Translations under genes and position numbers: made by a program | Assembly (NCBI RefSeq): GCF_030908625.1 | Contig: NZ_CP133133.1 | Span: 806,001 to 870,000 of the forward strand | Direction: 5' to 3' | Length of the DNA: 64,000 bases | Origin: Paludicola sp. MB14-C6 | GTDB lineage: Bacteria > Bacillota > Clostridia > Oscillospirales > Ruminococcaceae | Notes under the pieces: model-generated | Told to the model about the DNA's origin: nothing | Databases searched by the model: none | What the model saw: the letters and a program-made list of their open reading frames with translations, nothing else | In this document: positions 1 to 64,000 of the stretch, piece by piece | Layout: each line of letters starts with the position of its first letter | Position numbering within the stretch: the first letter of the stretch is position 1

Positions 1-236
1 TCCGCAATCAAGTAATTTGCAAGTCCTTGAGTTGCTTTGCGAATCGTATAAACGTTAATACGATTTGTTCCAGCGCCAATTACTCCACGCAAACCGCCTG
101 TACCAAACTCTAAATCACGATAAAATCGGTCTTTGATTGCATCAACGTCACCGTTAATTGCTGCTAGCTCGTCTCTTAAATCTGTATCGTCAAGTTCTGT
201 TCTTGTCCATACATTATACAATTGCATTTCTTCCAT
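1..236 (-). CDS. Phosphoglucomutase/phosphomannomutase, N-terminal part (cut by window edge)
   Basis: Reading the reverse strand from an ATG at 236 gives 78 codons that run off the window. The protein starts MEEMQLYNVW and contains FGTGGLRGVIGAG followed by NRINVYTIRKATQGLA. This is the N-terminal substrate-binding region of alpha-D-phosphohexomutases of the PgcA type, which interconvert hexose 1- and 6-phosphates in the cytoplasm. The catalytic phosphoserine lies beyond the window. A GGGAGG ribosome binding site precedes the ATG. It lies 35 bp after the GHL-type gene on the same strand, so it may be the last visible gene of the rnf-like operon. Confidence 0.85.
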   Translation of the reverse strand, partial: MEEMQLYNVWTRTELDDTDLRDELAAINGDVDAIKDRFYRDLEFGTGGLRGVIGAGTNRINVYTIRKATQGLANYLIA

Positions 237-271
237 TCCTAATCCTCCCACTATTCCTATGATGCACCTAT

Positions 272-1438
272 TTACATCAAAATATAATTTTCTATCTTTA
301 ATTCTTTTAATATAGGCTCTAACACTGTTAAGTCTGATTGTTTGATTACAGGCATAAATTGAACATCTTTGTTACCACTTTGAATCTTTTGTAAAATTGC
401 TTTTACAATATCAGTTTCGCTGCCCTCAATTTGAGCAGCAGTTTTTATTTCAGGTAATTTTGCTTTTACTACTTCCATATTTATTATAGGAGATAGATTT
501 GTATAGCTAATTGCAGAAGCTTGATTGCTATATCCGGAAGCATTTACATTTGCAAATACTTCGATGTTAATTCCTTGCAACACCTTAGCTTTACCTGCAG
601 CAGTTTGCGCTTCTTGCAACAATTGTTTTAAAATTTCAGGTTTTGGTTTATTCTCATTGATTAAATTTAACTTACCTGTATTTTTTTCAGGGAACATTAC
701 ATTATCTAATACAATAGCTTCAAAGCCTGCTGTAGAAAGTTCTTTTGTTAAATCGCAAATATAACTTCTTGCTTTATCCATATAAGGGTTTAACCAAGGC
801 TTTCCGCCCTTATCAACTGAATTATCCAACCAGTTTGTTGTTAAGGTTGTTCCGAAAGCATAAGAGTTTTCGTTCTTTACATGAGGAGCTATTCCATCTT
901 TTAAAGCACTCATTTGTGCAAGTGGTTTTAGTCCTGCATCTTTCATTGCTTTCACCAAAACATTCAAGTCAATTGGGTTTTCAGCAACTGCATTGAATTT
1001 CTTTGCAGATTCATTTTGTGTATTATAATATATTTTTCCTTCCGGAGTTTTTAATTCTACATATACTGCATTATACCCATCCGTTTTGAATTTTTGCATA
1101 ACAGCCTTAAATTGGTCTGCAGAATGTTGGGCCAATTGAGAAGATGGAAGATAGGCGGCCTTAATCTCCTTAAGGGAATCGGAGGTATCAGGCTTACTAT
1201 TGGTTCCGCTTGAGACAAGAGAAGAAGGCTTACTCTCGGAATAATCTGAGCTGGTGTTAGATGATGGCTTAGGTGCATTTGGTCCAAATCGTTTTGACCA
1301 TTCACCTTTTACAATAAAGCCGAAGCCAACTAAGACAAACAAAAATAATATAAATACAATTGTGGATAATGCTTTGCTCTTCGTACGCTTTCGTTTGTAA
1401 ATTCTTTTTGTACGAATTATCTTACGTTGTTTGGACAT
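272..1438 (-). CDS. Membrane-anchored putative glycoside hydrolase (DUF4015/GHL type)
   Basis: 388 residues. A very basic N-terminus (many R/K in residues 4-22) is followed by one membrane segment at about 23-44 and a Ser-rich linker at about 55-88. The extracellular domain from about 90 has AVYVELKTPEGKIYY, WLNPYMDKAR and EAIVLDNVMFPE. These fit the TIM-barrel DUF4015 family of putative glycoside hydrolases. The basic stop-transfer N-terminus suggests a type II signal anchor rather than a cleaved signal peptide. The substrate is unknown. The gene begins 25 bp after rnfA and has AAAGGAG before its ATG, which suggests co-transcription with the rnf-like genes. Confidence 0.7.
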   Translation of the reverse strand: MSKQRKIIRTKRIYKRKRTKSKALSTIVFILFLFVLVGFGFIVKGEWSKRFGPNAPKPSSNTSSDYSESKPSSLVSSGTNSKPDTSDSLKEIKAAYLPSSQLAQHSADQFKAVMQKFKTDGYNAVYVELKTPEGKIYYNTQNESAKKFNAVAENPIDLNVLVKAMKDAGLKPLAQMSALKDGIAPHVKNENSYAFGTTLTTNWLDNSVDKGGKPWLNPYMDKARSYICDLTKELSTAGFEAIVLDNVMFPEKNTGKLNLINENKPKPEILKQLLQEAQTAAGKAKVLQGINIEVFANVNASGYSNQASAISYTNLSPIINMEVVKAKLPEIKTAAQIEGSETDIVKAILQKIQSGNKDVQFMPVIKQSDLTVLEPILKELKIENYILM

Positions 1439-1463
1439 ACAATCCTACTCCTTTTCATATTGA

Positions 1464-2084
1464 TTAAAATGGTAGCTCATGGCCAATCAAACCATAAATC
1501 GCTAAAGAAACAATACCGATATATATTAGCGTTATTGGAAATCCACGAAAAGCATTTGGCACATGTTCACTGGAAAGACGCTCATACGCTAAATCAACAA
1601 AATAAGATGCAATTGTATAACCAATACCCGTTCCTATTCCAAAGCCTATATAACCAGCAAAGTTTAAATTTGCAATATTTGCGCTTAGAAGTAATGCTCC
1701 TAAAACAGCACAGTTAAATGTGCTGACATGAATCATAGGCAAAATAACTTTTTTATATTTTGGAAAACAGCTTGATGTTACGATTAACGCTGTAAGATAT
1801 ACAATACCGATAATAACAACGTAAATTGCGGGAGTAATGTAATACCTATAAGATAGCCCTTGCAGAAGTGGGTTAACAAAATAGGTTATAATGGACGACA
1901 CAGTAATTACTGTTGTCATAATTAATCCAAACAAAAAGATATTATATTTTTTTCTCACAGTATACAGCACAGTACTGGTACCGATTGCTCTAGAGAAAAT
2001 AGTATTTTCTAAAAAGATAGCTATTAGCGCAAAAGTCAGCATATCCTTAAAAAAGGAACCTGTAATTTGTAAAAAACTGTTCAA
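1464..2084 (-). CDS. RnfA/NqrE-family membrane subunit, divergent
   Basis: 206 residues with about six membrane segments; TTG start eight bases after GGAGG. It aligns without gaps to the RnfA N-terminal motif: ENTIFSRAIGTSTVL corresponds to the family's ENFVLSRFLGICPFL. The family Cys of the first half-helix is therefore Ser37 here and the next Pro is Thr. The second motif, FNCAVLGA, keeps its Cys (Cys125). In Rnf and Nqr these Cys together with two in RnfE/NqrD hold an Fe-S centre inside the membrane. With only one left, ordinary electron transfer is doubtful. The family assignment is firm; the function is open. Confidence 0.8.
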   Translation of the reverse strand: MNSFLQITGSFFKDMLTFALIAIFLENTIFSRAIGTSTVLYTVRKKYNIFLFGLIMTTVITVSSIITYFVNPLLQGLSYRYYITPAIYVVIIGIVYLTALIVTSSCFPKYKKVILPMIHVSTFNCAVLGALLLSANIANLNFAGYIGFGIGTGIGYTIASYFVDLAYERLSSEHVPNAFRGFPITLIYIGIVSLAIYGLIGHELPF

Positions 2085-2107
2085 TGAACGTTCCTCCCCT
2101 CTTTCTA

Positions 2108-2761
2108 TTATTTTGTTTCAGGAACAGCAATTGGATTGCGCTCCTTCGGATTTTCAAGCTTGTATTTGATTCGTTTCACAAGTGCAGCTAAAAATCCGAC
2201 TAAAATAAATCCACTGAAAGGATAAATGATAGCAGGTACTTTGAATGGTAAGCTAATTGCTTGACCCATTAAAGTTCCGTTGCCTATTATTTCACGAATG
2301 GTACCAACTAAAACGATTACAAGGAAGAATCCAATAGTATGGCAAAGTAAATCAACAATCATCATTCCTTTTTTATGCTTATGGAATCGTGATTCACTTT
2401 TTACAACAATTAAGGAGTTTGCTACAAGCAATGGCAAGAAAATTCCTAATTTAAATACCTGTTCTGGATAGATTGAATCCATCCACATTGCAGTAGGGAT
2501 AAAAATGGCGCAAGCAATCAACGTATAAAAGATAGAACGAATCGTATACGGAATTTTCTTCGGAATAAAGGAAGATAACAACACAGTGAAAAATGTAATC
2601 ATAACAAAAGAAATACCAAGAATGATAGAATTTTGATAGTTATAGCTTGCTACAATTACAGGTGATAAAACCAAACCTCTTTCCAAAACGGTGTTTCCCA
2701 ATAACAATCCGTTAAATTTTTCAAATGACTTCTTATGTCTTAAATAAAATGTTTTTTTCAT
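2108..2761 (-). CDS. RnfE/NqrD-family membrane subunit, divergent
   Basis: 217 residues, about six membrane segments. The first family motif (LGLCPTLAVT) reads LVLSPVIVAS here, giving Ser33 in place of Cys. The second (IPLIVVNCIIL) reads LPLLVANSLIV, giving Ser116 in place of Cys. The downstream GTIREIIGNGTLMG segment is well conserved, so this is not random decay. The ATG overlaps the stop of the upstream rnfD-like gene by one base, indicating translational coupling. Both iron-ligand Cys are absent, so the protein cannot carry its half of the usual Fe-S site. It may have a structural or ion-transport role, or act with a different carrier. Confidence 0.8.
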   Translation of the reverse strand: MKKTFYLRHKKSFEKFNGLLLGNTVLERGLVLSPVIVASYNYQNSIILGISFVMITFFTVLLSSFIPKKIPYTIRSIFYTLIACAIFIPTAMWMDSIYPEQVFKLGIFLPLLVANSLIVVKSESRFHKHKKGMMIVDLLCHTIGFFLVIVLVGTIREIIGNGTLMGQAISLPFKVPAIIYPFSGFILVGFLAALVKRIKYKLENPKERNPIAVPETK

Positions 2762-3939
2762 TATTTTCTACCTGCCTTCCCGGCCTTTGCATTTGCCTTA
2801 CTCTTTTTAGCTTGGTTAGTATTGCCTTTTGCAGGTTGAGTTTCTTTTAATACAACAACTTCTTCAACTTTTTCATTTGCATCAACTTCGCCAACTACTA
2901 CAATCCTAGCCTTGCTTAATTCAGGCTGTGGCTTTTCAATCGGTTGCATTGCTTCTTGCTCTGTTGAAGTATTTTCTCTCTTTTGCTTTGCTTTTGATGA
3001 ATCCATAAATGCATTCATTTTATTGTGTAAAGCATTCGCATAACGATCACATGGAATTGCAAAGATATTTGCAATTAAAATTGCATATACAAATTCTAAT
3101 TCCATCGCACCAAAATGCCTGAAAATCATAACAAAAATTCCTAGAATCAAGCCGTATAAAACTTGGCCATTTTTGGTCTTCGGCATTGTTGCGGGATCAC
3201 TCGCCATAAAGATTGTTCCAAATAACAATACGCCGGAAGTAAATTCAAATACCAATGAGGATACCAAATTGGTTTGTACTCTAGGGAAAAGCAAAGCTGT
3301 AATTGCAACAACTAGAATAGTTGAGGAAACTACACGTATGTTAATCACTCTGCGGATTAACAAATAAATCATACATGTTAGTAAAACTAAAATACAGGTT
3401 GCCCCCATAGGGCCTGCAAAATCACCTAAAAGAACAGTAAAATAATGAGTTTTTGGAGTTCCTCCACCTTTCAAGATGCTGGAGAAAGAATCCACATATT
3501 GAATCATAGAAGCATCTGTTACTGATTTAATAGCTTGTGGAATTGGATAACGCAATACATACTCCGGCCAGCAAATTGCAACAAAAGCAAGACCAGCTGC
3601 TGCTGGGTTGAAAATATTGAATCCCGTTCCACCAAATGGATGCTTTGCAATTACCAACGCAACAAAAACGCTTACAACAACAATCCACCAAGGAGCAGTT
3701 GCAGGAAGCAATAGCGTTGTTATGAGTGCAGTTATAATACAAGAATAATCTTGATTTTCAATTTTCTTTTTGCCCGCAAACCGGTTACAAATAAATTCAA
3801 AAACTATAGCAGTTGCCACACCCACAATTAACAAAGGAATTATCATTTGTCCGTATAAATAGAACGGCATCACCGCAACCGCAAGTAACGTCAAAATAAT
3901 ATTGATATACTTTTTTTTCATAGTAGTTTGTTTTTCCAT
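2761..3939 (-). CDS. RnfD/NqrB-family membrane subunit with long charged C-terminal tail, divergent
   Basis: An ATG at 3939 with GAGG five bases upstream is preferred over the longer frame from 3978, giving 392 residues. Multiple membrane helices and the signature HPFGGTGFNIFNPAAAG (about 100-116) place it in the RnfD/NqrB family. Where RnfD normally has the flavin-attachment Thr in a (S/T)GATPL motif, this protein has VTDASM, with Ser144 at the Thr position. The family GSIGETS-type motif reads GPMGATC. About 90 C-terminal residues form a hydrophilic, Lys/Ala/Glu-rich tail ending KAGKAGRK, which I do not know from typical RnfD. It is the first gene of the leftward operon. Confidence 0.78.
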   Translation of the reverse strand: MEKQTTMKKKYINIILTLLAVAVMPFYLYGQMIIPLLIVGVATAIVFEFICNRFAGKKKIENQDYSCIITALITTLLLPATAPWWIVVVSVFVALVIAKHPFGGTGFNIFNPAAAGLAFVAICWPEYVLRYPIPQAIKSVTDASMIQYVDSFSSILKGGGTPKTHYFTVLLGDFAGPMGATCILVLLTCMIYLLIRRVINIRVVSSTILVVAITALLFPRVQTNLVSSLVFEFTSGVLLFGTIFMASDPATMPKTKNGQVLYGLILGIFVMIFRHFGAMELEFVYAILIANIFAIPCDRYANALHNKMNAFMDSSKAKQKRENTSTEQEAMQPIEKPQPELSKARIVVVGEVDANEKVEEVVVLKETQPAKGNTNQAKKSKANAKAGKAGRK

Positions 3940-4125
3940 ACATACCTCATTTCTGCCCAAAATCGAATTGAAAACCATATCGCTTGGCTATATTGTTTTA
4001 GAAAAGTTATTGCAAATCATTCAGCATTATTAGTCGCACTTTTCAATAAAATTAGTATACTGTAGTAACAGGAAAATAATGAAATTCATAATCCTTACCC
4101 CATTGTGGAAACGGAGTGATACATT

Positions 4126-4707
4126 TTGAAGATTGAGCTGTTAGATGACAAGACAGTAAAGGTTGTTCTTTCAAACGCTGATATGGCGCAATTTAATCTA
4201 ACATATGATGAAATGGATTATAAAAATCCAGATACAAAGCGTGTTATTTTACAGCTTGTCGATCAGATTAAGCGTGAAGTAAGCATCGACCTTTCTACCG
4301 GAAAGCTCTTTATTGAAGCGTTTCCTTATGCAGACGGCGGATGTATATTATATGTGAATTTACTGGATAGCACTCAAAAAAATAAACAAGGATGTCATAA
4401 ATATAAAACCAGTTTTGATACACCAATCGCCTTTTGTTTCAAAGATATCAATGCACTCGCCGACTTATCTAAACGACTCATATCAAAATATGGGCATATC
4501 ATTCTAAAAAACGCATTATATCTTGAACAAGATAAATACTATTTGTTAATCTATACCTATTTCAAAATGGATGAACAGCTACTTCATTTATTAACTGAAT
4601 ATGGCCAATTTTACGGAAAAGGCAGTCTTGTATCTTCAATTATTCAAGAACATGCGCAAGAAATCATTGCCACAGAAGCGCTTGAAACCTTAAGCGAATG
4701 CTTATAG
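4126..4707 (+). CDS. MecA-like adaptor protein
   Basis: 193 residues; TTG start with GGAG nine bases upstream. The N-terminal part (MKIELLDDKTVKVVLSNADM, then predicted strand-helix-strand) resembles the MecA N-domain that binds substrates. The C-terminal half (FCFKDINALADLSKRL, then YLEQDKYYLLIYT) resembles the MecA C-domain that docks to ClpC. MecA proteins hand substrates to the ClpCP protease. It is divergent from the rnf-like operon, and its 3' end overlaps the rpe stop by a few bases, so the two genes converge. Confidence 0.65.
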   Translation: MKIELLDDKTVKVVLSNADMAQFNLTYDEMDYKNPDTKRVILQLVDQIKREVSIDLSTGKLFIEAFPYADGGCILYVNLLDSTQKNKQGCHKYKTSFDTPIAFCFKDINALADLSKRLISKYGHIILKNALYLEQDKYYLLIYTYFKMDEQLLHLLTEYGQFYGKGSLVSSIIQEHAQEIIATEALETLSECL

Positions 4708-5343
4708 TTTTTGTAATTTTGTAACCATTTCGCTTGGATTTTTTGCTTGAAATACAAACGAACCAGCAACCAAAATATTAGAGCCGGCATCAACGCAAAG
4801 CTTACCTGTTGTTTCGTTAATGCCGCCATCAACTTGAATATCAATGGATCGTCCTTTCTCAGCAGCCATACACTTCACTTCTTGAATTTTAGGAAGCATA
4901 TCTTCCATAAACGCTTGTCCACCAAAACCAGGCTCTACTGTCATAATTAATACCATATCAATTTGATTAATAAGATGAGCAATTGCGCTTGGACTGGTCT
5001 TTGGCTTTAATGCAATTCCGACTTTCTTTCCATGTTTTTTAACAACATCAATTACTTTTTGAGCGTCGGAATCAGATTCAATATGAAAACAAAATAAATC
5101 TGCACCTGCATTTAAAAATGCTTCAGCATAAAACAGCGGATCACTTATCATTAGATGAACATCTAAAAAAAGGTGAGACGCTTTTTTTATTGCCTGCACA
5201 ACAGGAACACCTATTGATATATTAGGAACAAAATGCCCATCCATTACATCAATGTGAAGCATATCGGCATTTTCTACTTTTTTTATGTCATGAATTAGAT
5301 TAGCAAAATCTGCTGAAAGAATAGAAGGAGATACTTTAATCAT
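4702..5343 (-). CDS. rpe: Ribulose-phosphate 3-epimerase
   Basis: 213 residues, normal for the family. It shows VSPSILSADFANL at the N-terminus, HIDVMDGHFVPNIS (metal and catalytic residues), HLMI, VEPGFGGQAF and VDGGI. It interconverts ribulose 5-phosphate and xylulose 5-phosphate in the pentose phosphate pathway, in the cytoplasm. An AAAGGA site precedes the ATG. It stands alone, convergent with the MecA-like gene and overlapping its stop codon. All key residues are present. Confidence 0.95.
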   Translation of the reverse strand: MIKVSPSILSADFANLIHDIKKVENADMLHIDVMDGHFVPNISIGVPVVQAIKKASHLFLDVHLMISDPLFYAEAFLNAGADLFCFHIESDSDAQKVIDVVKKHGKKVGIALKPKTSPSAIAHLINQIDMVLIMTVEPGFGGQAFMEDMLPKIQEVKCMAAEKGRSIDIQVDGGINETTGKLCVDAGSNILVAGSFVFQAKNPSEMVTKLQKL

Positions 5344-5637
5344 TTTACTTTTTCCTTTAGTTAATTTCTTAGCAATTTATCTATGTGAATGTCTTTTTTT
5401 CAAAATCATATTCACAATATAGAATTAAAACAAAGACAGACGCTACCAAATTTATTGTACTCTTTTCTTGTTTTCCAGTCAACAAATTTATTCGATTTTT
5501 CTTGATTATTCAGCACATTCGTTTATAATAAATAAAGGTAACACTCAAATTCAAATATTTATTATCATTCAAAACGAATTGCTGTTACAATATCTTACAT
5601 TATTATAGGTATTATTTACGAAATCATGAGGTGTAAT

Positions 5638-6573
5638 ATGGATTTATCTTTAACAGTGCTCAATCAAGTTTTGGTTATGTTTGCACTGATTGCAATCGGA
5701 TATTTTTGCTTTAAAATTAAATTAATTGACGATAGTGGAAAGCAACAGCTTACCAACCTATTGCTGTTTGTTGTAAACCCAATGGTTGTTATCAATGCTT
5801 ATCAAATTGATTTTAATCCACAGTTAGCAAATAACTTACTCATTGCGTTTGGACTAGCTGTATTTAGCCACATTTTAGCTATGGGGATTGCTTATTTATT
5901 TATCCAAGGAAAAAATAATCAACATCGTGCATCTATTGAGCGTTTTTCTGTAATTTACACCAATTGCGGGTTTATGGCATTGCCTTTAATCAACGCACTT
6001 TTCGGCAACGAAGGCGTATTTTATGCCAGTGCCTATGTTACAATCTTTAATTTGCTTTCATGGACTCATGGATATGTTACTATGTCAGGAAAAGCCGATA
6101 AAAAAGCGATGTTAAAATCCTTAGTATCACCTGTTGTTGTTTCGGTTTTTGTTGGTATCATTATGTTCTATCTGAATTTAAAGCTTCCTTTCGTTTTAGC
6201 TACAACGGTATCTGCAATGGCATCTTTAAATACTCCGCTTGCAATGGTCGTTACTGGTGTTAGCTTAGCCCAAACGAAAATATTAAGCGCTTTTAAAACA
6301 TTAAGATGTTATTATATTGTATTTTTAATGAATGTTTTAGTACCTTTATGTGCTATGATAATCTATTTATTCTTACCACTTGACTCAAACTTACTTATTG
6401 TTAATTTAGTTTCAACAGCTTGCCCTTGTGCAGTAACTACTTTACTATTTGCCAGCAAATTTGATCGAGATTCTGCATATGCTTCTAAGCTTTTAACTTT
6501 ATCGAATGTCACTTGCATTGTTACAATTCCAGGCATCATTTTTCTTTATCAAATTCTTTCAAAATTAATATAA
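5638..6573 (+). CDS. AEC-family (auxin efflux carrier type) transporter
   Basis: The ATG at 5638 is preferred because GAGGTG lies four bases before it; an in-frame ATG at 5626 has no such site. About 311 residues with roughly ten hydrophobic segments. The pattern LLLFVVNPMVVINAYQ early on, IYTNCGFMALPLINALFG, and the STACPCAVTTLLFA segment late in the protein are typical of AEC/malate permease-type carriers. It probably exports or exchanges organic acids across the cytoplasmic membrane; the substrate cannot be read. It is a single gene ending at a strong terminator. Confidence 0.82.
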   Translation: MDLSLTVLNQVLVMFALIAIGYFCFKIKLIDDSGKQQLTNLLLFVVNPMVVINAYQIDFNPQLANNLLIAFGLAVFSHILAMGIAYLFIQGKNNQHRASIERFSVIYTNCGFMALPLINALFGNEGVFYASAYVTIFNLLSWTHGYVTMSGKADKKAMLKSLVSPVVVSVFVGIIMFYLNLKLPFVLATTVSAMASLNTPLAMVVTGVSLAQTKILSAFKTLRCYYIVFLMNVLVPLCAMIIYLFLPLDSNLLIVNLVSTACPCAVTTLLFASKFDRDSAYASKLLTLSNVTCIVTIPGIIFLYQILSKLI

Positions 6574-6650
6574 TTTTTTTTGAAACAAAAATGATATAAA
6601 ATCTAATAATAAAATCAAAACAGTAAAAAAGTACAAACAAAATAATTTTT

Positions 6651-6689
6651 GCTACACCCAAAGAAATACCTTTGGGTGTAGCTTTTTTA
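6651..6689 (+). terminator. Rho-independent terminator of the AEC transporter gene
   Basis: A 13-bp perfect stem (GCTACACCCAAAG / CTTTGGGTGTAGC) with a 6-nt loop is followed by six T residues. Confidence 0.9.
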
Positions 6690-6766
6690 TATCAATGGCA
6701 TAGAATAATACGTCTTTGGTATAAATCTACATAATAAAACACTATGTAATTTATTCCATAAAACAC

Positions 6767-6871
6767 GCAGGCGAGTGTTTACGAGTGGTGACTCATACAA
6801 TCCTCACTTACAACAAAAAAGTAACACCTTTAAGCGCTTGTAATATAAGCTTAACAGCTTAACTCGCCTGC
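6767..6871. ncRNA. Possible structured RNA between AEC gene and htrA
   Basis: The 397-bp gap 6574-6970 holds no ORF. Within it, GCAGGCGAGT (6767-6776) pairs perfectly with ACTCGCCTGC (6862-6871) and would close an RNA of about 105 nt. Inside are smaller hairpins such as TAAGCT-TAAC-AGCTTA. An alternative pairing of AAACAC with GTGTTT around 6761-6780 would compete with the closing stem. A second hairpin, TATACTTATC / GATAAGTATA, follows, and then a strong bidirectional terminator. The orientation is not certain; the + strand is favoured because a terminator follows it. The RNA class is not recognised. Confidence 0.35.
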
Positions 6872-6917
6872 TTTATATATACTTATCTTATGTTCTATGG
6901 ATAAGTATACTTACATT

Positions 6918-6952
6918 AAAAATACTCGTGGTGAAACGCCACGAGTATTTTT
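6918..6952. terminator. Bidirectional terminator between candidate RNA and htrA
   Basis: AAAAATACTCGTGG pairs with CCACGAGTATTTTT around a 7-nt loop. It has A and T tracts on both sides and lies 18 bp past the htrA stop, so it can serve both strands. Confidence 0.88.
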
Positions 6953-6970
6953 ATATGATAGAATATATGG

Positions 6971-8398
6971 TTATTCTGATGTTGTTGGAGCATCTTCTCC
7001 TAAAGCAATACTGATTTTAAATGTTTTTGCTCTTCCATCGCTGCCGATTCTATAGATATCCATTTCTACAGTATCACCAGGCTTTTTACCATCAAGCGCT
7101 GCAGAAATAGTGGTTGCATCGTAAACTTCTTTTCCGTTAATTTTAGAAATAATATCGCCTTTTTGAATGCCCTTTGCTGCAATATCTGCATTCGGGTCAA
7201 AATCGACTACTCGTAAGCCTTTTGGAATACCATTCAAATCAGCAAGTGTTTGAGAAATTGGCATATAGGTAATACCAATACGAACTCTTCCACGTACATA
7301 GCCATTTTTCATCAAGGAATCTACAATTGGTTTTGCTGTGTTAATTGGAATAGAGAATCCCATACCCTCAAATCCTTCAGCAACAATTTTCGCTGTGTTA
7401 ATGCCAATTACTTGACCATACTCATTTGCTAATGCACCGCCGGAGTTACCAGGGTTAATTGCAGCATCTGTTTGTATATATTTCATCGTATCACCTAGTG
7501 TTGCACTATCCAATACACGGTCAACAGCAGATACAGCGCCTTTTGTTAAACTACCGGAGAATTTCATTCCGTTTGGATTACCAATTGCAATAACCGTTTC
7601 CCCAACTTCAAGTTTACTTGAATCGCCAAAAGTTGCCGCTGGTAAATTATTTGCATCTACTTTAATGACTGCTAAATCTGTTTTGCTATCAGATCCAATT
7701 ACTTTTGCTGTATATGTTTTTTTATCGGTAGTAATCACTTCAATTTTTGCTACACGCATTCTTGGATCTTCAGGTGTGATAACGTGATGATTCGTTACAA
7801 TATAACCATCTTTGGTCATAATTACGCCAGAGCCTTGACCTAAAACTTGATATCCGGTTGTTTTTGTATAAGTTACAATTCCAACAACAGATGGATTAAC
7901 AATCTTATTGACTGCTTGCGTTGTTAATCTGCCATCAGGACTAGTGGTTTCTTGTTTTGAACCTTCCGGCCTACCTTGTATGTCAAGTGTAGGCGCATCG
8001 CCTTTTCCTTGAACAGAAGACCCATTCTCATCAATCTTGTCATATATAATGTAGCCGCCCAAAGTTCCTAAAGAAGCGATACAAAGAATAGATACAATAA
8101 TAGCAAATACCTTTAAGCCGTTCACCGGTTTCTTTTCTTTCTTATCCTTCTTTTTCTTCCCATTTTTATTATCTAATGGTCCATATTCTTCAAAAGTCCA
8201 TTGCGTTTGTTGGGGTGGCGTAGTAAAGTTTGGAGAATAAGGCTGTTGTGGTGGTTGCTGAGGATTATTCGTATCATTTTGTTTTGGCGGATAAGAGTAA
8301 TGGTATGTTGGGTTAGTATTTGGTTGTTCGGATTTGTTTTCACCATTATTATTTTGATTGTTATTGGAAAACAAATCGTTATTATCATTAAAGCTCAT
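6971..8398 (-). CDS. HtrA/DegP-like membrane-anchored serine protease with PDZ domain
   Basis: 475 residues. The first ~90 are an Asn/Gln/Pro-rich cytoplasmic tail ending in a Lys cluster, then one membrane segment at about 94-118. The trypsin-like domain carries the full triad: His205 in TNHHVI, Asp241 in TDLAVIKVD and Ser319 in NPGNSGGA. A C-terminal PDZ domain (GIQKGDIISKINGKEV) follows. Such proteases degrade misfolded exported proteins at the outer face of the membrane. The gene follows a sensor kinase gene on the same strand and has its own promoter-like site and AGGAGG, so it may be a target of that two-component system as well as part of its operon. Confidence 0.93.
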   Translation of the reverse strand: MSFNDNNDLFSNNNQNNNGENKSEQPNTNPTYHYSYPPKQNDTNNPQQPPQQPYSPNFTTPPQQTQWTFEEYGPLDNKNGKKKKDKKEKKPVNGLKVFAIIVSILCIASLGTLGGYIIYDKIDENGSSVQGKGDAPTLDIQGRPEGSKQETTSPDGRLTTQAVNKIVNPSVVGIVTYTKTTGYQVLGQGSGVIMTKDGYIVTNHHVITPEDPRMRVAKIEVITTDKKTYTAKVIGSDSKTDLAVIKVDANNLPAATFGDSSKLEVGETVIAIGNPNGMKFSGSLTKGAVSAVDRVLDSATLGDTMKYIQTDAAINPGNSGGALANEYGQVIGINTAKIVAEGFEGMGFSIPINTAKPIVDSLMKNGYVRGRVRIGITYMPISQTLADLNGIPKGLRVVDFDPNADIAAKGIQKGDIISKINGKEVYDATTISAALDGKKPGDTVEMDIYRIGSDGRAKTFKISIALGEDAPTTSE

Positions 8399-8441
8399 AA
8401 ACTACCTCCTATGTGATTTGTTCTGTTTTTATCATGGCTTT

Positions 8442-8468
8442 ATTATAGTATATCTTTATTTCACTCAA
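8442..8468 (-). promoter_or_regulatory. Likely htrA promoter
   Basis: On the reverse strand TTGAGT (8463-8468) and TATAAT (8442-8447) are 15 bp apart. They lie upstream of the AGGAGG site of htrA and inside the gap after the kinase gene. Confidence 0.5.
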
Positions 8469-8501
8469 ATTAACTAATTTTGAAATGCTACGAAAAAATA
8501 A

Positions 8502-9971
8502 TTAACTTTTTTTAAACTTATTCTGTAAAGCTGTTGTCGGATTTTTAGGAGGGACTTTTGACGGAACAGAAAAAACAAATTCAACATATTCGCCTTCCAC
8601 ACTATTAACCGTAATATCACCGCCATGTAAGTTCACAATGGAACGCACAATATACAGTCCTAATCCTACTCCATTTTTATCAAGACCTCTTGATTTATCT
8701 GTTTTATAAAATCGCTCGAACACTTTGTTCATTTCTTCTTTTGTTAAACCTACGCCGCTGTTTTTTACACTAACAAATGTATTATCTCCAATTTCATAAA
8801 TCGAAAATTCCAAAAAACCACCTTCGTCTACAAATTTAACTGCATTTTCTGTTAAGTTATAAACTACTTGGTGCATTAAATCGGGATCAGCTTCTATCAT
8901 TACTTTTTCATGATCCAATCCTTTAATCGTTAAATGCTTTTTATCAATTTGCTGTTCAAAGCTGAATACGGTTTGACAAATGGTATCAACTATGTTAATT
9001 CGAGATTTATTGATTTTCATTTCGCCTGCTTCAATTCTTGATAAATTAAGCATAGTTTTTACTAAGCGAGAAAGTCGTTTTGTTTCATCTGATACAATCT
9101 GCAAATAATATTTTTGCTTTTCGGGTGGAATTGTACCATCCAAAATACCATCGACAAATCCTGAAATAGATGTCATCGGCGTTTTTAACTCATGCGAAAT
9201 ATTTGCGATAAAGCTGCGTCGCATAATCTCTTGAGTCGATAATGACTGCGCCATATTATTTAGTGCCATTGCAAGTTGTCCCATTTCATCATATGAGGAT
9301 ACTTCTAGTCTTGTATTGAGCTCACCCTTGCCAAACTTTTGTGCCGCAAGCGACATCTGACGCAATGGTTTTACCATTTGCAATGTTACGAAATAAACAA
9401 TAATAAAAGTCAAAAATAAGACTGCAACAGACGAAAATAGAAACATTTTCAACATTTCATTCAAGAACGTCTGTAATTGCTTAGAAGCATGCATCGAAGT
9501 AAACACATAAGCTACTCGAGTATTCGTTCTCGTTGATACTTGTGTTGCTACTGTATAGTAATGTCTTGAATAGAAATCTCCCATCTTGCCCATTTCAGAA
9601 TATTTACCATCACTCGATAGTGTACTCAACACACTTTGCGGTATTTGCTTATCCTTATGCGGGCAATTTCCTTGTTCAGTGCAAAACATAACATGGCCTT
9701 GCGCATCTGTCATAAAAATGGTTGCATCAACTGTTAAAGATAAAGCACGAAATGTATTTTGTAATTTAGCAACATCCAAATCGCCGTCTTCCTCTAAATC
9801 AAATCGAGCAATAATTGCAGCTTGTTCAACATGAGATTGTAAAAACTTAAATTTATCCTCTTTGAAATATCGAGAGGCAAACACTAAAAATAGTGCCCCT
9901 AAAATGGTGATGCTTATAAATACCAGTGATGCACATACTGTAAAATATCTTACAAATATACTTTTTTGCAT
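8502..9971 (-). CDS. Membrane sensor histidine kinase
   Basis: An ATG at 9971 after GGAGG gives 489 residues. It has a membrane segment at about 9-33, an extracellular sensor domain of about 140 residues, a second membrane segment near 180-205, a HAMP linker (MVKPLRQMS onward), the phospho-acceptor motif SHELKTPMTSISG, and a catalytic domain with NLTENAVKF, GVGLTKEE and GVGLGLYIV. It lies downstream of a response regulator gene and upstream of htrA. The order regulator-kinase-HtrA is reminiscent of CssRS- or CiaRH-controlled secretion stress, but that link is inference. Confidence 0.92.
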   Translation of the reverse strand: MQKSIFVRYFTVCASLVFISITILGALFLVFASRYFKEDKFKFLQSHVEQAAIIARFDLEEDGDLDVAKLQNTFRALSLTVDATIFMTDAQGHVMFCTEQGNCPHKDKQIPQSVLSTLSSDGKYSEMGKMGDFYSRHYYTVATQVSTRTNTRVAYVFTSMHASKQLQTFLNEMLKMFLFSSVAVLFLTFIIVYFVTLQMVKPLRQMSLAAQKFGKGELNTRLEVSSYDEMGQLAMALNNMAQSLSTQEIMRRSFIANISHELKTPMTSISGFVDGILDGTIPPEKQKYYLQIVSDETKRLSRLVKTMLNLSRIEAGEMKINKSRINIVDTICQTVFSFEQQIDKKHLTIKGLDHEKVMIEADPDLMHQVVYNLTENAVKFVDEGGFLEFSIYEIGDNTFVSVKNSGVGLTKEEMNKVFERFYKTDKSRGLDKNGVGLGLYIVRSIVNLHGGDITVNSVEGEYVEFVFSVPSKVPPKNPTTALQNKFKKS

Positions 9972-10007
9972 TTTTCCTCCTACCATTTTATCATAGGCTG
10001 AATTAAG

Positions 10008-10030
10008 AAACGTGGATATAATCCACGTTT
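10008..10030 (-). other. Intercistronic hairpin between regulator and kinase genes
   Basis: AAACGTGGAT and ATCCACGTTT form a 10-bp stem with a 3-nt loop in the 64-bp gap. The T tract after it on the coding strand is short, so it may reduce rather than stop transcription into the kinase gene, or stabilise the upstream mRNA. Confidence 0.55.
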
Positions 10031-10035
10031 TCTTG

Positions 10036-10728
10036 TTATTCGTTTACTTCAAATTTATAGCCTACGCCCCAAACAGTTTTTAATGCCCATTTATCTGAAA
10101 CGCCTTCTAATTTTTCACGCAATCTTTTTACATGAACGTCAATTGTACGAGAATCACCATAATATTCAAATCCCCATACTTCATCTAGCAGCTGGTCACG
10201 AGTATATACTCTGTTTGGGTTTGATGCCAAATGGAATAATAACTCAAGCTCTTTTGGTGGAGTATCGATAACTTTATTATTTACTTTCAACTCATAACGA
10301 GTCATATTTACAACAAGTTTATCAAAAACAACTTCTTTTACTTCTTCTGTTGCGTTGCCTTGAGAAATTCTTCGTAAAACAGCTTTGATACGTGCAACGA
10401 TTTCTTTTGTATCAAAAGGTTTTACCACATAGTCATCTGCACCTAGTTCTAAGCCTAATACTTTATCAAATGTTTCTCCTTTTGCAGTTAACATAATGAT
10501 TGGCACATTTGATTTTTTACGAATTTCTCTGCATACTTGCCAACCGTCTAATGAAGGAAGCATAATATCCAATAAAATCATGTCCGGATTTAATGCGTTA
10601 AATTTTACAACTGCTTCCTGACCATCATGGCAAAGGATAACAGAGTATCCTTCTTTCTCAAGATATAGTCTTAAAAGCTCGCATATATTCTTATCATCAT
10701 CTACTACTAATATTTTTTCTGCTGACAT
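10036..10728 (-). CDS. OmpR-family response regulator
   Basis: 230 residues. The receiver domain has DDDKN near the N-terminus, phospho-acceptor Asp in MILLDIMLPSLDGW, and Lys in VVKPFD. The C-terminal winged helix ends with SRTIDVHVKRLREKLE and TVWGVGYKF. It is the first gene of the leftward group regulator-kinase-htrA and has AAAGGAGG before its ATG. It is likely phosphorylated by the kinase encoded just downstream. Confidence 0.95.
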   Translation of the reverse strand: MSAEKILVVDDDKNICELLRLYLEKEGYSVILCHDGQEAVVKFNALNPDMILLDIMLPSLDGWQVCREIRKKSNVPIIMLTAKGETFDKVLGLELGADDYVVKPFDTKEIVARIKAVLRRISQGNATEEVKEVVFDKLVVNMTRYELKVNNKVIDTPPKELELLFHLASNPNRVYTRDQLLDEVWGFEYYGDSRTIDVHVKRLREKLEGVSDKWALKTVWGVGYKFEVNE

Positions 10729-11026
10729 TTTAATTTCCTCCTTTAAAATGATACTATTTTCAATTTTGAATAAAGTTCTTATATTTAACTAATTTACACT
10801 TACAATTATACCCTTTTGGCGGTTAAATGAGTGAATAATTTATGAACAAATCTACAAAGAAACTTGAAAGAATGTTACATTACAAATGAATAAGTTTGTG
10901 GTAAAATTAGGGTAAGATAAAATAAGCATTATTTGAAACGGCCAACGGCAAGAGCAAACCCTTGGCCTACATCAACAATACGAATTAACGAAATCACTAT
11001 GTCGCCGACTTTAAACTCTATTAGTC

Positions 11027-11062
11027 TTTGCTACGCAAATCCACCTTCCTCTAAGAGGAAGG
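11027..11062. repeat. Double-hairpin palindromic element in the 10729-11222 gap
   Basis: The 490-bp gap has no supported gene. It contains TTTGC-TAC-GCAAA (11027-11039) directly followed by CCTTCCTCT-A-AGAGGAAGG (11044-11062). This pairing of two short palindromes resembles dispersed palindromic repeats known from clostridial genomes. GGCCAA / TTGGCC at about 10940-10978 is a further weak inverted pair. Only one copy is in this window, so its repetitive nature is inferred. Confidence 0.4.
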
Positions 11063-11222
11063 CTAATATGGTTTTTTCTGTTTGAGGAACTGTTCAAAAC
11101 AAAGTAGGGCGGTGGCTTGCTGGCAACGAATTGTTGAAAATATTATAAATATATTTAGTGACTTTCAAAATTACATTGTATATATAAGTGAAGATATCTT
11201 TAGCCACTAAAAGGAGATGACA

Positions 11223-11777
11223 TTGTTGGAAGACATTGAATTATTAAAGTTAATCAAGGCTTCCCCATCGGATGGAATCAAACAAGTGATTCAACTGTAT
11301 GGTGGATTAGTGAAAGCAATTTCAATACGGGTAGGTATTGAAAATCCTCAAGATCAAGAAGAATGTATATCCGACACATTTACAAAGCTATGGCAATCCA
11401 TTGATAAAATTGATTTATCCAAAGGAACGCTAAAAAGCTACCTCAGTATTATTGGCAGAAATACCGCAATTAACAAGCGAAAACAGCTCAAACGCAGTGA
11501 AATATTAATTCCAATTGAAGAAAATGATTGTGGTATAGAAATTGATATGGAACAAGATATTGCAAACGAACAAAATGCCAAACTAATCAATGCTGTTGTT
11601 TCTGAAATGGGCGAACCTGATCGTGAAATTTTTATTCGACGTTACTTCTTTTTTGAACGTATTAAAGAAATTGCGACGCACCTAGGTCTTGAAAACAAAA
11701 CAGTAGAAAATAAACTTTATAACGGCAAAAAACAGTTAAAGAGTATTTTACTTGAACGAGGGATTATTCTCTCTTAG
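11223..11777 (+). CDS. ECF-type RNA polymerase sigma factor
   Basis: About 184 residues. An ATG at 11217 abuts its AGGAG, so a TTG at 11223 (spacing six) is a better start. Sigma region 2 is seen in DQEECISDTFTKLWQSIDKI, and region 4 in EIFIRRYFFFERIKEIATHL followed by a helix-turn-helix (GLENKTVENKLYNGKKQLK). Such factors direct RNA polymerase to a small stress regulon. The next gene, 26 bp later, encodes a membrane protein with cytoplasmic N-terminus that is probably its anti-sigma factor. Confidence 0.88.
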   Translation: MLEDIELLKLIKASPSDGIKQVIQLYGGLVKAISIRVGIENPQDQEECISDTFTKLWQSIDKIDLSKGTLKSYLSIIGRNTAINKRKQLKRSEILIPIEENDCGIEIDMEQDIANEQNAKLINAVVSEMGEPDREIFIRRYFFFERIKEIATHLGLENKTVENKLYNGKKQLKSILLERGIILS

Positions 11778-11803
11778 CTTTACTTTTAGAAAGGAGTAGT
11801 ACT

Positions 11804-13501
11804 ATGAAAAATACAGATGATTTAATGGGATTTCTAGAGCCAAACCAATTTGATAATATTCCTATTGAAAATACACAATTAAGTGAAGACAAAATCAATC
11901 GTATTTATTCGCTTACTATGGAAAACATTAACTGCAAAGCAAAACCAATAAAAAAACGTATGAGCAAGAAAGTAATTATTTCATTAATTGCAGCAATTAT
12001 TGTGGTGTCAAGCTTAACAGTATTTGCGGCTGGACAAATGCTTTTTCCTGTCAAACAATTACCATATGGAAGAAGAGTACAAACGGTTGACGAAGTTTTT
12101 CCAAATAGAAGCAATACGCCTCTTCAAATAGTTAAAGGCGATCAATATACAATGGAATTAAAAGCAATTAAAGCCATCAATGCAACGAGAGCTCTTGTTC
12201 TAGTAGATATTATTGCAAACGATGGACATTCACTTTGTGGTAGTTATATCACTTACCCCCTTAATAAAGATTTAGATGATAAGATTAAAGTACGAAATAT
12301 GGCACATTTAGCAAGTGTTGATGTGAATGGTGATATACTTGATACTAGTTCGCCATTAGCAGGTTGTATTCAACTAGATGATGGAAATCCAAATGATAAT
12401 CGTATAAGTTTTCAGTTTCAGTTAAATACTTTAAAATTGCCATCACTTAATCATGTTATAGTCAACTTTGAAAATATGTATCTATTACAGCAAACAGAAA
12501 CGGAAGATTTAAATTCATTAAACTTAAAAAATTTAGTAAAGCAAACAGGAAAAGTGGAGTTGAACGACTGTACTTATTTCAAAGAAAGGGATGAATATGC
12601 CATAAAAGGCGAAGGCTCTTTTTATCCAATCGATTTTCCACCAAAAACATTTGATCAGTTAAACAAAGAAGAGCGTATTAAATATGATCGTACTCCATAT
12701 TATTTTCTTCCTGATAAGACAAGATTAAATAAATCATTTACTTCTAAATATACAAATTATAAAATACAAACGGCCGCTATGATTGATGGAAAATTGCAAA
12801 TGGTTCTTTCCATCCCATTTGATACGAAAACTGGTACAGCTACGAAAGTACCAAAGCTTGTATTACAGAACAAGAAAACGGGTGAAGTAAAAGAAGCATA
12901 TTGGGATTATCGTACACTAAATGAATTTTATTGGAAAGCTCAAAGTCAAGGTCAAGATATTGGTGAGTTTGAAAATTTAGACCTTGTTCGATATAGATAT
13001 GTCTTTGATGTAAAGGAAAATGATTTAAAAAACTGGGAGTTAAAAGGCAAACCAGAATATAAAGTACAGGAAATTAACGTTGGAGATTTAAAATGTGTTT
13101 TTCCAATCAATAAATCTAATTTTGATGCTATACCTACGGTAAATGAAATCAATAAAACGGCAACTGTGAAACAAATTGTTTCAGAAACACTTCTTGAATA
13201 TATGAATGATAGCGAAAACACAAGTAAGAAAGAGATCACACAAAAAATCTTAGTTGAAAAGATTGCCTATTCTTCTTATGGAATACAATTTATGTTACAA
13301 GAGGTTAATCCTCAAAGTGTGCATTACTACTCATTTGCAGATATTTATATTAACATGAAAGATAATACCAAAATAAAAGTAAATAGCGAAGATTACGCAA
13401 ATGACGTAAAACGTATCATTACATTCGATTTTGATAAAAAGATAAAATTGAATGACATTCGTTCTATCGTAATCGGTGACCTTGAAATTCCGTTAAACTA
13501 A
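11804..13501 (+). CDS. Probable membrane anti-sigma factor (DUF4179-like)
   Basis: 565 residues. A cytoplasmic N-terminal segment of about 50 residues is followed by one membrane helix (VIISLIAAIIVVSSLTVFAA, about 55-75) and a large extracellular domain. The early extracellular part (YTMELKAIKAINATRALVLVDI) resembles DUF4179 domains found in partners of ECF sigma factors. The N-terminal segment would hold the sigma factor encoded immediately upstream. A good AAAGGAG precedes the ATG. The signal sensed is unknown. The operon ends at a terminator 20 bp downstream. Confidence 0.7.
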   Translation: MKNTDDLMGFLEPNQFDNIPIENTQLSEDKINRIYSLTMENINCKAKPIKKRMSKKVIISLIAAIIVVSSLTVFAAGQMLFPVKQLPYGRRVQTVDEVFPNRSNTPLQIVKGDQYTMELKAIKAINATRALVLVDIIANDGHSLCGSYITYPLNKDLDDKIKVRNMAHLASVDVNGDILDTSSPLAGCIQLDDGNPNDNRISFQFQLNTLKLPSLNHVIVNFENMYLLQQTETEDLNSLNLKNLVKQTGKVELNDCTYFKERDEYAIKGEGSFYPIDFPPKTFDQLNKEERIKYDRTPYYFLPDKTRLNKSFTSKYTNYKIQTAAMIDGKLQMVLSIPFDTKTGTATKVPKLVLQNKKTGEVKEAYWDYRTLNEFYWKAQSQGQDIGEFENLDLVRYRYVFDVKENDLKNWELKGKPEYKVQEINVGDLKCVFPINKSNFDAIPTVNEINKTATVKQIVSETLLEYMNDSENTSKKEITQKILVEKIAYSSYGIQFMLQEVNPQSVHYYSFADIYINMKDNTKIKVNSEDYANDVKRIITFDFDKKIKLNDIRSIVIGDLEIPLN

Positions 13502-13519
13502 CAAGAGTAACCCCTCTAT

Positions 13520-13549
13520 TATCCCCACTTATATGAGTGGGGATTTTGC
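13520..13549 (+). terminator. Terminator of the sigma/anti-sigma operon
   Basis: ATCCCCACT-TATATG-AGTGGGGAT followed by TTTTGC, shortly after the stop at 13501. Confidence 0.85.
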
Positions 13550-13622
13550 TGTAAATTTAGGTTTGACTTTTACTAATATTTGGATTATTATTAGTATACT
13601 ATTGTTGAAAGAAGTGGCTTAA

Positions 13623-14429
13623 ATGAAGAAATTATCCTTGTTGATTACCTCACTCATTATGATTACCTTGCTAACGGCTTGTGTTGAAGCGCCATCTGTA
13701 GAAAACAGTTCATCAGAAGAATCTACTGCTACATCAAGTGTTACTTCAACAAATAGCAGCAATGTTGCTTCCATAACTAGTTCACAAAGCTCAGTTTCAT
13801 CAACGTGCAGTTCAAAAACAAGTTCTCATTCTGCTAGCAGTAAAAGTGCTTCATCGAAATCTTCTTCAACCACTCAAAGTAGTAGTGAAAAAGCAAGCAG
13901 TGAAGCTGTTTCTTCTGAAATTACAATTCCAACAGGTGAACCACTTCCACCCGTAAGCAAAGAATTACAACAAAAGTATTTGAAAGGTTTAGAAGCCTAT
14001 AAATGGGTTTACTCAGGAGCTATGTATTCTGATAGTAACCCGATTGATGCATTTGGAAATAAAGTTCCGAAATTCTTGCCGAAAGGGGAACATTTTTATA
14101 ATTACTTACTCGAGTTTTTTGATAATGGATATATTGAAGAAAGATTGTTATCTGGATTTTACTTTGATGAAAGTGGTAAAATCCCACCAACTATTCAAAA
14201 AAGTATGAAACGCTCACAAGATTATATCAGTCATAGCTTCGAGAAGGTTTCTGAAAGCCAGGATAAAATTGAATTAAATGTTATTGTTACTTTTAATGAA
14301 AACGGGACAAAATATCAAGCAAGTTATCCTCTCATTTTCGAGTGTATGGAAGGTAGTTGGATGATTACTGATTTTTATTTATGGTGTCCTCCTGAACATA
14401 TAAAAGATAACTATGCTCCAATTTCGTAA
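13623..14429 (+). CDS. Ser-rich linker lipoprotein, unknown function
   Basis: 268 residues. It has a lipoprotein signal peptide with lipobox LLTAC (Cys about 20), then a low-complexity Ser/Thr-rich linker to about residue 100, then a globular domain of about 160 residues. The domain contains YKWVYSGAMYSDSNPIDAFG and a C-terminal SWMITDFYLW, reminiscent of DUF4829/NTF2-like folds but not assignable. It would sit on the outer face of the membrane, held away from it by the flexible linker. It has its own promoter region and no obvious operon partner. Confidence 0.75.
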   Translation: MKKLSLLITSLIMITLLTACVEAPSVENSSSEESTATSSVTSTNSSNVASITSSQSSVSSTCSSKTSSHSASSKSASSKSSSTTQSSSEKASSEAVSSEITIPTGEPLPPVSKELQQKYLKGLEAYKWVYSGAMYSDSNPIDAFGNKVPKFLPKGEHFYNYLLEFFDNGYIEERLLSGFYFDESGKIPPTIQKSMKRSQDYISHSFEKVSESQDKIELNVIVTFNENGTKYQASYPLIFECMEGSWMITDFYLWCPPEHIKDNYAPIS

Positions 14430-14488
14430 TATATAAAGCAATTCATCCTTTAGAAAAACATGAACGAATACCCTTAGAATGGGTTTTG

Positions 14489-14524
14489 AAAAGAAGAAGT
14501 AGTTATTACTACTTTTTCTTTTTC
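14489..14524 (+). terminator. Terminator-like hairpin after the lipoprotein gene
   Basis: An AAGTAGT / ACTACTT stem, extended by A/T pairs on both sides, ends in a T-rich run. It lies between the lipoprotein and ychF genes. Confidence 0.6.
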
Positions 14525-14646
14525 TACGTTAATGAACACTTGCTTAAATCTTACAGTTGGTGTATAATACTACAGTATTCGAGCAAAGAATAAATTGAAT
14601 GAAAATGTACGGTTTGTACTGTCAAAATAAAGGAGATTTTTAAACT

Positions 14647-15741
14647 ATGAAGCTAGGTATGGTAGGCTTACCAAACGTCGGAAAAAGTACGCTGTTTAAC
14701 GCAATAACAAACGCTGGTGCGGAATCAGCAAACTATCCTTTCTGCACAATTGAACCAAACGTTGGAGTTGTTGCTGTTCCGGACGAACGCCTTGATGCAT
14801 TATCTGTTATGTATAACCCTCAAAAATTCACTCCGGCTATTTTAGAGTTCGTTGATATTGCCGGACTTGTAAAAGGTGCTTCTAAGGGTGAAGGACTTGG
14901 TAATAAGTTTTTAGCTAACATTCGTGAAGTGGATGCAATTATCCATGTTGTTCGCTGTTTTGAAGATGTTAATATCATTCACGTTGACGGGGAAATTGGC
15001 CCAAGACGTGACATTGAAACGATCAACCTAGAGCTTATCTTCTCTGATTTAGAAATTCTTGAAAGAAGAATTGATAAGACAAGAAAGTTAATAAAATCTG
15101 ATAAAAACTATCAATTGGAATTAGATCTTTGTCTTCGCATTAAAGAGTGTTTAGAAGAAGGAAAATCTGCTCGTACGCTTGACTTAAACGAAGAAGAAGA
15201 AAAGCTGATGAAATCATTCCAATTACTATCTGCTAAGCCTGTTATTTATGCGGCAAATATGTGTGAAGAAGATTTTGTAAATAATATTGATAACAACAAG
15301 TTTTATCATGAGGTTTGCGAAATTGCAAAAGAAGAACATTCCGGTGTATTACCTGTTTGTGCAAAAATCGAAGAAGAAATTTCCGGTATGGATGCCGAAG
15401 ATAAAGCAATGTTTTTAGCTGAATTAAATCTTAAGGAGTCAGGCTTAGATAGAATTATTAAAGAAAGCTATGCATTATTAGGACTTATTTCATACCTTAC
15501 AGCAGGTGTACAAGAAGTTCGTGCATGGACAATCACCAAAGGAACAAAAGCACCACAGGCCGCTGGTAAAATTCATACTGACTTTGAACGTGGATTTATT
15601 CGTGCTGAAATTGTATCCTATAAAGACTTAATGGATTGTGGTTCAATGGCGGCTGCAAAAGAAAAAGGTTTAGTTCGTTTAGAAGGTAAAGAATATGTAA
15701 TGCAAGACGGAGACATTGTATTATTCCGATTCAATGTATAA
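14647..15741 (+). CDS. ychF: Ribosome-associated GTPase/ATPase YchF (OLA1 type)
   Basis: 364 residues, the usual length. It opens [18 protein letters not shown] (P-loop), with [20 protein letters not shown] (switch region), the N(M/K)xE-type site reading NMCEED as in the family, and a C-terminal TGS-like domain ([20 protein letters not shown], then [11 protein letters not shown]). YchF binds nucleotides and ribosomes and affects translation and stress responses. AAAGGAG precedes the ATG. It is a single gene. Confidence 0.96.
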
Positions 15742-15780
15742 TAAATTTTACACTATTTTTTAATCAGGTTAATGATATAT

Positions 15781-15811
15781 TTAGGTAATTACATTTTATG
15801 TAATTACCTAA
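15781..15811. other. Perfect 14-bp hairpin between ychF and trkA-like genes
   Basis: TTAGGTAATTACAT and ATGTAATTACCTAA flank a TTT loop. There is no clear T tract after it, so it may be an mRNA-end stabiliser or an operator rather than a terminator. Confidence 0.6.
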
Positions 15812-15871
15812 ACTCACTGTTTATTTACGAATAATTTATATATTTTTTTTGATTTGAAAGGAAGCTATTTC

Positions 15872-16492
15872 ATGAATATTTTAGTCGTTGGTTGTGGTAA
15901 AGTAGGTTCAAAACTTGCTTCACAACTGAGCCGTGAAGGGCATGACGTTTCAATAGTCGATCGAGAAGAGAAATCATTTGAGTTATTAGAAGATGATTTT
16001 CAAGGATTTAAAACAAGCGGCATACCAATTGACCAAGACGTTTTAAAACGTGCAGGAATTGAAAGCTGTGACGCATTAGCAGCTGTTAGCTCAGATGATA
16101 ATGTAAATATCATGGTTTCTCAATTGGCACATGAAATTTTTCAAGTACCTACAGTTCTTGCAAGAATTTATGATCCAAAACGAGAAGATGTATTCTCTCA
16201 TTTTGGACTACACACTGTTTGCCCAACAAATTTAACAGTTGCAGCAGTTCGCTCTGCAATTACAGAAAAAGAAAAGCCACAAGTTATCAATATTGACTGC
16301 CATACCATTTCTTTTTCTACAGAAGAGCTTCCAAAGTCACTAATCGGTAAAAATGCAAACGAAATTATGTTGGATTCTCACCAATCACTCTATGCAATTC
16401 AACATCAAGATTTAAGCCTAACCTTATATCAAGGACAAAAAATTATTTTAGCTGCCGGCGACAAAGTGATTATTTCTCATATTGTCGATTAG
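15872..16492 (+). CDS. TrkA/KtrA-type potassium transport regulatory protein (first of two)
   Basis: The start at 15872 has AAAGGAAG upstream and puts MNILVVGCGKVGSKLA at the N-terminus. About 206 residues: a Rossmann RCK-N domain (GCGKVG, acidic residue at the end of strand two in VDRE) and a C-terminal RCK-C domain (LPKSLIGKNANEIM). Such proteins sit on the cytoplasmic side of TrkH/KtrB channels and gate potassium uptake with nucleotides. No channel gene is in the window. The second paralogue follows within about 50 bp. Confidence 0.88.
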   Translation: MNILVVGCGKVGSKLASQLSREGHDVSIVDREEKSFELLEDDFQGFKTSGIPIDQDVLKRAGIESCDALAAVSSDDNVNIMVSQLAHEIFQVPTVLARIYDPKREDVFSHFGLHTVCPTNLTVAAVRSAITEKEKPQVINIDCHTISFSTEELPKSLIGKNANEIMLDSHQSLYAIQHQDLSLTLYQGQKIILAAGDKVIISHIVD

Positions 16493-16544
16493 TTGACATA
16501 TTATAAACAAAAATCCATATCATATGGACATCGGAGGTCTTTAT

Positions 16545-17207
16545 ATGAATATTATAGTTATCGGTGGAGGTAAGGTAGGTTATTATCTTGCGAAAACCTT
16601 ACTAGAGCATGGCCATTACCCAACAATAATTGAGCAATCAAAGGCTACTTGCAACTTTATTGCAAATGATCTAGATATTCCAATTATTTGTGGTGACGGT
16701 ACTAGTATTGAAACATTAGAAGCTGCAAATATTAAAGGTAGCGATGCACTAATCAGTGTTACCGGAAAAGATGAAAATAACTTAATCAGTTGTCAACTTG
16801 CAAAAAAAATGTTTGATGTACGTAAAACAATAGCTAAAGTAAACAACCCTAAAAATGCACAAGTTATGAAACAACTTGGTGTAGATATTGTCATTAGCAG
16901 TACAAACAACATCGTTCATTTATTAGAGCGTGAAGTTGATACTTCTATGATTAAACAATTAGTTAGTATCAGTCATGGAGAAGCTTCTATTTGTGAAGTC
17001 AATCTTCCTGACAACTATGCACTCAATGGCAAAAAGCTGCATGAAATTAAGCTTCCTAATATGTGTGTTGTTATTTCAATAAACCGTGATGGTTCTATAA
17101 TCATTCCTCGTGGTGATACAGAATTAAAAAGCAAAGACACTATTATGTTGATGATTAAGAATGATACAACGCATGACATCAAACGCTTATTAAAAATTGA
17201 AAACTAG
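16545..17207 (+). CDS. TrkA/KtrA-type potassium transport regulatory protein (second of two)
   Basis: ATG at 16545 after CGGAGG; 220 residues. It has MNIIVIGGGKVGYYLAKTL (nucleotide-binding loop), TGKDENNLISCQLAKK, and an RCK-C domain (NYALNGKKLHEIKLP). It is a paralogue of the preceding gene and ends at a strong terminator, so the two form a bicistronic unit. They may form a hetero-oligomeric gating ring on a channel encoded elsewhere. Confidence 0.88.
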   Translation: MNIIVIGGGKVGYYLAKTLLEHGHYPTIIEQSKATCNFIANDLDIPIICGDGTSIETLEAANIKGSDALISVTGKDENNLISCQLAKKMFDVRKTIAKVNNPKNAQVMKQLGVDIVISSTNNIVHLLEREVDTSMIKQLVSISHGEASICEVNLPDNYALNGKKLHEIKLPNMCVVISINRDGSIIIPRGDTELKSKDTIMLMIKNDTTHDIKRLLKIEN

Positions 17208-17210
17208 TCC

Positions 17211-17244
17211 AAAAGTCCTCTCGGAAATTCTGAGAGGACTTTTA
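17211..17244 (+). terminator. Terminator of the trkA-like pair
   Basis: AAAAGTCCTCTC and GAGAGGACTTTT form a 12-bp stem with flanking A and T runs, four bases after the stop. Confidence 0.9.
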
Positions 17245-17402
17245 CTATTGATAAAATATAGCTATACTATACCATAAAACAGCTATCTATGCGTTATGTA
17301 ATATAAATGGTAAATTATAAAATAAATTTTTTCAAATAATTTTTATTTTTTGAAACTTTTTGGGGTTCTGAATCGTATTAATAATAGAAGGAGCGTGAGA
17401 AT

Positions 17403-17633
17403 ATGAAACAAAATCAAATCAATACGACGGAGACTAAAAAAGCGCAAGGTATGGGCGTTTATATTGGCGTTTTAGTAAGTATGGTATTGGTGCTTTTATC
17501 TATTATGATTTTAGTGAATATTCTTCCGCCATATGATATTATAAAATCACAAGCAAACAAATACTCCATTCAATACCAACAACAAATGAAATCAAAAAAT
17601 CATAACGATACTCCTATACTAATTGCAAAGTAA
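17403..17633 (+). CDS. Small single-pass membrane protein, unknown
   Basis: 76 residues with AGAAGGAG before the ATG. Residues 1-17 are polar, then one hydrophobic helix (VYIGVLVSMVLVLLSIMILV, about 19-38), then a short polar tail. It has its own upstream region and a terminator directly after it, which supports a real gene. No family is recognised. Confidence 0.65.
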   Translation: MKQNQINTTETKKAQGMGVYIGVLVSMVLVLLSIMILVNILPPYDIIKSQANKYSIQYQQQMKSKNHNDTPILIAK

Positions 17634-17660
17634 TCCTTCCACTCACCCTCAGAAGAGCAG

Positions 17661-17690
17661 CAGCTATCAAATACGATAGCTGTATTTTTT
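17661..17690 (+). terminator. Terminator of the 76-residue membrane protein gene
   Basis: CAGCTATC-AAATAC-GATAGCTG followed by TATTTTTTT. Confidence 0.9.
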
Positions 17691-17754
17691 TAGCTTCTTA
17701 TTCAACAAAACATTAAATCTTGCAAAAGATTGGAATTCTTAGAGAATATATAGC

Positions 17755-17788
17755 AAGCCTCCAAAAGCTAAAATGCTTTTGGAGGCTT
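17755..17788. other. Strong hairpin downstream of the kinase gene
   Basis: AAGCCTCCAAAAGC pairs with GCTTTTGGAGGCTT around a 6-nt loop. It lies 50 bp past the stop of the leftward kinase gene. No T run follows on either strand, so termination is uncertain. Confidence 0.55.
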
Positions 17789-17840
17789 GTGTCACATAAT
17801 GTTTATAATCAATGATCTCTTATAATCTATAATTCAAAAA

Positions 17841-18482
17841 TTATAAATGAAAGTGTTCTTCTAAAAGATGCAATACACTTTCTTGTGTGTCTGTTGCCTT
17901 CCTTTCATAGACGAACAAACCACTTGCCTTCATCTGTTTTTGTTCCAGCTCATTTGTCAACTCAAGCCCCTTAAAGAGATTCTCAAAATACAAATGCGAC
18001 AATTCCTGCTTAGCAACAAACTCAAAAAAATCTCTTTTCTCAGGTCTGTTAAAATAAACATCTCGAATTATGCTTTTATTTACAGTTAAAAATACAAGTT
18101 GATTATAATCAAGAATTTTTGTAGTATAAATCGGTGAATATAAAACATCAGCAATAACTCTTTGGTTGCGTGATAAGGTCATTAGGTCAATAAGCACCAT
18201 CTCTGTTTGCTCTCTTAGTGAATTCATATTCCATCGAGCCTGCTCCTCTGCAGAGCGAGTCCATTGCTGGTAGAAGTCTTTCATATGATAACACATATCT
18301 GGCTGATATTTTTCATTTGCAACTTCTCTGTGGTATTCATACATTTTATCCATATCGTAGAGATACAAGTTATGCTTTTCTGCCAGCAACTTTGACATGG
18401 TAGTTTTTCCACCACAAGCTGTACCGCAGACGAAAATAACGTTTTTCAAATTGTACTTAATAATATTATCTTGAATAATCAT
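17841..18482 (-). CDS. P-loop kinase-like protein, unknown substrate
   Basis: 213 residues. The N-terminus has VIFVCGTACGGKTTMSKLLA, a Walker A loop of the small-molecule or nucleotide kinase type (GxxxxGKT), then DMDKMY, where a kinase would have its substrate/base-binding acidic residues. No second domain is visible. A well-formed AAAAGGAG precedes the ATG. The 5' leader contains a short ORF and a long inverted repeat (described separately), which suggests regulated expression. The substrate cannot be read from the sequence; antibiotic or nucleoside phosphorylation are only possibilities. Confidence 0.6.
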   Translation of the reverse strand: MIIQDNIIKYNLKNVIFVCGTACGGKTTMSKLLAEKHNLYLYDMDKMYEYHREVANEKYQPDMCYHMKDFYQQWTRSAEEQARWNMNSLREQTEMVLIDLMTLSRNQRVIADVLYSPIYTTKILDYNQLVFLTVNKSIIRDVYFNRPEKRDFFEFVAKQELSHLYFENLFKGLELTNELEQKQMKASGLFVYERKATDTQESVLHLLEEHFHL

Positions 18483-18497
18483 ATTTATCTCCTTTTG

Positions 18498-18662
18498 TGT
18501 ATAACAATAAAACCTATAAATTATAGGCGTTTAAATCTAAGTGTTTTAATTACTTAATTTTATTATTGTTATACAAGAAAGCAACCAGCATTGCGTTTAT
18601 CTCCCTCCGTACTATTTAAATGATATGTACCAAGTATAGCATTTCAATCTATGCCACGTCAA
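18498..18662 (-). promoter_or_regulatory. Promoter and hairpin leader of the kinase gene
   Basis: TTGACG (18657-18662) and TATACT (18633-18638) lie 18 bp apart on the reverse strand. Downstream, TGTATAACAATAA (reverse strand of 18563-18575) pairs with TTATTGTTATACA (18498-18510), ending just before the AAAAGGAG of the kinase gene. Confidence 0.55.
18550..18591 (-). CDS. Candidate 13-codon leader peptide ahead of the kinase gene
   Basis: On the reverse strand GGAGGGA precedes an ATG at 18591 that encodes MLVAFLYNNNKIK and a stop. Codons 6-10 overlap the first arm of a 13-bp inverted repeat. The position, the strong ribosome binding site and the hairpin make a regulatory leader plausible. Too short to be certain. 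Confidence 0.35.
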   Translation of the reverse strand: MLVAFLYNNNKIK

Positions 18663-18676
18663 TAATATAGCCCATA

Positions 18677-18712
18677 AAACAGGAAAAGGATGGATATAAC
18701 CATCCTTTTCCT
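18677..18712 (-). terminator. Terminator of the feo operon
   Basis: AGGAAAAGGATGG pairs with CCATCCTTTTCCT around a 6-nt loop, followed on the reverse strand by a T-rich stretch. It lies 29 bp past the stop of the Cys-rich peptide gene. Confidence 0.8.
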
Positions 18713-18740
18713 CTATACAGTCCCCTCGAAAGACTGTTCA

Positions 18741-18905
18741 CTATTTCTCTTCTTTATGGTCTACTGCGCCGCATTGATTCTTTACGCCACAGCTCTTGCA
18801 ATTCTCGCAACACTTGCCTTTCATCATCTTACGAATTTCTCTTACTACGATAAATACTGCGAGTGCTACGATAAGCCCACAAATAATATAAAATATCCAT
18901 TCCAT
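18741..18905 (-). CDS. FeoB-associated Cys-rich membrane peptide
   Basis: 54 residues from an ATG at 18905. It starts MEWIFYIICGLIVALAVFIV (one membrane helix), then basic REIRKMMKGK, then a Cys-rich tail CCENCKSCGVKNQCG. This layout is that of the FeoB-associated Cys-rich membrane family. The gene starts 30 bp after feoB on the same strand and precedes the operon terminator. The Cys may bind iron or act as a redox sensor at the cytoplasmic face of FeoB; the exact role is not known. Confidence 0.88.
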   Translation of the reverse strand: MEWIFYIICGLIVALAVFIVVREIRKMMKGKCCENCKSCGVKNQCGAVDHKEEK

Positions 18906-18935
18906 AATCGTATCCTTTTAATAATATCCTTTCTT

Positions 18936-20954
18936 TTAGTGAATAAACAACGAACCTATTTGATAAATCAGCAAGCCAACAAAATAAGCAATACCGGTTT
19001 GCATAACAGCTGTTCCCAACGCCCATTTCATGCTTCCCATTTCTTTACGTATGGTAACAAAAGCAGAAATACAAGGCATATACAAAAGTGAAAACGCCAT
19101 AAATGCAAATGCAGATAATGGAGTAAATGCTCCCGCTAATGCTGATGACAATGCAGCTTGAGAGCCACCTGCAAATAAAACAGTGATTGTACTTACTACC
19201 GATTCTTTTGCTATCAAGCCGGTCAATAAAGCCACACTTGCTTGCCATGTTCCAAAGCCTAATGGAATAAAGATTGGCGCAATCCAAGCACCAAACTGGC
19301 CTAACATACTTTGATCTGCATCAGTTACCATTTGGAAAGATGTATTAAAGTTTTGGAACACCCAAACCAAAATGCTCATTGCAAAAATAATGGTTCCCGC
19401 TTTAATAATAAAGCCTTTTACCTTTTCCCATACATGTAATAAAATTGATTTCAATAACGGTAAGCGATATTGCGGCAATTCCATTACAAAGGGTGCAACA
19501 TTTCCCTTAAATAATGTATTCTTTAAAACAACACCTGTTATAATTGCAACAACGATACCTAAGATATACATTGTAAAAACAATAAGGCCTTGATTTTTCT
19601 CAAAGAAAAGTTCAGCAAATAAAGCATAGATAGGCAATCTTGCACCACATGACATAAACGGAGTTAACATCATGGTGAGCTTTCTGTCTTTTTCATTGTC
19701 TAATGCTCGTGCTGCCATAACAGCTGGGGTAGTGCACCCAAACCCCATCAACATTGGAATAAAAGATTTTCCTGATAATCCAAGTTTTCGCAAAAGTCTG
19801 TCCATGATAAATGCCGCTCTTGCCATATATCCGCTATCCTCAAGCAATGATAAACACAAGAATAAAATCGTAATCTGAGGTAAAAACACCAAGATTCCGG
19901 AAACGCCGCCTATAATTGCGTCTAGGAATAAGCCATATGCCCAATCAGGTGCACTTGCATTATCCAATAACAGTTTCACTCCTGGTGCTAATAATCCTTG
20001 AAATAAATAGTCTACCCAATCGCTTAATACTGTCCCTATCGGACCAAAGGTCAACAAGAACATACCTAACATCATCAATAAAAAGATAGGAATAGCTAAA
20101 AACCGATTGGTTACAATCTTATCGATTTTATCCGATACCGTTAGCTTGTTCGCATCTTTTCCTTTATTCAATGATTTTTTTGCTACCTGCTCAATATATT
20201 TATATCTTGCATCTGCGAGCATAGTCTCACGATCTCCATACTCGGCTGTGCCCTCATAAGCTACGATAATTTCTTCAATACGAGCCATTTGATTTTTAGA
20301 TAAATCCAGTTTTTTAGCAGCTTGTTCGTCGCCCTCCAATAGTTTGCCTGCAAAAAACTGTAATGGAATTGCTTTATCATAATGCTTTTCACTTATAATA
20401 AACAAGATATCATTTAGCGCATTTTGTGTCTTAGTATCATAAACAATTTTCGGTATGCAATACTCTTTTCCATGTGCTAACTTTTCCGCTTTTTTTAATA
20501 CTTGATCAACATTATATCCACGTCGAGCCGTAATTGGTACAACAGGTATACCAAGTTCAACCGCTAGTTTATTACAATCTAGTTTCCAACCTTTTTGTTC
20601 AACGTCATCCATCATATTCACTGCAATAACCATTGGACGTCCCAATTCCATCAATTGCACAGTTAAATACAAATTTCGCTCTAAATTCGTTCCATCTATA
20701 ATATTAATAATTACTTCGGGATTTTCATCAATAATATAGTCCCTCGTAACGATTTCTTCCATTGTATAAGGCGATAGCGAATAAATTCCTGGAAGGTCTA
20801 CTATCTCGCTATGTCCTACTTTTGTTTTTCCAACTTTTTTTTGAACCGTAACCCCAGGCCAGTTTCCAACATATTGATTGCTTCCTGTCAATACATTAAA
20901 CAACGTTGTTTTACCGCAATTGGGGTTTCCGGCTAGTGCCATTTTATGAGCCAT
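18936..20954 (-). CDS. feoB: Ferrous iron transporter FeoB
   Basis: 672 residues. The N-terminal G domain has GNPNCGKTTLFN (8-19), DLPGIYSL (G3) and NMMD (G4). The membrane part begins near residue 290 and includes the two Gate repeats (GYMARAAFIMDRLL with SFIPMLMGFGCTTPA, and LTGLIAKESVVST). FeoB moves ferrous iron into the cell, driven or gated by nucleotide. GGAGG precedes the ATG; feoA lies 20 bp upstream and the Cys-rich peptide 30 bp downstream. The feo promoter carries two palindromic operators. Confidence 0.97.
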   Translation of the reverse strand: MAHKMALAGNPNCGKTTLFNVLTGSNQYVGNWPGVTVQKKVGKTKVGHSEIVDLPGIYSLSPYTMEEIVTRDYIIDENPEVIINIIDGTNLERNLYLTVQLMELGRPMVIAVNMMDDVEQKGWKLDCNKLAVELGIPVVPITARRGYNVDQVLKKAEKLAHGKEYCIPKIVYDTKTQNALNDILFIISEKHYDKAIPLQFFAGKLLEGDEQAAKKLDLSKNQMARIEEIIVAYEGTAEYGDRETMLADARYKYIEQVAKKSLNKGKDANKLTVSDKIDKIVTNRFLAIPIFLLMMLGMFLLTFGPIGTVLSDWVDYLFQGLLAPGVKLLLDNASAPDWAYGLFLDAIIGGVSGILVFLPQITILFLCLSLLEDSGYMARAAFIMDRLLRKLGLSGKSFIPMLMGFGCTTPAVMAARALDNEKDRKLTMMLTPFMSCGARLPIYALFAELFFEKNQGLIVFTMYILGIVVAIITGVVLKNTLFKGNVAPFVMELPQYRLPLLKSILLHVWEKVKGFIIKAGTIIFAMSILVWVFQNFNTSFQMVTDADQSMLGQFGAWIAPIFIPLGFGTWQASVALLTGLIAKESVVSTITVLFAGGSQAALSSALAGAFTPLSAFAFMAFSLLYMPCISAFVTIRKEMGSMKWALGTAVMQTGIAYFVGLLIYQIGSLFIH

Positions 20955-20974
20955 AAATCCTCCAAATTTTCCGT

Positions 20975-21211
20975 TTACTTTTTATCATTTTTTATAATAT
21001 GAATACTATGTGCTTCCGTATTACGAATGGTAAGTTCATATCCTCTTAGGTTAATTTCAATTGGATCGCCAAGCGGCGCTACCTTTCTTACCATGATTTC
21101 AACACCAGGCGTGATGCCCATATCAATCAAACGACGTTTCAATGCGCCTTTTGTTTCAATTTGTGTTACAATACCCTTTTCGCCGGGACGTAAATTCTTT
21201 AATGTTGCCAT
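20975..21211 (-). CDS. feoA: Ferrous iron transport protein FeoA
   Basis: 78 residues, an SH3-like FeoA domain: LRPGEKGIVTQIETKGALKR, LIDMGITPGVEI, APLGDPIEINLRGYELTIRN. FeoA is a small cytoplasmic partner that supports FeoB. It is the first gene of the operon, with GGAGG before the ATG. Confidence 0.96.
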   Translation of the reverse strand: MATLKNLRPGEKGIVTQIETKGALKRRLIDMGITPGVEIMVRKVAPLGDPIEINLRGYELTIRNTEAHSIHIIKNDKK

Positions 21212-21269
21212 TTATCCTCCTAACCATTTTAAAAGCCATTTTCTAATATTTATATCATATATCCATGCA

Positions 21270-21326
21270 AGTTTGCATATGCTAACTCATATTATACACT
21301 ATTGATTGAGTTTGTCAATGCTAACT
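21270..21326 (-). promoter_or_regulatory. feo promoter with two palindromic operators
   Basis: On the reverse strand, consensus TTGACA (21313-21318) and TATAAT (21291-21296) are 16 bp apart. AGTTAGCATTGACAAACT (21309-21326) overlaps the -35, and AGTTAGCATATGCAAACT (21270-21287) lies just after the -10. The two 18-bp sites share AGTTAGCAT and CAAACT, and each is nearly palindromic. This is how a metal-dependent repressor would block the promoter; a DtxR/IdeR-type protein is likely, but the regulator is not encoded here. Confidence 0.8.
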
Positions 21327-21417
21327 TGCACTAAATTAATCATTGAAATTAAATTTTTTATGTAAAATATATGGATGAAGCCTATTTTCAATGGATTTAA
21401 AGCGCAAATTACTACAA

Positions 21418-21447
21418 GTAAAACGGAGAAAATTTTTCTCCGTTTTA
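21418..21447 (-). terminator. Terminator of the B116-like gene
   Basis: A near-perfect hairpin of TAAAACGGAGAA and TTCTCCGTTTTA lies just past the stop at 21455 on the reverse strand. Confidence 0.75.
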
Positions 21448-21454
21448 CAATGTC

Positions 21455-21838
21455 CTACTTTAATCTTGATATAAACTGACAATATACATAGACATTTTGA
21501 ATTTTTTTGGCTTCAATTCCTTCTATTGTTTTAATAATAGGTTTTGTCTCAGATGGGGTAGTATAAAGCTTGAATACAATGGCATCTTGCCCTACTCTCA
21601 TATTTCTTATATTTTTATATTGATAATTTTGTTTTGCTATCCCCAGATATTCAAAAATTATGGTTTCAATTGTATTATTCGTGAAACACCGCAGAACTTC
21701 ATCTTGTGTATGCAACTCCATTATAGCTTTTGCTTCTTCAAAGGACAGATTTGTGCATTTAAACTCTCCTTGGTTAATAACCGTAATCATGTTACTATTA
21801 TCTAATAATAACAATGGTGTAGCTAACTTATCTGACAT
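21455..21838 (-). CDS. STIV B116-like (DUF1874) protein
   Basis: ATG at 21838 after AAGGA; 127 residues. The central and C-terminal parts (NTIETIIFEYLGIAK, RVGQDAIVFKLYTTPSE, FISRL) match the layout of the DUF1874 family, first described from the archaeal virus STIV (B116) and also seen in bacteria. The N-terminal LSFEEAKAIMEL fits as well. Members form small alpha/beta dimers that may bind nucleic acid. The assignment is by pattern only. It is a single gene with its own terminator. Confidence 0.5.
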   Translation of the reverse strand: MSDKLATPLLLLDNSNMITVINQGEFKCTNLSFEEAKAIMELHTQDEVLRCFTNNTIETIIFEYLGIAKQNYQYKNIRNMRVGQDAIVFKLYTTPSETKPIIKTIEGIEAKKIQNVYVYCQFISRLK

Positions 21839-21915
21839 CACTTGTCCTTCTTTCTTACTAGTATTATGCTATATATTATGATACAAGTTATAGGAATATG
21901 AAGGACAAAACTACA

Positions 21916-21949
21916 AAAAGAAGATAAGGTAGTAGCCTTATCTTCTTTT
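21916..21949 (-). terminator. Terminator of the GGDEF/EAL gene
   Basis: AAAAGAAGATAAGG pairs with CCTTATCTTCTTTT around TAGTAG, just past the stop at 21955. Confidence 0.88.
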
Positions 21950-21954
21950 AATTA

Positions 21955-23883
21955 CTATTTTAAACTAAGCTCGACTTCTTTTTGATTTGATAACAATGCA
22001 ATAAATTCTTCTTTTGGCATAGGCTTTGCATACAAATACCCTTGAATGTAATCACAAGATAATCGTTGAAGAAGCTCCTTTTGCTCTTGCGTTTCAACTC
22101 CCTCAGCTACTACTTTTTTTCCTAATTTATGAAGCATTGTAATCACAGAGTCAAGCAAAATATAGTTATTCGCACTAGCGTTCACAATAGAACGATCCAA
22201 TTTTACAGAATGAAATGGTAAATTCAATAAATAAGAAACATTAGAATATCCTGCCCCAAAATCATCAAGCGCAAAAATGACACCATTATTGGCAAAAAAA
22301 TTCATTACTTCTTTTACGCCATCTAATGAATCAATCAAAATGCCTTCTGTTAATTCAAGTATAATATGGCTTGGCTCAATGGATTTACTTTTCATTAACG
22401 ATATCACTTTATTTGTTAATTCCTTTTGCATAAAATTCACCGCAGATAAATTTACTGCAACAGCCTTTATTGGTATTTGCTCCGCTTGCATTTGTTCAAT
22501 TATCTCAGTAACCTTTTCAAATACAATATAAGTAATTTCGCCAATCAAGCCTGACTTTTCTGCTATCGGAATAAATTCCGAAGGAGCAATTACACCAAGT
22601 TCTTCATCCGTAAATCTCAACAATGCCTCTGCATACTCAAACCTGTTTTCTTTTATGTTATATATAGGTTGATAATATAATTCAAACTTATCTTCAATAA
22701 TGGCACGTTCTAAAGCTGATTTTACATTATGACGACGATTCAATTCTAACATCAACTTGTCATCAAAGTAAACTGCTCTTTTTTTACCACTTGCTTTTGC
22801 TTGATATACTGTAAAATCTGCAGTTGATAATAATTGTTCTGCTGATATAAATTGCGCCGGAAAAGGAACCACCCCGATTGATGCACTTAACATAAAAATA
22901 ATACGATTATATTCCCAAATAACATTAAATCGCTCTAAAATTGCATTTACAATGTGCTTTACGTCTTTACATTGTTGTTTCGTTAATATAAGTGCAAATT
23001 CATCACCGTTATAACGATAGATAACTCCATCCGGAATAAATTGCGTTAGATAATTTGCAACCACTCTTAAAATAGCGTCACTATTTTCTTGTCCGAATGT
23101 TTGGTTTACAAATTTAAAATCATCTAAAGACACAATAACCAAGTATCCGCCGCCACGATATCGATGAAAATTACGTAGTTTTTTTAATAGGCTTGTCCGA
23201 TTAGAAGCTCCTGTTAATGTATCTATTGAAATTTTTCGATTTTGTAGAAATAGATATGTCATTAACAAAGAACATGTTAAAGCAGCATTCGTAAATAAAA
23301 CTTCCGGCAAGCAAAGCTGCAAATGCAGAGCTAAAATCACCAGAAATGGGAAAATACAAATTACAATTACCTTTGAGATTTCAACAGATTTAGCTTTCCA
23401 TATTGCTGTTGCTATTGTTATAATAGAGTAAAATGCGCTAACATGCATTAACACATTTGTCCCAACACTTTTGTTCATAAAGTATGGCAAATCTGCATTG
23501 AAAAACGCAGCAGAAATGGATAAACAAATGGTTAAGATTAAAAAAGCCACATAAGGTAAAGCAAACAAGCAAACGTAATAAATTGACATATTTTTTCCAT
23601 GAAAGATTGTTAAATAGCCATAATAAAACCATAACAGACTAAGCAGAGGCGTTAACATATGATTAAAAGCCTGAACCATTATATGTACTGTTCCGCTAAA
23701 CTGAAAGCTCAAAATAAAAACAGCTATTAACTCAACAATAATATTTACTACTGTTAAAATTGAGATATAGCGAAAAAGCCTACTACGTCGACTATGTGAC
23801 GTATTGTTTTTACTCATATCAAAAAGAAGAATAGAGATAAATGCAAGAGAGAGAATGTTTGTTTCAATATGGCAAACCATTAA
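21955..23883 (-). CDS. Membrane GGDEF-EAL protein (cyclic-di-GMP turnover)
   Basis: About 642 residues from an ATG at 23883, nine bases after AAAGG; an ATG at 23889 is possible. Six or so N-terminal membrane helices lead to a GGDEF domain whose signature reads NGDEF (in YRYNGDEFALIL), with no clear inhibitory RxxD site. The EAL domain looks complete: EALLRF, NLSAVNF, ELTEG, DDFGAGYSN, KLDRSIV, AEGVET and QGYLYAKP. It most likely degrades cyclic-di-GMP; the altered cyclase signature may be weak, inactive or a GTP-sensing site. Confidence 0.85.
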   Translation of the reverse strand, partial: LMVCHIETNILSLAFISILLFDMSKNNTSHSRRSRLFRYISILTVVNIIVELIAVFILSFQFSGTVHIMVQAFNHMLTPLLSLLWFYYGYLTIFHGKNMSIYYVCLFALPYVAFLILTICLSISAAFFNADLPYFMNKSVGTNVLMHVSAFYSIITIATAIWKAKSVEISKVIVICIFPFLVILALHLQLCLPEVLFTNAALTCSLLMTYLFLQNRKISIDTLTGASNRTSLLKKLRNFHRYRGGGYLVIVSLDDFKFVNQTFGQENSDAILRVVANYLTQFIPDGVIYRYNGDEFALILTKQQCKDVKHIVNAILERFNVIWEYNRIIFMLSASIGVVPFPAQFISAEQLLSTADFTVYQAKASGKKRAVYFDDKLMLELNRRHNVKSALERAIIEDKFELYYQPIYNIKENRFEYAEALLRFTDEELGVIAPSEFIPIAEKSGLIGEITYIVFEKVTEIIEQMQAEQIPIKAVAVNLSAVNFMQKELTNKVISLMKSKSIEPSHIILELTEGILIDSLDGVKEVMNFFANNGVIFALDDFGAGYSNVSYLLNLPFHSVKLDRSIVNASANNYILLDSVITMLHKLGKKVVAEGVETQEQKELLQRLSCDYIQGYLYAKPMPKEEFIALLSNQKEVELSLK

Positions 23884-24182
23884 CATTTTCCTTTCAATAT
23901 CAAAATAAGCAATAATTATCAATATTATATTTGTGATATATATGTATATTTTACAATTTTTATTTAAAAATTACAACTGCTAAAAATTGACTTTTTGTAT
24001 TTATTTCAAATAAATATGTTTAACTGATACAAAATATTGACCAATATTTACTTGACTTAATCTATATCGACGCAATTCTACAAAAACTTTACTTTATTCA
24101 AATGAAATTATAAAATATTATAAAAGCATGCGATAAAATGAAGTTCAACTGCATTATTATAGTAAAGAGAGGGATTTTACTT

Positions 24183-24773
24183 ATGTTTTTATTCTGTATC
24201 ATGCCAACGGATCAAAAGGCACGAAAAGAGTGTTGCAACAAAGCTATTTTAGATGAACAATGGCTTTCTCTTATAGCACAAAATGATAGACAAGCTTTTG
24301 AAAAATTATATCGTGCCACAGACAAAACACTATTTGCATACATCTTATCAATACTAAGAAATACTGAAGATGCACAAGATGTAATGCAAGATACCTACTT
24401 AAAAATTAGAGCAAGTGCACATCTTTATACTCCACAAGGCAAACCCCTTGCTTGGATATTAACAATAGCAAAAAATTTATCTTTCATGAAACTAAGAGAA
24501 CAAACTCGTAAAAGAACCTATTCATTTGAAGAGACTTTAACAGAAGCTATCTATCTGGATGATATTACAAATAACGAAGATACCATAATATTAAAAGCTG
24601 CCCTCACTACTTTAAACGATACAGAAAGACAAATTATATTGCTACACGCCATTTCAGGATTAAAGCACCATGAAATTGCAGATATCCTACATATTCCACT
24701 TTCAACATCCCTTTCTAAATATCATCGAGCACTTGCAAAGCTAAAAAAACAAATCGAAAAAGAGGTGTGTTAA
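24183..24773 (+). CDS. ECF-type sigma factor paired with an RsgI-like anti-sigma
   Basis: An ATG at 24183 with GAGAGGG nine bases upstream gives 196 residues. Region 2 (DRQAFEKLYRATDKTLFAYI, then DAQDVMQDTYLKI) and region 4 (LNDTERQIILLHAISGLKHH, then a helix-turn-helix with LSTSLSKYHRALAKLKK) are clear. Its stop lies two bases before the anti-sigma start, with the latter's ribosome binding site inside the sigma gene, so the two are translationally coupled. The 300-bp region upstream (23884-24182) holds no gene. Confidence 0.88.
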   Translation: MFLFCIMPTDQKARKECCNKAILDEQWLSLIAQNDRQAFEKLYRATDKTLFAYILSILRNTEDAQDVMQDTYLKIRASAHLYTPQGKPLAWILTIAKNLSFMKLREQTRKRTYSFEETLTEAIYLDDITNNEDTIILKAALTTLNDTERQIILLHAISGLKHHEIADILHIPLSTSLSKYHRALAKLKKQIEKEVC

Positions 24774-24775
24774 TT

Positions 24776-25813
24776 ATGAAACGTAAAATAATCAATGAGC
24801 GTCTTCAAAAAGCAATTTATCAAATTGCACCGGATGTTTATGACCAAGTTTCAACTACATATGTTAAACCAATAGAAAGAGAGGACTTTACTATGAAAAA
24901 CTCCGCAATGAAAACATTGACCCCCAAGCGACTCATTCTTGCTTTCTCAGCTATTGCAATCGCTTTATGTATTCTGATTGGCGGAATCACAATTTCCTCT
25001 ACCAATAAAATTGATTCTGTAATTAGTCTTGATGTAAATCCAAGCATTGAAATCGCTACCAACAAAGCAGACGAAGTAATTCAAGTAAATGCACTAAATG
25101 AAGATGCAAAAATAGTTACAAACGAACTAGAGCTGGAACATACCGATATTGAAGATGCTATTCCCGCTATTATTGATTCCATGGTTGAAAACGGATATAT
25201 CAATGAAGATAAAAATGCAATTTTAGTAAGTGTTTCAAATGAAGATCCAAATAAAACCGAAAATTTAGAGAACATAGTTGAAACAGACATTAACGAAACT
25301 CTTGAAGACAAAAATATTGAAGGAAATATTATTAAACAAAACGCAAATAATGATAAGTCTATAGCAAAACAAGCTGAACAATACGGTATTTCAGCAAATA
25401 AAATGGCTTTTATCCGCAACATTATGAAAAAAGATAGTTCAATAACACTAGAACAACTATTACCTCTTAACATAACGGAGTTGATGAAATTTATTAACAA
25501 CAAACATATTCCAGTAGATGAAGTTACAAATAAACCACATAAAAAATCATCCGCTAGTTCTTCAGAAAATTCTATCAGCAGTGCACCAGAAAATAAAAAC
25601 GCATCATCTCATTTACCTGCTTCTAAAGAAAATAAAAAAGAGGAACAAAATAGTAGTTTATCTTCTAGCTCCTCTAAAGAAAAAATCCAAAATAACAACG
25701 GAAATAATAAAGATGAAAAAAATAGTAGTTCATCTTCTAGCGTTTCCTCAGAAAAAGGAAAAAGTCAAAACAGCAATGGAAATAGTAAAGATAAGAAAAA
25801 TGATACCAACTAA
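24776..25813 (+). CDS. RsgI-family membrane anti-sigma factor
   Basis: ATG at 24776, with AGAGGTG inside the sigma gene; 345 residues. A cytoplasmic part of about 50 residues is followed by one membrane helix (about 52-75). Then comes the RsgI core SVISLDVNPSIEIATN, with Asn88-Pro89 at the position where RsgI proteins are known to self-cleave. A helical region and a long Ser/Asn/Lys-rich tail follow, with no carbohydrate-binding domain. It likely holds the ECF factor until an outside signal triggers proteolysis. Known RsgI proteins usually pair with SigI, so the ECF partner is notable. Confidence 0.8.
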   Translation: MKRKIINERLQKAIYQIAPDVYDQVSTTYVKPIEREDFTMKNSAMKTLTPKRLILAFSAIAIALCILIGGITISSTNKIDSVISLDVNPSIEIATNKADEVIQVNALNEDAKIVTNELELEHTDIEDAIPAIIDSMVENGYINEDKNAILVSVSNEDPNKTENLENIVETDINETLEDKNIEGNIIKQNANNDKSIAKQAEQYGISANKMAFIRNIMKKDSSITLEQLLPLNITELMKFINNKHIPVDEVTNKPHKKSSASSSENSISSAPENKNASSHLPASKENKKEEQNSSLSSSSSKEKIQNNNGNNKDEKNSSSSSSVSSEKGKSQNSNGNSKDKKNDTN

Positions 25814-25841
25814 TTGTTAATTCAATTGTATTACTCCATGA

Positions 25842-25884
25842 AAAAGCAAGTGACTAAGGAAAACATCCTTAGTCACTTGCTTTT
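25842..25884. terminator. Bidirectional terminator between rsgI-like and ABC permease genes
   Basis: AAAAGCAAGTGACTAAGGA pairs with TCCTTAGTCACTTGCTTTT (19 bp) around five bases. It reaches the last codon of the leftward permease gene. Confidence 0.9.
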
Positions 25885-26509
25885 ATAATTCTTTTTTCAT
25901 AAAGATCGATTTTGACGCTTCATAAGAAAGATAAATGATAATTAACAACACAATAGGTATCGCATAGCCTATCGATTTTAAAAATTCATCAGAAGGTAAT
26001 GAGATTTTTAACTGTGATAATAAAAAGCTTAATCCCATTGGTATTAAAGCAACTAAGAAAATAATCAGTCTTGCCTTTTCCACACCAAATTTATAAACAA
26101 ACGGCAATAACACACTAACAAAAAGCATACCCGCTCCGGCTATTGCGCCGCAAATTAAAATCTGTTCAAACACCATATAGCTTTTATGAAGAAAAAGAGA
26201 AATAATCCAGTTTATAATAAATGCTAAGAATGCACCAAATAAAGTTAATATGAATGCAAGCACATACTTTGAACGTACAATCTCTTTTCTGCTAATGGGC
26301 ATTGAAAGCGCATATTTATCCCATTTTGCTGCTTCATCATATGAAAATGAGGTAATCGACATCATTGAACAAAGTAAAACAATCATTCCCGATAATATTG
26401 TTGCGTCTTTTGCAATGAATGCATTAACAGCAAAGAAAATAATAATTACAATAATTGTTTTATTATATCTTTTTAAGTTAATAAAGTCTTTTATCAGCAA
26501 GCCTCTCAT
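25883..26509 (-). CDS. ABC-2 type transporter permease
   Basis: 208 residues with six membrane helices. It begins MRGLLIKDFINLKRYNKTI, typical of YtrC/ABC-2 permeases, and has SITSFSYDEAAKWDKYALSM, a common ABC-2 motif. The ATG overlaps the end of the ATPase gene by four bases. It would form a membrane exporter with that ATPase; the substrate may be a peptide antibiotic or cell-envelope compound. Confidence 0.88.
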   Translation of the reverse strand: MRGLLIKDFINLKRYNKTIIVIIIFFAVNAFIAKDATILSGMIVLLCSMMSITSFSYDEAAKWDKYALSMPISRKEIVRSKYVLAFILTLFGAFLAFIINWIISLFLHKSYMVFEQILICGAIAGAGMLFVSVLLPFVYKFGVEKARLIIFLVALIPMGLSFLLSQLKISLPSDEFLKSIGYAIPIVLLIIIYLSYEASKSIFMKKEL

Positions 26510-27369
26510 AATCTTTCCCCCTTTACAAACAATAACATCATTTCATCAATAGAGGTTTGATCTACAACTACGTTCGAATATGTTTTAGAAAAATAGTGCT
26601 TATCGGTTACCAATACATCTACGCCAAATTCATTTTTTCGATAAGCAATCATTTTTTTCTTATCCATAAGCTGAAAATCCGAAGCTTTGCATTTTAATAT
26701 TCCATATTCGTATATCAATTTATCTTTTGATTCGGAAAATAATATTCTGCCTTGATGAATGAATGTAATATAATCTGCAACCTTTTCCAAATCACTTGTT
26801 ATATGCGAAGACAGCAAAATAGAGTGTTCTTCGTCTTGAATAAATTCTAAAAATACATCAAGAATTTCACTGCGCACAACAGGATCTAATCCACTTGTTG
26901 CCTCGTCTAAAATCAGCAACTTTGGTTTATGGGCTAATGCACAAGCAATTAAAAGCTTCATGTTCATACCTTTTGAAAATTCTTTTATCACTTTTCCTTC
27001 AGGCAAAGCAAAGCGCTTTAGATAATTTAAGAAAAGAGTATTATCCCAATTGGTATATATATTACTTAATATTTTCGCAATATCAAGTGGAGTTAAATTT
27101 TGTGGAAAATTGCTTTCATCTAAAACAACGCCAATATCTTGCTTGATCTTTTTTTCGTTATTTTCATGGTCTAGCCCAAATATTTTTATCGTTCCGCTAT
27201 CTTTATGAATTAAGTTTAATATTGCTTTAATTGTTGTTGTTTTTCCTGCTCCGTTTTCCCCAACGAATCCCATAATACTGCCTTTCGGCAAATTTAAATT
27301 TACGTTACTTAAATGAAAATCTTGATAATTTTTAGATAATTTTTCTATTTGTAAACAATAATCCGTCAT
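26506..27369 (-). CDS. ABC transporter ATP-binding protein
   Basis: 287 residues with Walker A GENGAGKTT, signature KEFSKGMNMKL, Walker B LLILDEATSGLDP and switch His in LLSSHIT. The signature reads FSKGM, as in YtrB-like ATPases. It lies between the GntR gene (12 bp upstream) and the permease (4-bp overlap), forming a three-gene operon. Confidence 0.94.
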   Translation of the reverse strand: MTDYCLQIEKLSKNYQDFHLSNVNLNLPKGSIMGFVGENGAGKTTTIKAILNLIHKDSGTIKIFGLDHENNEKKIKQDIGVVLDESNFPQNLTPLDIAKILSNIYTNWDNTLFLNYLKRFALPEGKVIKEFSKGMNMKLLIACALAHKPKLLILDEATSGLDPVVRSEILDVFLEFIQDEEHSILLSSHITSDLEKVADYITFIHQGRILFSESKDKLIYEYGILKCKASDFQLMDKKKMIAYRKNEFGVDVLVTDKHYFSKTYSNVVVDQTSIDEMMLLFVKGERL

Positions 27370-27381
27370 CGATGTTCCCCC

Positions 27382-27756
27382 TTAATTATCTTCATATAAT
27401 AATGTGAGCATTTCCGTTAACTCCGCCAACTCAATTCCGCTTTTCTTTGCAATATCAACTGCCTCTTGCAAATGTTCTTCACAAAATTTAAGCTGCTGTT
27501 CTTTTAAGAACTCTATATTTTTGCTTGCAACAAAGCTCCCTTTTCCGGTTACTGTTGCAATAAATCCATCTCGTTCTAAATCTTCATAAGCTCGCTTTGT
27601 CGTAATAACACTAATACGTAATTCTTTTGCTAATAGGCGCATTGACGGAAGTGCATCGCCTTCTTTTAATTCACCAATCATTATCATATTTTTAATCTGA
27701 CTTGTGATTTGTTCATAAATTGGTTTACCACTTGAATTACTGATAATTAACTCCAT
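27382..27756 (-). CDS. GntR-family regulator (YtrA type)
   Basis: ATG at 27756 after AGAGGTG; 124 residues. The winged-helix N-domain shows GKPIYEQITSQIKNMIMIGE, LPSMRLLAKELRISVITTKR and AYEDLERDGFIATVTGKGSF. A short C-terminal helical part replaces the usual ligand domain, which is the YtrA subfamily layout. These regulators repress their own ABC transporter operon. A long palindrome about 55 bp upstream is the likely operator. Confidence 0.92.
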   Translation of the reverse strand: MELIISNSSGKPIYEQITSQIKNMIMIGELKEGDALPSMRLLAKELRISVITTKRAYEDLERDGFIATVTGKGSFVASKNIEFLKEQQLKFCEEHLQEAVDIAKKSGIELAELTEMLTLLYEDN

Positions 27757-27810
27757 CTCTACACCTCTAAAAAGAGCATTCAAACTGTGCACTTGTTCTC
27801 AAGCTCTTAA

Positions 27811-27839
27811 ATATTGTATATATACTGTATATACAATAT
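27811..27839 (-). promoter_or_regulatory. Likely GntR/YtrA operator
   Basis: ATATTGTATATA...TATATACAATAT forms a 29-bp near-palindrome centred on ACTG, in the promoter region of the GntR-ABC operon. YtrA-type regulators bind such AT-rich palindromes. Confidence 0.7.
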
Positions 27840-27956
27840 AACACCGTAATATTCCTTTGTCAATAGATTGTTAGAATTATTTAATCAATTAACTATCATT
27901 ATTTACAGATAGTCAGTAGGCATAACCCAATGATTAACACCTGATATATAGCAAGA

Positions 27957-27988
27957 GGGCAACCAAGCCGATACTGGCGAGGTTGCCC
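27957..27988. terminator. Nested hairpin downstream of the methyltransferase gene
   Basis: GGGCAACC pairs with GGTTGCCC, with an inner GCC/GGC pair. No T tract is seen, and it is far more GC-rich than its surroundings. The 27840-28071 gap has no supported gene. Confidence 0.5.
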
Positions 27989-28071
27989 ACACTTTCAGTG
28001 TAATCAAGATTAGCTTTAGCAGTGCGTAAAATGTTCATATCAAGCGAATACTCATAATAGAAACTTATAAA

Positions 28072-28848
28072 CTATATTTTTCTTGCCCAAACAATTGCTC
28101 TATTTGTTGTTTCGCTAATTGGATTTTTATTGTAGTCACCATAAATGTTTTCAACACAATATCCATACTTTTCAAGCCAATTCTTTATTTGGTCAAGCGT
28201 TGCAAAATGCTTTTTTGAGTTAATCTTTTGCTCGATTTTCGTGCCATCTTTTAATGTTAGCTCAAATTTGCGAACAAATTCATTCATTCCGGTTTCTTTA
28301 TCAAAGGTGCTGTCAGAAAGCGTCATTTTCCCATAAGTTCCATCACTATCAGTGCCTTCCCAAATAATTCTTTCCTCTGAAAAGCAAAACCAGTTTTCGG
28401 GAGATAATGTATAACCATAATCAATATAAATATGTCCTCCGTACTCAAGAGATTTTGCTGATTTTTTAAATAATAATTCTTGTGCTTTGTCATAACTATT
28501 CTCTGAAACAATGTTAAATAGGAAATTACCTGCCAGCATAACCACATCAAAATTTACATCCCATTCATCGAGTATGACGTCAGATTTTTTGTAAGATATG
28601 TTTTTTAAACCAATAGCTTTTGCTCCGATTTTATATAACATATACTCGTCAAAATCAAGTCCTAAAACAGAGTGTCCAGCCTTAGCGAGTGGAACCAATA
28701 TTCGACCACTTCCACAGGCGATTTCAAGAATTTTTTTAGGTTGGGTACCCATAATATCCAAAGCGAACTCGACATCGTTTGTTTCGGTTTCATCTTTGTC
28801 GTACATATCTGCTATCCATTTTGAGATTACTTTTTCTTCGTTAAACAT
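28072..28848 (-). CDS. Class I SAM-dependent methyltransferase behind an attenuator-like leader
   Basis: ATG at 28848 after CGGAGG; 258 residues. SAM-binding motif I reads ILEIACGSGRILVPLAKAG, then LGLDFDEYML (acidic end of strand 2) and FDVVMLAGNFLFNI (motif IV region). The substrate is unknown. The upstream region has a promoter, an 18-codon leader ORF and two competing hairpins, one of which pairs with this gene's ribosome binding site. That layout is typical of inducible resistance genes, but the protein does not look like an Erm or Cfr rRNA methylase. Confidence 0.82.
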   Translation of the reverse strand: MFNEEKVISKWIADMYDKDETETNDVEFALDIMGTQPKKILEIACGSGRILVPLAKAGHSVLGLDFDEYMLYKIGAKAIGLKNISYKKSDVILDEWDVNFDVVMLAGNFLFNIVSENSYDKAQELLFKKSAKSLEYGGHIYIDYGYTLSPENWFCFSEERIIWEGTDSDGTYGKMTLSDSTFDKETGMNEFVRKFELTLKDGTKIEQKINSKKHFATLDQIKNWLEKYGYCVENIYGDYNKNPISETTNRAIVWARKI

Positions 28849-28852
28849 ATTT

Positions 28853-28985
28853 CCTCCGTTGTGTTGGAGGGTTAAAGTATAGTCACCCTCCAAATTATTT
28901 TTGTAGGTACTAATATTGTATTTTTCATATTATTCATTCCTTTCAATAAAATTATATATTATAACGCGCCAAGCGATACAACTAA
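28853..28985 (-). promoter_or_regulatory. Promoter and switch-like leader of the methyltransferase gene
   Basis: TATAAT (28958-28963) has a weak -35, TTAGTT (28980-28985), 16 bp upstream. Downstream, TTGGAGGGT (reverse strand of 28885-28893) pairs with ACCCTCCAA (28864-28872). The same CCTCC can instead pair with the ribosome binding site GGAGG (28853-28857) across an 8-nt loop. The two folds exclude each other. Confidence 0.6.
28872..28928 (-). CDS. Candidate 18-residue leader peptide
   Basis: On the reverse strand AAAGGA is followed nine bases later by an ATG at 28928. The frame encodes MKNTILVPTKIIWRVTIL and stops within the loop of the leader hairpin. An ATG at 28937 is also in frame but abuts the ribosome binding site. 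The last codons form the first arm of the 9-bp stem, so translation would directly alter the fold. Confidence 0.5.
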   Translation of the reverse strand: MKNTILVPTKIIWRVTIL

Positions 28986-29194
28986 GGGTATATAAATTCT
29001 CTCACTGAGCGTTAAATTTCCTCACTACCACTTTTTAATATGGTAGTATATATAGAAAAGTTTACCACAAAAAAGTTAAGCTTTCAACAGGTTTAATATG
29101 AATAACAGAAAGTATAATCACTATGAAAGCTAAAATCCTTTCACAGTCTTTATGTAAGTATTGACTATAAAAAATAGATCAATGACTAACCTTC

Positions 29195-29548
29195 CTATAT
29201 CAACTCTGCTTGTTGTTTCTTTGGTAATGATTTTACAATTAGGCTATATGACATATCAATCATTTCTTTTATGACAGCTTGTGGTACTCCTTGGTCGAGT
29301 AAAATAGAATTCCAATGTTCTTTATTCATATAATAGCCTGCAGTTATCTCTTCATATTCCGTACGCATCATTTGACCAAACATTGGCTCACATTTTACCG
29401 TCACAATCGGTCTTCCTTGCTTATCATGACAGATAGCTGCAAACAGTTTTCCATTTATCATATATCTATCCCATTGCCATTCCACTTTAAAATCTTTTTC
29501 GACACCTTTTTTCTTCATGCAATATTCGTCAATCCATGTTTTGTCCAT
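29195..29548 (-). CDS. MmcQ/YjbR-family protein
   Basis: ATG at 29548 after GGAG; 117 residues. It has VEWQWDRYMINGKLFAAICH, IVTVKCEPMFGQMM and GYYMNKEHWNSILLDQGVP, the hallmark of the MmcQ/YjbR family. The fold resembles a DNA-binding CyaY-like domain; the cellular role is not established. Gap 28986-29194 to its left contains only a weak TACCA/TGGTA hairpin. Confidence 0.88.
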   Translation of the reverse strand: MDKTWIDEYCMKKKGVEKDFKVEWQWDRYMINGKLFAAICHDKQGRPIVTVKCEPMFGQMMRTEYEEITAGYYMNKEHWNSILLDQGVPQAVIKEMIDMSYSLIVKSLPKKQQAELI

Positions 29549-29656
29549 TTTCTTTTCTCCTATCATTGTCATTTTGCGGTGCATGAGTGTAAAGCAGTTT
29601 ACATTACACTGGTGAAATATATATTATTGAACTTCTACAAATAATAACAACTTGCA

Positions 29657-30175
29657 CTAATCCTTTTCAATCACATACACATAATGTGGCATAGTGACGT
29701 TATAATAGTTAATTGTAAACTCATTTTGCTTTGTAAGTCCTACCCGTTTTGCTACCGCTTGAGAGGAATAGTTATTATCTCGAATAAACGAAACTACCCT
29801 ATCTAGCCCCAACGTTGTAAAGGCATATTCTTTACATGCAATTGCGGCCTCTGTTGCATATCCCTTATGCCATTCGCTACGCTTTAAAAGATACCCTATT
29901 TCAAATTCAGTTCCAATCGGAGAGTTTTGTTTCGTTAAACCTGCTTGTCCGACAAATTTCCCTGTTTTCTTATCAATTAGTGCCCACAATCCAATCCCAT
30001 CATCCTCATAACGTTTAAGCTGACGATTCAGCCAATCGGTTACTTCTTCATCAGAAAAAGCATGCTCATACGCATACATTGCTTGTTCATCTTGCAAAAT
30101 ATCGCTCAAATTATTCCAATCATCTTTTGTTAGTTTTCTAGCGTATAATCTTTTCGTTTCAAATATCTTATCCAT
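29657..30175 (-). CDS. GNAT-family N-acetyltransferase (RimJ/RimL-like)
   Basis: 172 residues. It begins MDKIFETKRLYARKLTKDDW, then GTEFEIGYLLKRSEWHKGYA (acetyl-CoA loop region) and YAFTTLGLDRVVSFIRDNN...SQAVAKRVG, the standard Acetyltransf_3 pattern. The substrate could be a protein N-terminus or a small molecule. AAAGG lies nine bases before the ATG. Single gene. Confidence 0.9.
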   Translation of the reverse strand: MDKIFETKRLYARKLTKDDWNNLSDILQDEQAMYAYEHAFSDEEVTDWLNRQLKRYEDDGIGLWALIDKKTGKFVGQAGLTKQNSPIGTEFEIGYLLKRSEWHKGYATEAAIACKEYAFTTLGLDRVVSFIRDNNYSSQAVAKRVGLTKQNEFTINYYNVTMPHYVYVIEKD

Positions 30176-30238
30176 CCCATTTATCCTTTACTCTTTTATT
30201 TACTTAATCGACATATATCTACAAAATGTATTATTAAA

Positions 30239-30898
30239 TTAAAATAATACAGAAAATCTGTTCTTTTCAAATGCAATAACACCCTCATCTCTCATTTTGC
30301 ATAGCTCTCTTGATAATGCACTTCTATCAACACAAAGATAGTCGGCAAGCTCCTGACGAGAAAAAGGAATGTGAAATGTGCACGCATTTTGTTTCTGCCG
30401 TTGCTGATTAAAATAAGCTTCTAATTTTTCACGTATTGTTCTTCCTGATACTACTTCTAATTTTTGATTCAACAATAAGTTCTTATATGCAATAATTCGC
30501 ATCATATTTTCAATCAGCTTTGTATGAAATACACATGCATTTTCACATTCTGTTATCATCTTTTTAAAGTTGATAAATAAAACTATACAATCACTCATTG
30601 CAGTTACGTTAACGGGAATTTCAGAAATACCTGCGCAAACAAAAGTCTCAGCAAATAAATCAGATTGCGTTACTTCCGTTAAAATGGTTTTATCGCCATA
30701 AATGTTTTCTTTGGATATCTGAACAACTCCACTCAAAACAATACCCACGCTGTTAACCGAATCTCCAATAAAAAAGATTGTTTGATCCTTAGAACAATTG
30801 ACTATTTTTGGATGAAAGCAATTTAAAATATTATGGATTTCAAATTCCTGCATACCTTTAAATAACGGACATTTCATTAAAATATCAATTTGCTTCAT
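30239..30898 (-). CDS. Crp/Fnr-family transcription regulator
   Basis: ATG at 30898 after GGTGG; 219 residues. An N-terminal cyclic-nucleotide-type barrel (FFIGDSVNSVGIVLSGVVQI) is followed by a C-terminal winged helix (FSRQELADYLCVDRSALSRE). No N-terminal Fe-S Cys cluster is present, so direct oxygen sensing as in FNR is unlikely. It is divergent from a ferredoxin-type gene, with a GTTGCA-N2-TGCAAC palindrome between them that is a good candidate site for this regulator. Confidence 0.9.
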   Translation of the reverse strand: MKQIDILMKCPLFKGMQEFEIHNILNCFHPKIVNCSKDQTIFFIGDSVNSVGIVLSGVVQISKENIYGDKTILTEVTQSDLFAETFVCAGISEIPVNVTAMSDCIVLFINFKKMITECENACVFHTKLIENMMRIIAYKNLLLNQKLEVVSGRTIREKLEAYFNQQRQKQNACTFHIPFSRQELADYLCVDRSALSRELCKMRDEGVIAFEKNRFSVLF

Positions 30899-30928
30899 AA
30901 AACCACCATTCAAATAATTTTAAAATTT

Positions 30929-30942
30929 GTTGCAAATGCAAC
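30929..30942. promoter_or_regulatory. Palindromic operator between Crp/Fnr and ferredoxin genes
   Basis: GTTGCA-AA-TGCAAC is a perfect inverted repeat in the 127-bp divergent intergenic region. A TATACT -10 for the ferredoxin gene lies close by. Confidence 0.6.
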
Positions 30943-31025
30943 GTAATTGTTAGATAGATTATACTATACTAATAACAAGAAATCAAATAGAAATAATAAA
31001 TTCAATAATATGAAGGAGAATGAAA

Positions 31026-31724
31026 ATGATTCGTAAAATAATTAAAATTAACCAAGAGAAATGTAATGGATGTGGGCTTTGTGTTTCCGCTTGTCACGAA
31101 GGTGCAATTGGTATGGTTGACGGAAAAGCAACACTACTTCGAGATGATTACTGTGATGGTTTAGGCAACTGTTTACCGGTTTGCCCTACTGATGCAATTT
31201 CATTTGAAGAGCGTGAAGCTTTGGCTTTTGATGAAGCGGCAGTAAAACAAAATATGGAACAGTTAAAACCACTTGCTTGCGGCTGCCCAGGTACACATGC
31301 AAAAGCAATCCAAAGAGAAGCAAAACCCGCTCCACTTGCTGTTACAGCAAACGAAATGCCTTCTATGCTAAATCAATGGCCTGTTCAAATAAAACTGGTT
31401 CCTGTAAATGCACCTTACTTTAATGGAGCTAACTTGCTAATTGCTGCTGACTGTACAGCATTTGCTTATGGCGATTTTCATAACAAGTTTATACGAAATC
31501 ATATTGCAATCATTGGTTGTCCAAAACTGGATGAAGGTGATTATTCGGAAAAACTGACTGCAATTCTTCACCAAAACAATATTAAAAGTGTTACAGTGGT
31601 GAGAATGGAAGTTCCTTGCTGTGGCGGTATTGCCAATGCCGCTATTAACGCACTACAAAACTGTGGTAAAATGATACCTTGGAATATTGTTACGATCTCA
31701 ACAGATGGAGAAATTATAGAATAA
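31026..31724 (+). CDS. 4Fe-4S dicluster ferredoxin-like protein
   Basis: The ATG at 31026 lies seven bases after AAGGAG and is preferred over 31020. 232 residues. The N-terminal ferredoxin region has CNGCGLCVSACHEGAI and a second cluster with spacing CDGLGNCLPVCPTDA. More Cys follow in LACGCPG, and near the C-terminus in EVPCCGGI. The long C-terminal part has no recognised domain beyond this family layout. Proteins of this layout are often next to Crp/Fnr regulators in Clostridia and linked to nitrosative or redox stress; no hydroxylamine reductase gene is nearby. Confidence 0.85.
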   Translation: MIRKIIKINQEKCNGCGLCVSACHEGAIGMVDGKATLLRDDYCDGLGNCLPVCPTDAISFEEREALAFDEAAVKQNMEQLKPLACGCPGTHAKAIQREAKPAPLAVTANEMPSMLNQWPVQIKLVPVNAPYFNGANLLIAADCTAFAYGDFHNKFIRNHIAIIGCPKLDEGDYSEKLTAILHQNNIKSVTVVRMEVPCCGGIANAAINALQNCGKMIPWNIVTISTDGEIIE

Positions 31725-31887
31725 TAAATAAAATGGGTAATTATTTGTGTTAAATTAAAGCATTCCATTTATATGCAATAAAAAGCTTTCAACCATAGTT
31801 TGTTGGAAATTGTTTTATGAATTTGATTTTAACTTAAAATATGGTATACTGAATAATAATATTGTGTTTTGTAAAGGTGTGATTTTA

Positions 31888-32583
31888 TTGAACCCCCAAA
31901 TACTTATTGTTGATGATGAAAAGGAAATTGCAGATTTATTAGAAGTATATTTAGCAAATGACAATTATTCGGTAAAGAAAGCTTTTAACGGAATTGACGC
32001 AATGCAATTGATTGAAACAGAAAAATTCAATTTAGCAATATTAGATGTTATGCTCCCTGACATTAGTGGATTTAACTTATGTAAAAAAATTAGAGAAAAG
32101 CATTTTTTCCCTATTATAATGTTAACTGCTAAAGTTGAAGATATTGATAAAATAACGGGATTATCTTTTGGCGCTGACGATTATATAACCAAACCTTTTA
32201 ATCCGCTAGAAGTAGTTGCAAGAGTAAAATCTCAGTTACGAAGATATTCCAATTACAATAAGCAAATTGAATTAGACAGTCAAAGCAAATTATACGATAT
32301 AAGAGGTCTATATGTTGATGTAGATACTCATATATGTACTTTGTTTGATGAAAAGATAGATTTAACACCAATTGAATTCTCTATTTTGTGTTATTTATGT
32401 GAGCGAAAAGATAAAGTTGTGTCCTCTGAAGAATTGTTTGAAGCTGTTTGGAAAGAAAAATTTTATGACAATAATAATACAGTAATGGCTCATATCGCAC
32501 GTCTTCGAGATAAGCTACATGAGCCGGCAAGAAAGCCAAGATTTATTAAAACAATATGGGGAGTAGGTTATAAACTTGAATAG
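31888..32583 (+). CDS. VanR-like response regulator
   Basis: TTG at 31888, eight bases after AAAGGTG, gives 231 residues beginning NPQILIVDDEKEIAD after the start. Phospho-acceptor Asp is in LAILDVMLPDISGF and Lys in YITKPFNP. The C-terminal OmpR winged helix ends TVMAHIARLRDKL and TIWGVGYKLE. The kinase gene overlaps its end by eight bases. Resemblance to VanR, together with the kinase and VanY-type neighbour, suggests control of cell-wall peptide trimming. Confidence 0.9.
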   Translation: MNPQILIVDDEKEIADLLEVYLANDNYSVKKAFNGIDAMQLIETEKFNLAILDVMLPDISGFNLCKKIREKHFFPIIMLTAKVEDIDKITGLSFGADDYITKPFNPLEVVARVKSQLRRYSNYNKQIELDSQSKLYDIRGLYVDVDTHICTLFDEKIDLTPIEFSILCYLCERKDKVVSSEELFEAVWKEKFYDNNNTVMAHIARLRDKLHEPARKPRFIKTIWGVGYKLE

Positions 32584-33694
32584 TCAAAACCATTATATAA
32601 ATCAATACAAAAAGAAATTAACTACTTATATTATTTCTCGTTTTTTGATATCCATGTTTATCTATAGCGCCAGTCTTGTAATGTTAATGCTTATTGGTAT
32701 CAGCATCACAAGTCTCCATGCTTGGCAGCCCTATGATTCCCTTTACAAAGCGCTCAAAGTTATAGACAATAATAAAGTATTAGTCATTACTATATTGATT
32801 TTACTTGGGCTAATCATTTTCTTTGCTCATTACTGGAAAAAAACATTATCTTATTTAGAACTGGTTGTTGAAGCAACGAACGACATTTATTTTAATAAAA
32901 ATGAATTTATACAGCTACCGCCTGAACTTAAAGATATAGAAAATCAGCTCAATCATATAAAAAGCAACATTCAAAAAAGTAATTATGCAGCTAGAGAAGC
33001 TGAGCAAAGAAAGAACGATTTAATCGTTTATCTTGCGCATGATTTAAAAACTCCTCTTACATCTGTATTAGGATATTTAACATTACTAAGAGATGAAAAA
33101 GATATTTCATGCGAATTAAAAAGCCACTACTTAACTATTGCTACTAGTAAAGCGCAAAGATTGGAAGATTTAATTAACGAATTTTTTGAAATTACTAGGT
33201 TTAATCTTACAAATATCGAATTGTGCTATAGCAATATTAATTTGACTCTCATGATCGAGCAATTAGCATCAGAATTTGCACCGATGCTACAAGATAAAAA
33301 TCTAACATTTCGTTTTAATTTACAGCATAATATTGAAATAAAATGTGATCCTGATAAATTACAAAGAGTGTTTGATAATATTATAAGAAATGCAATCAAT
33401 TACAGCTTTGATAATGGTATTATTGATATCACGCTGACGGAAAAAAACAACGAAGTAGAGATTATTTTTACTAATGATGGGAATACAATTTCTCCTGAAA
33501 AATTGGAAAGGATTTTTGAGCAATTTTATCGTTTGGATGTTTCTCGTGCAACTAATTCCGGAGGTTCCGGACTTGGTCTTGCAATTGCCAAAGAAATTAT
33601 TTTATTACACAAAGGCAAGATAATAGCCAATAGCGAAAATGATAAAATTACATTTAAAATTCTTCTTCCGAATGGCTGTAAGAAAATTGTATGA
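32576..33694 (+). CDS. VanS-like sensor histidine kinase
   Basis: 372 residues. Two membrane helices (about 16-46 and 69-88) enclose a very short outside loop, as in VanS. The phospho-acceptor motif is AHDLKTPLTSVLGYLTLLRD, with an N box NIIRNAINYS and G box SGGSGLGLAIAKEI. The short loop suggests sensing at the membrane or by partner proteins. It overlaps the regulator gene. Confidence 0.9.
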   Translation: MNSQNHYINQYKKKLTTYIISRFLISMFIYSASLVMLMLIGISITSLHAWQPYDSLYKALKVIDNNKVLVITILILLGLIIFFAHYWKKTLSYLELVVEATNDIYFNKNEFIQLPPELKDIENQLNHIKSNIQKSNYAAREAEQRKNDLIVYLAHDLKTPLTSVLGYLTLLRDEKDISCELKSHYLTIATSKAQRLEDLINEFFEITRFNLTNIELCYSNINLTLMIEQLASEFAPMLQDKNLTFRFNLQHNIEIKCDPDKLQRVFDNIIRNAINYSFDNGIIDITLTEKNNEVEIIFTNDGNTISPEKLERIFEQFYRLDVSRATNSGGSGLGLAIAKEIILLHKGKIIANSENDKITFKILLPNGCKKIV

Positions 33695-33740
33695 TTTTAT
33701 TCAGAAAGAAATCAGTTTCTCGTTTGGAATAGTTAAAACT

Positions 33741-33789
33741 AAAAATGCCTAATGGTGATATTCTTAGAATATAGCCATTAGGCATTTTC
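33741..33789 (+). terminator. Terminator between vanS-like and vanY-like genes
   Basis: AAAATGCCTAATGG pairs with CCATTAGGCATTTT. It separates the two-component genes from the carboxypeptidase gene, which then needs read-through or its own promoter. Confidence 0.8.
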
Positions 33790-33809
33790 AATGTAGAAAG
33801 GATTAACTT

Positions 33810-35138
33810 ATGAAAAAGCGTTACAAAATAAAAAAATCTTTTACTTTATTTACTGTTATTATCTTAATGCTAATCGTTATTGGTATAATATATACGGTAG
33901 CATATAATTTATTAAATATAAGTAATGATACAAAAGATATGAATTATAATTCAAGCGAGTCTTCCACATTATCTGAAACACAAAATACAACTTCGTCAAA
34001 TAATTGGAATTTAATTTTAGTCAACCCATGGAATAGATTACCGAACAATTTCAAGATTGAGCTTACATTATTAAGCAATGGTCACTCTATAGATAAACGA
34101 GCATACTCGAATTTACAAAAAATGATGGATGATTGTAGAAATCAAGGTCTATCACCCGTAATCTGTTCATCATACAGAACAACTGAAAAGCAGCAATCAC
34201 TATATAACCAAGAAGTCCGTGGATACATTTCCCAAGGAAACGACAAAAAAACTGCGGAAGCGAAAGCTGCCATGTGGGTAGCAATACCAGGAACCAGTGA
34301 ACACCAAACAGGATTAGCTGTAGATATTGTTGCAAAAAGCTACCAAACGTTAGATAAAAAGCAAGAAAATACTGCAGAACAAAAATGGCTAATGAAAAAT
34401 TCATATAAATATGGTTTTATTTTAAGATTTCCTTCTGATAAAAGCGAACTAACCGGAATTAACTATGAACCATGGCATTATCGCTATGTTGGAGAAAAAG
34501 CTGCAAAGGAAATCTATGAAAAGAAAATATGTTTAGAAGAATATTTAAAATCTTTGAATAACAACAATAATAAAAATAGCGACAGCATAACCAACAATAA
34601 ACTTATATTAGTAAATTCAGATCATCCTCTATCAAAAAACTATACTGTGGATTTAGTTAACATTGACAATAAAAAAGGAGTTACGGTACAAGTTGCCAAG
34701 GAAATTAACGAAAGTCTTATTGATTTGATGAAAGAAGCAGAAAATAGCAATATAAAGCTTTGTATTAACGCTGCATATCGTAGTTATGAACAGCAACAAA
34801 AGTTATTTGATGAGCGTGTTAATAAATACGTTAATGAAGGTCTATCAACAACTTTAGCGAAAGCTCAAACAATTAAATGGGTTGCGTTACCTGGTGAAAG
34901 CGAACATGAAACCGGGCTTGCTATTGATTTTGGCGTTCTTGGAGATACAACATGGGAACAGGGGTATAGTTGGTTAGAGAAAAATGCTTTTAAATTTGGA
35001 TTTATTTATCGCTATCCTAAAGACAAAATAAATATAACCAAAATATCCAATGAGCCGTGGCATTATCGCTATGTTGGTATAGATGCTGCTAAAGAAATGA
35101 AAGAGAAAAAAATATGTTTAGAAGAGTACTTAAAGTAA
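33810..35138 (+). CDS. Two-domain VanY-type D-Ala-D-Ala carboxypeptidase
   Basis: 442 residues with one N-terminal membrane anchor (about 9-33). Two complete VanY domains follow. The first has SSYRTTEKQQSLY, GTSEHQTGLAVDIV and EPWHYRYVGEKAA. The second has AAYRSYEQQQKLF, GESEHETGLAIDFG and EPWHYRYVGIDAA. Each therefore carries the zinc His/Asp (SxHxxGxAxD) and the ExxH motif. Both domains end with KKICLEEYLK. These enzymes remove the terminal D-Ala from peptidoglycan peptides outside the membrane. Tandem duplication of the domain is unusual. Confidence 0.9.
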   Translation: MKKRYKIKKSFTLFTVIILMLIVIGIIYTVAYNLLNISNDTKDMNYNSSESSTLSETQNTTSSNNWNLILVNPWNRLPNNFKIELTLLSNGHSIDKRAYSNLQKMMDDCRNQGLSPVICSSYRTTEKQQSLYNQEVRGYISQGNDKKTAEAKAAMWVAIPGTSEHQTGLAVDIVAKSYQTLDKKQENTAEQKWLMKNSYKYGFILRFPSDKSELTGINYEPWHYRYVGEKAAKEIYEKKICLEEYLKSLNNNNNKNSDSITNNKLILVNSDHPLSKNYTVDLVNIDNKKGVTVQVAKEINESLIDLMKEAENSNIKLCINAAYRSYEQQQKLFDERVNKYVNEGLSTTLAKAQTIKWVALPGESEHETGLAIDFGVLGDTTWEQGYSWLEKNAFKFGFIYRYPKDKINITKISNEPWHYRYVGIDAAKEMKEKKICLEEYLK

Positions 35139-35199
35139 GAATGCTAATTCATGTTTAAAGTAGACCGGATAAACCTTTTATTGAAAATCTTATAAGCGT

Positions 35200-35235
35200 A
35201 AATAATCGCTCACGAAAAACCGTGAGCGATTATTT
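35200..35235. terminator. Bidirectional terminator after the VanY-type gene
   Basis: AAATAATCGCTCACG pairs with CGTGAGCGATTATTT around six bases. It reaches the stop of the leftward AlkD-like gene. Confidence 0.88.
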
Positions 35236-35950
35236 ATGTTTGTTTCATTTTCCGAATTTCAGCTTTTTTATCTCGACTTACTTGATTCGATTCACTTATT
35301 TTTTGCAACGCTCTATTATAAGTAAAATCATCCAAACTACTATGTTTCAAAAACGATATTGTTTTCTCTTCATATTTCACATAGCACATAGAAATACACC
35401 ATGCTACTGCCATTTTTACATAGTATCCGTCTTGATGAATATTTTCCATTAAAGAGAGTATCGTATCAATATATTCGTCATTAATATAATAAAATAATAT
35501 CAATACAACGGCAAAGCGAATATTATATTCGTTATCTGATAACAAATATGGCTTAATAAAATCGAATACCTTATCAGGGTATTCTTTCGCAATTTTAAGG
35601 CCTGCACAAAAAGAATCACACACAGCCCAATTGTTAATACAAGGCACAAACTCTGCAATCAGCTCAAAGTGTTCTAATAAATCTATTTTTACTTTTGTAA
35701 TGACCAAGCCCTTTAGCATGGTTTCTTCGTAATATTGATCATTTACGTAAGTAAGGTATTCTTTCCAGTTTCCCTTTACAATTTGTATAGCTATCTTTTG
35801 TAATAATGGCATACGAACACCAATAACATTATTGACATTAGGAAGAAGCCTTTGATTAAATATCTGATATTTTTTATCTGCTAACTCATGAATATACAGT
35901 AATAAATTATCGTAATCACTTTGTGTCCAAGTCTTTAATGTAAAATTCAT
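35234..35950 (-). CDS. AlkD-like DNA alkylation repair protein
   Basis: ATG at 35950 after GGAG; 238 residues. It is made of HEAT-like helical repeats: NVIGVRMPLLQKIAIQIVKG, YYEETMLKGLVITK, NNWAVCDSFCAGL and FAVVLILFYYIND. This matches the AlkD family, which binds alkylated DNA and can excise damaged bases. The ATG lies just beyond the stop of the DUF1653 gene upstream, so the two are likely coupled. Confidence 0.85.
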   Translation of the reverse strand: MNFTLKTWTQSDYDNLLLYIHELADKKYQIFNQRLLPNVNNVIGVRMPLLQKIAIQIVKGNWKEYLTYVNDQYYEETMLKGLVITKVKIDLLEHFELIAEFVPCINNWAVCDSFCAGLKIAKEYPDKVFDFIKPYLLSDNEYNIRFAVVLILFYYINDEYIDTILSLMENIHQDGYYVKMAVAWCISMCYVKYEEKTISFLKHSSLDDFTYNRALQKISESNQVSRDKKAEIRKMKQT

Positions 35951-35951
35951 A

Positions 35952-36167
35952 TTATTCTCCGATATAAGTAAAGCGTTGAAAAGTGTTACCGTCACGCTGC
36001 ACTGTTTCTAAAAACATAGATAATGGACGCACCCATAAACCATATTCTCCATAAAGTGCTTGATAAACGACCATTTCTTCTAATGTTTCAGAATGCCTTG
36101 CAAGACCGATAACACGATATTCGTTGCCTTTGAAATGACGATATTTTCCCAATTTAATTTGCTCCAT
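35952..36167 (-). CDS. DUF1653 small protein
   Basis: 71 residues: KLGKYRHFKGNEYRVIGLAR, EEMVVYQALYGEYGLWVRPL and a closing FTYIGE. This is the whole DUF1653 domain, a small beta-rich fold of unknown role. It forms a two-gene unit with the AlkD-like gene. Confidence 0.9.
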   Translation of the reverse strand: MEQIKLGKYRHFKGNEYRVIGLARHSETLEEMVVYQALYGEYGLWVRPLSMFLETVQRDGNTFQRFTYIGE

Positions 36168-36259
36168 TTTATATCCTGCCTTTTATAAAATTTTAATTTA
36201 ACAACTGTATTATACCACATTCTTTATCTTTCGCATCTTTTTTTATCTTAAAATACTAC

Positions 36260-36311
36260 TTGACAAAGTACAGAAATTCAGTATAATGAAATCATGCACC
36301 CCCTCTGGGGT
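36260..36311 (+). promoter_or_regulatory. copA promoter and CsoR-type operator
   Basis: TTGACA (36260-36265) and TATAAT (36282-36287) are 16 bp apart. ACCCCCTCTGGGGT (36298-36311), a GC-rich palindrome in AT-rich DNA, lies just after the -10 and matches the form of CsoR operators. The csoR gene is at the end of the same operon. Confidence 0.78.
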
Positions 36312-36324
36312 ATGGGAGGTTAAA

Positions 36325-38847
36325 ATGAAAAGAAAGTTTAATATACAAGGTATGACTTGTTCTGCTTGTTCTGCTCATATTGAAAAAAATATAAGTAAGC
36401 TTCAAGGAGTAAAGAACGTACAAGTCAATCTATTAAGCAACAATATGGTTGTTGAATATGAAGAAAATCAACTAAATGACCAAGCAATTGTAAAAGCTGT
36501 TGGTGATGCGGGATATGGAGCGAGTATACCAAACATAAAACAGCAAAGCACAGCAAAGCCACAAGATACCATTCAAGGCGAGCTAAAAAGTATGAAAGTA
36601 AGACTCATTATTTCAATAATTTTTTTAATTCCTTTGTTCTATATTTCTATGGGACATATGATCGGCTTACCGCTTCCATCCATTTTAGCAGGACATAAAA
36701 ATGCACTCAGCTTTGCATTTACTCAATTTTTGCTGTCGCTCCCTATTATCTATGTTAACTTTAAATACTTTAAAACTGGATTTAAAACACTATTCAAGGG
36801 ACAACCAAATATGGATTCCTTAATTGCAATTGGATGTACTGCAGCAATGAGTTATGGAATTTACGCAATCTTTAAAATAGGCTATGGCTTTGGTCATGGA
36901 AATATGGATTTGGTTCATCGTTACTCAATGGACTTATATTTTGAATCTGCAGCTATGATTCTTGCGTTAATTACATTAGGTAAGTATCTTGAAACCAGAG
37001 CAAAAGGTAAAACTTCAGATGCTATTTCTAAACTATTAGATTTGACTCCTAAAACTGCACTTGTTATCCGAAATGAGCAAGAAATAGAAGTGGCAACCGA
37101 AGATTTAGTAATAGGTGACATTATTATTGTAAAGCCAGGTCAATCTGTACCTGTAGACGGTATCTTGATAGAGGGAAGTTCTTCTATAGACGAATCCGCA
37201 TTAACGGGTGAAAGTATTCCGGTGGCAAAGCAAATAAACGACAAGGTAACCGGTGCCTCTATCAACAAAACGGGATTCTTTAAAATGAAAGCCACACAAG
37301 TTGGTGATGACACTACGCTCGCTCAAATTATCCGCTTAGTAGAAGAGGCTGGCTCTTCAAAGGCCCCCATTGCAAAACTTGCGGATAAAGTAAGCGCAAT
37401 CTTTGTACCTACCGTAATTGCAATTGCACTTCTTGCAACAACCGTTTGGCTTTTATTAGGATATTCGATTGAATTTGCAATTTCAATTGGTATTGCCGTT
37501 CTTGTTATCTCGTGTCCTTGTGCGTTAGGACTTGCTACACCGACTGCTATTATGGTTGGAACAGGAAAAGGGGCACAAAACGGTATCTTAATTAAATCCG
37601 CCGAAAGTCTTGAAATTCTACACAGCATTGATACAGTTGTTTTAGATAAAACCGGAACCATTACAGAGGGAAAGCCTATTGTCACCGATTTATTCGTATA
37701 TAACAATATCTTGCAGCATGAACTGCTTACCATTGCAGCTTCGTTGGAATCTTCATCTGAGCATCCGTTGGCAAGCGCGATCATGGATAAAGCCAAAGAA
37801 GAAAATATCTCATTTAGACCTGTTTTAAATTTCATATCAATTACCGGAAAAGGTATTAAAGGCGAAATTGACGGGATTACGTATCTTGCGGGTAATCAAA
37901 AATTGCTGGAAAAGCATAAAATTGATTTTTCTCCATATGAAGAGATTACAAACACGCTCACAACAGATGGAAAAACCCCGTTATTCTTTGCCGATACGCA
38001 AAAGCTACTTGGAATTATTGCGGTTATGGATACTGTAAAGCCAACAAGCAAACAAGCAATTGAAGAATTTGTTGCAATGGGCATTGAAACGGTTATGCTA
38101 ACGGGTGATAACAAACAAACTGCAAAAGCCATTCAAAATGTTGTTGGTATTCAAACTGTCATTGCCGAAGTTATGCCACAAGAGAAAGAAAAACATGTTC
38201 GCCTCATTATGGAGCAAGGCAAAAAAGTTGCTATGATTGGTGACGGAATCAACGACTCTCCTGCCCTTGCTCGTGCAGATGTCGGTATTGCTATCGGTGC
38301 GGGAACGGATATTGCGATTGAATCCGCTGATGTTGTTTTGATGAAGAGTGATTTACTCGACGCTGTTTCAGCAATTCAGCTAAGTAAATCTACCCTTCGC
38401 AACATTAAACAAAATCTATTTTGGGCGTTAATCTATAACACACTTGGTATTCCAATTGCAGCAGGCGTATTCTATGTGTTACTTGGATGGAAGTTGAACC
38501 CAATGTTTGCAGCGGCAGCTATGAGTTTAAGCTCTGTTTGTGTCGTTTCCAATGCACTAAGATTAAAGCTATTCAAGCCAAAGTTTCATCATGTAATACA
38601 AAGCAAATCAATAACAAATGAAAATAAAGGAGATTTTAAAATGACTAAATCAATTATCATTAACGGAATGTCTTGTGGACATTGCTCAGCAAGAGTGGAA
38701 GCTGTATTAAATGCAATCGACGGTGTTTCTTGTACTGTAAACTTAGAAACGAAAACTGCAAGCGTAACGCTTACAAAAGAAGTAGCAGATGACGTATTAA
38801 CTAGAGCAATTACTGATGCAGGATATGAAGTAGAAAGTATTGCATAA
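36325..38847 (+). CDS. copA: Copper-exporting P1B-type ATPase with C-terminal CopZ-like domain
   Basis: ATG at 36325 after GGGAGG; 840 residues. An N-terminal metal-binding domain (GMTCSACSAH, Cys12/Cys15) is followed by membrane helices, the CPC motif (SCPCALGLATPTA), phosphorylation motif DKTGTIT (Asp about 442), SEHPLA and GDGINDSPALA. From residue 773 a second heavy-metal domain follows (GMSCGHCSARVE), equal in length to the free chaperone CopZ. AAAGGAG and an in-frame ATG at 38641 precede this domain. The pump exports Cu(I); the fused domain may deliver it. Confidence 0.95.
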   Translation: MKRKFNIQGMTCSACSAHIEKNISKLQGVKNVQVNLLSNNMVVEYEENQLNDQAIVKAVGDAGYGASIPNIKQQSTAKPQDTIQGELKSMKVRLIISIIFLIPLFYISMGHMIGLPLPSILAGHKNALSFAFTQFLLSLPIIYVNFKYFKTGFKTLFKGQPNMDSLIAIGCTAAMSYGIYAIFKIGYGFGHGNMDLVHRYSMDLYFESAAMILALITLGKYLETRAKGKTSDAISKLLDLTPKTALVIRNEQEIEVATEDLVIGDIIIVKPGQSVPVDGILIEGSSSIDESALTGESIPVAKQINDKVTGASINKTGFFKMKATQVGDDTTLAQIIRLVEEAGSSKAPIAKLADKVSAIFVPTVIAIALLATTVWLLLGYSIEFAISIGIAVLVISCPCALGLATPTAIMVGTGKGAQNGILIKSAESLEILHSIDTVVLDKTGTITEGKPIVTDLFVYNNILQHELLTIAASLESSSEHPLASAIMDKAKEENISFRPVLNFISITGKGIKGEIDGITYLAGNQKLLEKHKIDFSPYEEITNTLTTDGKTPLFFADTQKLLGIIAVMDTVKPTSKQAIEEFVAMGIETVMLTGDNKQTAKAIQNVVGIQTVIAEVMPQEKEKHVRLIMEQGKKVAMIGDGINDSPALARADVGIAIGAGTDIAIESADVVLMKSDLLDAVSAIQLSKSTLRNIKQNLFWALIYNTLGIPIAAGVFYVLLGWKLNPMFAAAAMSLSSVCVVSNALRLKLFKPKFHHVIQSKSITNENKGDFKMTKSIIINGMSCGHCSARVEAVLNAIDGVSCTVNLETKTASVTLTKEVADDVLTRAITDAGYEVESIA
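38641..38847 (+). CDS. Possible free CopZ-like copper chaperone made from inside copA
   Basis: An ATG at 38641, eight bases after AAAGGAG, is in frame with copA and would give 68 residues: a complete heavy-metal domain with Cys at positions 12 and 15 (GMSCGHCSAR) and an ADDVLTRAITDAGYEVESIA end. The strength of the ribosome binding site suggests that copZ was once a separate gene whose upstream stop was lost, or that both products are made. Confidence 0.6.
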   Translation: MTKSIIINGMSCGHCSARVEAVLNAIDGVSCTVNLETKTASVTLTKEVADDVLTRAITDAGYEVESIA

Positions 38848-38877
38848 CGTAATAAAATAAACAAAGAGGTGACGCAA

Positions 38878-39141
38878 ATGCAAGCAGATAAAGAATCTAC
38901 TATACGTCTTTTAAAAACCGCAAGAGGTCAATTAGACGGCATTTTAAAAATGGTTGAAGAAGATCGCTATTGTATTGATATTTCCAATCAAATTCTTGCA
39001 ACAGATTCTATCTTAAGAAAAGTAAACAAGGCAATTATACAAGCACACATGAAGCATTGTGTGAAAGATGCTTTTGAAAGAGGAAATGCTGACGAGAAAA
39101 TTGAAGAACTGTTAGCAATTATAGATAAAATAGCAAAATAA
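38878..39141 (+). CDS. csoR: CsoR-family copper-sensing repressor
   Basis: ATG at 38878 after AGAGGTG; 87 residues. It is all helical, with RLLKTARGQLDGILKMVEED, Cys in RYCIDISNQI, and HMKHC, giving the Cys-His-Cys Cu(I) ligand set of CsoR. It lies 30 bp after copA. Copper binding would release it from the operator before copA. Confidence 0.92.
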   Translation: MQADKESTIRLLKTARGQLDGILKMVEEDRYCIDISNQILATDSILRKVNKAIIQAHMKHCVKDAFERGNADEKIEELLAIIDKIAK

Positions 39142-39147
39142 AAATGA

Positions 39148-39181
39148 CAAGAGGAATCAATTTTTTCATTGATTCCTCTTG
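39148..39181 (+). terminator. Hairpin at the end of the cop operon
   Basis: CAAGAGGAATCAA pairs with TTGATTCCTCTTG; only a weak T run follows. Confidence 0.65.
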
Positions 39182-39249
39182 CTTATGTGGTAAAAATAGG
39201 ATATACTAAAATTATCTTTGAACATATAAAGATACAAAAGGAGAATATC

Positions 39250-39651
39250 ATGAGTGTAAAATCAATGAAAGCATTACTCATTACAAGTTGTATTGTTATC
39301 GTTTTTTTGATTGGAACATATGTTATTGCATATCAGCAAACTCCTTCTTTGGAAGCTTTAAGATTAGAAAAGGTTATTGTGAATTCTGATTATATTCAAG
39401 TTTCTGGATTCCATTATGGCGGCTTATTTAATTATGTAGGCTATACTACTCAATATAATAACGGAAACCTTTATATTAAGTTTAAAGGTGGTTGGTGGCT
39501 TCCTTGGATGGAAGAAACCAATTCCCCTGCTTTTTATCCTGTATATAACAAATATAGAGATGAGTTAACCAATGTATATCTCTATGAGCATAGTATATAC
39601 AATGCAAAGTTAATTTGGAATAAAGAGCAAGGGCAAATAATTAAGAAATAA
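39250..39651 (+). CDS. Small membrane-anchored protein, unknown
   Basis: ATG at 39250 after AAAGGAG; 133 residues. One hydrophobic helix near the N-terminus (ALLITSCIVIVFLIGTYVIA) is followed by an extracellular domain with tyrosine-rich strands (YIQVSGFHYGGLFNYVGYTT). No family recognised. It lies just before an LspA-like gene; the phrase YIQVSGF recurs as YIQVTGF in that neighbour. Confidence 0.65.
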   Translation: MSVKSMKALLITSCIVIVFLIGTYVIAYQQTPSLEALRLEKVIVNSDYIQVSGFHYGGLFNYVGYTTQYNNGNLYIKFKGGWWLPWMEETNSPAFYPVYNKYRDELTNVYLYEHSIYNAKLIWNKEQGQIIKK

Positions 39652-39672
39652 CTCTAGGTGGTGCAAACTTCA

Positions 39673-40221
39673 TTGAAAAACAAGACAACTTGGGCCTGTA
39701 TTCTAGGACTTATTGCAATTGAACAAAGTATTAAAATTGTTATTAACCAATTTTTCTTTCACGAATATCGGCCAATTCTCCCCCCATATTTATATTTTAG
39801 TCCCCTTTTCAATCGTGATTACTCTTGGTTTAATTCTATGCTACAGCTTGGCGTCGGAAAATGGGCGCATATTATTACAACAACAATTATCATCCTGTTT
39901 ATTATAACAGCATATATTTTTATTTCGAATACTTATCAAAAAGATAACTTGTTAAACTCATGTTTTGCTTTTCTTCTTTCCGGCTCCTTATGCTCATTTA
40001 TTGACAAAGTATTTTGGAATGGCAGCTTAGATTACATACAAGTAACCGGATTTTTCACTTTTGATTTAAAAGATGTATATTTAAATGTTGCAATCGGACT
40101 TGCAATCATACTTATGATTGTAAAACGAAAAACAATCAATGATATGGATGATGCTTTATTTCTTAAAAACTATTGGAACTATACAACCAAATGGTTCCGA
40201 AAACAAGAAAACATAAAATAA
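39673..40221 (+). CDS. Signal peptidase II-like membrane protein
   Basis: A TTG at 39673 or GTG at 39658 are possible starts; about 182-187 residues. Four membrane helices. The segment SGSLCSFIDKVFWNGSLDYI and FDLKDVYLNVAIG follow the LspA pattern, where the two Asp (here in LDYI and LKDVYLN) form the aspartic catalytic pair. LspA cleaves lipoprotein signal peptides. The sequence is divergent, so it may be a paralogue with a special substrate rather than the housekeeping enzyme. Confidence 0.65.
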   Translation: MKNKTTWACILGLIAIEQSIKIVINQFFFHEYRPILPPYLYFSPLFNRDYSWFNSMLQLGVGKWAHIITTTIIILFIITAYIFISNTYQKDNLLNSCFAFLLSGSLCSFIDKVFWNGSLDYIQVTGFFTFDLKDVYLNVAIGLAIILMIVKRKTINDMDDALFLKNYWNYTTKWFRKQENIK

Positions 40222-40264
40222 CAGTATTCATTGTATTGTAGATGATATAATTTATGGAGGCTTT

Positions 40265-40717
40265 ATGTTACAAGAATCGTTTGGTGTAAAGCAAGCTGGA
40301 ACTTACTATAAAGACAGAATCGGAATCTATGGTATCGGGTTTAATCAAGACCTTGAAATTCCGATTATCAAAACACCAACCGGTTATTTTCTATTAGGTG
40401 GTGGGTTGGAACAACAAGAATCACACGGACAATGTATTCAAAGAGAATGTTTAGAAGAAGCAGGTTTATCTGTTGCAGTGGGTGATTTTATCTGTAAAGG
40501 CGATAAATATCATTGGTCTGACACTCTTGAATATTCTATGCATGCAATTGGTTATTTTTATTTCATTCATTCTATTTATAAAGTTTCAGCACCAACAGAA
40601 TTAGACCACGAATTACTATGGTTATCTTATTCTGAATGTATCGATAAATTGTTTTTAGATCATCAAGCTTGGGCGGTAAAAATAGCATATCAAAAGGCAG
40701 TGAGGAATATAAAGTAA
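40265..40717 (+). CDS. NUDIX hydrolase
   Basis: 150 residues with GGAGG before the ATG. The Nudix box reads GGGLEQQESHGQCIQRECLE plus EAGL, with the REXXEE core. It hydrolyses a nucleoside-diphosphate-linked compound that cannot be named. Its stop overlaps the start of the next gene (TAATG). Confidence 0.92.
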   Translation: MLQESFGVKQAGTYYKDRIGIYGIGFNQDLEIPIIKTPTGYFLLGGGLEQQESHGQCIQRECLEEAGLSVAVGDFICKGDKYHWSDTLEYSMHAIGYFYFIHSIYKVSAPTELDHELLWLSYSECIDKLFLDHQAWAVKIAYQKAVRNIK

Positions 40718-41199
40718 TGCAATTTATAATTCTATTTGTTTCTAACATTTACCTATTAATTTTATATTGTTTTTTGCGCTCATATATTTATGATTTACTA
40801 CGTTCACTACAAAGTGATACTTTTATCAAAAAATACATCAAAGGATTTTGGAATCGTTTATGGTATATCAAAATAAATGAAATGAATGATTTAGGCGTTT
40901 TTTATAATGTCAATATTATAATGTCTATCGTATCGTGGTTTTCCTTTCTTAGCTGTATCCTTTTAGGATGGATTCCAGCAATTCAATTTTTACCTAAATA
41001 TATAACTATTTTAGCCTTTGCTATTGGTACTCCATTAAATATATATAGTGAGTTAATCCACAACAAAAATATGTATAGTTCTTATTTCATATTGTCAAAG
41101 AAATGTAGACACAGTTCCGGAAATGATTCTTCTATATTGGATATTATTACTTTGGTTATTATTCCATTGGTTATAATTTTTCGAATAGTTTCAACTTAA
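40717..41199 (+). CDS. Membrane protein, unknown
   Basis: ATG at 40717 overlapping the NUDIX stop; 160 residues with four predicted membrane helices (for example FIILFVSNIYLLILYCFL). No family recognised. Coupled translation with the NUDIX gene suggests they are expressed together. Confidence 0.6.
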   Translation: MQFIILFVSNIYLLILYCFLRSYIYDLLRSLQSDTFIKKYIKGFWNRLWYIKINEMNDLGVFYNVNIIMSIVSWFSFLSCILLGWIPAIQFLPKYITILAFAIGTPLNIYSELIHNKNMYSSYFILSKKCRHSSGNDSSILDIITLVIIPLVIIFRIVST

Positions 41200-41208
41200 A
41201 TAACAAAA

Positions 41209-41237
41209 ACCTACGACATTGTTATCGTAGGCTTTTC
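41209..41237. terminator. Bidirectional terminator
   Basis: CCTACGA-CATTGTTA-TCGTAGG with A and T tracts on either side; it touches the stop of the Smr gene. Confidence 0.82.
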
Positions 41238-41486
41238 TTATTTTAAAATTAAGATAGTAATTCCGGGATTCATACTTTTTACTTTGGATTGGATTTTTGG
41301 ATGACGTAATCCTTTTTGCACCATATTGAGCAAAACTGTGCCGTTGGAATAGCCATGAATAATTGATACTTCACGAATGCTCCCATTTACTTTGTTTAAG
41401 AATTGTTCAATATAGCGTTTGGCTTGATCACGCTGCATATTATGAATATCAATTTCTGCTTTTTGATTTGTTATATATCGTATCAT
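41238..41486 (-). CDS. Stand-alone Smr-domain protein
   Basis: 82 residues: EIDIHNMQRDQAKRYIEQFL, VSIIHGYSNGTVLLNMVQKG and a final NPGITILIL. This is the MutS2 C-terminal Smr domain alone, with DIH and HG(x)G-like motifs (HGYSNG). Smr domains nick or cleave branched DNA or RNA. The gap 41487-42035 to its right is a 549-bp AT-rich stretch without a supported gene; it holds the purA leader with a small CTGTG/CACAG hairpin at 42002-42019. Confidence 0.82.
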   Translation of the reverse strand: MIRYITNQKAEIDIHNMQRDQAKRYIEQFLNKVNGSIREVSIIHGYSNGTVLLNMVQKGLRHPKIQSKVKSMNPGITILILK

Positions 41487-42035
41487 ATTAAAAAATCCAA
41501 CCTTTTTAGAATAGTTTCAGTATATCATATTGTCATATTGAAAACAATAAAGTAATGAAATCTTTGCAGTGTTAAAATATCAAGTTTAACTTGTTTCTTG
41601 TTGAAATAAAATAAATAATGCTTTTCAATTCTGATTGAATTTAGTACATCTTACAATTTACTTTTGTTGTAAATATGAAATATGTAGTTTTGATTCTTGC
41701 AAATTATAACATATTTTATCAAATATTATGTACAATTTATATCGTTTATGAAATATCCCAATATAAATGTTTCATCATTATATTGACATGATAGCCATAA
41801 TACTTTATAATTGTATTTGGCAAAATAATGTTTTTTCATGATATTTATTTATTCATGTAACAAGATTTAAACAATTACAAAGCAAAATTACAAGATAAAT
41901 AGATAATTTTATTTCGCTGAGTAATGAAAATAGCAATAAACGTTGCAATTTTAGTATCAATTACATTAGATTATAACAAACTAATATAAAAAAGACAAAG
42001 TCTGTGAAAAGAACACAGCAGAATGGAGTATATTT

Positions 42036-43310
42036 ATGATAACTGCTATTGTAGGAATTAACTGGGGAGACGAAGGCAAAGGAAGAATGGTTGACCTTCT
42101 TTCTGAAGATTACGATGTTGTAGTACGCTATCAAGGCGGAAACAATGCGGGACATACCGTTATTAATGATTTAGGTAAATTTGTTTTGAACCTATTGCCA
42201 TCCGGAATTTTGCGTCCTGAAGTAACAAATGTTATGGGAAATGGTATGGTAATCGACCTTGAACATCTTTGCAAAGAAATGGATCGCTTAATTCAAGGCG
42301 GCGTTGCAATTACTCCGGAAAACTTAAAAATCAGCGATAGAGCTGTTATTTGTATGCCTTACCATGTTCAGCTGGATGTTTTAGAAGAGGATAGATTAGG
42401 TGATGCAAAATTTGGTTCAACGAGAAGAGGAATTGCACCTGTTTACGGCGATAAATATCTGAAAAAAGCAATTCGTATGGGCGATTTATTATATCCTGAA
42501 ACTACAAAGAAACGTTTAGAAGGCATTATTGACTGGAAAAACTTAATGATTAACGGGGGCTATGGCGCTGAGAAAATTACAGTAGATAGCGTTATGCAAT
42601 GGCTTGAAACATATGGCTCACGCTTAAAAGACTTTGTTTGTGATACGAGCGTATTTTTAAGCGAAGCAATTCAATCAGGCAAAAATGTTATGTTTGAAGC
42701 ACAGCTTGGTGCGTTAAGAGATATTGATTTTGGTATTTATCCTTATACCTCTTCTTCTTCAACAATTGCAGCTTATGCTCCAATTGGCTCAGGAATTCCA
42801 GGTCAAAAATTAACAAACACAATTGGTATCATGAAAGCTTATTCTACTTGTGTTGGTGAAGGCCCATTTACTGCAGAAATGTTTGGTGATGAAGCAGAAC
42901 GCTTAAGAGAAAGCGGTGGAGAGTATGGCGCTGCTACAGGTCGTCCAAGAAGAGTTGGTCCATTTGATGTTGTTGCCTCCAAATATGGTGTTCGAGTACA
43001 AGGTGCAGATGAAATTGCACTTACAAAACTAGATGTTATCTCTTATATGGAAGAAATCCCTGTATGTGTTGGATACGAAATTAACGGCGAAATCATTCAT
43101 GATTTCCCATTCGGAGATCAATTAAATATTGCAAAGCCTGTTGTTGAATATGTAAAAGGATGGAATTGTGATATTAGCAAATGCAGAACCGAAAGCGATC
43201 TTCCAAAAGCTGCAATTGATTATATTAAATATATTGAGAAAACAGTTAATTGTAAAATTAAATATGTTTCTGTAGGTGCAGAACGTGAAGCTTATGTTGT
43301 AATGCAATAA
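42036..43310 (+). CDS. purA: Adenylosuccinate synthetase
   Basis: 424 residues, full length. The P-loop reads INWGDEGKGRMVDLLSEDY, with GGNNAGHTV and TRRGIAPVYGDK, and ATGRPRRVGPFDV near the C-terminal half. It converts IMP, GTP and aspartate into adenylosuccinate, the first step to AMP. The pyrG gene follows on the same strand. Confidence 0.97.
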   Translation: MITAIVGINWGDEGKGRMVDLLSEDYDVVVRYQGGNNAGHTVINDLGKFVLNLLPSGILRPEVTNVMGNGMVIDLEHLCKEMDRLIQGGVAITPENLKISDRAVICMPYHVQLDVLEEDRLGDAKFGSTRRGIAPVYGDKYLKKAIRMGDLLYPETTKKRLEGIIDWKNLMINGGYGAEKITVDSVMQWLETYGSRLKDFVCDTSVFLSEAIQSGKNVMFEAQLGALRDIDFGIYPYTSSSSTIAAYAPIGSGIPGQKLTNTIGIMKAYSTCVGEGPFTAEMFGDEAERLRESGGEYGAATGRPRRVGPFDVVASKYGVRVQGADEIALTKLDVISYMEEIPVCVGYEINGEIIHDFPFGDQLNIAKPVVEYVKGWNCDISKCRTESDLPKAAIDYIKYIEKTVNCKIKYVSVGAEREAYVVMQ

Positions 43311-43439
43311 CTACAATTAAATACGATATTAAGTCCTGAGTTAGGAAGTTGATACTACACGTTATTTATTGTGTTATACTCATTGGACTCAATCATAAGG
43401 TTATTAAGTATATCAATAAAAGCAAGGAGATATTATAAT

Positions 43440-45041
43440 ATGACAAAGTATATTTTCGTTACTGGTGGCGTTGTATCCGGTTTAGGCAAAGGAATTACAG
43501 CAGCATCTTTAGGAAGATTACTCAAAACCAGAGGATTAAAAATTGCTGCCCAAAAGCTTGATCCTTATATTAACGTAGACCCAGGAACAATGAGCCCTTT
43601 TCAACATGGCGAGGTTTTTGTAACCGAAGATGGCTCAGAAACCGATTTAGATTTAGGTCATTACGAGCGCTTTATTGATGAAGATTTGAATAAGTATTCC
43701 AACCTTACAACCGGTAAAGTATATTGGAACGTTTTAAATAAAGAAAGAAATGGCGAATATTTAGGTGAAACAGTTCAAGTCATTCCGCATATTACAAACG
43801 AAATTAAGAATTTTATCTTTTCTGTTTCAAAAAAGACAAATGCGGACATTGTAATTACAGAAATCGGTGGCACAACTGGTGATATTGAGAGTTTACCTTT
43901 CTTAGAAGCAATTCGTCAGGTTTCATTAGAAGTAGGAAAAGAAAACTGCTTATTTATTCATGTAACACTGGTTCCTTATATTAAAGGCTCCAACGAACAT
44001 AAATCGAAACCGACACAGCATTCTGTTAAAGAATTGCAATCTTTAGGTATTATGCCAAATATCATCGTTATGCGGGCTGATGAACCGATTGATGATAGTA
44101 TTAGACAAAAAATAGCATTGTTTTGCAATGTAAAAAAAGATTGTGTTATCGAAAACCTAACGCTTCCTGTTTTATATGAAGCACCAATTATGCTTCATAA
44201 TAACGGCTTGGATGATGTTGTTTGCAGAGAGTTACATCTAGATCCTCCTCCCGTTGATTTAACGGAATGGAAAGCCATGCTTTCACGCATAGAGCAATCT
44301 CAGCAAAAGGTTCGTATTGCTATCGTCGGAAAATATGTTAAGTTACATGATGCCTATCTTTCTGTTGCGGAAGCATTACGCCATGCAGGATACGAAAATT
44401 CTGCTAAAGTTTTAATTGAATGGGTTGATTCAGAATCCATCACCAAAGATACCGTGGATGATATCTTATCTGATATGAACGGAATTCTAGTTCCGGGCGG
44501 TTTTGGTGACAGAGGAATTGAAGGCAAGGTATTAGCTTGCCAATATGCAAGAGAGCAAAACATTCCTTACTTCGGCATTTGCCTTGGAATGCAAATTTGC
44601 GTTATTGAGTATGCAAGAAATGTACTGGGTATTAAAGATGCACATTCGAGCGAATTTACACCGGAAGGCATGAACAATGTAATTGATTTAATGCCGGATC
44701 AACAAGGTAATCTTCCAAAGGGTGGCACTATGCGTTTAGGAACATATCCTTGCAAGATAAAGCCTGGTTCCAAAATGGAGCAAGCTTATCAATCTGATCT
44801 GATTAACGAGCGTCATAGACATCGTTATGAATTTAATAATAACTATCGAGAGGCATTACAAGAAAAAGGACTTTTGATTAGTGGAACTTCACCTGATGAA
44901 CACATTGTTGAAACCGTTGAAGTACCACAAAACCGCTTCCATGTTGCTGTGCAATATCATCCGGAATTCAAAAGCAGACCAAATAGAGCTCATCCTCTAT
45001 TCCGTGCATTCGTAAAAGCAGCATTACAATATCAAAAGTAG
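43440..45041 (+). CDS. pyrG: CTP synthase
   Basis: ATG at 43440 after AAGGAG; 533 residues. The synthetase domain has [20 protein letters not shown], and the glutaminase domain has [19 protein letters not shown] (nucleophile Cys) and [10 protein letters not shown] (His, Glu). It makes CTP from UTP using glutamine. It ends at a strong palindromic terminator. Confidence 0.98.
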
Positions 45042-45098
45042 CAATTTTACGTTTGACACAATTCATATAAGCCATCTCCCTTATCATTTATATACCAA

Positions 45099-45140
45099 CA
45101 AAAGAGGTCACAGTCGAATTCGATTGTGACCTCTTTTGTT
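45099..45140. terminator. Terminator between pyrG and bceB-like genes
   Basis: ACAAAAGAGGTCACA and TGTGACCTCTTTTGT form a long stem, with TCGAATTCGA in the middle. Confidence 0.92.
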
Positions 45141-45170
45141 AAGAAAGAATATTATATCAATTAAATCGGA

Positions 45171-47201
45171 TTAGCTTTTTCTCGGACGAATGATATTTTT
45201 ACTGCTAAAATAAGTAGCAACGAAATATCCACCATAAATCAAAATAATAATTGCGGCAATCATTACTGTATTACCTAGAATATCAAAATCGCCAAAGGTT
45301 TTAACTAAGTTATTTGCAACCTTTATTCCAACAACGGAATGAACAATCGCTAATAATAATGGCATCATGAAGTAAATAAAAATTTGTGAAAATAGTGCTT
45401 TGTTAATCATCTTTGGCTCAGCGCCTAATTTACGAAGCAATGTATAGCGTTGTGCATTATCAGCGGCTTCGCTTAACTGTTGTAATGCTAAAACAGCCGC
45501 AGAAGTAATTAAGAAAATAATACCGATATAAATTGTTAAATAAGTCAGTACTGCTGAAAGGCCCACATTTTGTTCATATACTTTAGTCTTTGATATATAG
45601 CTTATATCTTTTGGTATATTACTACCTTTATAGACTTTATCAATTTCTTTTGCAAAAGCATCTATATCATCAGAATTTTTTAGATTAACATTTAAAGCTG
45701 AATAATATGTTGAACAGTTTTTCAATAATTCATCACTAATAATTACTGTTCCTGTATCCATTTTCATTGCTGTGGTTACGATTGTATTTTTCAACAATTC
45801 TTTATTTAACGCAATAAGCTTTTGACCGCCTATTTCAATCATTCCATTGTTATCAATAAATTCTTGAACGTACTCTCTGTTTGCTGATGAGTTACAATTT
45901 ATTGCAAATTGGTTTTTCTGTAGTTTTATTGTTGGTTTACCCTGCATTTTCATAACAGCATTATATTCGCTTAATGCAACAACAGGAGCTGGCATTTTGC
46001 TAACTGCCTTTAACATATCTTCTGAAATACCAGGAATTTTAGGAGGAATAATATCTCCCATTGTTAGTTCAGTAGCATAATAGCTAAATTCAGTATAATC
46101 TTTTACATATTGATTAAAATCGACATTATGTTTTTGTAAAAAGCTTGCAATACTTTCTTTTTGTGTTTTTTCTGCTTGTTGGCCTTTTTCTAGATCAAAA
46201 CTGCTTTTTTCAATCGTTATATCAAATGGTGTAATATCCTCTAAATCCTTTGTTAAAGCATCATTTAACCCCATACCGGAAGAAAGCGTTCCAATTGCTA
46301 TTAACAACATTAAGCAAATGACTGTCATAGAAATAAAAGTTGTATTAATTTTGCTATTTAGTTGACGTAATACAAACATATTTAAATTTTTAAAATACAA
46401 CTTTTTATTGCTTTGCACGATTTTTAATAAGAAGCCTGATAATGACATAAAGAATAAAAACGTGCCAATAGAACCAAATATAATAGCCATCCAAAAAACA
46501 TAGTTAATTTGCATCATACCATTTTTGATAATACAAGTATAACCAATTGCAAGGCAAATAACGGATAGAATAAATAAAATTACAGATACCCAAATGTTTT
46601 TTACTTTTAAGCTCTCGTTTTTCTTGCCTGCAGTCAATAAGTCAATCAGTTTATATTTAGAAATGGCAATTGTGTTGAATATCATAACAATGAAATAGAT
46701 TAAGCCAAAATAAACAATGGATTTTAAAAATGCTGATTGAGAAAATACAAATGTAAAGGCTTTCATATCTACTTCAAAAAGGTGAGCTGTAATAACGGAT
46801 AGCCCTTGTGAAATAAAAAATCCTGCAACCAAACCAACTACCAAAGAAACAACACCGATAATCAATGTTTCTAAAATTAAGACTCTGGAAATCTTACCTT
46901 TTTCCATGCCGAGTGTCATATAGAGTCCAAGTTCTTTTTTTCTGCGCTTAATTAAAAATTTGTTTGCAAATAGAATCAAAAAACCTAATATAACAGAAAT
47001 AAATACTGATACATAGCCAATAACTTGAGACATAATGTGAATAATCTCTTTTTGAGATGAATTTAACATCAACATTGCATCTTGACTTTCGATTGAGTTA
47101 AAAACATAGAAAATACAAATACCAAATGTCAAGGTTAAAAAGTAGATTGAATAGTCTTTAATACTCTTTTTAACATTATTAAGTGCTAACTTAAAGAACA
47201 T
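45171..47201 (-). CDS. BceB-type ABC transporter permease
   Basis: The ATG at 47201 lies downstream of GGAGG; 676 residues. It begins MFFKLALNNVKKSIKDYSIY, typical of BceB. Ten membrane helices, two FtsX-like regions, and a large extracellular domain between about 300 and 530. Such permeases act with BceA to remove antimicrobial peptides such as bacitracin or lantibiotics from lipid II cycle targets, and also serve as the sensor for the kinase. Confidence 0.92.
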   Translation of the reverse strand: MFFKLALNNVKKSIKDYSIYFLTLTFGICIFYVFNSIESQDAMLMLNSSQKEIIHIMSQVIGYVSVFISVILGFLILFANKFLIKRRKKELGLYMTLGMEKGKISRVLILETLIIGVVSLVVGLVAGFFISQGLSVITAHLFEVDMKAFTFVFSQSAFLKSIVYFGLIYFIVMIFNTIAISKYKLIDLLTAGKKNESLKVKNIWVSVILFILSVICLAIGYTCIIKNGMMQINYVFWMAIIFGSIGTFLFFMSLSGFLLKIVQSNKKLYFKNLNMFVLRQLNSKINTTFISMTVICLMLLIAIGTLSSGMGLNDALTKDLEDITPFDITIEKSSFDLEKGQQAEKTQKESIASFLQKHNVDFNQYVKDYTEFSYYATELTMGDIIPPKIPGISEDMLKAVSKMPAPVVALSEYNAVMKMQGKPTIKLQKNQFAINCNSSANREYVQEFIDNNGMIEIGGQKLIALNKELLKNTIVTTAMKMDTGTVIISDELLKNCSTYYSALNVNLKNSDDIDAFAKEIDKVYKGSNIPKDISYISKTKVYEQNVGLSAVLTYLTIYIGIIFLITSAAVLALQQLSEAADNAQRYTLLRKLGAEPKMINKALFSQIFIYFMMPLLLAIVHSVVGIKVANNLVKTFGDFDILGNTVMIAAIIILIYGGYFVATYFSSKNIIRPRKS

Positions 47202-47958
47202 TGCTATTGTCACCTCCAAGTAAGGTTACAACTTCAATAATCTTATTGAAAAACTCCTTACGAGTATCATTGCCACGAATAAGCTCATTAAAGATTTTTC
47301 CATCTTTGATAAAGAGTATTTTTTTACAGTAACTTGCTGTAAACGCATCATGTGTTACCATTAAAATTGTAGCATTCAACTCACTATTGATACGATTAAA
47401 GCTTTCCAACAGCATTCTTGCAGATTTTGAATCTAATGCTCCTGTTGGTTCATCAGCTAAAACCAAAGATGGATTTGTTACCATTGCTCTAGCAGATGCT
47501 ACTCTTTGTTTTTGTCCACCAGACATTTGATATGGATATTTCTTTAAAACATCTTCAATTTCTAATGTTTTTGCTATTTCATGAACTCTAACGTCTACCT
47601 CTTTTGCAGGTGTTTTTAGAATTGTTAGTGCCAACGCAATGTTTTCGTAAGCGGTTAACGTATCTAATAGATTGAAATCTTGAAAGATAAAGCCTAACTC
47701 TTCTCTTCTAAACTGTGATAACTTTTTGGAATTTAATGTTGTAATATCTTTATTGTTAATATAAATATGTCCTGCTGTTGCAGAATCAATTGTTGAAATA
47801 CAGTTTAACAAGGTTGTTTTACCACTACCTGATGCACCCATAATACCAATGTACTCACCTTTTTCAACCTCAAAGCTAATGTTATCAACCGCTTTGGTTA
47901 CGTTTCCTTTATTGCCGTAATACTTTTCAATATTTAAAACCTTTAAAACATTTTCCAT
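47191..47958 (-). CDS. BceA-type ABC transporter ATP-binding protein
   Basis: 255 residues with GASGSGKTTLLNCIS (Walker A), QMSGGQKQRVASARAMV (signature) and LVLADEPTGALDSK (Walker B). AAGGAG precedes the ATG. The permease gene overlaps its end. The operon has its own promoter region separated from bceRS. Confidence 0.95.
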   Translation of the reverse strand: MENVLKVLNIEKYYGNKGNVTKAVDNISFEVEKGEYIGIMGASGSGKTTLLNCISTIDSATAGHIYINNKDITTLNSKKLSQFRREELGFIFQDFNLLDTLTAYENIALALTILKTPAKEVDVRVHEIAKTLEIEDVLKKYPYQMSGGQKQRVASARAMVTNPSLVLADEPTGALDSKSARMLLESFNRINSELNATILMVTHDAFTASYCKKILFIKDGKIFNELIRGNDTRKEFFNKIIEVVTLLGGDNSNVL

Positions 47959-48009
47959 TATAAATACTCCTTTATTTTTTTCGTTGTATTTATCATATCA
48001 CCTTTGATA

Positions 48010-48038
48010 AACTGTAACCATTTATTTAGCTTACAGTT
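48010..48038 (-). promoter_or_regulatory. Likely operator of the bceAB-like operon
   Basis: AACTGTAA-N13-TTACAGTT is a perfect 8-bp inverted repeat about 50-80 bp before the ATPase start, just upstream of a TATGAT -10. The position suits activation by the neighbouring BceR-like regulator. Confidence 0.65.
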
Positions 48039-48062
48039 ACCTTACGAATTTGTAATATAGAA

Positions 48063-48078
48063 AAAGAGCCGTATGGCT
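48063..48078 (-). terminator. Short terminator-like hairpin after the kinase gene
   Basis: AGCC-GTAT-GGCT overlaps the stop region; on the reverse strand it is followed by CTTTTTC. Weak. Confidence 0.45.
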
Positions 48079-49090
48079 ACGTCTCAAAGATTACCATTTT
48101 ACTTTTTGGAAATGCAATTTGCACAACAGTACCTTCTTTTTCAACCGAAGAAATTGATATTTGTAGCCCCATTTTATCACAAAGCTTTTTGCATAAATAC
48201 AATCCTATTCCGGTTGATTTCGCAAAGTTTCTACCATTAAAGCCGGTAAAGCCTTTTTCAAAAACATAAGGTAAATCTTTTTCTTGAATGCCAACTCCAT
48301 TATCCTTAATAGATAGAATTACACTATTTGATAGCTCTCGTGCATAGAACTTTAAATGAAGTGTTTCTTTTTTGTACTTCATTGAATTCACTATAATTTG
48401 TCCTAATATAAAATCAATCCATTTTACATCTGTATATACAATACAATCTAAGCCTTCAAAAGCCAATGAAGTTTGACTTTCAATCAAAGCTTTAGAATGT
48501 TTCTTTACACAGCTTTTCACAACCGTATTCAAATTGCATTCTTTTATAATATAATCTTTTTCAACAGTATTGCTCTTGGAATAAAACAATGCTTGTTCAA
48601 CAAAGGCCTCAATTTTGGTTACCTCTTCTGCTACACTTTTTGAAGATGTATTCATATTATTTTCCAAAATCAACTTACTTGCAGCGATTGGAGTTTTTAT
48701 TTCGTGAACCCATGTTTCAATATATTCCCTATATTCTTCTGAAGCGTGTTTATATAACCCAATTTGGTCATTCATTGATTTTGAAGACTCTTTTAGAACA
48801 TCATATAAAACAATACCCTCAGCAAAGCTTGGTTTATCGATTAACTCGGCAATTAAACATTTTTGGTCGAGTGAATCTAAGCATTTGATTAATACCTTAT
48901 AAAACCGTTGTTTTTGAATATATTCACCTAACAAAACCGCTATGTCCGCACCTACTAAGATGGTTACGATAAAAAGAATTGCATAGAGGTTCAGCCTAAA
49001 TGTAAAAAGCATATATGCAATAAATGCAATTGCAAGTATTTGCAGTATAATAAAAATATATTTGTCTCTTAGATAATCTCTTAATTTCAT
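48077..49090 (-). CDS. BceS-type intramembrane-sensing histidine kinase
   Basis: 337 residues. Two membrane helices near the N-terminus enclose almost no outside loop. The phospho-acceptor motif is WVHEIKTPIAASKLIL and the ATP-binding domain has STGIGLYLCKKLCDKM. This matches BceS-like kinases, which sense through a partner BceAB transporter. Confidence 0.93.
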   Translation of the reverse strand: MKLRDYLRDKYIFIILQILAIAFIAYMLFTFRLNLYAILFIVTILVGADIAVLLGEYIQKQRFYKVLIKCLDSLDQKCLIAELIDKPSFAEGIVLYDVLKESSKSMNDQIGLYKHASEEYREYIETWVHEIKTPIAASKLILENNMNTSSKSVAEEVTKIEAFVEQALFYSKSNTVEKDYIIKECNLNTVVKSCVKKHSKALIESQTSLAFEGLDCIVYTDVKWIDFILGQIIVNSMKYKKETLHLKFYARELSNSVILSIKDNGVGIQEKDLPYVFEKGFTGFNGRNFAKSTGIGLYLCKKLCDKMGLQISISSVEKEGTVVQIAFPKSKMVIFET

Positions 49091-49108
49091 ATTGAATTCC
49101 TTTCAATA

Positions 49109-49777
49109 TTATCCAATCATATAGCCTTGTCCACGTTTGGTAACCAAAAAATCATGTACTCCTATTTCCTCAAGTTTTTTTCGTAAGCGGTTAATATTTA
49201 CGGTCAATGTATTATCATCGACAAACTCATCTGACTGCCAAAGATCATTCATAATATCATTTCGTGATATAATATGCTCCCTATTTTTCATAAGTAAATG
49301 CAAAATTCGCATTTCATTTTTAGATAGCTCCGCTTCTTTGTCATGAAATGAAACAATGCTTTTAGATATATCTAAGCAAACATCTTGATAAATTACTGTA
49401 TTGGTTGGCTCGTTTCCAACACTTCTTCGCAATACCGATGCAATTCTTGCTAACAAAATTTGCGTATTATACGGTTTTACGATAAAATCGTCTGCGCCTA
49501 AATTCATACTCATTAACTCATCTAGTTCACTATCCCTACTAGTTACAATAATAATAGGCACACTTGACTGTTTGCGAATTTCACGACACACATGATACCC
49601 ATCAAAATAAGGCAAGTTCACATCAAGTAAAATCAATTGTGAATTACTTTGCAATGCAGTTTCAACAATAGTTTCAAATTGATCTGATACTTCACAATCA
49701 TATCCATAACGGGATAATAAATTACAAAGTTCTGTTCGAATAATCCTATCGTCTTCTATTATAAATATTTTAGCCAT
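49109..49777 (-). CDS. BceR-type response regulator
   Basis: 222 residues. The receiver domain has FIIEDDRIIR, phospho-acceptor Asp in ILLDVNLPYFDGYHVC and Lys in VKPYN. An OmpR-type winged helix ends DDNTLTVNINRLRKKL and KRGQGYMIG. It is the first gene of the leftward bceRS pair; bceAB follow after a separate promoter. Confidence 0.94.
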   Translation of the reverse strand: MAKIFIIEDDRIIRTELCNLLSRYGYDCEVSDQFETIVETALQSNSQLILLDVNLPYFDGYHVCREIRKQSSVPIIIVTSRDSELDELMSMNLGADDFIVKPYNTQILLARIASVLRRSVGNEPTNTVIYQDVCLDISKSIVSFHDKEAELSKNEMRILHLLMKNREHIISRNDIMNDLWQSDEFVDDNTLTVNINRLRKKLEEIGVHDFLVTKRGQGYMIG

Positions 49778-49824
49778 ATGTGTTCCCCCTTATTGTCCAT
49801 TAGTTTTATTTTATCATAATAAGA

Positions 49825-49856
49825 TGGATATGACAACCAATAGCTTGTCATATCCA
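49825..49856. other. Hairpin between bceR-like and Rieske oxidoreductase genes
   Basis: TGGATATGACAA pairs with TTGTCATATCCA around eight bases, six bases past the stop of the oxidoreductase gene. T tracts are weak. Confidence 0.55.
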
Positions 49857-49861
49857 TTCTA

Positions 49862-51301
49862 CTAGTACTTAATTAAATTTGTAGTTGAAGGATTATTGAT
49901 TAGATTGCCTTTAAAATCAAAACGAGATCCGTGACAAGGGCAGTCCCATGTCTTTTCATCCGGATTCCATTCCAGCTGGCAACCAAGATGTGGGCATCTC
50001 GTTGATACTACAAAAGCTTCGCCCTTTTCATTTTTATAAACACCCACTTTCATACCATTATATTCTACAACGCCGCCATGACCATTTGGCAATTCATCAA
50101 AATGGGTTTTTGGTATCAATAAAGCTTGTGTGGATAGGCCACTAACAGCTTTCATTCCATCTTCTAAAAGTGTCTTGATTGAAGCGGAAACAACAAATCG
50201 CTGTGGACTAAAAACTTCTGCGAATTTTGTATTTTGTCCTACTATCATATCGGATATAATCATTGCAGAAACCATAGAAGAAGTCATTCCCCATTTATTA
50301 AAGCCCGTTGCAACATACCAATTTTTCTCGAGTGGTGCAAAATGACCAATATACGGTACTCCATCTAATGTCATACAGTCTTGTGCTGACCAATGGTATC
50401 GCTCTATGGCATTTGGAAACCATTGTTTCGCTTGCTCCCGTATTTGCTCATACGCACCCCCCTCGCCATTTTCGCCAGTTCGGTGACCTGCTCCACCTAC
50501 CAAGAGCAAATTGCCATAATTTCGGAATGAATAACCACCATCCGCTTCATCAATATACATGCCATCCAACTTATCACAATTTTCAAACGCTACAACATAA
50601 GAACGCTGTTGATGCATTCTTGCAAAATAAAAGCCCGGTACATTTACAAAAGGAAAATGAGTGGCAAAAACAATATGCTCTGCTTTCACCTTTCCATGAT
50701 TCGTAATAATGGTATTCTCTTTCACTTCATGTACAATAGTGTGCTCATATATCGTAAGCTCTTCCGTAATTGGCTTTAAGAATTTAAGTGGATTAAATTG
50801 TGCTTGATGCGAAAGCTTAATTGCCCCTTTTATCGGAAACGGTAGCGTTGTTCGTTCCACAAATTCAGCATCTAAATCCAACATCTGCATCGCACGAAGC
50901 TCTTCCTTTAGCAGCTTATTGTTATCCATAGAATACACATAAGCGCTTTTTCGCTCAAAATTGCAGTCGATTCCATTCCTTTGAATGAGATTCGCATATT
51001 TTTCAACAGCAAGTTGATTTGCAACAGCATATTGCCTTGCCTTACGTTCTCCAACGTCTATAATAAGCTTATTATAGATTAAATTATGCTGTGCTGTAAT
51101 TTTCGCAGTTGTATTTTTGGTTTGACCGCTTGCAATTGTATTTGCTTCAATAACGGCAACCTGTACGCCTTTTTCCTTTAATAAGTATGCTGTGAGTAAT
51201 CCTGCCATTCCGGCGCCTATAACTGCTACGTCTACCGAAATATCTTGCTCTAATGATTTTCGTTTTGTAAACTCTGTCTCTAAACTCCAAATAGATTGCA
51301 T
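49862..51301 (-). CDS. FAD-dependent oxidoreductase with C-terminal Rieske domain
   Basis: ATG at 51301 after GAGAGGTG; 479 residues. The N-terminal FAD domain has DVAVIGAGMAGLLTAYLLKE (dinucleotide loop) and later MTLDGVPYIGHF. The C-terminal Rieske domain has TRCPHLGCQLEW and WDCPCHGSRFDFKG, giving the Cys-His/Cys-His ligands of a 2Fe-2S cluster. This DAO-Rieske fusion is widespread, with unknown substrate. It is a single gene. Confidence 0.92.
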   Translation of the reverse strand: MQSIWSLETEFTKRKSLEQDISVDVAVIGAGMAGLLTAYLLKEKGVQVAVIEANTIASGQTKNTTAKITAQHNLIYNKLIIDVGERKARQYAVANQLAVEKYANLIQRNGIDCNFERKSAYVYSMDNNKLLKEELRAMQMLDLDAEFVERTTLPFPIKGAIKLSHQAQFNPLKFLKPITEELTIYEHTIVHEVKENTIITNHGKVKAEHIVFATHFPFVNVPGFYFARMHQQRSYVVAFENCDKLDGMYIDEADGGYSFRNYGNLLLVGGAGHRTGENGEGGAYEQIREQAKQWFPNAIERYHWSAQDCMTLDGVPYIGHFAPLEKNWYVATGFNKWGMTSSMVSAMIISDMIVGQNTKFAEVFSPQRFVVSASIKTLLEDGMKAVSGLSTQALLIPKTHFDELPNGHGGVVEYNGMKVGVYKNEKGEAFVVSTRCPHLGCQLEWNPDEKTWDCPCHGSRFDFKGNLINNPSTTNLIKY

Positions 51302-51505
51302 TCTGTTCACCTCTCGGTTATGTTTTCCATTATTATTGGAAATAAACATTATCCTAAACAATAAGTAAGTAAATTATTTAGCCTTAAAATATCCAAAGGT
51401 TAAAAATAATTAAACAAAATCTAGGCATTGATTACTATTGGCAAACCAGGTATAGTTAAATTACAAAATACGATCGTACTTAATTATAATTAAAGGAGAC
51501 TCACT

Positions 51506-52549
51506 ATGAAGACAACTAATGAATTATTGCTTAATTGGACAATTGAGAAAATTAAAAAAGAATATAACAATGATGTTGCTTTGTTAATAGGAAACACCTC
51601 ATTAAAGATGGAGCAAGACAAAGAAGGTAGCTACTTCGATTATTTTGTTCCTATCAATGAAAAAGGTAATAATCTTGCTGAAACTTTTATTATAAATGGA
51701 ATTGGCTATGATTTATATCCAAGATCTTGGAAACGACTTGAGGATATGGCTAATCTATTAGATGATAATAATCTACATTGTTTAGCTGATGGCGAAATTT
51801 TATACTACAAGAATGAAGAAGTTAAAAATAAGTTTATCAGTCTACAAGATAAGTTGAAGAAAAATCTACAGGACAAAGAACTTATGTCTAAAAAATCGCT
51901 TGAGAAACTTGCAATTGCTATGGAACTATACCAAACAATGATGTTTGAAGAATCTATTGGAAATGTAAGAATGGCTGCAGGCTTTATAGCGGATTTTCTC
52001 TCTTTAGCTGTTGCTTATTCTAATCACACATACTTTAAATACAATCAAGTTGAGCAAATAAAAGAGCTTTTTGTAATGAAAACAATACCAGATAATTTCA
52101 TTGAGTACTATAAGGCAATTATAAATGCTGATTCTATCAATGAATTAAAAAATCTTTGCCACCTCATCATCCTTACTACACGTAAATATATAAAGATGAA
52201 AAAAGCTCCTATTCAACCTTCACATTGTGAAATAAATTATACAGATTTGAGTTTTTGGTATCAAGAACTATGTTATACATGGAGAAGAATTTATTTTTAC
52301 TGCGACAACAAAGATGTAGAAAAAGTATTTATTTGGAGTTGCTACTTACAACAAGAATTAAATACGATTAAAGAAGAGTTTAAACTACAAGATATGGACT
52401 TACTTGGTCATTATCATTCAAACAATTTATCCGATATAAGAAACCAAGCAAATGTTCTAGAAAAGTATATTGTAAGCGAAATTACTACACATGGTGTTCA
52501 GCTCAATGCGTTTGAATCCATTGATGAATTTCTATCTAGGAAATCATAG
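51506..52549 (+). CDS. Unknown protein, possible nucleotidyltransferase-like N-domain
   Basis: 347 residues with AAGGAG before the ATG. The N-terminal part (VALLIGNTSLKM, then FDYFVP) is weakly reminiscent of MNT-type nucleotidyltransferases, but the usual GS-DxD active-site pattern is not clear. The rest looks helical. It precedes a CD3324-family gene by 18 bp in the same direction, so they may be co-expressed. No function is assigned. Confidence 0.5.
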   Translation: MKTTNELLLNWTIEKIKKEYNNDVALLIGNTSLKMEQDKEGSYFDYFVPINEKGNNLAETFIINGIGYDLYPRSWKRLEDMANLLDDNNLHCLADGEILYYKNEEVKNKFISLQDKLKKNLQDKELMSKKSLEKLAIAMELYQTMMFEESIGNVRMAAGFIADFLSLAVAYSNHTYFKYNQVEQIKELFVMKTIPDNFIEYYKAIINADSINELKNLCHLIILTTRKYIKMKKAPIQPSHCEINYTDLSFWYQELCYTWRRIYFYCDNKDVEKVFIWSCYLQQELNTIKEEFKLQDMDLLGHYHSNNLSDIRNQANVLEKYIVSEITTHGVQLNAFESIDEFLSRKS

Positions 52550-52566
52550 AAAGGTGAGAAACTTCT

Positions 52567-52827
52567 ATGAAATATAAAAATGCGTCGGATATATTACCAG
52601 ACGAATTACTAAGAGAAATACAGCAATATGTTTCTGGTGAAGCATTATATATTCCATCAGATCAAGAAAGGAAAAAGTGGGGAGATGGTTCGGGCGCACG
52701 AAACTTTTATTCACAAAGAAATGCTGATATCAGAAATAAGTACTTTTGCGAAAAAAGGAGCATGGAACAACTTGCCGACGAATACTGCCTTTCTATTGAA
52801 ACGATTCGTAAAATTGTGTATAAGTAA
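52567..52827 (+). CDS. CD3324-family putative DNA-binding protein
   Basis: 86 residues: MKYKNASDILPDELLREIQQ, GEALYIPSDQERKKWGDGSG and a C-terminal helix-turn-helix (SMEQLADEYCLSIETIRKIV). The layout fits the CD3324 family of clostridial proteins, related to Mor-like regulators. Confidence 0.82.
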   Translation: MKYKNASDILPDELLREIQQYVSGEALYIPSDQERKKWGDGSGARNFYSQRNADIRNKYFCEKRSMEQLADEYCLSIETIRKIVYK

Positions 52828-52849
52828 ATATAAAACTAACAATAACAAA

Positions 52850-52877
52850 GCCACGACAAAAGTCGTGGCAATATTTT
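52850..52877. terminator. Terminator after the CD3324-family gene
   Basis: GCCACGAC-AAAA-GTCGTGGC followed by AATATTTTTG. It also lies at the end of the leftward membrane gene. Confidence 0.85.
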
Positions 52878-52882
52878 TGCTA

Positions 52883-53545
52883 TTATTTATTTTGATCCCG
52901 CAATTCAGAAAATCCCATCCATACTACCCAAACGTATGCAAGTGTTTTCGGAATCATGAGCACACCAATCAATGGATACACATCTGCCCATAGAACAACG
53001 GGAATGTAAAACCCAAAGCTTAATGTGATTGCAAGCCACATAAAGCGAAATGCTTTATCATTATGTGCTTTGGCTTTCTTATAAAACAACACTATAATAA
53101 TAATTCCTAAAACTGCAAATGGAATATTACGATAGATACCCCAAGTTAATGGCGCATCCGCACTCATCCATTCATTTTGCGGGAACAGACATAATGCGAT
53201 TCTTACTGCTGCCAACGCATACATTATTACGGTTAACACTCTATTTTTGATATCATAACGCATCATAAAAATATGATACAAAATGATATAAAATATTGTC
53301 ATAGTAATTGAAGTAATAAACTTTCCTAAACCGAGTGCCACCACATAATCTTCTAAACCGGTTGTGCAAAGAGCATATGCTCTTGGGATTAAGTGAAATG
53401 CATCACCAAAGCCTAAAACCACCGCCATAATTCCAAATAATAAATATTGCTTATTGCCCTTTGATTTACGAATCATCAAAAAGCCTATTGTTGTAACACT
53501 AATTAAATATAACGCATCAAATATTGTTTCCATAATTGCTTGCAT
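52883..53545 (-). CDS. Seven-helix membrane protein, unknown
   Basis: 220 residues with AAAGGAG before the ATG and about seven membrane helices. It contains GFGDAFHLIPRAYAL early and a C-terminal IPKTLAYVWVVWMGFSELRD. The conserved charged residues within membranes (Asp, His, Arg) suggest a transport or enzyme role, but no family name can be given. Confidence 0.65.
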   Translation of the reverse strand: MQAIMETIFDALYLISVTTIGFLMIRKSKGNKQYLLFGIMAVVLGFGDAFHLIPRAYALCTTGLEDYVVALGLGKFITSITMTIFYIILYHIFMMRYDIKNRVLTVIMYALAAVRIALCLFPQNEWMSADAPLTWGIYRNIPFAVLGIIIIVLFYKKAKAHNDKAFRFMWLAITLSFGFYIPVVLWADVYPLIGVLMIPKTLAYVWVVWMGFSELRDQNK

Positions 53546-53751
53546 AAAAACGCTCCTTTTCCATTATTGAATAAACACTTTTTATCATAATATATGACAG
53601 ATAAAATATCAAGATACCCGTTTCTTATTTCTATTGTTTTCGACAAAATATTTTAATGTTCTTAGTTGTTTTTATTTACTTTATACTATAACATTGATAT
53701 AATCAAGATAGCATTAGTATAAATTAATGACATAAGCTAGGATGTGAATTC

Positions 53752-54738
53752 ATGGCAAAGTCCCCTAATCAAAAATTAAAGCTATTATATCTGCAAAAAA
53801 TATTACAAGAAAAAACGGACGAAACCCACACAATGAATGTTGCGCAACTCATTAGAGAATTGCAACGTTATGATATCTCTGCAGAACGTAAAAGTATCTA
53901 TGATGATATTGAAGCTTTAAAGCAGTTCGGGCTCGATATTGAATGTAGCAGATCAAAACCAAGGGGCTACTACATCGCAAGCAGGCAATTTGAATTACCC
54001 GAACTCAAGCTATTAGTGGATGCGGTTCAATCCTCGAAATTTATTACACATAAAAAGTCCAATTCATTAATTAAAAAGGTGGAAACGCTAACAAACATTC
54101 ATGAGGCTCAACTGTTACAACGTCAAGTGTTCGTTGCAAATAGAATTAAAACCATGAATGAGAGTATTTACTATAATATTGATAAAATTCATACTGCAAT
54201 CTCTCAAGGGATGAAAATTGAATTTCAATATTTCGAATGGACGATAAAAAAAGAACGCAAATACAAAAAACAAGGCGAATTTTATTGTATTAGTCCTTGG
54301 GCACTCTCCTGGGTTGATGAAAACTACTATATGATTGGCTTTGACAATGAGATGCAAATAATAAAACATTATCGTGTAGATAAAATGGTAAACATCACAC
54401 TAACAGAAGAACCCAGAGACGGTCAAGACCATTTTAACCAATTTGACATGGCCTTATATACTAATAAATTGTTTGGTATGTTTGGCGGCGAGGAGGAAAC
54501 CATAAAGCTATTGTTTTCCAACCGTTTTATTGGAGTAGTATTAGACCGCTTTGGAAAAGAAATTTCTGTTATTCCTTATGATGATACTCATTTTATAATT
54601 CACTTAAAAGTTGCGCTAAGTCCACAATTTTTTTCTTGGCTATTTGGATTCTCTACCGATGTAAAAATACTATCGCCGCAAAGGGTGGCAGATTTATATT
54701 TACAGCAAGCACAAGAAATTACTTTACTTTATCAATAA
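53752..54738 (+). CDS. WYL-domain transcription regulator
   Basis: 328 residues. An N-terminal helix-turn-helix (MNVAQLIRELQRYDISAERK, then YDDIEALKQFGLDI) is followed by a WYL domain (EFYCISPWALSWVDENYYMI) and a C-terminal WCX-like extension. WYL regulators sense nucleotides or nucleic acids; the target here is unknown. Confidence 0.9.
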   Translation: MAKSPNQKLKLLYLQKILQEKTDETHTMNVAQLIRELQRYDISAERKSIYDDIEALKQFGLDIECSRSKPRGYYIASRQFELPELKLLVDAVQSSKFITHKKSNSLIKKVETLTNIHEAQLLQRQVFVANRIKTMNESIYYNIDKIHTAISQGMKIEFQYFEWTIKKERKYKKQGEFYCISPWALSWVDENYYMIGFDNEMQIIKHYRVDKMVNITLTEEPRDGQDHFNQFDMALYTNKLFGMFGGEEETIKLLFSNRFIGVVLDRFGKEISVIPYDDTHFIIHLKVALSPQFFSWLFGFSTDVKILSPQRVADLYLQQAQEITLLYQ

Positions 54739-54749
54739 AATGTGACTGA

Positions 54750-54782
54750 AAGAACGTATGAAAATCATATGTTCTTTTTTTG
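54750..54782 (+). terminator. Terminator of the WYL regulator gene
   Basis: AAGAACGTATGA-AAA-TCATATGTTCTT followed by TTTTT; one mismatch in the stem. Confidence 0.8.
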
Positions 54783-54897
54783 TCCCTTTTATGGGACAGT
54801 CTACTTGTTATAATCAAAATAAGGAAAAAAATCAGTTAATGCACATAAATGAGTTAAAAATGTCATCACAATACTATTTTAAGAAAGGACATTTCAT

Positions 54898-55002
54898 ATG
54901 ACATTGGAATTGATCAACCAAATAGCAACAGGCTTCTTAATTTTATTGATGCTTTTAATTTTAAAAGATACTGCGACAAGAAAAAACGATACCGATGAAT
55001 AA
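54898..55002 (+). CDS. 34-residue membrane peptide
   Basis: ATG at 54898 after AAAGGA encodes MTLELINQIATGFLILLMLL plus ILKDTATRKNDTDE. One membrane helix is followed by a charged tail. Its own ribosome binding site and a terminator 25 bp after the stop support expression. No family recognised. Confidence 0.5.
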   Translation: MTLELINQIATGFLILLMLLILKDTATRKNDTDE

Positions 55003-55027
55003 ATACATATTGGCATTACTAATAAGA

Positions 55028-55060
55028 TACCATTGCTTTTTACAATGGTACTTTTCTTTT
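55028..55060 (+). terminator. Terminator of the 34-residue peptide gene
   Basis: TACCATTG-CTTTTTA-CAATGGTA followed by CTTTTCTTTT. Confidence 0.82.
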
Positions 55061-55175
55061 ATTCCAACAAAAATCATTTGCTAAGTATTGCATTTGACAA
55101 ATAAACTTGGATATAATATCATATTAAGTAGATAGGATTTTATGTTTTTCCTGAAATTACTAATGGAGGTTGCCT

Positions 55176-56258
55176 TTGAAACAAAATGTATTAGTTGCGA
55201 TGAGTGGTGGAGTTGATAGCTCAGTTGCTTGTGTATTATTAAAAGAAAATTATAATTTAATTGGTGTTACCTTAAAATTACATGAAACCGATGAAATTAA
55301 ATTAGATAAAACAAAAACATGTTGTTCCCTATTAGATGTTGAAGATGCAAGAAGTGTTGCTTTTGCTTTAGACTTCCCCTATTTTGTTTTTAATTTCGGT
55401 GATAAATTCGAAGAACAAGTAATTAACCGCTTTACACAAAGTTATTTGAATGGTGAAACACCAAACCCCTGCATTGATTGTAACCGTTATATTAAGTTTG
55501 ATGCGTTGATGAAACGTGCAGAACAATTAAATCAAGACTATGTTGCAACCGGCCACTATGCGCGGCGGGAATACGATAAAGAATCTGGACGCTATCTTCT
55601 AAAGAAAGCAAAAGACAGTTCAAAAGATCAGACATATGTTTTATACAGCTTAACGCAAGAGCAATTAAGTAAAATTTTATTTCCGTTAGGTGACTTAGAA
55701 AAATCGCAAGTACGTGAAATTGCGTTAGCGAATGGCTTTATCAATGCGCAAAAGCCTGACAGCCAAGACATTTGCTTTGTGCCGAATGGGAAGTATGCAG
55801 AATTTATCAAGCAGCATACGAAAAAAGTAATTCCAAAAGGAAATTTCATTGATGTAAGCGGTAACGTAATTGGAACACATAATGGTATTATTTCGTACAC
55901 CGTCGGTCAAAGGAAAGGACTTGGAATTGCTTCTTCGGAACCTTTTTATGTGGTAGAAAAAGATCCGATTGCAAACACCGTTACCCTTGGCAGAGAAAAC
56001 GACTTATATCGATCCGATTTGATTGCAAATGATATAAACTGGATATCAATTGAAAAGCTGAATGCACCAATGCGTGTAACTGCTAAAACTCGATATAGCC
56101 AAAAAGAACAACCCGCTACTATTACGCCACTCAACGAAAATGAAGTACAAGTATTGTTTGATGAACCACAACGTGCAATCACGAAAGGGCAAGCAGTTGT
56201 ATTTTATGATGGAGACCGCGTTGTTGGTGGAGGAACGATAACACAAAGCAAAATATAG
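55176..56258 (+). CDS. mnmA: tRNA 2-thiouridylase MnmA
   Basis: A TTG at 55176, six bases after GGAGG, is the likely start; 360 residues. VLVAMSGGVDSSVACVLL (ATP-binding), NPCIDCNRYIKF and QDICFVPNGKY (catalytic Cys pair) are present, with DQTYVLYSL. It places sulfur on U34 of several tRNAs in the cytoplasm. The nadA gene follows after 13 bp. Confidence 0.96.
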   Translation: MKQNVLVAMSGGVDSSVACVLLKENYNLIGVTLKLHETDEIKLDKTKTCCSLLDVEDARSVAFALDFPYFVFNFGDKFEEQVINRFTQSYLNGETPNPCIDCNRYIKFDALMKRAEQLNQDYVATGHYARREYDKESGRYLLKKAKDSSKDQTYVLYSLTQEQLSKILFPLGDLEKSQVREIALANGFINAQKPDSQDICFVPNGKYAEFIKQHTKKVIPKGNFIDVSGNVIGTHNGIISYTVGQRKGLGIASSEPFYVVEKDPIANTVTLGRENDLYRSDLIANDINWISIEKLNAPMRVTAKTRYSQKEQPATITPLNENEVQVLFDEPQRAITKGQAVVFYDGDRVVGGGTITQSKI

Positions 56259-56271
56259 TTAGGAGAAAAAC

Positions 56272-57186
56272 ATGATTAAAGACTTACAAGAACAAATTAT
56301 CAAGCTAAAACAAGAAAAAGATTTTTATATTCTTGCACATAGCTATCAAGCAAAAGAAATTGTTGAAGTTGCAGACTTTACAGGAGATTCTTTTCAATTA
56401 AGTTTAGCAGCACAAAAAGTACCAAATAAAAACATACTTCTTTGTGGTGTGCATTTTATGGCTGAAACTGTGAAAATGCTTTCACCTGAAAAAAATGTAT
56501 ATTTGGCAAATCCAATAGCAGGTTGCCCTATGGCAGAACAATTAGAGCCTGAAATGATTGAGTATTTGAAAAAACAAAACCCTGATTATACTGTGGTGGC
56601 ATATATAAACACAACAGCAAATTTAAAATCTGTTAGCGATGTTTGTGTTACCTCATCTTCTGCTGTTAAAATTGTAAATAATATTGAAAACAACAATATT
56701 CTTTTTATTCCCGATTGCAACCTCGGCGATTATATTAGCAAGCAATTACCTCACAAAAATATTAAGCTTGTGCAGGGTGGTTGTCCTGTTCACGCAGCAG
56801 TAACCGAACAAGATATTATTAATGCAAAAGCAGCCCATCCTAATGCAAAGGCATTGGTACATCCTGAATGTACTCCTGCCGTATTAAAACACGCTGATTA
56901 TATTGGTTCCACTTCCGGTATTGTAGAATATGCAATGAAATCTGACTGTCGTGAGTTTATTATCGGAACTGAGATGAGTATTGCAGAACATTTACAATAC
57001 GCTTGTCCTGAAAAAGATTTTTATATCTTATCTAAAAAAATACTTTGTCCAAATATGAAGCTGACAACCTTAGTGGATGTATTTAAAACTCTTAACGGAA
57101 CAGGCGGATTAGAAATTCAAATGAGCGATGAAACGATTGCAAAAGCTAGAGTTTGTGTAGATGAAATGATCCGACTCGGCAAGTAG
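56272..57186 (+). CDS. nadA: Quinolinate synthase A
   Basis: 304 residues. The three Fe-S Cys are in IAGCPMAEQ, VHPECTPAV and ILCPNMKLT; HSYQ and GVHFMAETVKML are family motifs. It condenses iminoaspartate with dihydroxyacetone phosphate to quinolinate for NAD synthesis. No nadB or nadC is next to it. It lies in an operon with mnmA, and an Rrf2 regulator gene follows. Confidence 0.96.
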   Translation: MIKDLQEQIIKLKQEKDFYILAHSYQAKEIVEVADFTGDSFQLSLAAQKVPNKNILLCGVHFMAETVKMLSPEKNVYLANPIAGCPMAEQLEPEMIEYLKKQNPDYTVVAYINTTANLKSVSDVCVTSSSAVKIVNNIENNNILFIPDCNLGDYISKQLPHKNIKLVQGGCPVHAAVTEQDIINAKAAHPNAKALVHPECTPAVLKHADYIGSTSGIVEYAMKSDCREFIIGTEMSIAEHLQYACPEKDFYILSKKILCPNMKLTTLVDVFKTLNGTGGLEIQMSDETIAKARVCVDEMIRLGK

Positions 57187-57300
57187 CTTGCGAAATTCTT
57201 TCTGATATGATAACATAGTGATACGCTGTTACGTTTATGGTTTAAATTAGCGTATGCTTTAAAATAAATTTGAAAGACTTACAAAAAGGAATGGTCATAT

Positions 57301-57738
57301 ATGAAAATTTCGACAAAAGGACGTTATGCTCTCCGCTTAATGCTAGATTTAGCAGTTAATTTCAATGGTGCATATATACCACTAAAAGAAATTGCAATTA
57401 GACAAGGCATATCTGATAAATATTTAGAGCAAATTATTATTCAACTTAATAAGGCGGGGTTTGTTAAAAGTATAAGAGGTTCACAAGGTGGCTATAAGCT
57501 TGCTAATGAGCCCAAATACTATACTGTAGGCAGTATTCTTCGTTTAATGGAGGGTAGCCTTTCCCCTGTTGCTTGCTTAGATAATCCAAGCGAAACTTGT
57601 GACAGAGTTTCAGATTGTGTTACATTGGAAGTTTGGATAAAACTAAAAGAAGCAATTGACTCTGTTGTAGACAACATAACGCTGCAAGATTTAGTTGACA
57701 GACATTTTGAAAAAGGCACATGTGAATATTATATATAA
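57301..57738 (+). CDS. Rrf2-family regulator (IscR-like)
   Basis: 145 residues. MKISTKGRYALRLMLDLAVN and a winged helix (SDKYLEQIIIQLNKAGFVKS) are followed by CLDNPSETCDRVSDC, three Cys with IscR-type spacing that could hold an Fe-S cluster. It may control Fe-S or sulfur genes. Nearness to Fe-S enzyme NadA and sulfur-using MnmA fits. It ends at a terminator. Confidence 0.92.
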   Translation: MKISTKGRYALRLMLDLAVNFNGAYIPLKEIAIRQGISDKYLEQIIIQLNKAGFVKSIRGSQGGYKLANEPKYYTVGSILRLMEGSLSPVACLDNPSETCDRVSDCVTLEVWIKLKEAIDSVVDNITLQDLVDRHFEKGTCEYYI

Positions 57739-57770
57739 TAAAAGCCAGAAGTCCATCCTTCTGGCTTTAG
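57739..57770 (+). terminator. Terminator of the Rrf2 gene
   Basis: AAAGCCAGAAG-TCCAT-CCTTCTGGCTTT at the gene end (one unpaired base). Confidence 0.85.
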
Positions 57771-57835
57771 ACTGTCAAAAAGTAAAATTTAATTTTATAT
57801 TTGCAAGATTTCAGTTTCTTTCTAGCTATGAAGTT

Positions 57836-57866
57836 ATTGGGCTATCCGCCCAAACCTGACTATGCT
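57836..57866. repeat. TTGGGC-hairpin repeat, copy 1
   Basis: ATTGGGCTATCCGCCCAAAC plus CTG, then ACTATG. TTGGGC-TATCC-GCCCAA is a perfect hairpin. A nearly identical copy is at 62805-62835. Confidence 0.7.
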
Positions 57867-57954
57867 TTAATTCTCAAAATTGGCTTTTATTATTTGACAA
57901 ACTGCCTGATAAGGGATAATATAGAAATATATACCACACGAAAGTAGGTGTCTT

Positions 57955-58578
57955 ATGAAACGAATTCTTCTTACTATAATTCTTCTCACATCTATTATCT
58001 TAACTGGTTGTTCATCCAATTCAATGTCCAAATCCACAAAAGCTGATTTGCCGAAAAATCCAACAGTAAAACACATTGCACTTACCAAAGAAGAAAAAGA
58101 AATTGCTACTGCTACTTGTAATACTTTAGAAAAATTTATTATAAAAAAAGATAAAGTTTACGATATTGAAGTATCATACTATCATAATGGTAAGATTATA
58201 CCTCAAACAGCATTGCTAGGCGTTGACTCAAAAGGTAAAGACCTTCCTGTCATTATTAGCAAAGAGATATTGCCTGATAATAAAAAAGAATTATGGCATA
58301 TTGGAGCTGATGGTGGATCTTCGTTCTATTTGGATTTTTTGCCAATTGAAGGAAAGTGTGCAACTTTATCTGGAGTTACCTATGAAGCCTTTAATCTGGA
58401 AAAAGGAAAAGAGTATCTGCTTTATTATGTTGCTTATAAAAAAGGGAATTCTATACGTTCCGGATATCCCATTTTCTTGAACTGGGATAGTACAGATAAC
58501 AAATTAGAACCATTAAAAGAATTTGAATATGTCATACTAGTTACTATTAAATTAAGTAATACTCCTGGATACAAATAA
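57955..58578 (+). CDS. Lipoprotein, unknown (tandem paralogue 1)
   Basis: 207 residues. A signal peptide with lipobox ILTGC precedes a mature part starting SSNSMSKSTKADLPKNPTVK. The C-terminal region has KGKEYLLYYVAYKKGNS and FEYVILVTIKL. The function is unknown. It shares a nearly identical first ~170 bp with the next gene. Confidence 0.75.
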   Translation: MKRILLTIILLTSIILTGCSSNSMSKSTKADLPKNPTVKHIALTKEEKEIATATCNTLEKFIIKKDKVYDIEVSYYHNGKIIPQTALLGVDSKGKDLPVIISKEILPDNKKELWHIGADGGSSFYLDFLPIEGKCATLSGVTYEAFNLEKGKEYLLYYVAYKKGNSIRSGYPIFLNWDSTDNKLEPLKEFEYVILVTIKLSNTPGYK

Positions 58579-58603
58579 TTAAATGAAACATATGGAGGTA
58601 TTT

Positions 58604-59236
58604 ATGAAACGAATTCTTCTTACTATAATTCTTCTCACATCTATTATCTTGGCTGGGTGTTCATCCAATTCAACGTCCAAATCCACAAAAGCTGATTTGC
58701 CCAAAAATCCAACAGTAAAACATGTAGTACTTACCAAAGAGGAAAAAGAAATTGCTGCTGCTACTTGCGACCGTATAGCAAAATTCGTTTTTGAAAAAAA
58801 TAAACTATATGATATTACAGCATATTCTTATCACGATGGCGCGCTTACGCCTCGCCCCCTTGTAATGAAAATTGACTCAAAACAAAAGAATATACCAATT
58901 ATTTTCTCTAGCCACTCGTTTCACGACGAACAAAATAACATGGTTCAAGAAAACTGGACTATTTTGGCGAATGAAACTCGTGCTGATTTTCCTTTAAACC
59001 TTTTTTCAAAGGGTAAAGCCTTAAATTGCGCATATGGGATAGGCGATGAAGCGTTCCAAATGGAAAAAGGCAAAGAATATGTGCTTTATTATGTAGCGTA
59101 TAAAAAAGGAACCGAGTTTAAAACCAAATATCCAATCTTTTCAGAATGGGATACAACAGAAAATAAAATTGAACAACTAAAAGAGTTTGATTATGTTTTG
59201 CTGTTTACAGCAAAGCTGAGTGATACATCTAAATAG
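58604..59236 (+). CDS. Lipoprotein, unknown (tandem paralogue 2)
   Basis: ATG at 58604 after GGAGG; 210 residues. Lipobox ILAGC; the opening 47 bases are identical to paralogue 1. The middle (PLVMKIDSKQKNIPIIFSSH) differs strongly, while KGKEYVLYYVAYKKGTEF is conserved. The pair arose by duplication and then diverged unevenly. Confidence 0.78.
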   Translation: MKRILLTIILLTSIILAGCSSNSTSKSTKADLPKNPTVKHVVLTKEEKEIAAATCDRIAKFVFEKNKLYDITAYSYHDGALTPRPLVMKIDSKQKNIPIIFSSHSFHDEQNNMVQENWTILANETRADFPLNLFSKGKALNCAYGIGDEAFQMEKGKEYVLYYVAYKKGTEFKTKYPIFSEWDTTENKIEQLKEFDYVLLFTAKLSDTSK

Positions 59237-59278
59237 TAAAAAAGCAAGGGAAAATTCCCTTGCTTTTTTACTATTTAG
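59229..59278. terminator. 50-bp palindromic terminator shared by two converging genes
   Basis: CTAAATAGTAAAAAAGC...GCTTTTTTACTATTTAG is a perfect palindrome including the stop codons of the lipoprotein gene and of the small gene to its right. T tracts on both strands make it bidirectional. Confidence 0.92.
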
Positions 59279-59427
59279 ATTGGTTTTGCTTTATCGTGTC
59301 CATGCTTTGCTTTTCCTTTAATTTCAGGTACAGGAGCCACATCATTTTTCGGCATATGCATTTTATGATTACTTTGTGTACCATGAGGATCTTTTGGATC
59401 CGGTCTTCTCATTCCCGCTTTTGCCAT
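59275..59427 (-). CDS. Small conserved-looking basic protein, 50 residues
   Basis: ATG at 59427 encodes MAKAGMRRPDPKDPHGTQSN, then HKMHMPKNDVAPVPEIKGKA and KHGHDKAKPI. It is rich in Lys, His and Pro with no membrane segment. AAAGGA lies upstream, and the gene ends at the palindromic terminator. It resembles small unannotated clostridial proteins; no function known. The 59428-59772 gap to its right is AT-rich and holds no supported gene, only the promoter region of the CheY-like gene. Confidence 0.65.
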   Translation of the reverse strand: MAKAGMRRPDPKDPHGTQSNHKMHMPKNDVAPVPEIKGKAKHGHDKAKPI

Positions 59428-59772
59428 ATCTACACCATCCTTTTTTTAATGCAATTTTCATTAAAACATTTGGGGCAAATTCTCTATCTGTAGTATGAAC
59501 CAAAGCAATCTTAATATGTGAATAATCTTGAATCCCTTTACATATTTCTTTATTTTAATACATCTGTTTTATGTGGTTAAATCATAAATGATAGTAAAAT
59601 CAAGTTTATATCGCTACAACTCATTACTATAATATCAAATTAGAAAGAAACCATAATTTAGTTCGATTATTAACTTTTGGATAAAATACATAAAAAGTCT
59701 TGTTAATGTAAAATTATTATTATATAATATAGTAAAATATTTTAAATATCATAAGAAAGTAAGGGAACGGTT

Positions 59773-60153
59773 ATGACAATGAATGAAATTAAAATTTTAA
59801 TCTGTGATGATTCGATTCTTGTACGCAAAAACTTAAAAAAATTTTTAACTTCACTAGGCTGCTCTGAAATTTATGAGGCCGTAAATGGTCAAGAAGCAAT
59901 TGAAAAATACAAGGAAAGTAAGCCTGATCTTGTTTTTATGGATATTGTTATGCCTGTTAAAACCGGATTAGATGCTTTAATTGAAATTCTAGATTTTGAT
60001 ACATCCGCAAAAGTTGTTATGGTATCTTCTGTTGGTACTCAATCACACTTACAACAGGCTATTGAATCAGGTGCTTTTAACTTTGTACAAAAGCCTATTG
60101 AAAATGAGTTCATTCGCAAAATCCTTGAAAACTTTATAAACGGAGGAAAATAA
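59773..60153 (+). CDS. CheY-like stand-alone response regulator
   Basis: 126 residues: LICDDSILVRKNLKKFLTSL (acidic pocket), phospho-acceptor Asp in LVFMDIVMPVKTG, and VQKPI. Receiver domain only. A CheX-like protein follows after three bases, which suggests this pair is the regulator and its phosphatase. No flagellar or chemotaxis array genes are nearby. Confidence 0.92.
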   Translation: MTMNEIKILICDDSILVRKNLKKFLTSLGCSEIYEAVNGQEAIEKYKESKPDLVFMDIVMPVKTGLDALIEILDFDTSAKVVMVSSVGTQSHLQQAIESGAFNFVQKPIENEFIRKILENFINGGK

Positions 60154-60156
60154 GCT

Positions 60157-61056
60157 ATGTTCACTCAGTTTTTCGGTAACTTTCTTTTGAATCAAAATTT
60201 TATCACCGGTCAACAACTGGCAAAGGCATTTTCCATACAAAAAACAACCCGAGTGAAACTAGGAGTTTTAGCAATTAACGCCGGATATATGACTGCAAAA
60301 CAAGTTGACGAAGTGCATACTGCTCAAGGAAAAACAGATAAACGTTTTGGTGATCTTGCTTGTGATATGGGATTTTTAAACAAAGAACAAGTATTAAGCT
60401 TATTAGCTCAGCAAACCTCCTCTCATTTATCACTAGGTCAAGCACTCATCGATTTAAAATATATGACCAACGAAGAATTTGAATACGCTTTAAACTCATA
60501 TGAAAGAAAACATTCCATTACCGATATTGATTTTACTGATATACAAAATTCAAAAATTCACACAATCATTAACGATTTTTATCAATTCGACTCATTAGAA
60601 GATACGAAAAGCTATACCGACTATATAACTTTATTATTTAAAAATATCATTCGCTTTATTGGTGATGATTTTATTCCCCTGAAACCCCAACCATTAAAGC
60701 AAATACATATTGATTGCATAACATCGCAAAGTATCACAGGTGCATTTCAAGCGTTTACCGCTATTACTTCAGATGAAAAAACTTTCATACAATTCGCAAA
60801 TCGGTTTGCAAACGAGGAATTTATAGAAGTGAATGAGTATATTCTTGCATCTGTAGCTGAATTTTTAAATCTCCATAATGGTTTATTTACGGTAAATATG
60901 TCTGATTCACGACAAATGGAACTTGAAATTCTTCCTCAATGCATTGATAACGATAAGGTGCTTTCTTTTAGCGAAGAGGCTTATCTAATTCCAATTACAT
61001 TTTCCTTTGGAACTATCGTTATTATTCTATCAAGCAACATCCCATCCATAACATAA
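60157..61056 (+). CDS. CheX-like phosphatase with N-terminal repeats
   Basis: 299 residues. The N-terminal ~110 contain repeats of the form LGxxxxxxGxxxxxQ (KLGVLAINAGYMTAKQVDEV, RFGDLACDMGFLNKEQVLSL, SLGQALIDLKYMTNEEFEYA) like MshEN/GspE-N domains. The C-terminal ~130 look like CheX (TGAFQAFTAI, NEYILASVAEFLNLHNGLFT). CheX dephosphorylates CheY. The MshEN-like part may bind cyclic-di-GMP, which would link to the GGDEF/EAL protein; this is inference. Confidence 0.78.
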   Translation: MFTQFFGNFLLNQNFITGQQLAKAFSIQKTTRVKLGVLAINAGYMTAKQVDEVHTAQGKTDKRFGDLACDMGFLNKEQVLSLLAQQTSSHLSLGQALIDLKYMTNEEFEYALNSYERKHSITDIDFTDIQNSKIHTIINDFYQFDSLEDTKSYTDYITLLFKNIIRFIGDDFIPLKPQPLKQIHIDCITSQSITGAFQAFTAITSDEKTFIQFANRFANEEFIEVNEYILASVAEFLNLHNGLFTVNMSDSRQMELEILPQCIDNDKVLSFSEEAYLIPITFSFGTIVIILSSNIPSIT

Positions 61057-61101
61057 TTAAAAACAGCAATCGATTGATGCTTCGATTGCTGTTTTTAATT
61101 A
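61053..61101. terminator. Bidirectional terminator after the CheX-like gene
   Basis: ATAATTAAAAACAGCAATCG pairs with CGATTGCTGTTTTTAATTAT. Confidence 0.9.
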
Positions 61102-61155
61102 TGTTAACCTCGACAATTGAATGAGTATTACTATCACTTTTGTGAGCCATATACT

Positions 61156-61857
61156 TTATAAATCGTCCTGTCTTTCATAAAAGCTTGACTCTGTCATACC
61201 TTCGGGTGCTGCTGCCATAGGGACTAAATCAATAGCTTGTGTAGATATTATTCCATCAAATATCGGAATGTTATAATAATTTGCCGTCATGAAATTAGGA
61301 TGAGTAGCTTTTAAATCATAAGTTACAAACGGCTTTTCAGTACTCGGCGCCTCTGATAGATTTTTATCTACTGTGTGAAGAGAAATGGCTTCTGTTTGGC
61401 CTGCGATGTTTGTTTTTAAAGTTGCGATAACATACTTTTCCTCGCCAAATTTTTTAGATATTTCTACCGTTACATTCTCAACCGGATAAGTTCTTCTTGC
61501 CGTAAAAGCTTGTGCTTTCAGCATTCCTTTTGCAGGAAAATCTCTTGCAAACTGCTGATATTGCTCTTCAATTGACGCAGTTGATTGAGGAGGTGCTGGC
61601 GTTGGGGTAGCCGGTGTCGGTATAGCTTGCCTTGTTTGTGGGATGACTTGTTGTGGACGTGGCGGTGCCTCCTGCTGTGTCATTGACTCCATAACAGGTA
61701 CTGCTAATTCGTAATCATTAGGATCATATGTATGTCTTCTATTCACTACTTTCGGCTGACCGTTTGCCTTTCCTTTTGATTTTTGATAGTAGTCCAACAT
61801 TTGATTATTATAATACTCCTTCATTTGCTCCATATTCATATTATCAAATTTACTCAT
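61156..61857 (-). CDS. Pro-rich protein with carboxypeptidase-regulatory-like C-domain (spore-type)
   Basis: ATG at 61857 after GAGGTG; 233 residues. A helical N-terminus (MSKFDNMNMEQMKEYYNNQM), a Pro/Gln-rich linker, then a beta-rich domain: GMLKAQAFTARRTYPVENVT, TNIAGQTEAISLHTV and NIPIFDGIISTQAIDLVPMA. This domain type is found in clostridial spore cortex and coat proteins. A role in spores or the cell wall is plausible; no catalytic domain is seen. Confidence 0.7.
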   Translation of the reverse strand: MSKFDNMNMEQMKEYYNNQMLDYYQKSKGKANGQPKVVNRRHTYDPNDYELAVPVMESMTQQEAPPRPQQVIPQTRQAIPTPATPTPAPPQSTASIEEQYQQFARDFPAKGMLKAQAFTARRTYPVENVTVEISKKFGEEKYVIATLKTNIAGQTEAISLHTVDKNLSEAPSTEKPFVTYDLKATHPNFMTANYYNIPIFDGIISTQAIDLVPMAAAPEGMTESSFYERQDDL

Positions 61858-61989
61858 TCGCACTTCACCTCATAATAATTCTATAAAAATGTACTCTTTT
61901 TATTATATGATAGCTTTTAAGTAAAGTTTCTAAAACTATGATAAAGAAGTATACAGCAAACCATTTTTCTATAATATTTATAAAAAGTA

Positions 61990-62020
61990 TTGACTCTTAC
62001 GTTACGTAATAGATTATGCT
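61990..62020 (+). promoter_or_regulatory. MerR-type promoter with TTACGTTACGTAA operator
   Basis: TTGACT (61990-61995) and TATGCT (62015-62020) have a 19-bp spacer, the spacing used by MerR activators. The 13-bp palindrome TTACGTTACGTAA (61997-62009) sits within it. Confidence 0.75.
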
Positions 62021-62054
62021 ATACTTATGAGAAGAAAATACCAAGGAGTAAATT

Positions 62055-62792
62055 ATGAAAAAGACTGTTCATGAAGTTTCAAAGTTAACGGGAATTAGTA
62101 TACGTGCCCTTCATTATTACGATGAAATCGGTTTGCTAAAGCCTAGTGAATACACAAATGTTGGATATCGACTCTATGATACTGCAGATCTAGAACGACT
62201 ACAACAAATCTTGTTTTTCAAAGAGCTTGATTTTCCGCTAAAAGAAATAAAAAATATCTTTGAACAGCCGTCATTTGATAAAACCGATGCATTAAAAAAG
62301 CAAAAAGAGCTTCTCATACTCAAACAAAATCGATTATCCCAACTAATTGATTTAATCAACCTAAACTTAGAAGGAGGAAACAATATGAGTTTCAAAGAAT
62401 TTGATATGAGTGAAATTGAAGCTGCACAAAAACAATATGCAGTAGAGACTAAGGAACGATATGGGAAGACCAAAGCATATCAAGAAAGTGTAGAAAAAAC
62501 AAGCAAATATAATCATTCCGATTGGAAAAATGTTGGATTAGCTGCAGAAAAAATATACCAAGGCTTTATTGGTGCAATGAATCAAGATGTTGCAAGTGAA
62601 GAAGTACAAAAGCTAGTTGCAGATTGGAAAGATTATATTACAAAATATTTTTATGAATGTACCAATGAAATTTTAGCCGGCCTTGGTGAAATGTATGTAG
62701 CTGACGAACGCTTCACAAAAAACATCGACCAACATAAAAAAGGTCTTGCACAATTTATGAGCCAAGCTATCAAAGAATATTGTAAAAAATAA
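62055..62792 (+). CDS. MerR-family regulator with TipAS domain
   Basis: 245 residues. The DNA-binding part is MKKTVHEVSKLTGISIRALH, YYDEIGLLKPSEYTNVGYRL. A dimerisation helix follows, then a TipAS antibiotic-binding domain (YGKTKAYQESVEKTSKYNHS, then YTKYFYECT-like helices and MYVADERFTKNID). TipAS proteins bind thiopeptides and similar drugs and activate their own promoter; the promoter upstream has the right form. Confidence 0.92.
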   Translation: MKKTVHEVSKLTGISIRALHYYDEIGLLKPSEYTNVGYRLYDTADLERLQQILFFKELDFPLKEIKNIFEQPSFDKTDALKKQKELLILKQNRLSQLIDLINLNLEGGNNMSFKEFDMSEIEAAQKQYAVETKERYGKTKAYQESVEKTSKYNHSDWKNVGLAAEKIYQGFIGAMNQDVASEEVQKLVADWKDYITKYFYECTNEILAGLGEMYVADERFTKNIDQHKKGLAQFMSQAIKEYCKK

Positions 62793-62804
62793 GGTTGATT
62801 TTAT

Positions 62805-62835
62805 ATTGGGCTATCCGCCCAAACCTGGCCATGGT
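62805..62835. repeat. TTGGGC-hairpin repeat, copy 2
   Basis: ATTGGGCTATCCGCCCAAAC plus CTG, then GCCATG. It shares the core with 57836-57866 and also lies 3' of a rightward regulator gene. Confidence 0.7.
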
Positions 62836-62849
62836 TATCAACATGCTAA

Positions 62850-62878
62850 AACTCGCTTATTTTAAGCGAGTTTTTTAA
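62850..62878 (+). terminator. Terminator of the TipAS regulator gene
   Basis: ACTCGCTT-ATTTT-AAGCGAGT followed by TTTTT. Confidence 0.88.
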
Positions 62879-62954
62879 TTTTAAGAAACAATTTCGAAAT
62901 TTCTTAATATGATAAAGTAACCGTAATTATATTACATATAGAAAGGGACTTAAT

Positions 62955-63914
62955 ATGAGCAATTTAATAGAAAAGCTATCTCAAATACGGAAAGAACAAG
63001 GAGTACATGCATTGCAAAATTCTCTGGAAGCCTTATTTACCCAAAATCAAGACCAAGCAATTGAACTTGTCAATGATCATTCTATCCCCTTTCCTTGGCT
63101 ATTTTTTTCGTTACCTGTTATAAAAAAATTATATTTATTTGAAGAGTTAAACGAACGTAATATTTGTGCTTTAAAGCTTTGCGCACATATCCAAAGAAAT
63201 TTTAAGCTGCAAGCTCGGGTATTTCCCTACTCTTACGAAAACAAAGACTCCTATTACCCTATTTTAATATGGATGTTTGAAACTGGAATAGCAGAAGATG
63301 GTTTCAATGATGACTACGACGAGATTATGGATGGTGTAGTATCATTGCTCATTCACAATTATCAAGAAACTACAATTTTACCTCAAATTTGTGAGCTGAT
63401 CTACGACAGAAACCGTAAAGGCACATTTTATCATGATTTAATTTGGGCGTATTTTCGTTCTAACAATCATGAGGCTTTAGCCTATATTGCAGAGCATTTT
63501 CGCTCCAAAAATCCAAAAGATATCCGATTAACATGCAAATTGCTACACTGTGATATGCCTGAAACAGATAACCCTGAACAGTATTATTACATGTTTATGA
63601 ATTGGTATGACGAAAATAAGCCTTATCTTTCATTCACAGATGAATTTTTTCAAAAGACAAATAAGCCACAAGTATTTCAAGTGGACATGAATGCAAAATA
63701 CCTTACTAAACCTGTTCAGGGGAATCCAGAAATGACAGAAAATGAGGCTAATCACCTCATGGAGTTTCAAAACAAACCGATTGAAGACCAAATACTATTA
63801 TCTCATTTTGCCCATACACTTAATAAACAAAGCCAAGAAGCTTATAACCGATTTATGAGTTTTCCCGTTTCTCAGCAACTGGATATTGCAAGAAATTCAA
63901 CGAGAGAGGTTTAA
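62955..63914 (+). CDS. Unknown helical protein
   Basis: 319 residues with AAAGGGA before the ATG. Mostly helical and polar, with aromatic-rich segments (HSIPFPWLFFSLPVIKKLYL, PILIWMFETGIAEDGF). It has no membrane helix and no recognised motif. A second gene starts five bases after its stop in the same direction. Confidence 0.7.
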   Translation: MSNLIEKLSQIRKEQGVHALQNSLEALFTQNQDQAIELVNDHSIPFPWLFFSLPVIKKLYLFEELNERNICALKLCAHIQRNFKLQARVFPYSYENKDSYYPILIWMFETGIAEDGFNDDYDEIMDGVVSLLIHNYQETTILPQICELIYDRNRKGTFYHDLIWAYFRSNNHEALAYIAEHFRSKNPKDIRLTCKLLHCDMPETDNPEQYYYMFMNWYDENKPYLSFTDEFFQKTNKPQVFQVDMNAKYLTKPVQGNPEMTENEANHLMEFQNKPIEDQILLSHFAHTLNKQSQEAYNRFMSFPVSQQLDIARNSTREV

Positions 63915-63919
63915 CGAGT

Positions 63920-64000
63920 ATGATAACAATTGGAAATCAATTAACCCAAACACAGACACTTTTAAAAGATTATCCACAAAGCAGTCTTGAATCCATCATT
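63920..64000 (+). CDS. Start of an unknown gene (cut by window edge)
   Basis: ATG at 63920 after AGAGAGG encodes MITIGNQLTQTQTLLKDYPQ and continues open to the window end (27 codons). It directly follows the helical protein gene and is probably in its operon. Confidence 0.55.
   Translation, partial: MITIGNQLTQTQTLLKDYPQSSLESII

Follow-up and report, generated by a model that had tools for sequence, protein, structure and literature searches.

Three adjacent genes of Paludicola sp. MB14-C6 encode membrane proteins with homology to RnfD, RnfE and RnfA, in which residues that hold redox cofactors in Rnf are replaced. This raises the question whether such a module can still serve as a respiratory enzyme. 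We analysed it within a window of 64,000 nucleotides (the whole stretch of DNA considered; NZ_CP133133.1, positions 806,001 to 870,000), together with related loci from other genomes.

Gene content of the locus

Table 1. Features at and around the rnfDEA-like module, in window coordinates
Feature	Position	Strand	Remarks
Sugar-phosphate-mutase-like gene (product name presumed)	3..251	-	cut by window end; version of relative L007 has 576 aa
DUF4015 (glycosyl-hydrolase-like) protein	272..1438	-	next gene in conserved cluster
RnfA-like membrane protein	1464..2084	-	Pfam E-value 1.8e-22
RnfE-like membrane protein	2108..2761	-	Pfam E-value 5e-29
RnfD/NqrB-like membrane protein	2761..3939	-	Pfam E-value 1.1e-71; alternative ORF start 3978
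MecA-like adaptor	4126..4707	+	divergent, between rpe and rnfD
Ribulose-phosphate 3-epimerase-like gene (rpe; product name presumed)	4702..5343	-	upstream of module, codirectional

The initial annotation had named RnfA, RnfE and RnfD homologues. All three proteins indeed exceed their Pfam cut-offs and match Rnf subunits in the PDB, with E-values of 2e-34 (RnfD), 7e-17 (RnfE) and 2e-18 (RnfA). All are divergent, and they stay below the curated NCBIfam cut-offs for Rnf (rnfA 78 versus 229, rnfE 82 versus 213 and rnfD 178 versus 207 bits) and for NQR (nqrB 97 versus 350, nqrD 46 versus 245 and nqrE 41 versus 248 bits). The few source names for proteins of this kind are Rnf-Nqr domain proteins, and no description of a Cys-less RnfDEA family was found in the literature, searched mostly at the level of titles and the beginnings of abstracts. 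The RnfD-like start at 3939 has a GAGG ahead of it, and the RnfA-like gene starts at TTG, preceded by GGGGAGGA. The model of the RnfD-like protein (392 residues) is mainly helical with a mean pLDDT of 84; its Lys-rich C-terminal tail is disordered, with values below 50 at residues 344-376 and 389-392.

Ligands of the [2Fe-2S] cluster

Relatives were collected by similarity to RnfE or RnfA of the window, so the sample favours the family. After dropping identical RnfA C-termini, 96 entries were left (94 with E, 94 with A and 93 with D), which are not phylogenetically independent. The 27 canonical controls were recognised from the genes of their operon or from their best match, irrespective of Cys residues, and 22 of them come from genomes that also yielded a variant locus.

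In the alignment to Rnf of A. woodii (9eri), which is free of gaps around the cluster sites, RnfE C25 and C108 correspond to Ser33 and Ser116 of the window and RnfA C25 to Ser37, while RnfA C113 is retained as Cys125. The window module is left with one of the four [2Fe-2S] Cys, as had been read from the sequence at the outset. Cys at RnfE-25 (one row gapped), RnfE-108 and RnfA-25 was found in 0/94 non-redundant relatives each, so that no sampled relative keeps the Cys at these sites, whereas all four Cys are present in 27/27 controls. This makes a sequencing error unlikely, and family-wide Cys loss together with low dN/dS speaks against both such an error and a single decayed copy. The prevailing residues are Ala (69 of the 94 relatives), Pro (9) and Ser (4) at RnfE-25, Ser and Pro (41 each) at RnfE-108, and Ser (79) at RnfA-25. 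A conserved Cys-to-Ser swap is ruled out, since the RnfE sites have Ala and Pro just as often. 'Replaced by serine' is therefore a correct description of the window and not of the family: as judged from the alignments, the trait common to the whole sampled family is the loss of Cys, mostly to Ala, Ser or Pro, and not the gain of Ser.

Ser can serve as an Fe-S ligand in some proteins, and the Cys125 of RnfA could be taken as the remnant of a normal Rnf whose cluster is held by other residues. We regard this as scarcely credible. The residues at the three lost sites vary across the family (Ala, Pro, Ser, Gly, Asp and others), the RnfA C113 position is Cys in just 41/94 relatives, and the remaining Cys of the window (E84, E140 and A106) are not at columns conserved to at least 80%.

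Distribution and selection

The module family spans five or more families of the window's order, with Merdimmobilis, Gemmiger, Faecalibacterium and Caproiciproducens among the carriers. The carriers are mostly gut bacteria, which hold the module beside or instead of a normal Rnf. One carrier (L107) is labelled Marvinbryantia formatexigens, of another family (a MAG label). Among 291 genomes drawn from across the class, none outside the order matched the variant profile with more than 155 bits; the five that reached at least 165 bits, a line set after the scores were known, all lie within the order. Since some true members within the order reach no more than 139-156 bits (G085, G202, G112, G097), the profile score does not separate members from outside matches. 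In a tree of 68 rows canonical Rnf forms one group (support 99), and 34 of the 35 RnfC-less rows form another (support 81; 95 for 33 of these); the deep branching is weak (support 13) under a midpoint root.

In 15 chosen pairs dN/dS is mostly 0.03-0.2, and in most of them D, E and A are comparable to rpe. Long tree branches and a stop within the E gene of G058 (L062) would suit a decaying duplicate. As a general account, however, decay is already refuted and its probability negligible, given this low dN/dS and the open frames and gene order maintained across families. The earlier view that selection, not decay, has shaped the module is borne out by purifying selection, family-wide loss of the ligands, a conserved neighbourhood and the occurrence of the module without canonical Rnf.

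Flavin sites of RnfD and RnfC-like proteins

The initial annotation had equated Ser144 of RnfD with the flavin-bearing Thr, which could not be upheld. Counted from the upstream ATG start, Ser144 becomes S157 (13 residues more) and is aligned to the site pairwise, whereas the family alignment places S164 there; the residue depends on the register, and Ser144 as a fixed equivalent of the FMN-Thr is ruled out. Ser alone would not rule out flavinylation, because ApbE is reported to accept Ser (PMC12052999). The ApbE motif pattern was found in 0/93 variant RnfD; it finds 15/27 canonical RnfD, in one of which (L155) the match lies outside the site. An Ala-Ser/Thr pair at the site is present in 2/93 variants versus 27/27 canonical RnfD (all Ala-Thr).

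The riboflavin ligands N123 and D249, either of which abolishes the activity of A. woodii Rnf when replaced by Ala (PMC11889175), are retained in the window as N124 and D261 (numbering from the 3978 start), which leaves room for redox chemistry. In the 93 RnfD of the family N is found in 58, and the second ligand is D in 53 or E in 31. RnfC-like proteins are encoded at 20/89 loci, not beside the window module, and these variants have N123 in 20/20 and D249 as D/E in 20/20. The RnfC-less variants, to which the window belongs, keep N plus D/E in only 32/73, with N replaced by His, Ser or Gln in 35/73. The correlation (Fisher p 1.3e-6) comprises only one or two independent pairs on the tree and is no independent test, because the RnfC losses behind it number just one or two. 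All 20 RnfC-like proteins have two [4Fe-4S] motifs (CxxCxxCxxxC). The strict glycine loop GxGGxGFPT was found in 0/20, with a pattern that fails on one of the four canonical RnfC as well (L074). Against Complex1_51K canonical RnfC scores 148 bits, and of four RnfC-like proteins three reach 66, 27 and 21 bits and one gives no match.

These sites bear on two alternatives. In a shortened redox relay the RnfD riboflavin, in some members together with the [4Fe-4S] clusters of the RnfC-like protein, would take electrons from the cytoplasm and act as a redox sensor or a reductase based on flavin; A and E would serve as scaffold only. The ligands kept in the window and in all RnfC-bearing variants, the paired cluster motifs and the A. 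woodii mutants speak for such a relay. It is possible but on balance unlikely, in view of the poor conservation in the RnfC-less group, the missing glycine loop, the few RnfC losses behind the correlation and the fact that RnfG was not found beside the module. As a second alternative, RnfD (and A/E) may be a permease for flavin or another solute, which would bind its substrate in the former flavin pocket. This would agree with multi-helix membrane proteins and with the retention of riboflavin ligands in the window despite loss of the fixed redox sites. We consider it improbable, as the identified conserved neighbours (rpe, mecA, RnfC-like, DUF4015) are not flavin genes and the ligands are altered in many members (His, Gln or Ser for N; Glu for D).

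Missing subunits and gene neighbourhood

No rnfB, rnfC or rnfG lies beside the window module, in agreement with the initial annotation, and at the variant loci RnfG and RnfB were found in 0/92 each (contig ends truncate some of these loci). A search of the window's genome revealed a complete, canonical rnfCDGEAB operon, in which all four Cys are present, 0.5 Mb from the window at 277.7-282.6 kb (G000:C1). The sole full-length RnfB match of this genome sits in that operon, and FMN_bind (RnfG) matches occur only within the canonical rnf region; all seven other genomes searched (7/7) are without an FMN_bind match. The module might borrow RnfB, RnfC and RnfG from the complete operon as its alternative core or regulator, and the 22 controls sharing a genome with it would be in line with this. 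An accessory role of this kind is nevertheless very improbable. Five genomes that are at least 90% complete (G042, G066, G085, G127, G231) carry the module without canonical Rnf, with no other Rnf A/E, no FMN_bind and no full-length RnfB match, which rules out dependence on the same cell's canonical Rnf as a general rule. In addition, the module lacks the cluster that would have to connect B with G.

The gene order rpe-[RnfC-like]-D-E-A-DUF4015 is conserved across relatives. DUF4015 adjoins the module in 78/86 loci, rpe is a neighbour in 87/89 and a MecA-like adaptor in 30/89, and a sugar-phosphate-mutase-like gene follows downstream in some relatives only. DUF4015 is not obligate, because it is absent in 8/86 loci with room for the gene and in five f24 loci. 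In the window the predicted membrane glycoside hydrolase and sugar-phosphate mutase correspond to the DUF4015 protein and the start of the mutase-like gene. In the DUF4015 protein a basic N-terminal tail is followed by a single predicted TM helix, a Ser-rich linker and an alpha/beta domain; the protein matches PDB 4s1a (E-value 4e-30). Control by Rex was rejected, as the window contains no more Rex-like sites than chance would give (19 observed versus 23.4 expected).

Comparison with known systems

With Rnf (RnfCDGEAB, the Na+/H+-translocating ferredoxin:NAD+ oxidoreductase) the module shares the homologous subunits D, E and A, encoded in the same order, RnfE gate residues, the riboflavin ligands in the window and an RnfC-like protein in some relatives. 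It differs by the lack of RnfB and RnfG (92 loci), of the full A/E [2Fe-2S] ligand set and of the RnfD flavinylation motif, by an RnfC that is absent in the window and glycine-loop-less in relatives, and by the additional DUF4015. The Na+-NQR has been described as the product of an rnf operon duplication, with loss of rnfB and gain of a new function (PMC4014512). In being an rnf duplicate without rnfB it resembles the module; however, NQR retained the redox core and recruited NqrF, whereas the module also lost the A/E cluster, and no reductase gene was found among its conserved neighbours. Reported two-subunit NQR/RNF-like flavinylation systems combine an RnfD fused to a PF00175 NAD-binding domain with an RnfG-like partner (PMC8238504, PMC11334425). 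They likewise have an NqrB/RnfD homologue without the flavinylation Thr, but RnfD of the window comprises only PF03116, without PF00175 or an FMN_bind partner, and A and E are present.

In F. duncaniae A2-165 an operon 'rnfDEA' (CG447_09840-830) was counted as a second NADH:ferredoxin oxidoreductase operon (PMC10781979). By name its gene set agrees with that of the module, and two other Faecalibacterium species (L145, L153) carry the Cys-less version. On the sequence side, the present data argue against the oxidoreductase role counted for it.

Residues of the ion gate

In A. woodii RnfE R67 and E115 and RnfA N112 gate or contact Na+ (PMC11889175). The window retains them as RnfE R75 and E123 and RnfA N124. 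Among the 94 relatives R67 is R/K in 86, E115 is E in 71 and altered in 23, and N112 is conserved in 90. RnfA E88, which belongs to the ion-pair network in A. woodii, has been lost.

Proposed function

The sequence data argue against an Rnf electron path in this family. Because three A/E ligands, the covalent-FMN motif of RnfD, RnfB and RnfG are gone, electrons should not cross the module by the Rnf route. We tentatively favour, as the best of the readings considered, a conserved paralogue of the Rnf core that has been neofunctionalised and lacks this path; it probably is electron-independent and ion-linked and acts with the DUF4015 protein. The path in question is Fd-RnfB-[2Fe-2S]AE-FMN(G)-FMN(D)-riboflavin(D)-RnfC-NAD. 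RnfA and RnfE would still make an ion gate and alternate inward and outward without cluster reduction, with RnfD alongside, and the DUF4015 protein, anchored in the membrane, may occupy the position of RnfG on the outer side. Movement of Na+ or H+ could then be coupled to binding of, or work on, an extracytoplasmic partner; alternatively, the complex might simply be a path for ions or solutes that needs no electrons. Where relatives have the adjacent RnfC-like [4Fe-4S] protein, this protein may feed or sense the RnfD riboflavin; the window's branch is without it. Of the two descriptions first proposed, 're-purposed' fits well and 'redox-free' may be too strong, considering the retained N124/D261 of RnfD and the RnfC-like [4Fe-4S] proteins of some loci. 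A bolder and quite unlikely version would be a redox-free ion-driven machine, in which A/E let Na+/H+ pass downhill and transmit the switching to an outer DUF4015 glycan-binding or -cutting protein in the manner of ExbBD, TolQR or MotAB; the family, whose carriers include prominent gut bacteria such as Faecalibacterium, would then form a third branch of the Rnf/NQR superfamily.

The respiratory role ascribed to the module is probably incorrect. The energy scheme published for Faecalibacterium includes rnfDEA (PMC10781979). Since the A/E gate is retained without the cluster that is presumed to drive it, the family is a natural experiment on the Rnf mechanism, namely on what A/E does without redox coupling.

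Redox sites of the module

None of the three Rnf-like proteins of the window reaches the NCBIfam cut-offs for rnfA, rnfE and rnfD. Sites were equated using the relevant passages of the A. woodii structure paper (PMC11889175) together with PDB alignments; A. woodii numbering is used below.

Genes of the Rnf-like module and following genes in the window
Feature	Position	Strand	Remark
rnfD-like	2761-3939 or 2761-3978	-	Pfam PF03116/PF02508 (D, E, A)
rnfE-like	2108-2761	-	Pfam PF03116/PF02508 (D, E, A)
rnfA-like	1464-2084	-	Pfam PF03116/PF02508 (D, E, A)
DUF4015 protein gene	272-1438	-	next after rnfA-like
sugar-phosphate-mutase-like gene		-	after DUF4015 gene; start only in window

The serines which the initial annotation had placed at the Fe-S sites were recovered (RnfE C25 as S33 and C108 as S116, RnfA C25 as S37), as was the single remaining cysteine, C125, at RnfA C113. 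The flavin threonine of RnfD (T156) is replaced by serine in both alignments, as had been claimed, but its position differs between them (S157 pairwise, S164 in the family alignment). The riboflavin ligands RnfD N123 and D249 are present as N124 and D261, and RnfE R67 and E115 as R75 and E123.

Relatives were obtained by a search of 61 genomes, five of them without any match, and from named genomes (77 loci, at least one canonical), which resulted in loci L040-L075 and L079-L155 and, after removal of duplicates, in 94 E and 94 A sequences. A group of relatives sharing the cysteine loss was indeed found: RnfE-25, RnfE-108 and RnfA-25 are cysteine in none of the 94 variants, and RnfA-113 in 41, with one gapped sequence each at RnfE-25 and RnfA-113. 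The four cluster cysteines are present in each of the 27 canonical controls, 22 of which come from genomes that also carry a variant locus. Judged from these alignments, the cysteine loss is a trait of a family, not an accident.

The ApbE-type pattern occurs in 0/93 variant D proteins, though among canonical ones, too, it is seen in only 15/27; an Ala-Ser/Thr pair stands at the aligned RnfD site in 2/93 variants and 27/27 canonical proteins. Since ApbE is able to use serine, according to the relevant part of PMC12052999, our argument rests on the lost ApbE motif and not on the serine itself. Among the variants, RnfE R67 is kept as R or K in 86/94, E115 in 71/94 and RnfA N112 in 90/94; RnfA E88 is lost. 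In two members of family f7 (L073, 5857-7371, and L187) RnfE carries a long low-complexity N-terminal extension (505 and 503 aa) and all four cluster cysteines are lost; no other Rnf A/E was found in their genomes (G042, G066).

Canonical Rnf and distribution of the variant

A search for a complete rnf operon elsewhere in the single-contig, 2.94 Mb chromosome revealed rnfC-D-G-E-A-B at 277.7-282.6 kb, with all four cluster cysteines and an Ala-Thr flavinylation site. Matches to RnfC_N and full-length RnfB are confined to this operon, and FMN_bind occurs twice in the chromosome, once in RnfG and once, some 2 kb upstream of rnfC, in an ORF that is lipoprotein-like. This ORF belongs to a set upstream of the canonical rnfC (L006, 3362-5666), of which we take the others to be an ApbE-like and a membrane ORF; the set resembles genes for flavin-based extracellular electron transfer.

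At a threshold of 165 bits, the variant profile was detected in 23/245 genomes drawn from the order, a lower bound because further true members (G085, G202, G112, G097) score less. Families with a member include f1, f5, f7, f23 and f24, and named carriers include Merdimmobilis hominis, Massilioclostridium coli, Gemmiger, Fournierella, Neobittarella, Pygmaiobacter, Yanshouia, Caproiciproducens, Faecalibacterium longum and F. hattorii. Of 291 genomes drawn across the class, five reached this threshold, all inside the order; the best score outside, 154 bits, cannot be told from that of divergent members.

In five genomes (G042, G066, G085, G127, G231; 90-99% complete) the PF02508 genes are exactly two, both belonging to the module; FMN_bind proteins are missing, and matches to RnfB are limited to short, ferredoxin-like ones. 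In these, the module would be independent of canonical Rnf. Two similar genomes were left out (G008, G029; 84-86% complete), G008 also having a full-length RnfB-like gene.

Phylogeny and selection

In a quick-method, midpoint-rooted tree of 68 concatenated D-E-A sequences, whose deepest splits are weak, all 16 canonical complexes cluster together (support 99), adjoined by the RnfC-bearing L073. RnfC-less variants group with the window in 34/35 cases (support 81; 95 for 33 of them); L062 is a long branch outside. Given these weak splits and this rooting, the order of events, with RnfC lost after B and G, can only be inferred. Two 4-Cys motifs are found in 20/20 RnfC-like proteins, and a strict glycine-loop pattern in 0/20; the latter pattern fails with one of four canonical RnfC as well. 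Complex1_51K scores 148 bits for canonical RnfC versus 66, 27, 21 and none for four RnfC-like proteins tested. The RnfC-like protein of L060 (786 aa) carries a long tail of low complexity at its C-terminus.

Across 15 chosen pairs, most dN/dS values for D, E and A lie at 0.03-0.2, similar to those for the ribulose-phosphate 3-epimerase-like gene (rpe). Higher values were obtained with L117/L128 for A (0.42), with L112/L113 for E (0.26) and with the Faecalibacterium pair L145/L153 (0.21-0.33). In L151/L142, dS is saturated for most genes. The DUF4015 gene ranges from 0.07 to 0.39. An in-frame TGA in the E gene of one relative (G058:C22:17415-17972; L035, L062) may reflect local decay, error or recoding.

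Gene order

At each of the 92 loci that contain all three module genes, neighbours were counted within 4 kb of available sequence. The DUF4015 gene adjoins the module in 78/86 loci long enough to tell; rpe lies upstream in 87/89 and is codirectional in 91/91. A MecA-like adaptor gene (mecA) was found beside the module in 30/89 and an RnfC-like gene in 20/89; RnfG and RnfB occur in 0/92 within this range. At loci without mecA the rpe gap is mostly below 60 bases or negative (maximum 246), some negative gaps being an effect of choosing the first start codon. A Rex-like site with two mismatches (5358-5375) lies about 30 bases upstream of rpe in the window, where such sites are not more frequent than by chance; for Caproicibacterium lactatifermentans, the pertinent section of PMC9600882 also lists a Rex site before rpe.

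Relation to known systems and proposed working

In the account of Reyes-Prieto et al. (PMC4014512), NQR arose from duplication of an rnf operon and loss of its rnfB. The present family differs as a separate redesign, and the two-subunit NQR/RNF-like systems, as outlined in parts of PMC8238504 and PMC11334425, differ from it in some of their components. The rnfDEA of F. duncaniae was counted as a second Rnf in the relevant passage of PMC10781979, and no description of an RnfDEA family lacking these cysteines was found in the literature searched, which was in part available as excerpts.

The DUF4015 protein has a basic tail at its N-terminus, then a single predicted TM helix and, outside, a domain related to PDB 4s1a; this arrangement is similar to that of RnfG, whose slot the protein may occupy. 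In most of 25 aligned members the tail shows, ahead of the helix, a basic stretch like K-(I/V)-K-R-x-x-x-I-Y. All 25 share K130, D181, W203, W215 and P250, and D205 and E233 each occur in 24/25; but the Asp of the 4s1a FDYIRFP stretch is Asp in only 8/25, which leaves enzyme activity as a possibility. Riboflavin is possible in the RnfD of the window and less likely in many RnfC-less relatives.

In A. woodii, according to PMC11889175, Na+ is drawn into A/E when the A/E cluster is reduced, and this reduction drives the switch between the inward and outward states. Because cluster, B and G are absent, such coupling cannot operate in the module as described. Judging by the gate residues that remain, A/E may still conduct or switch.
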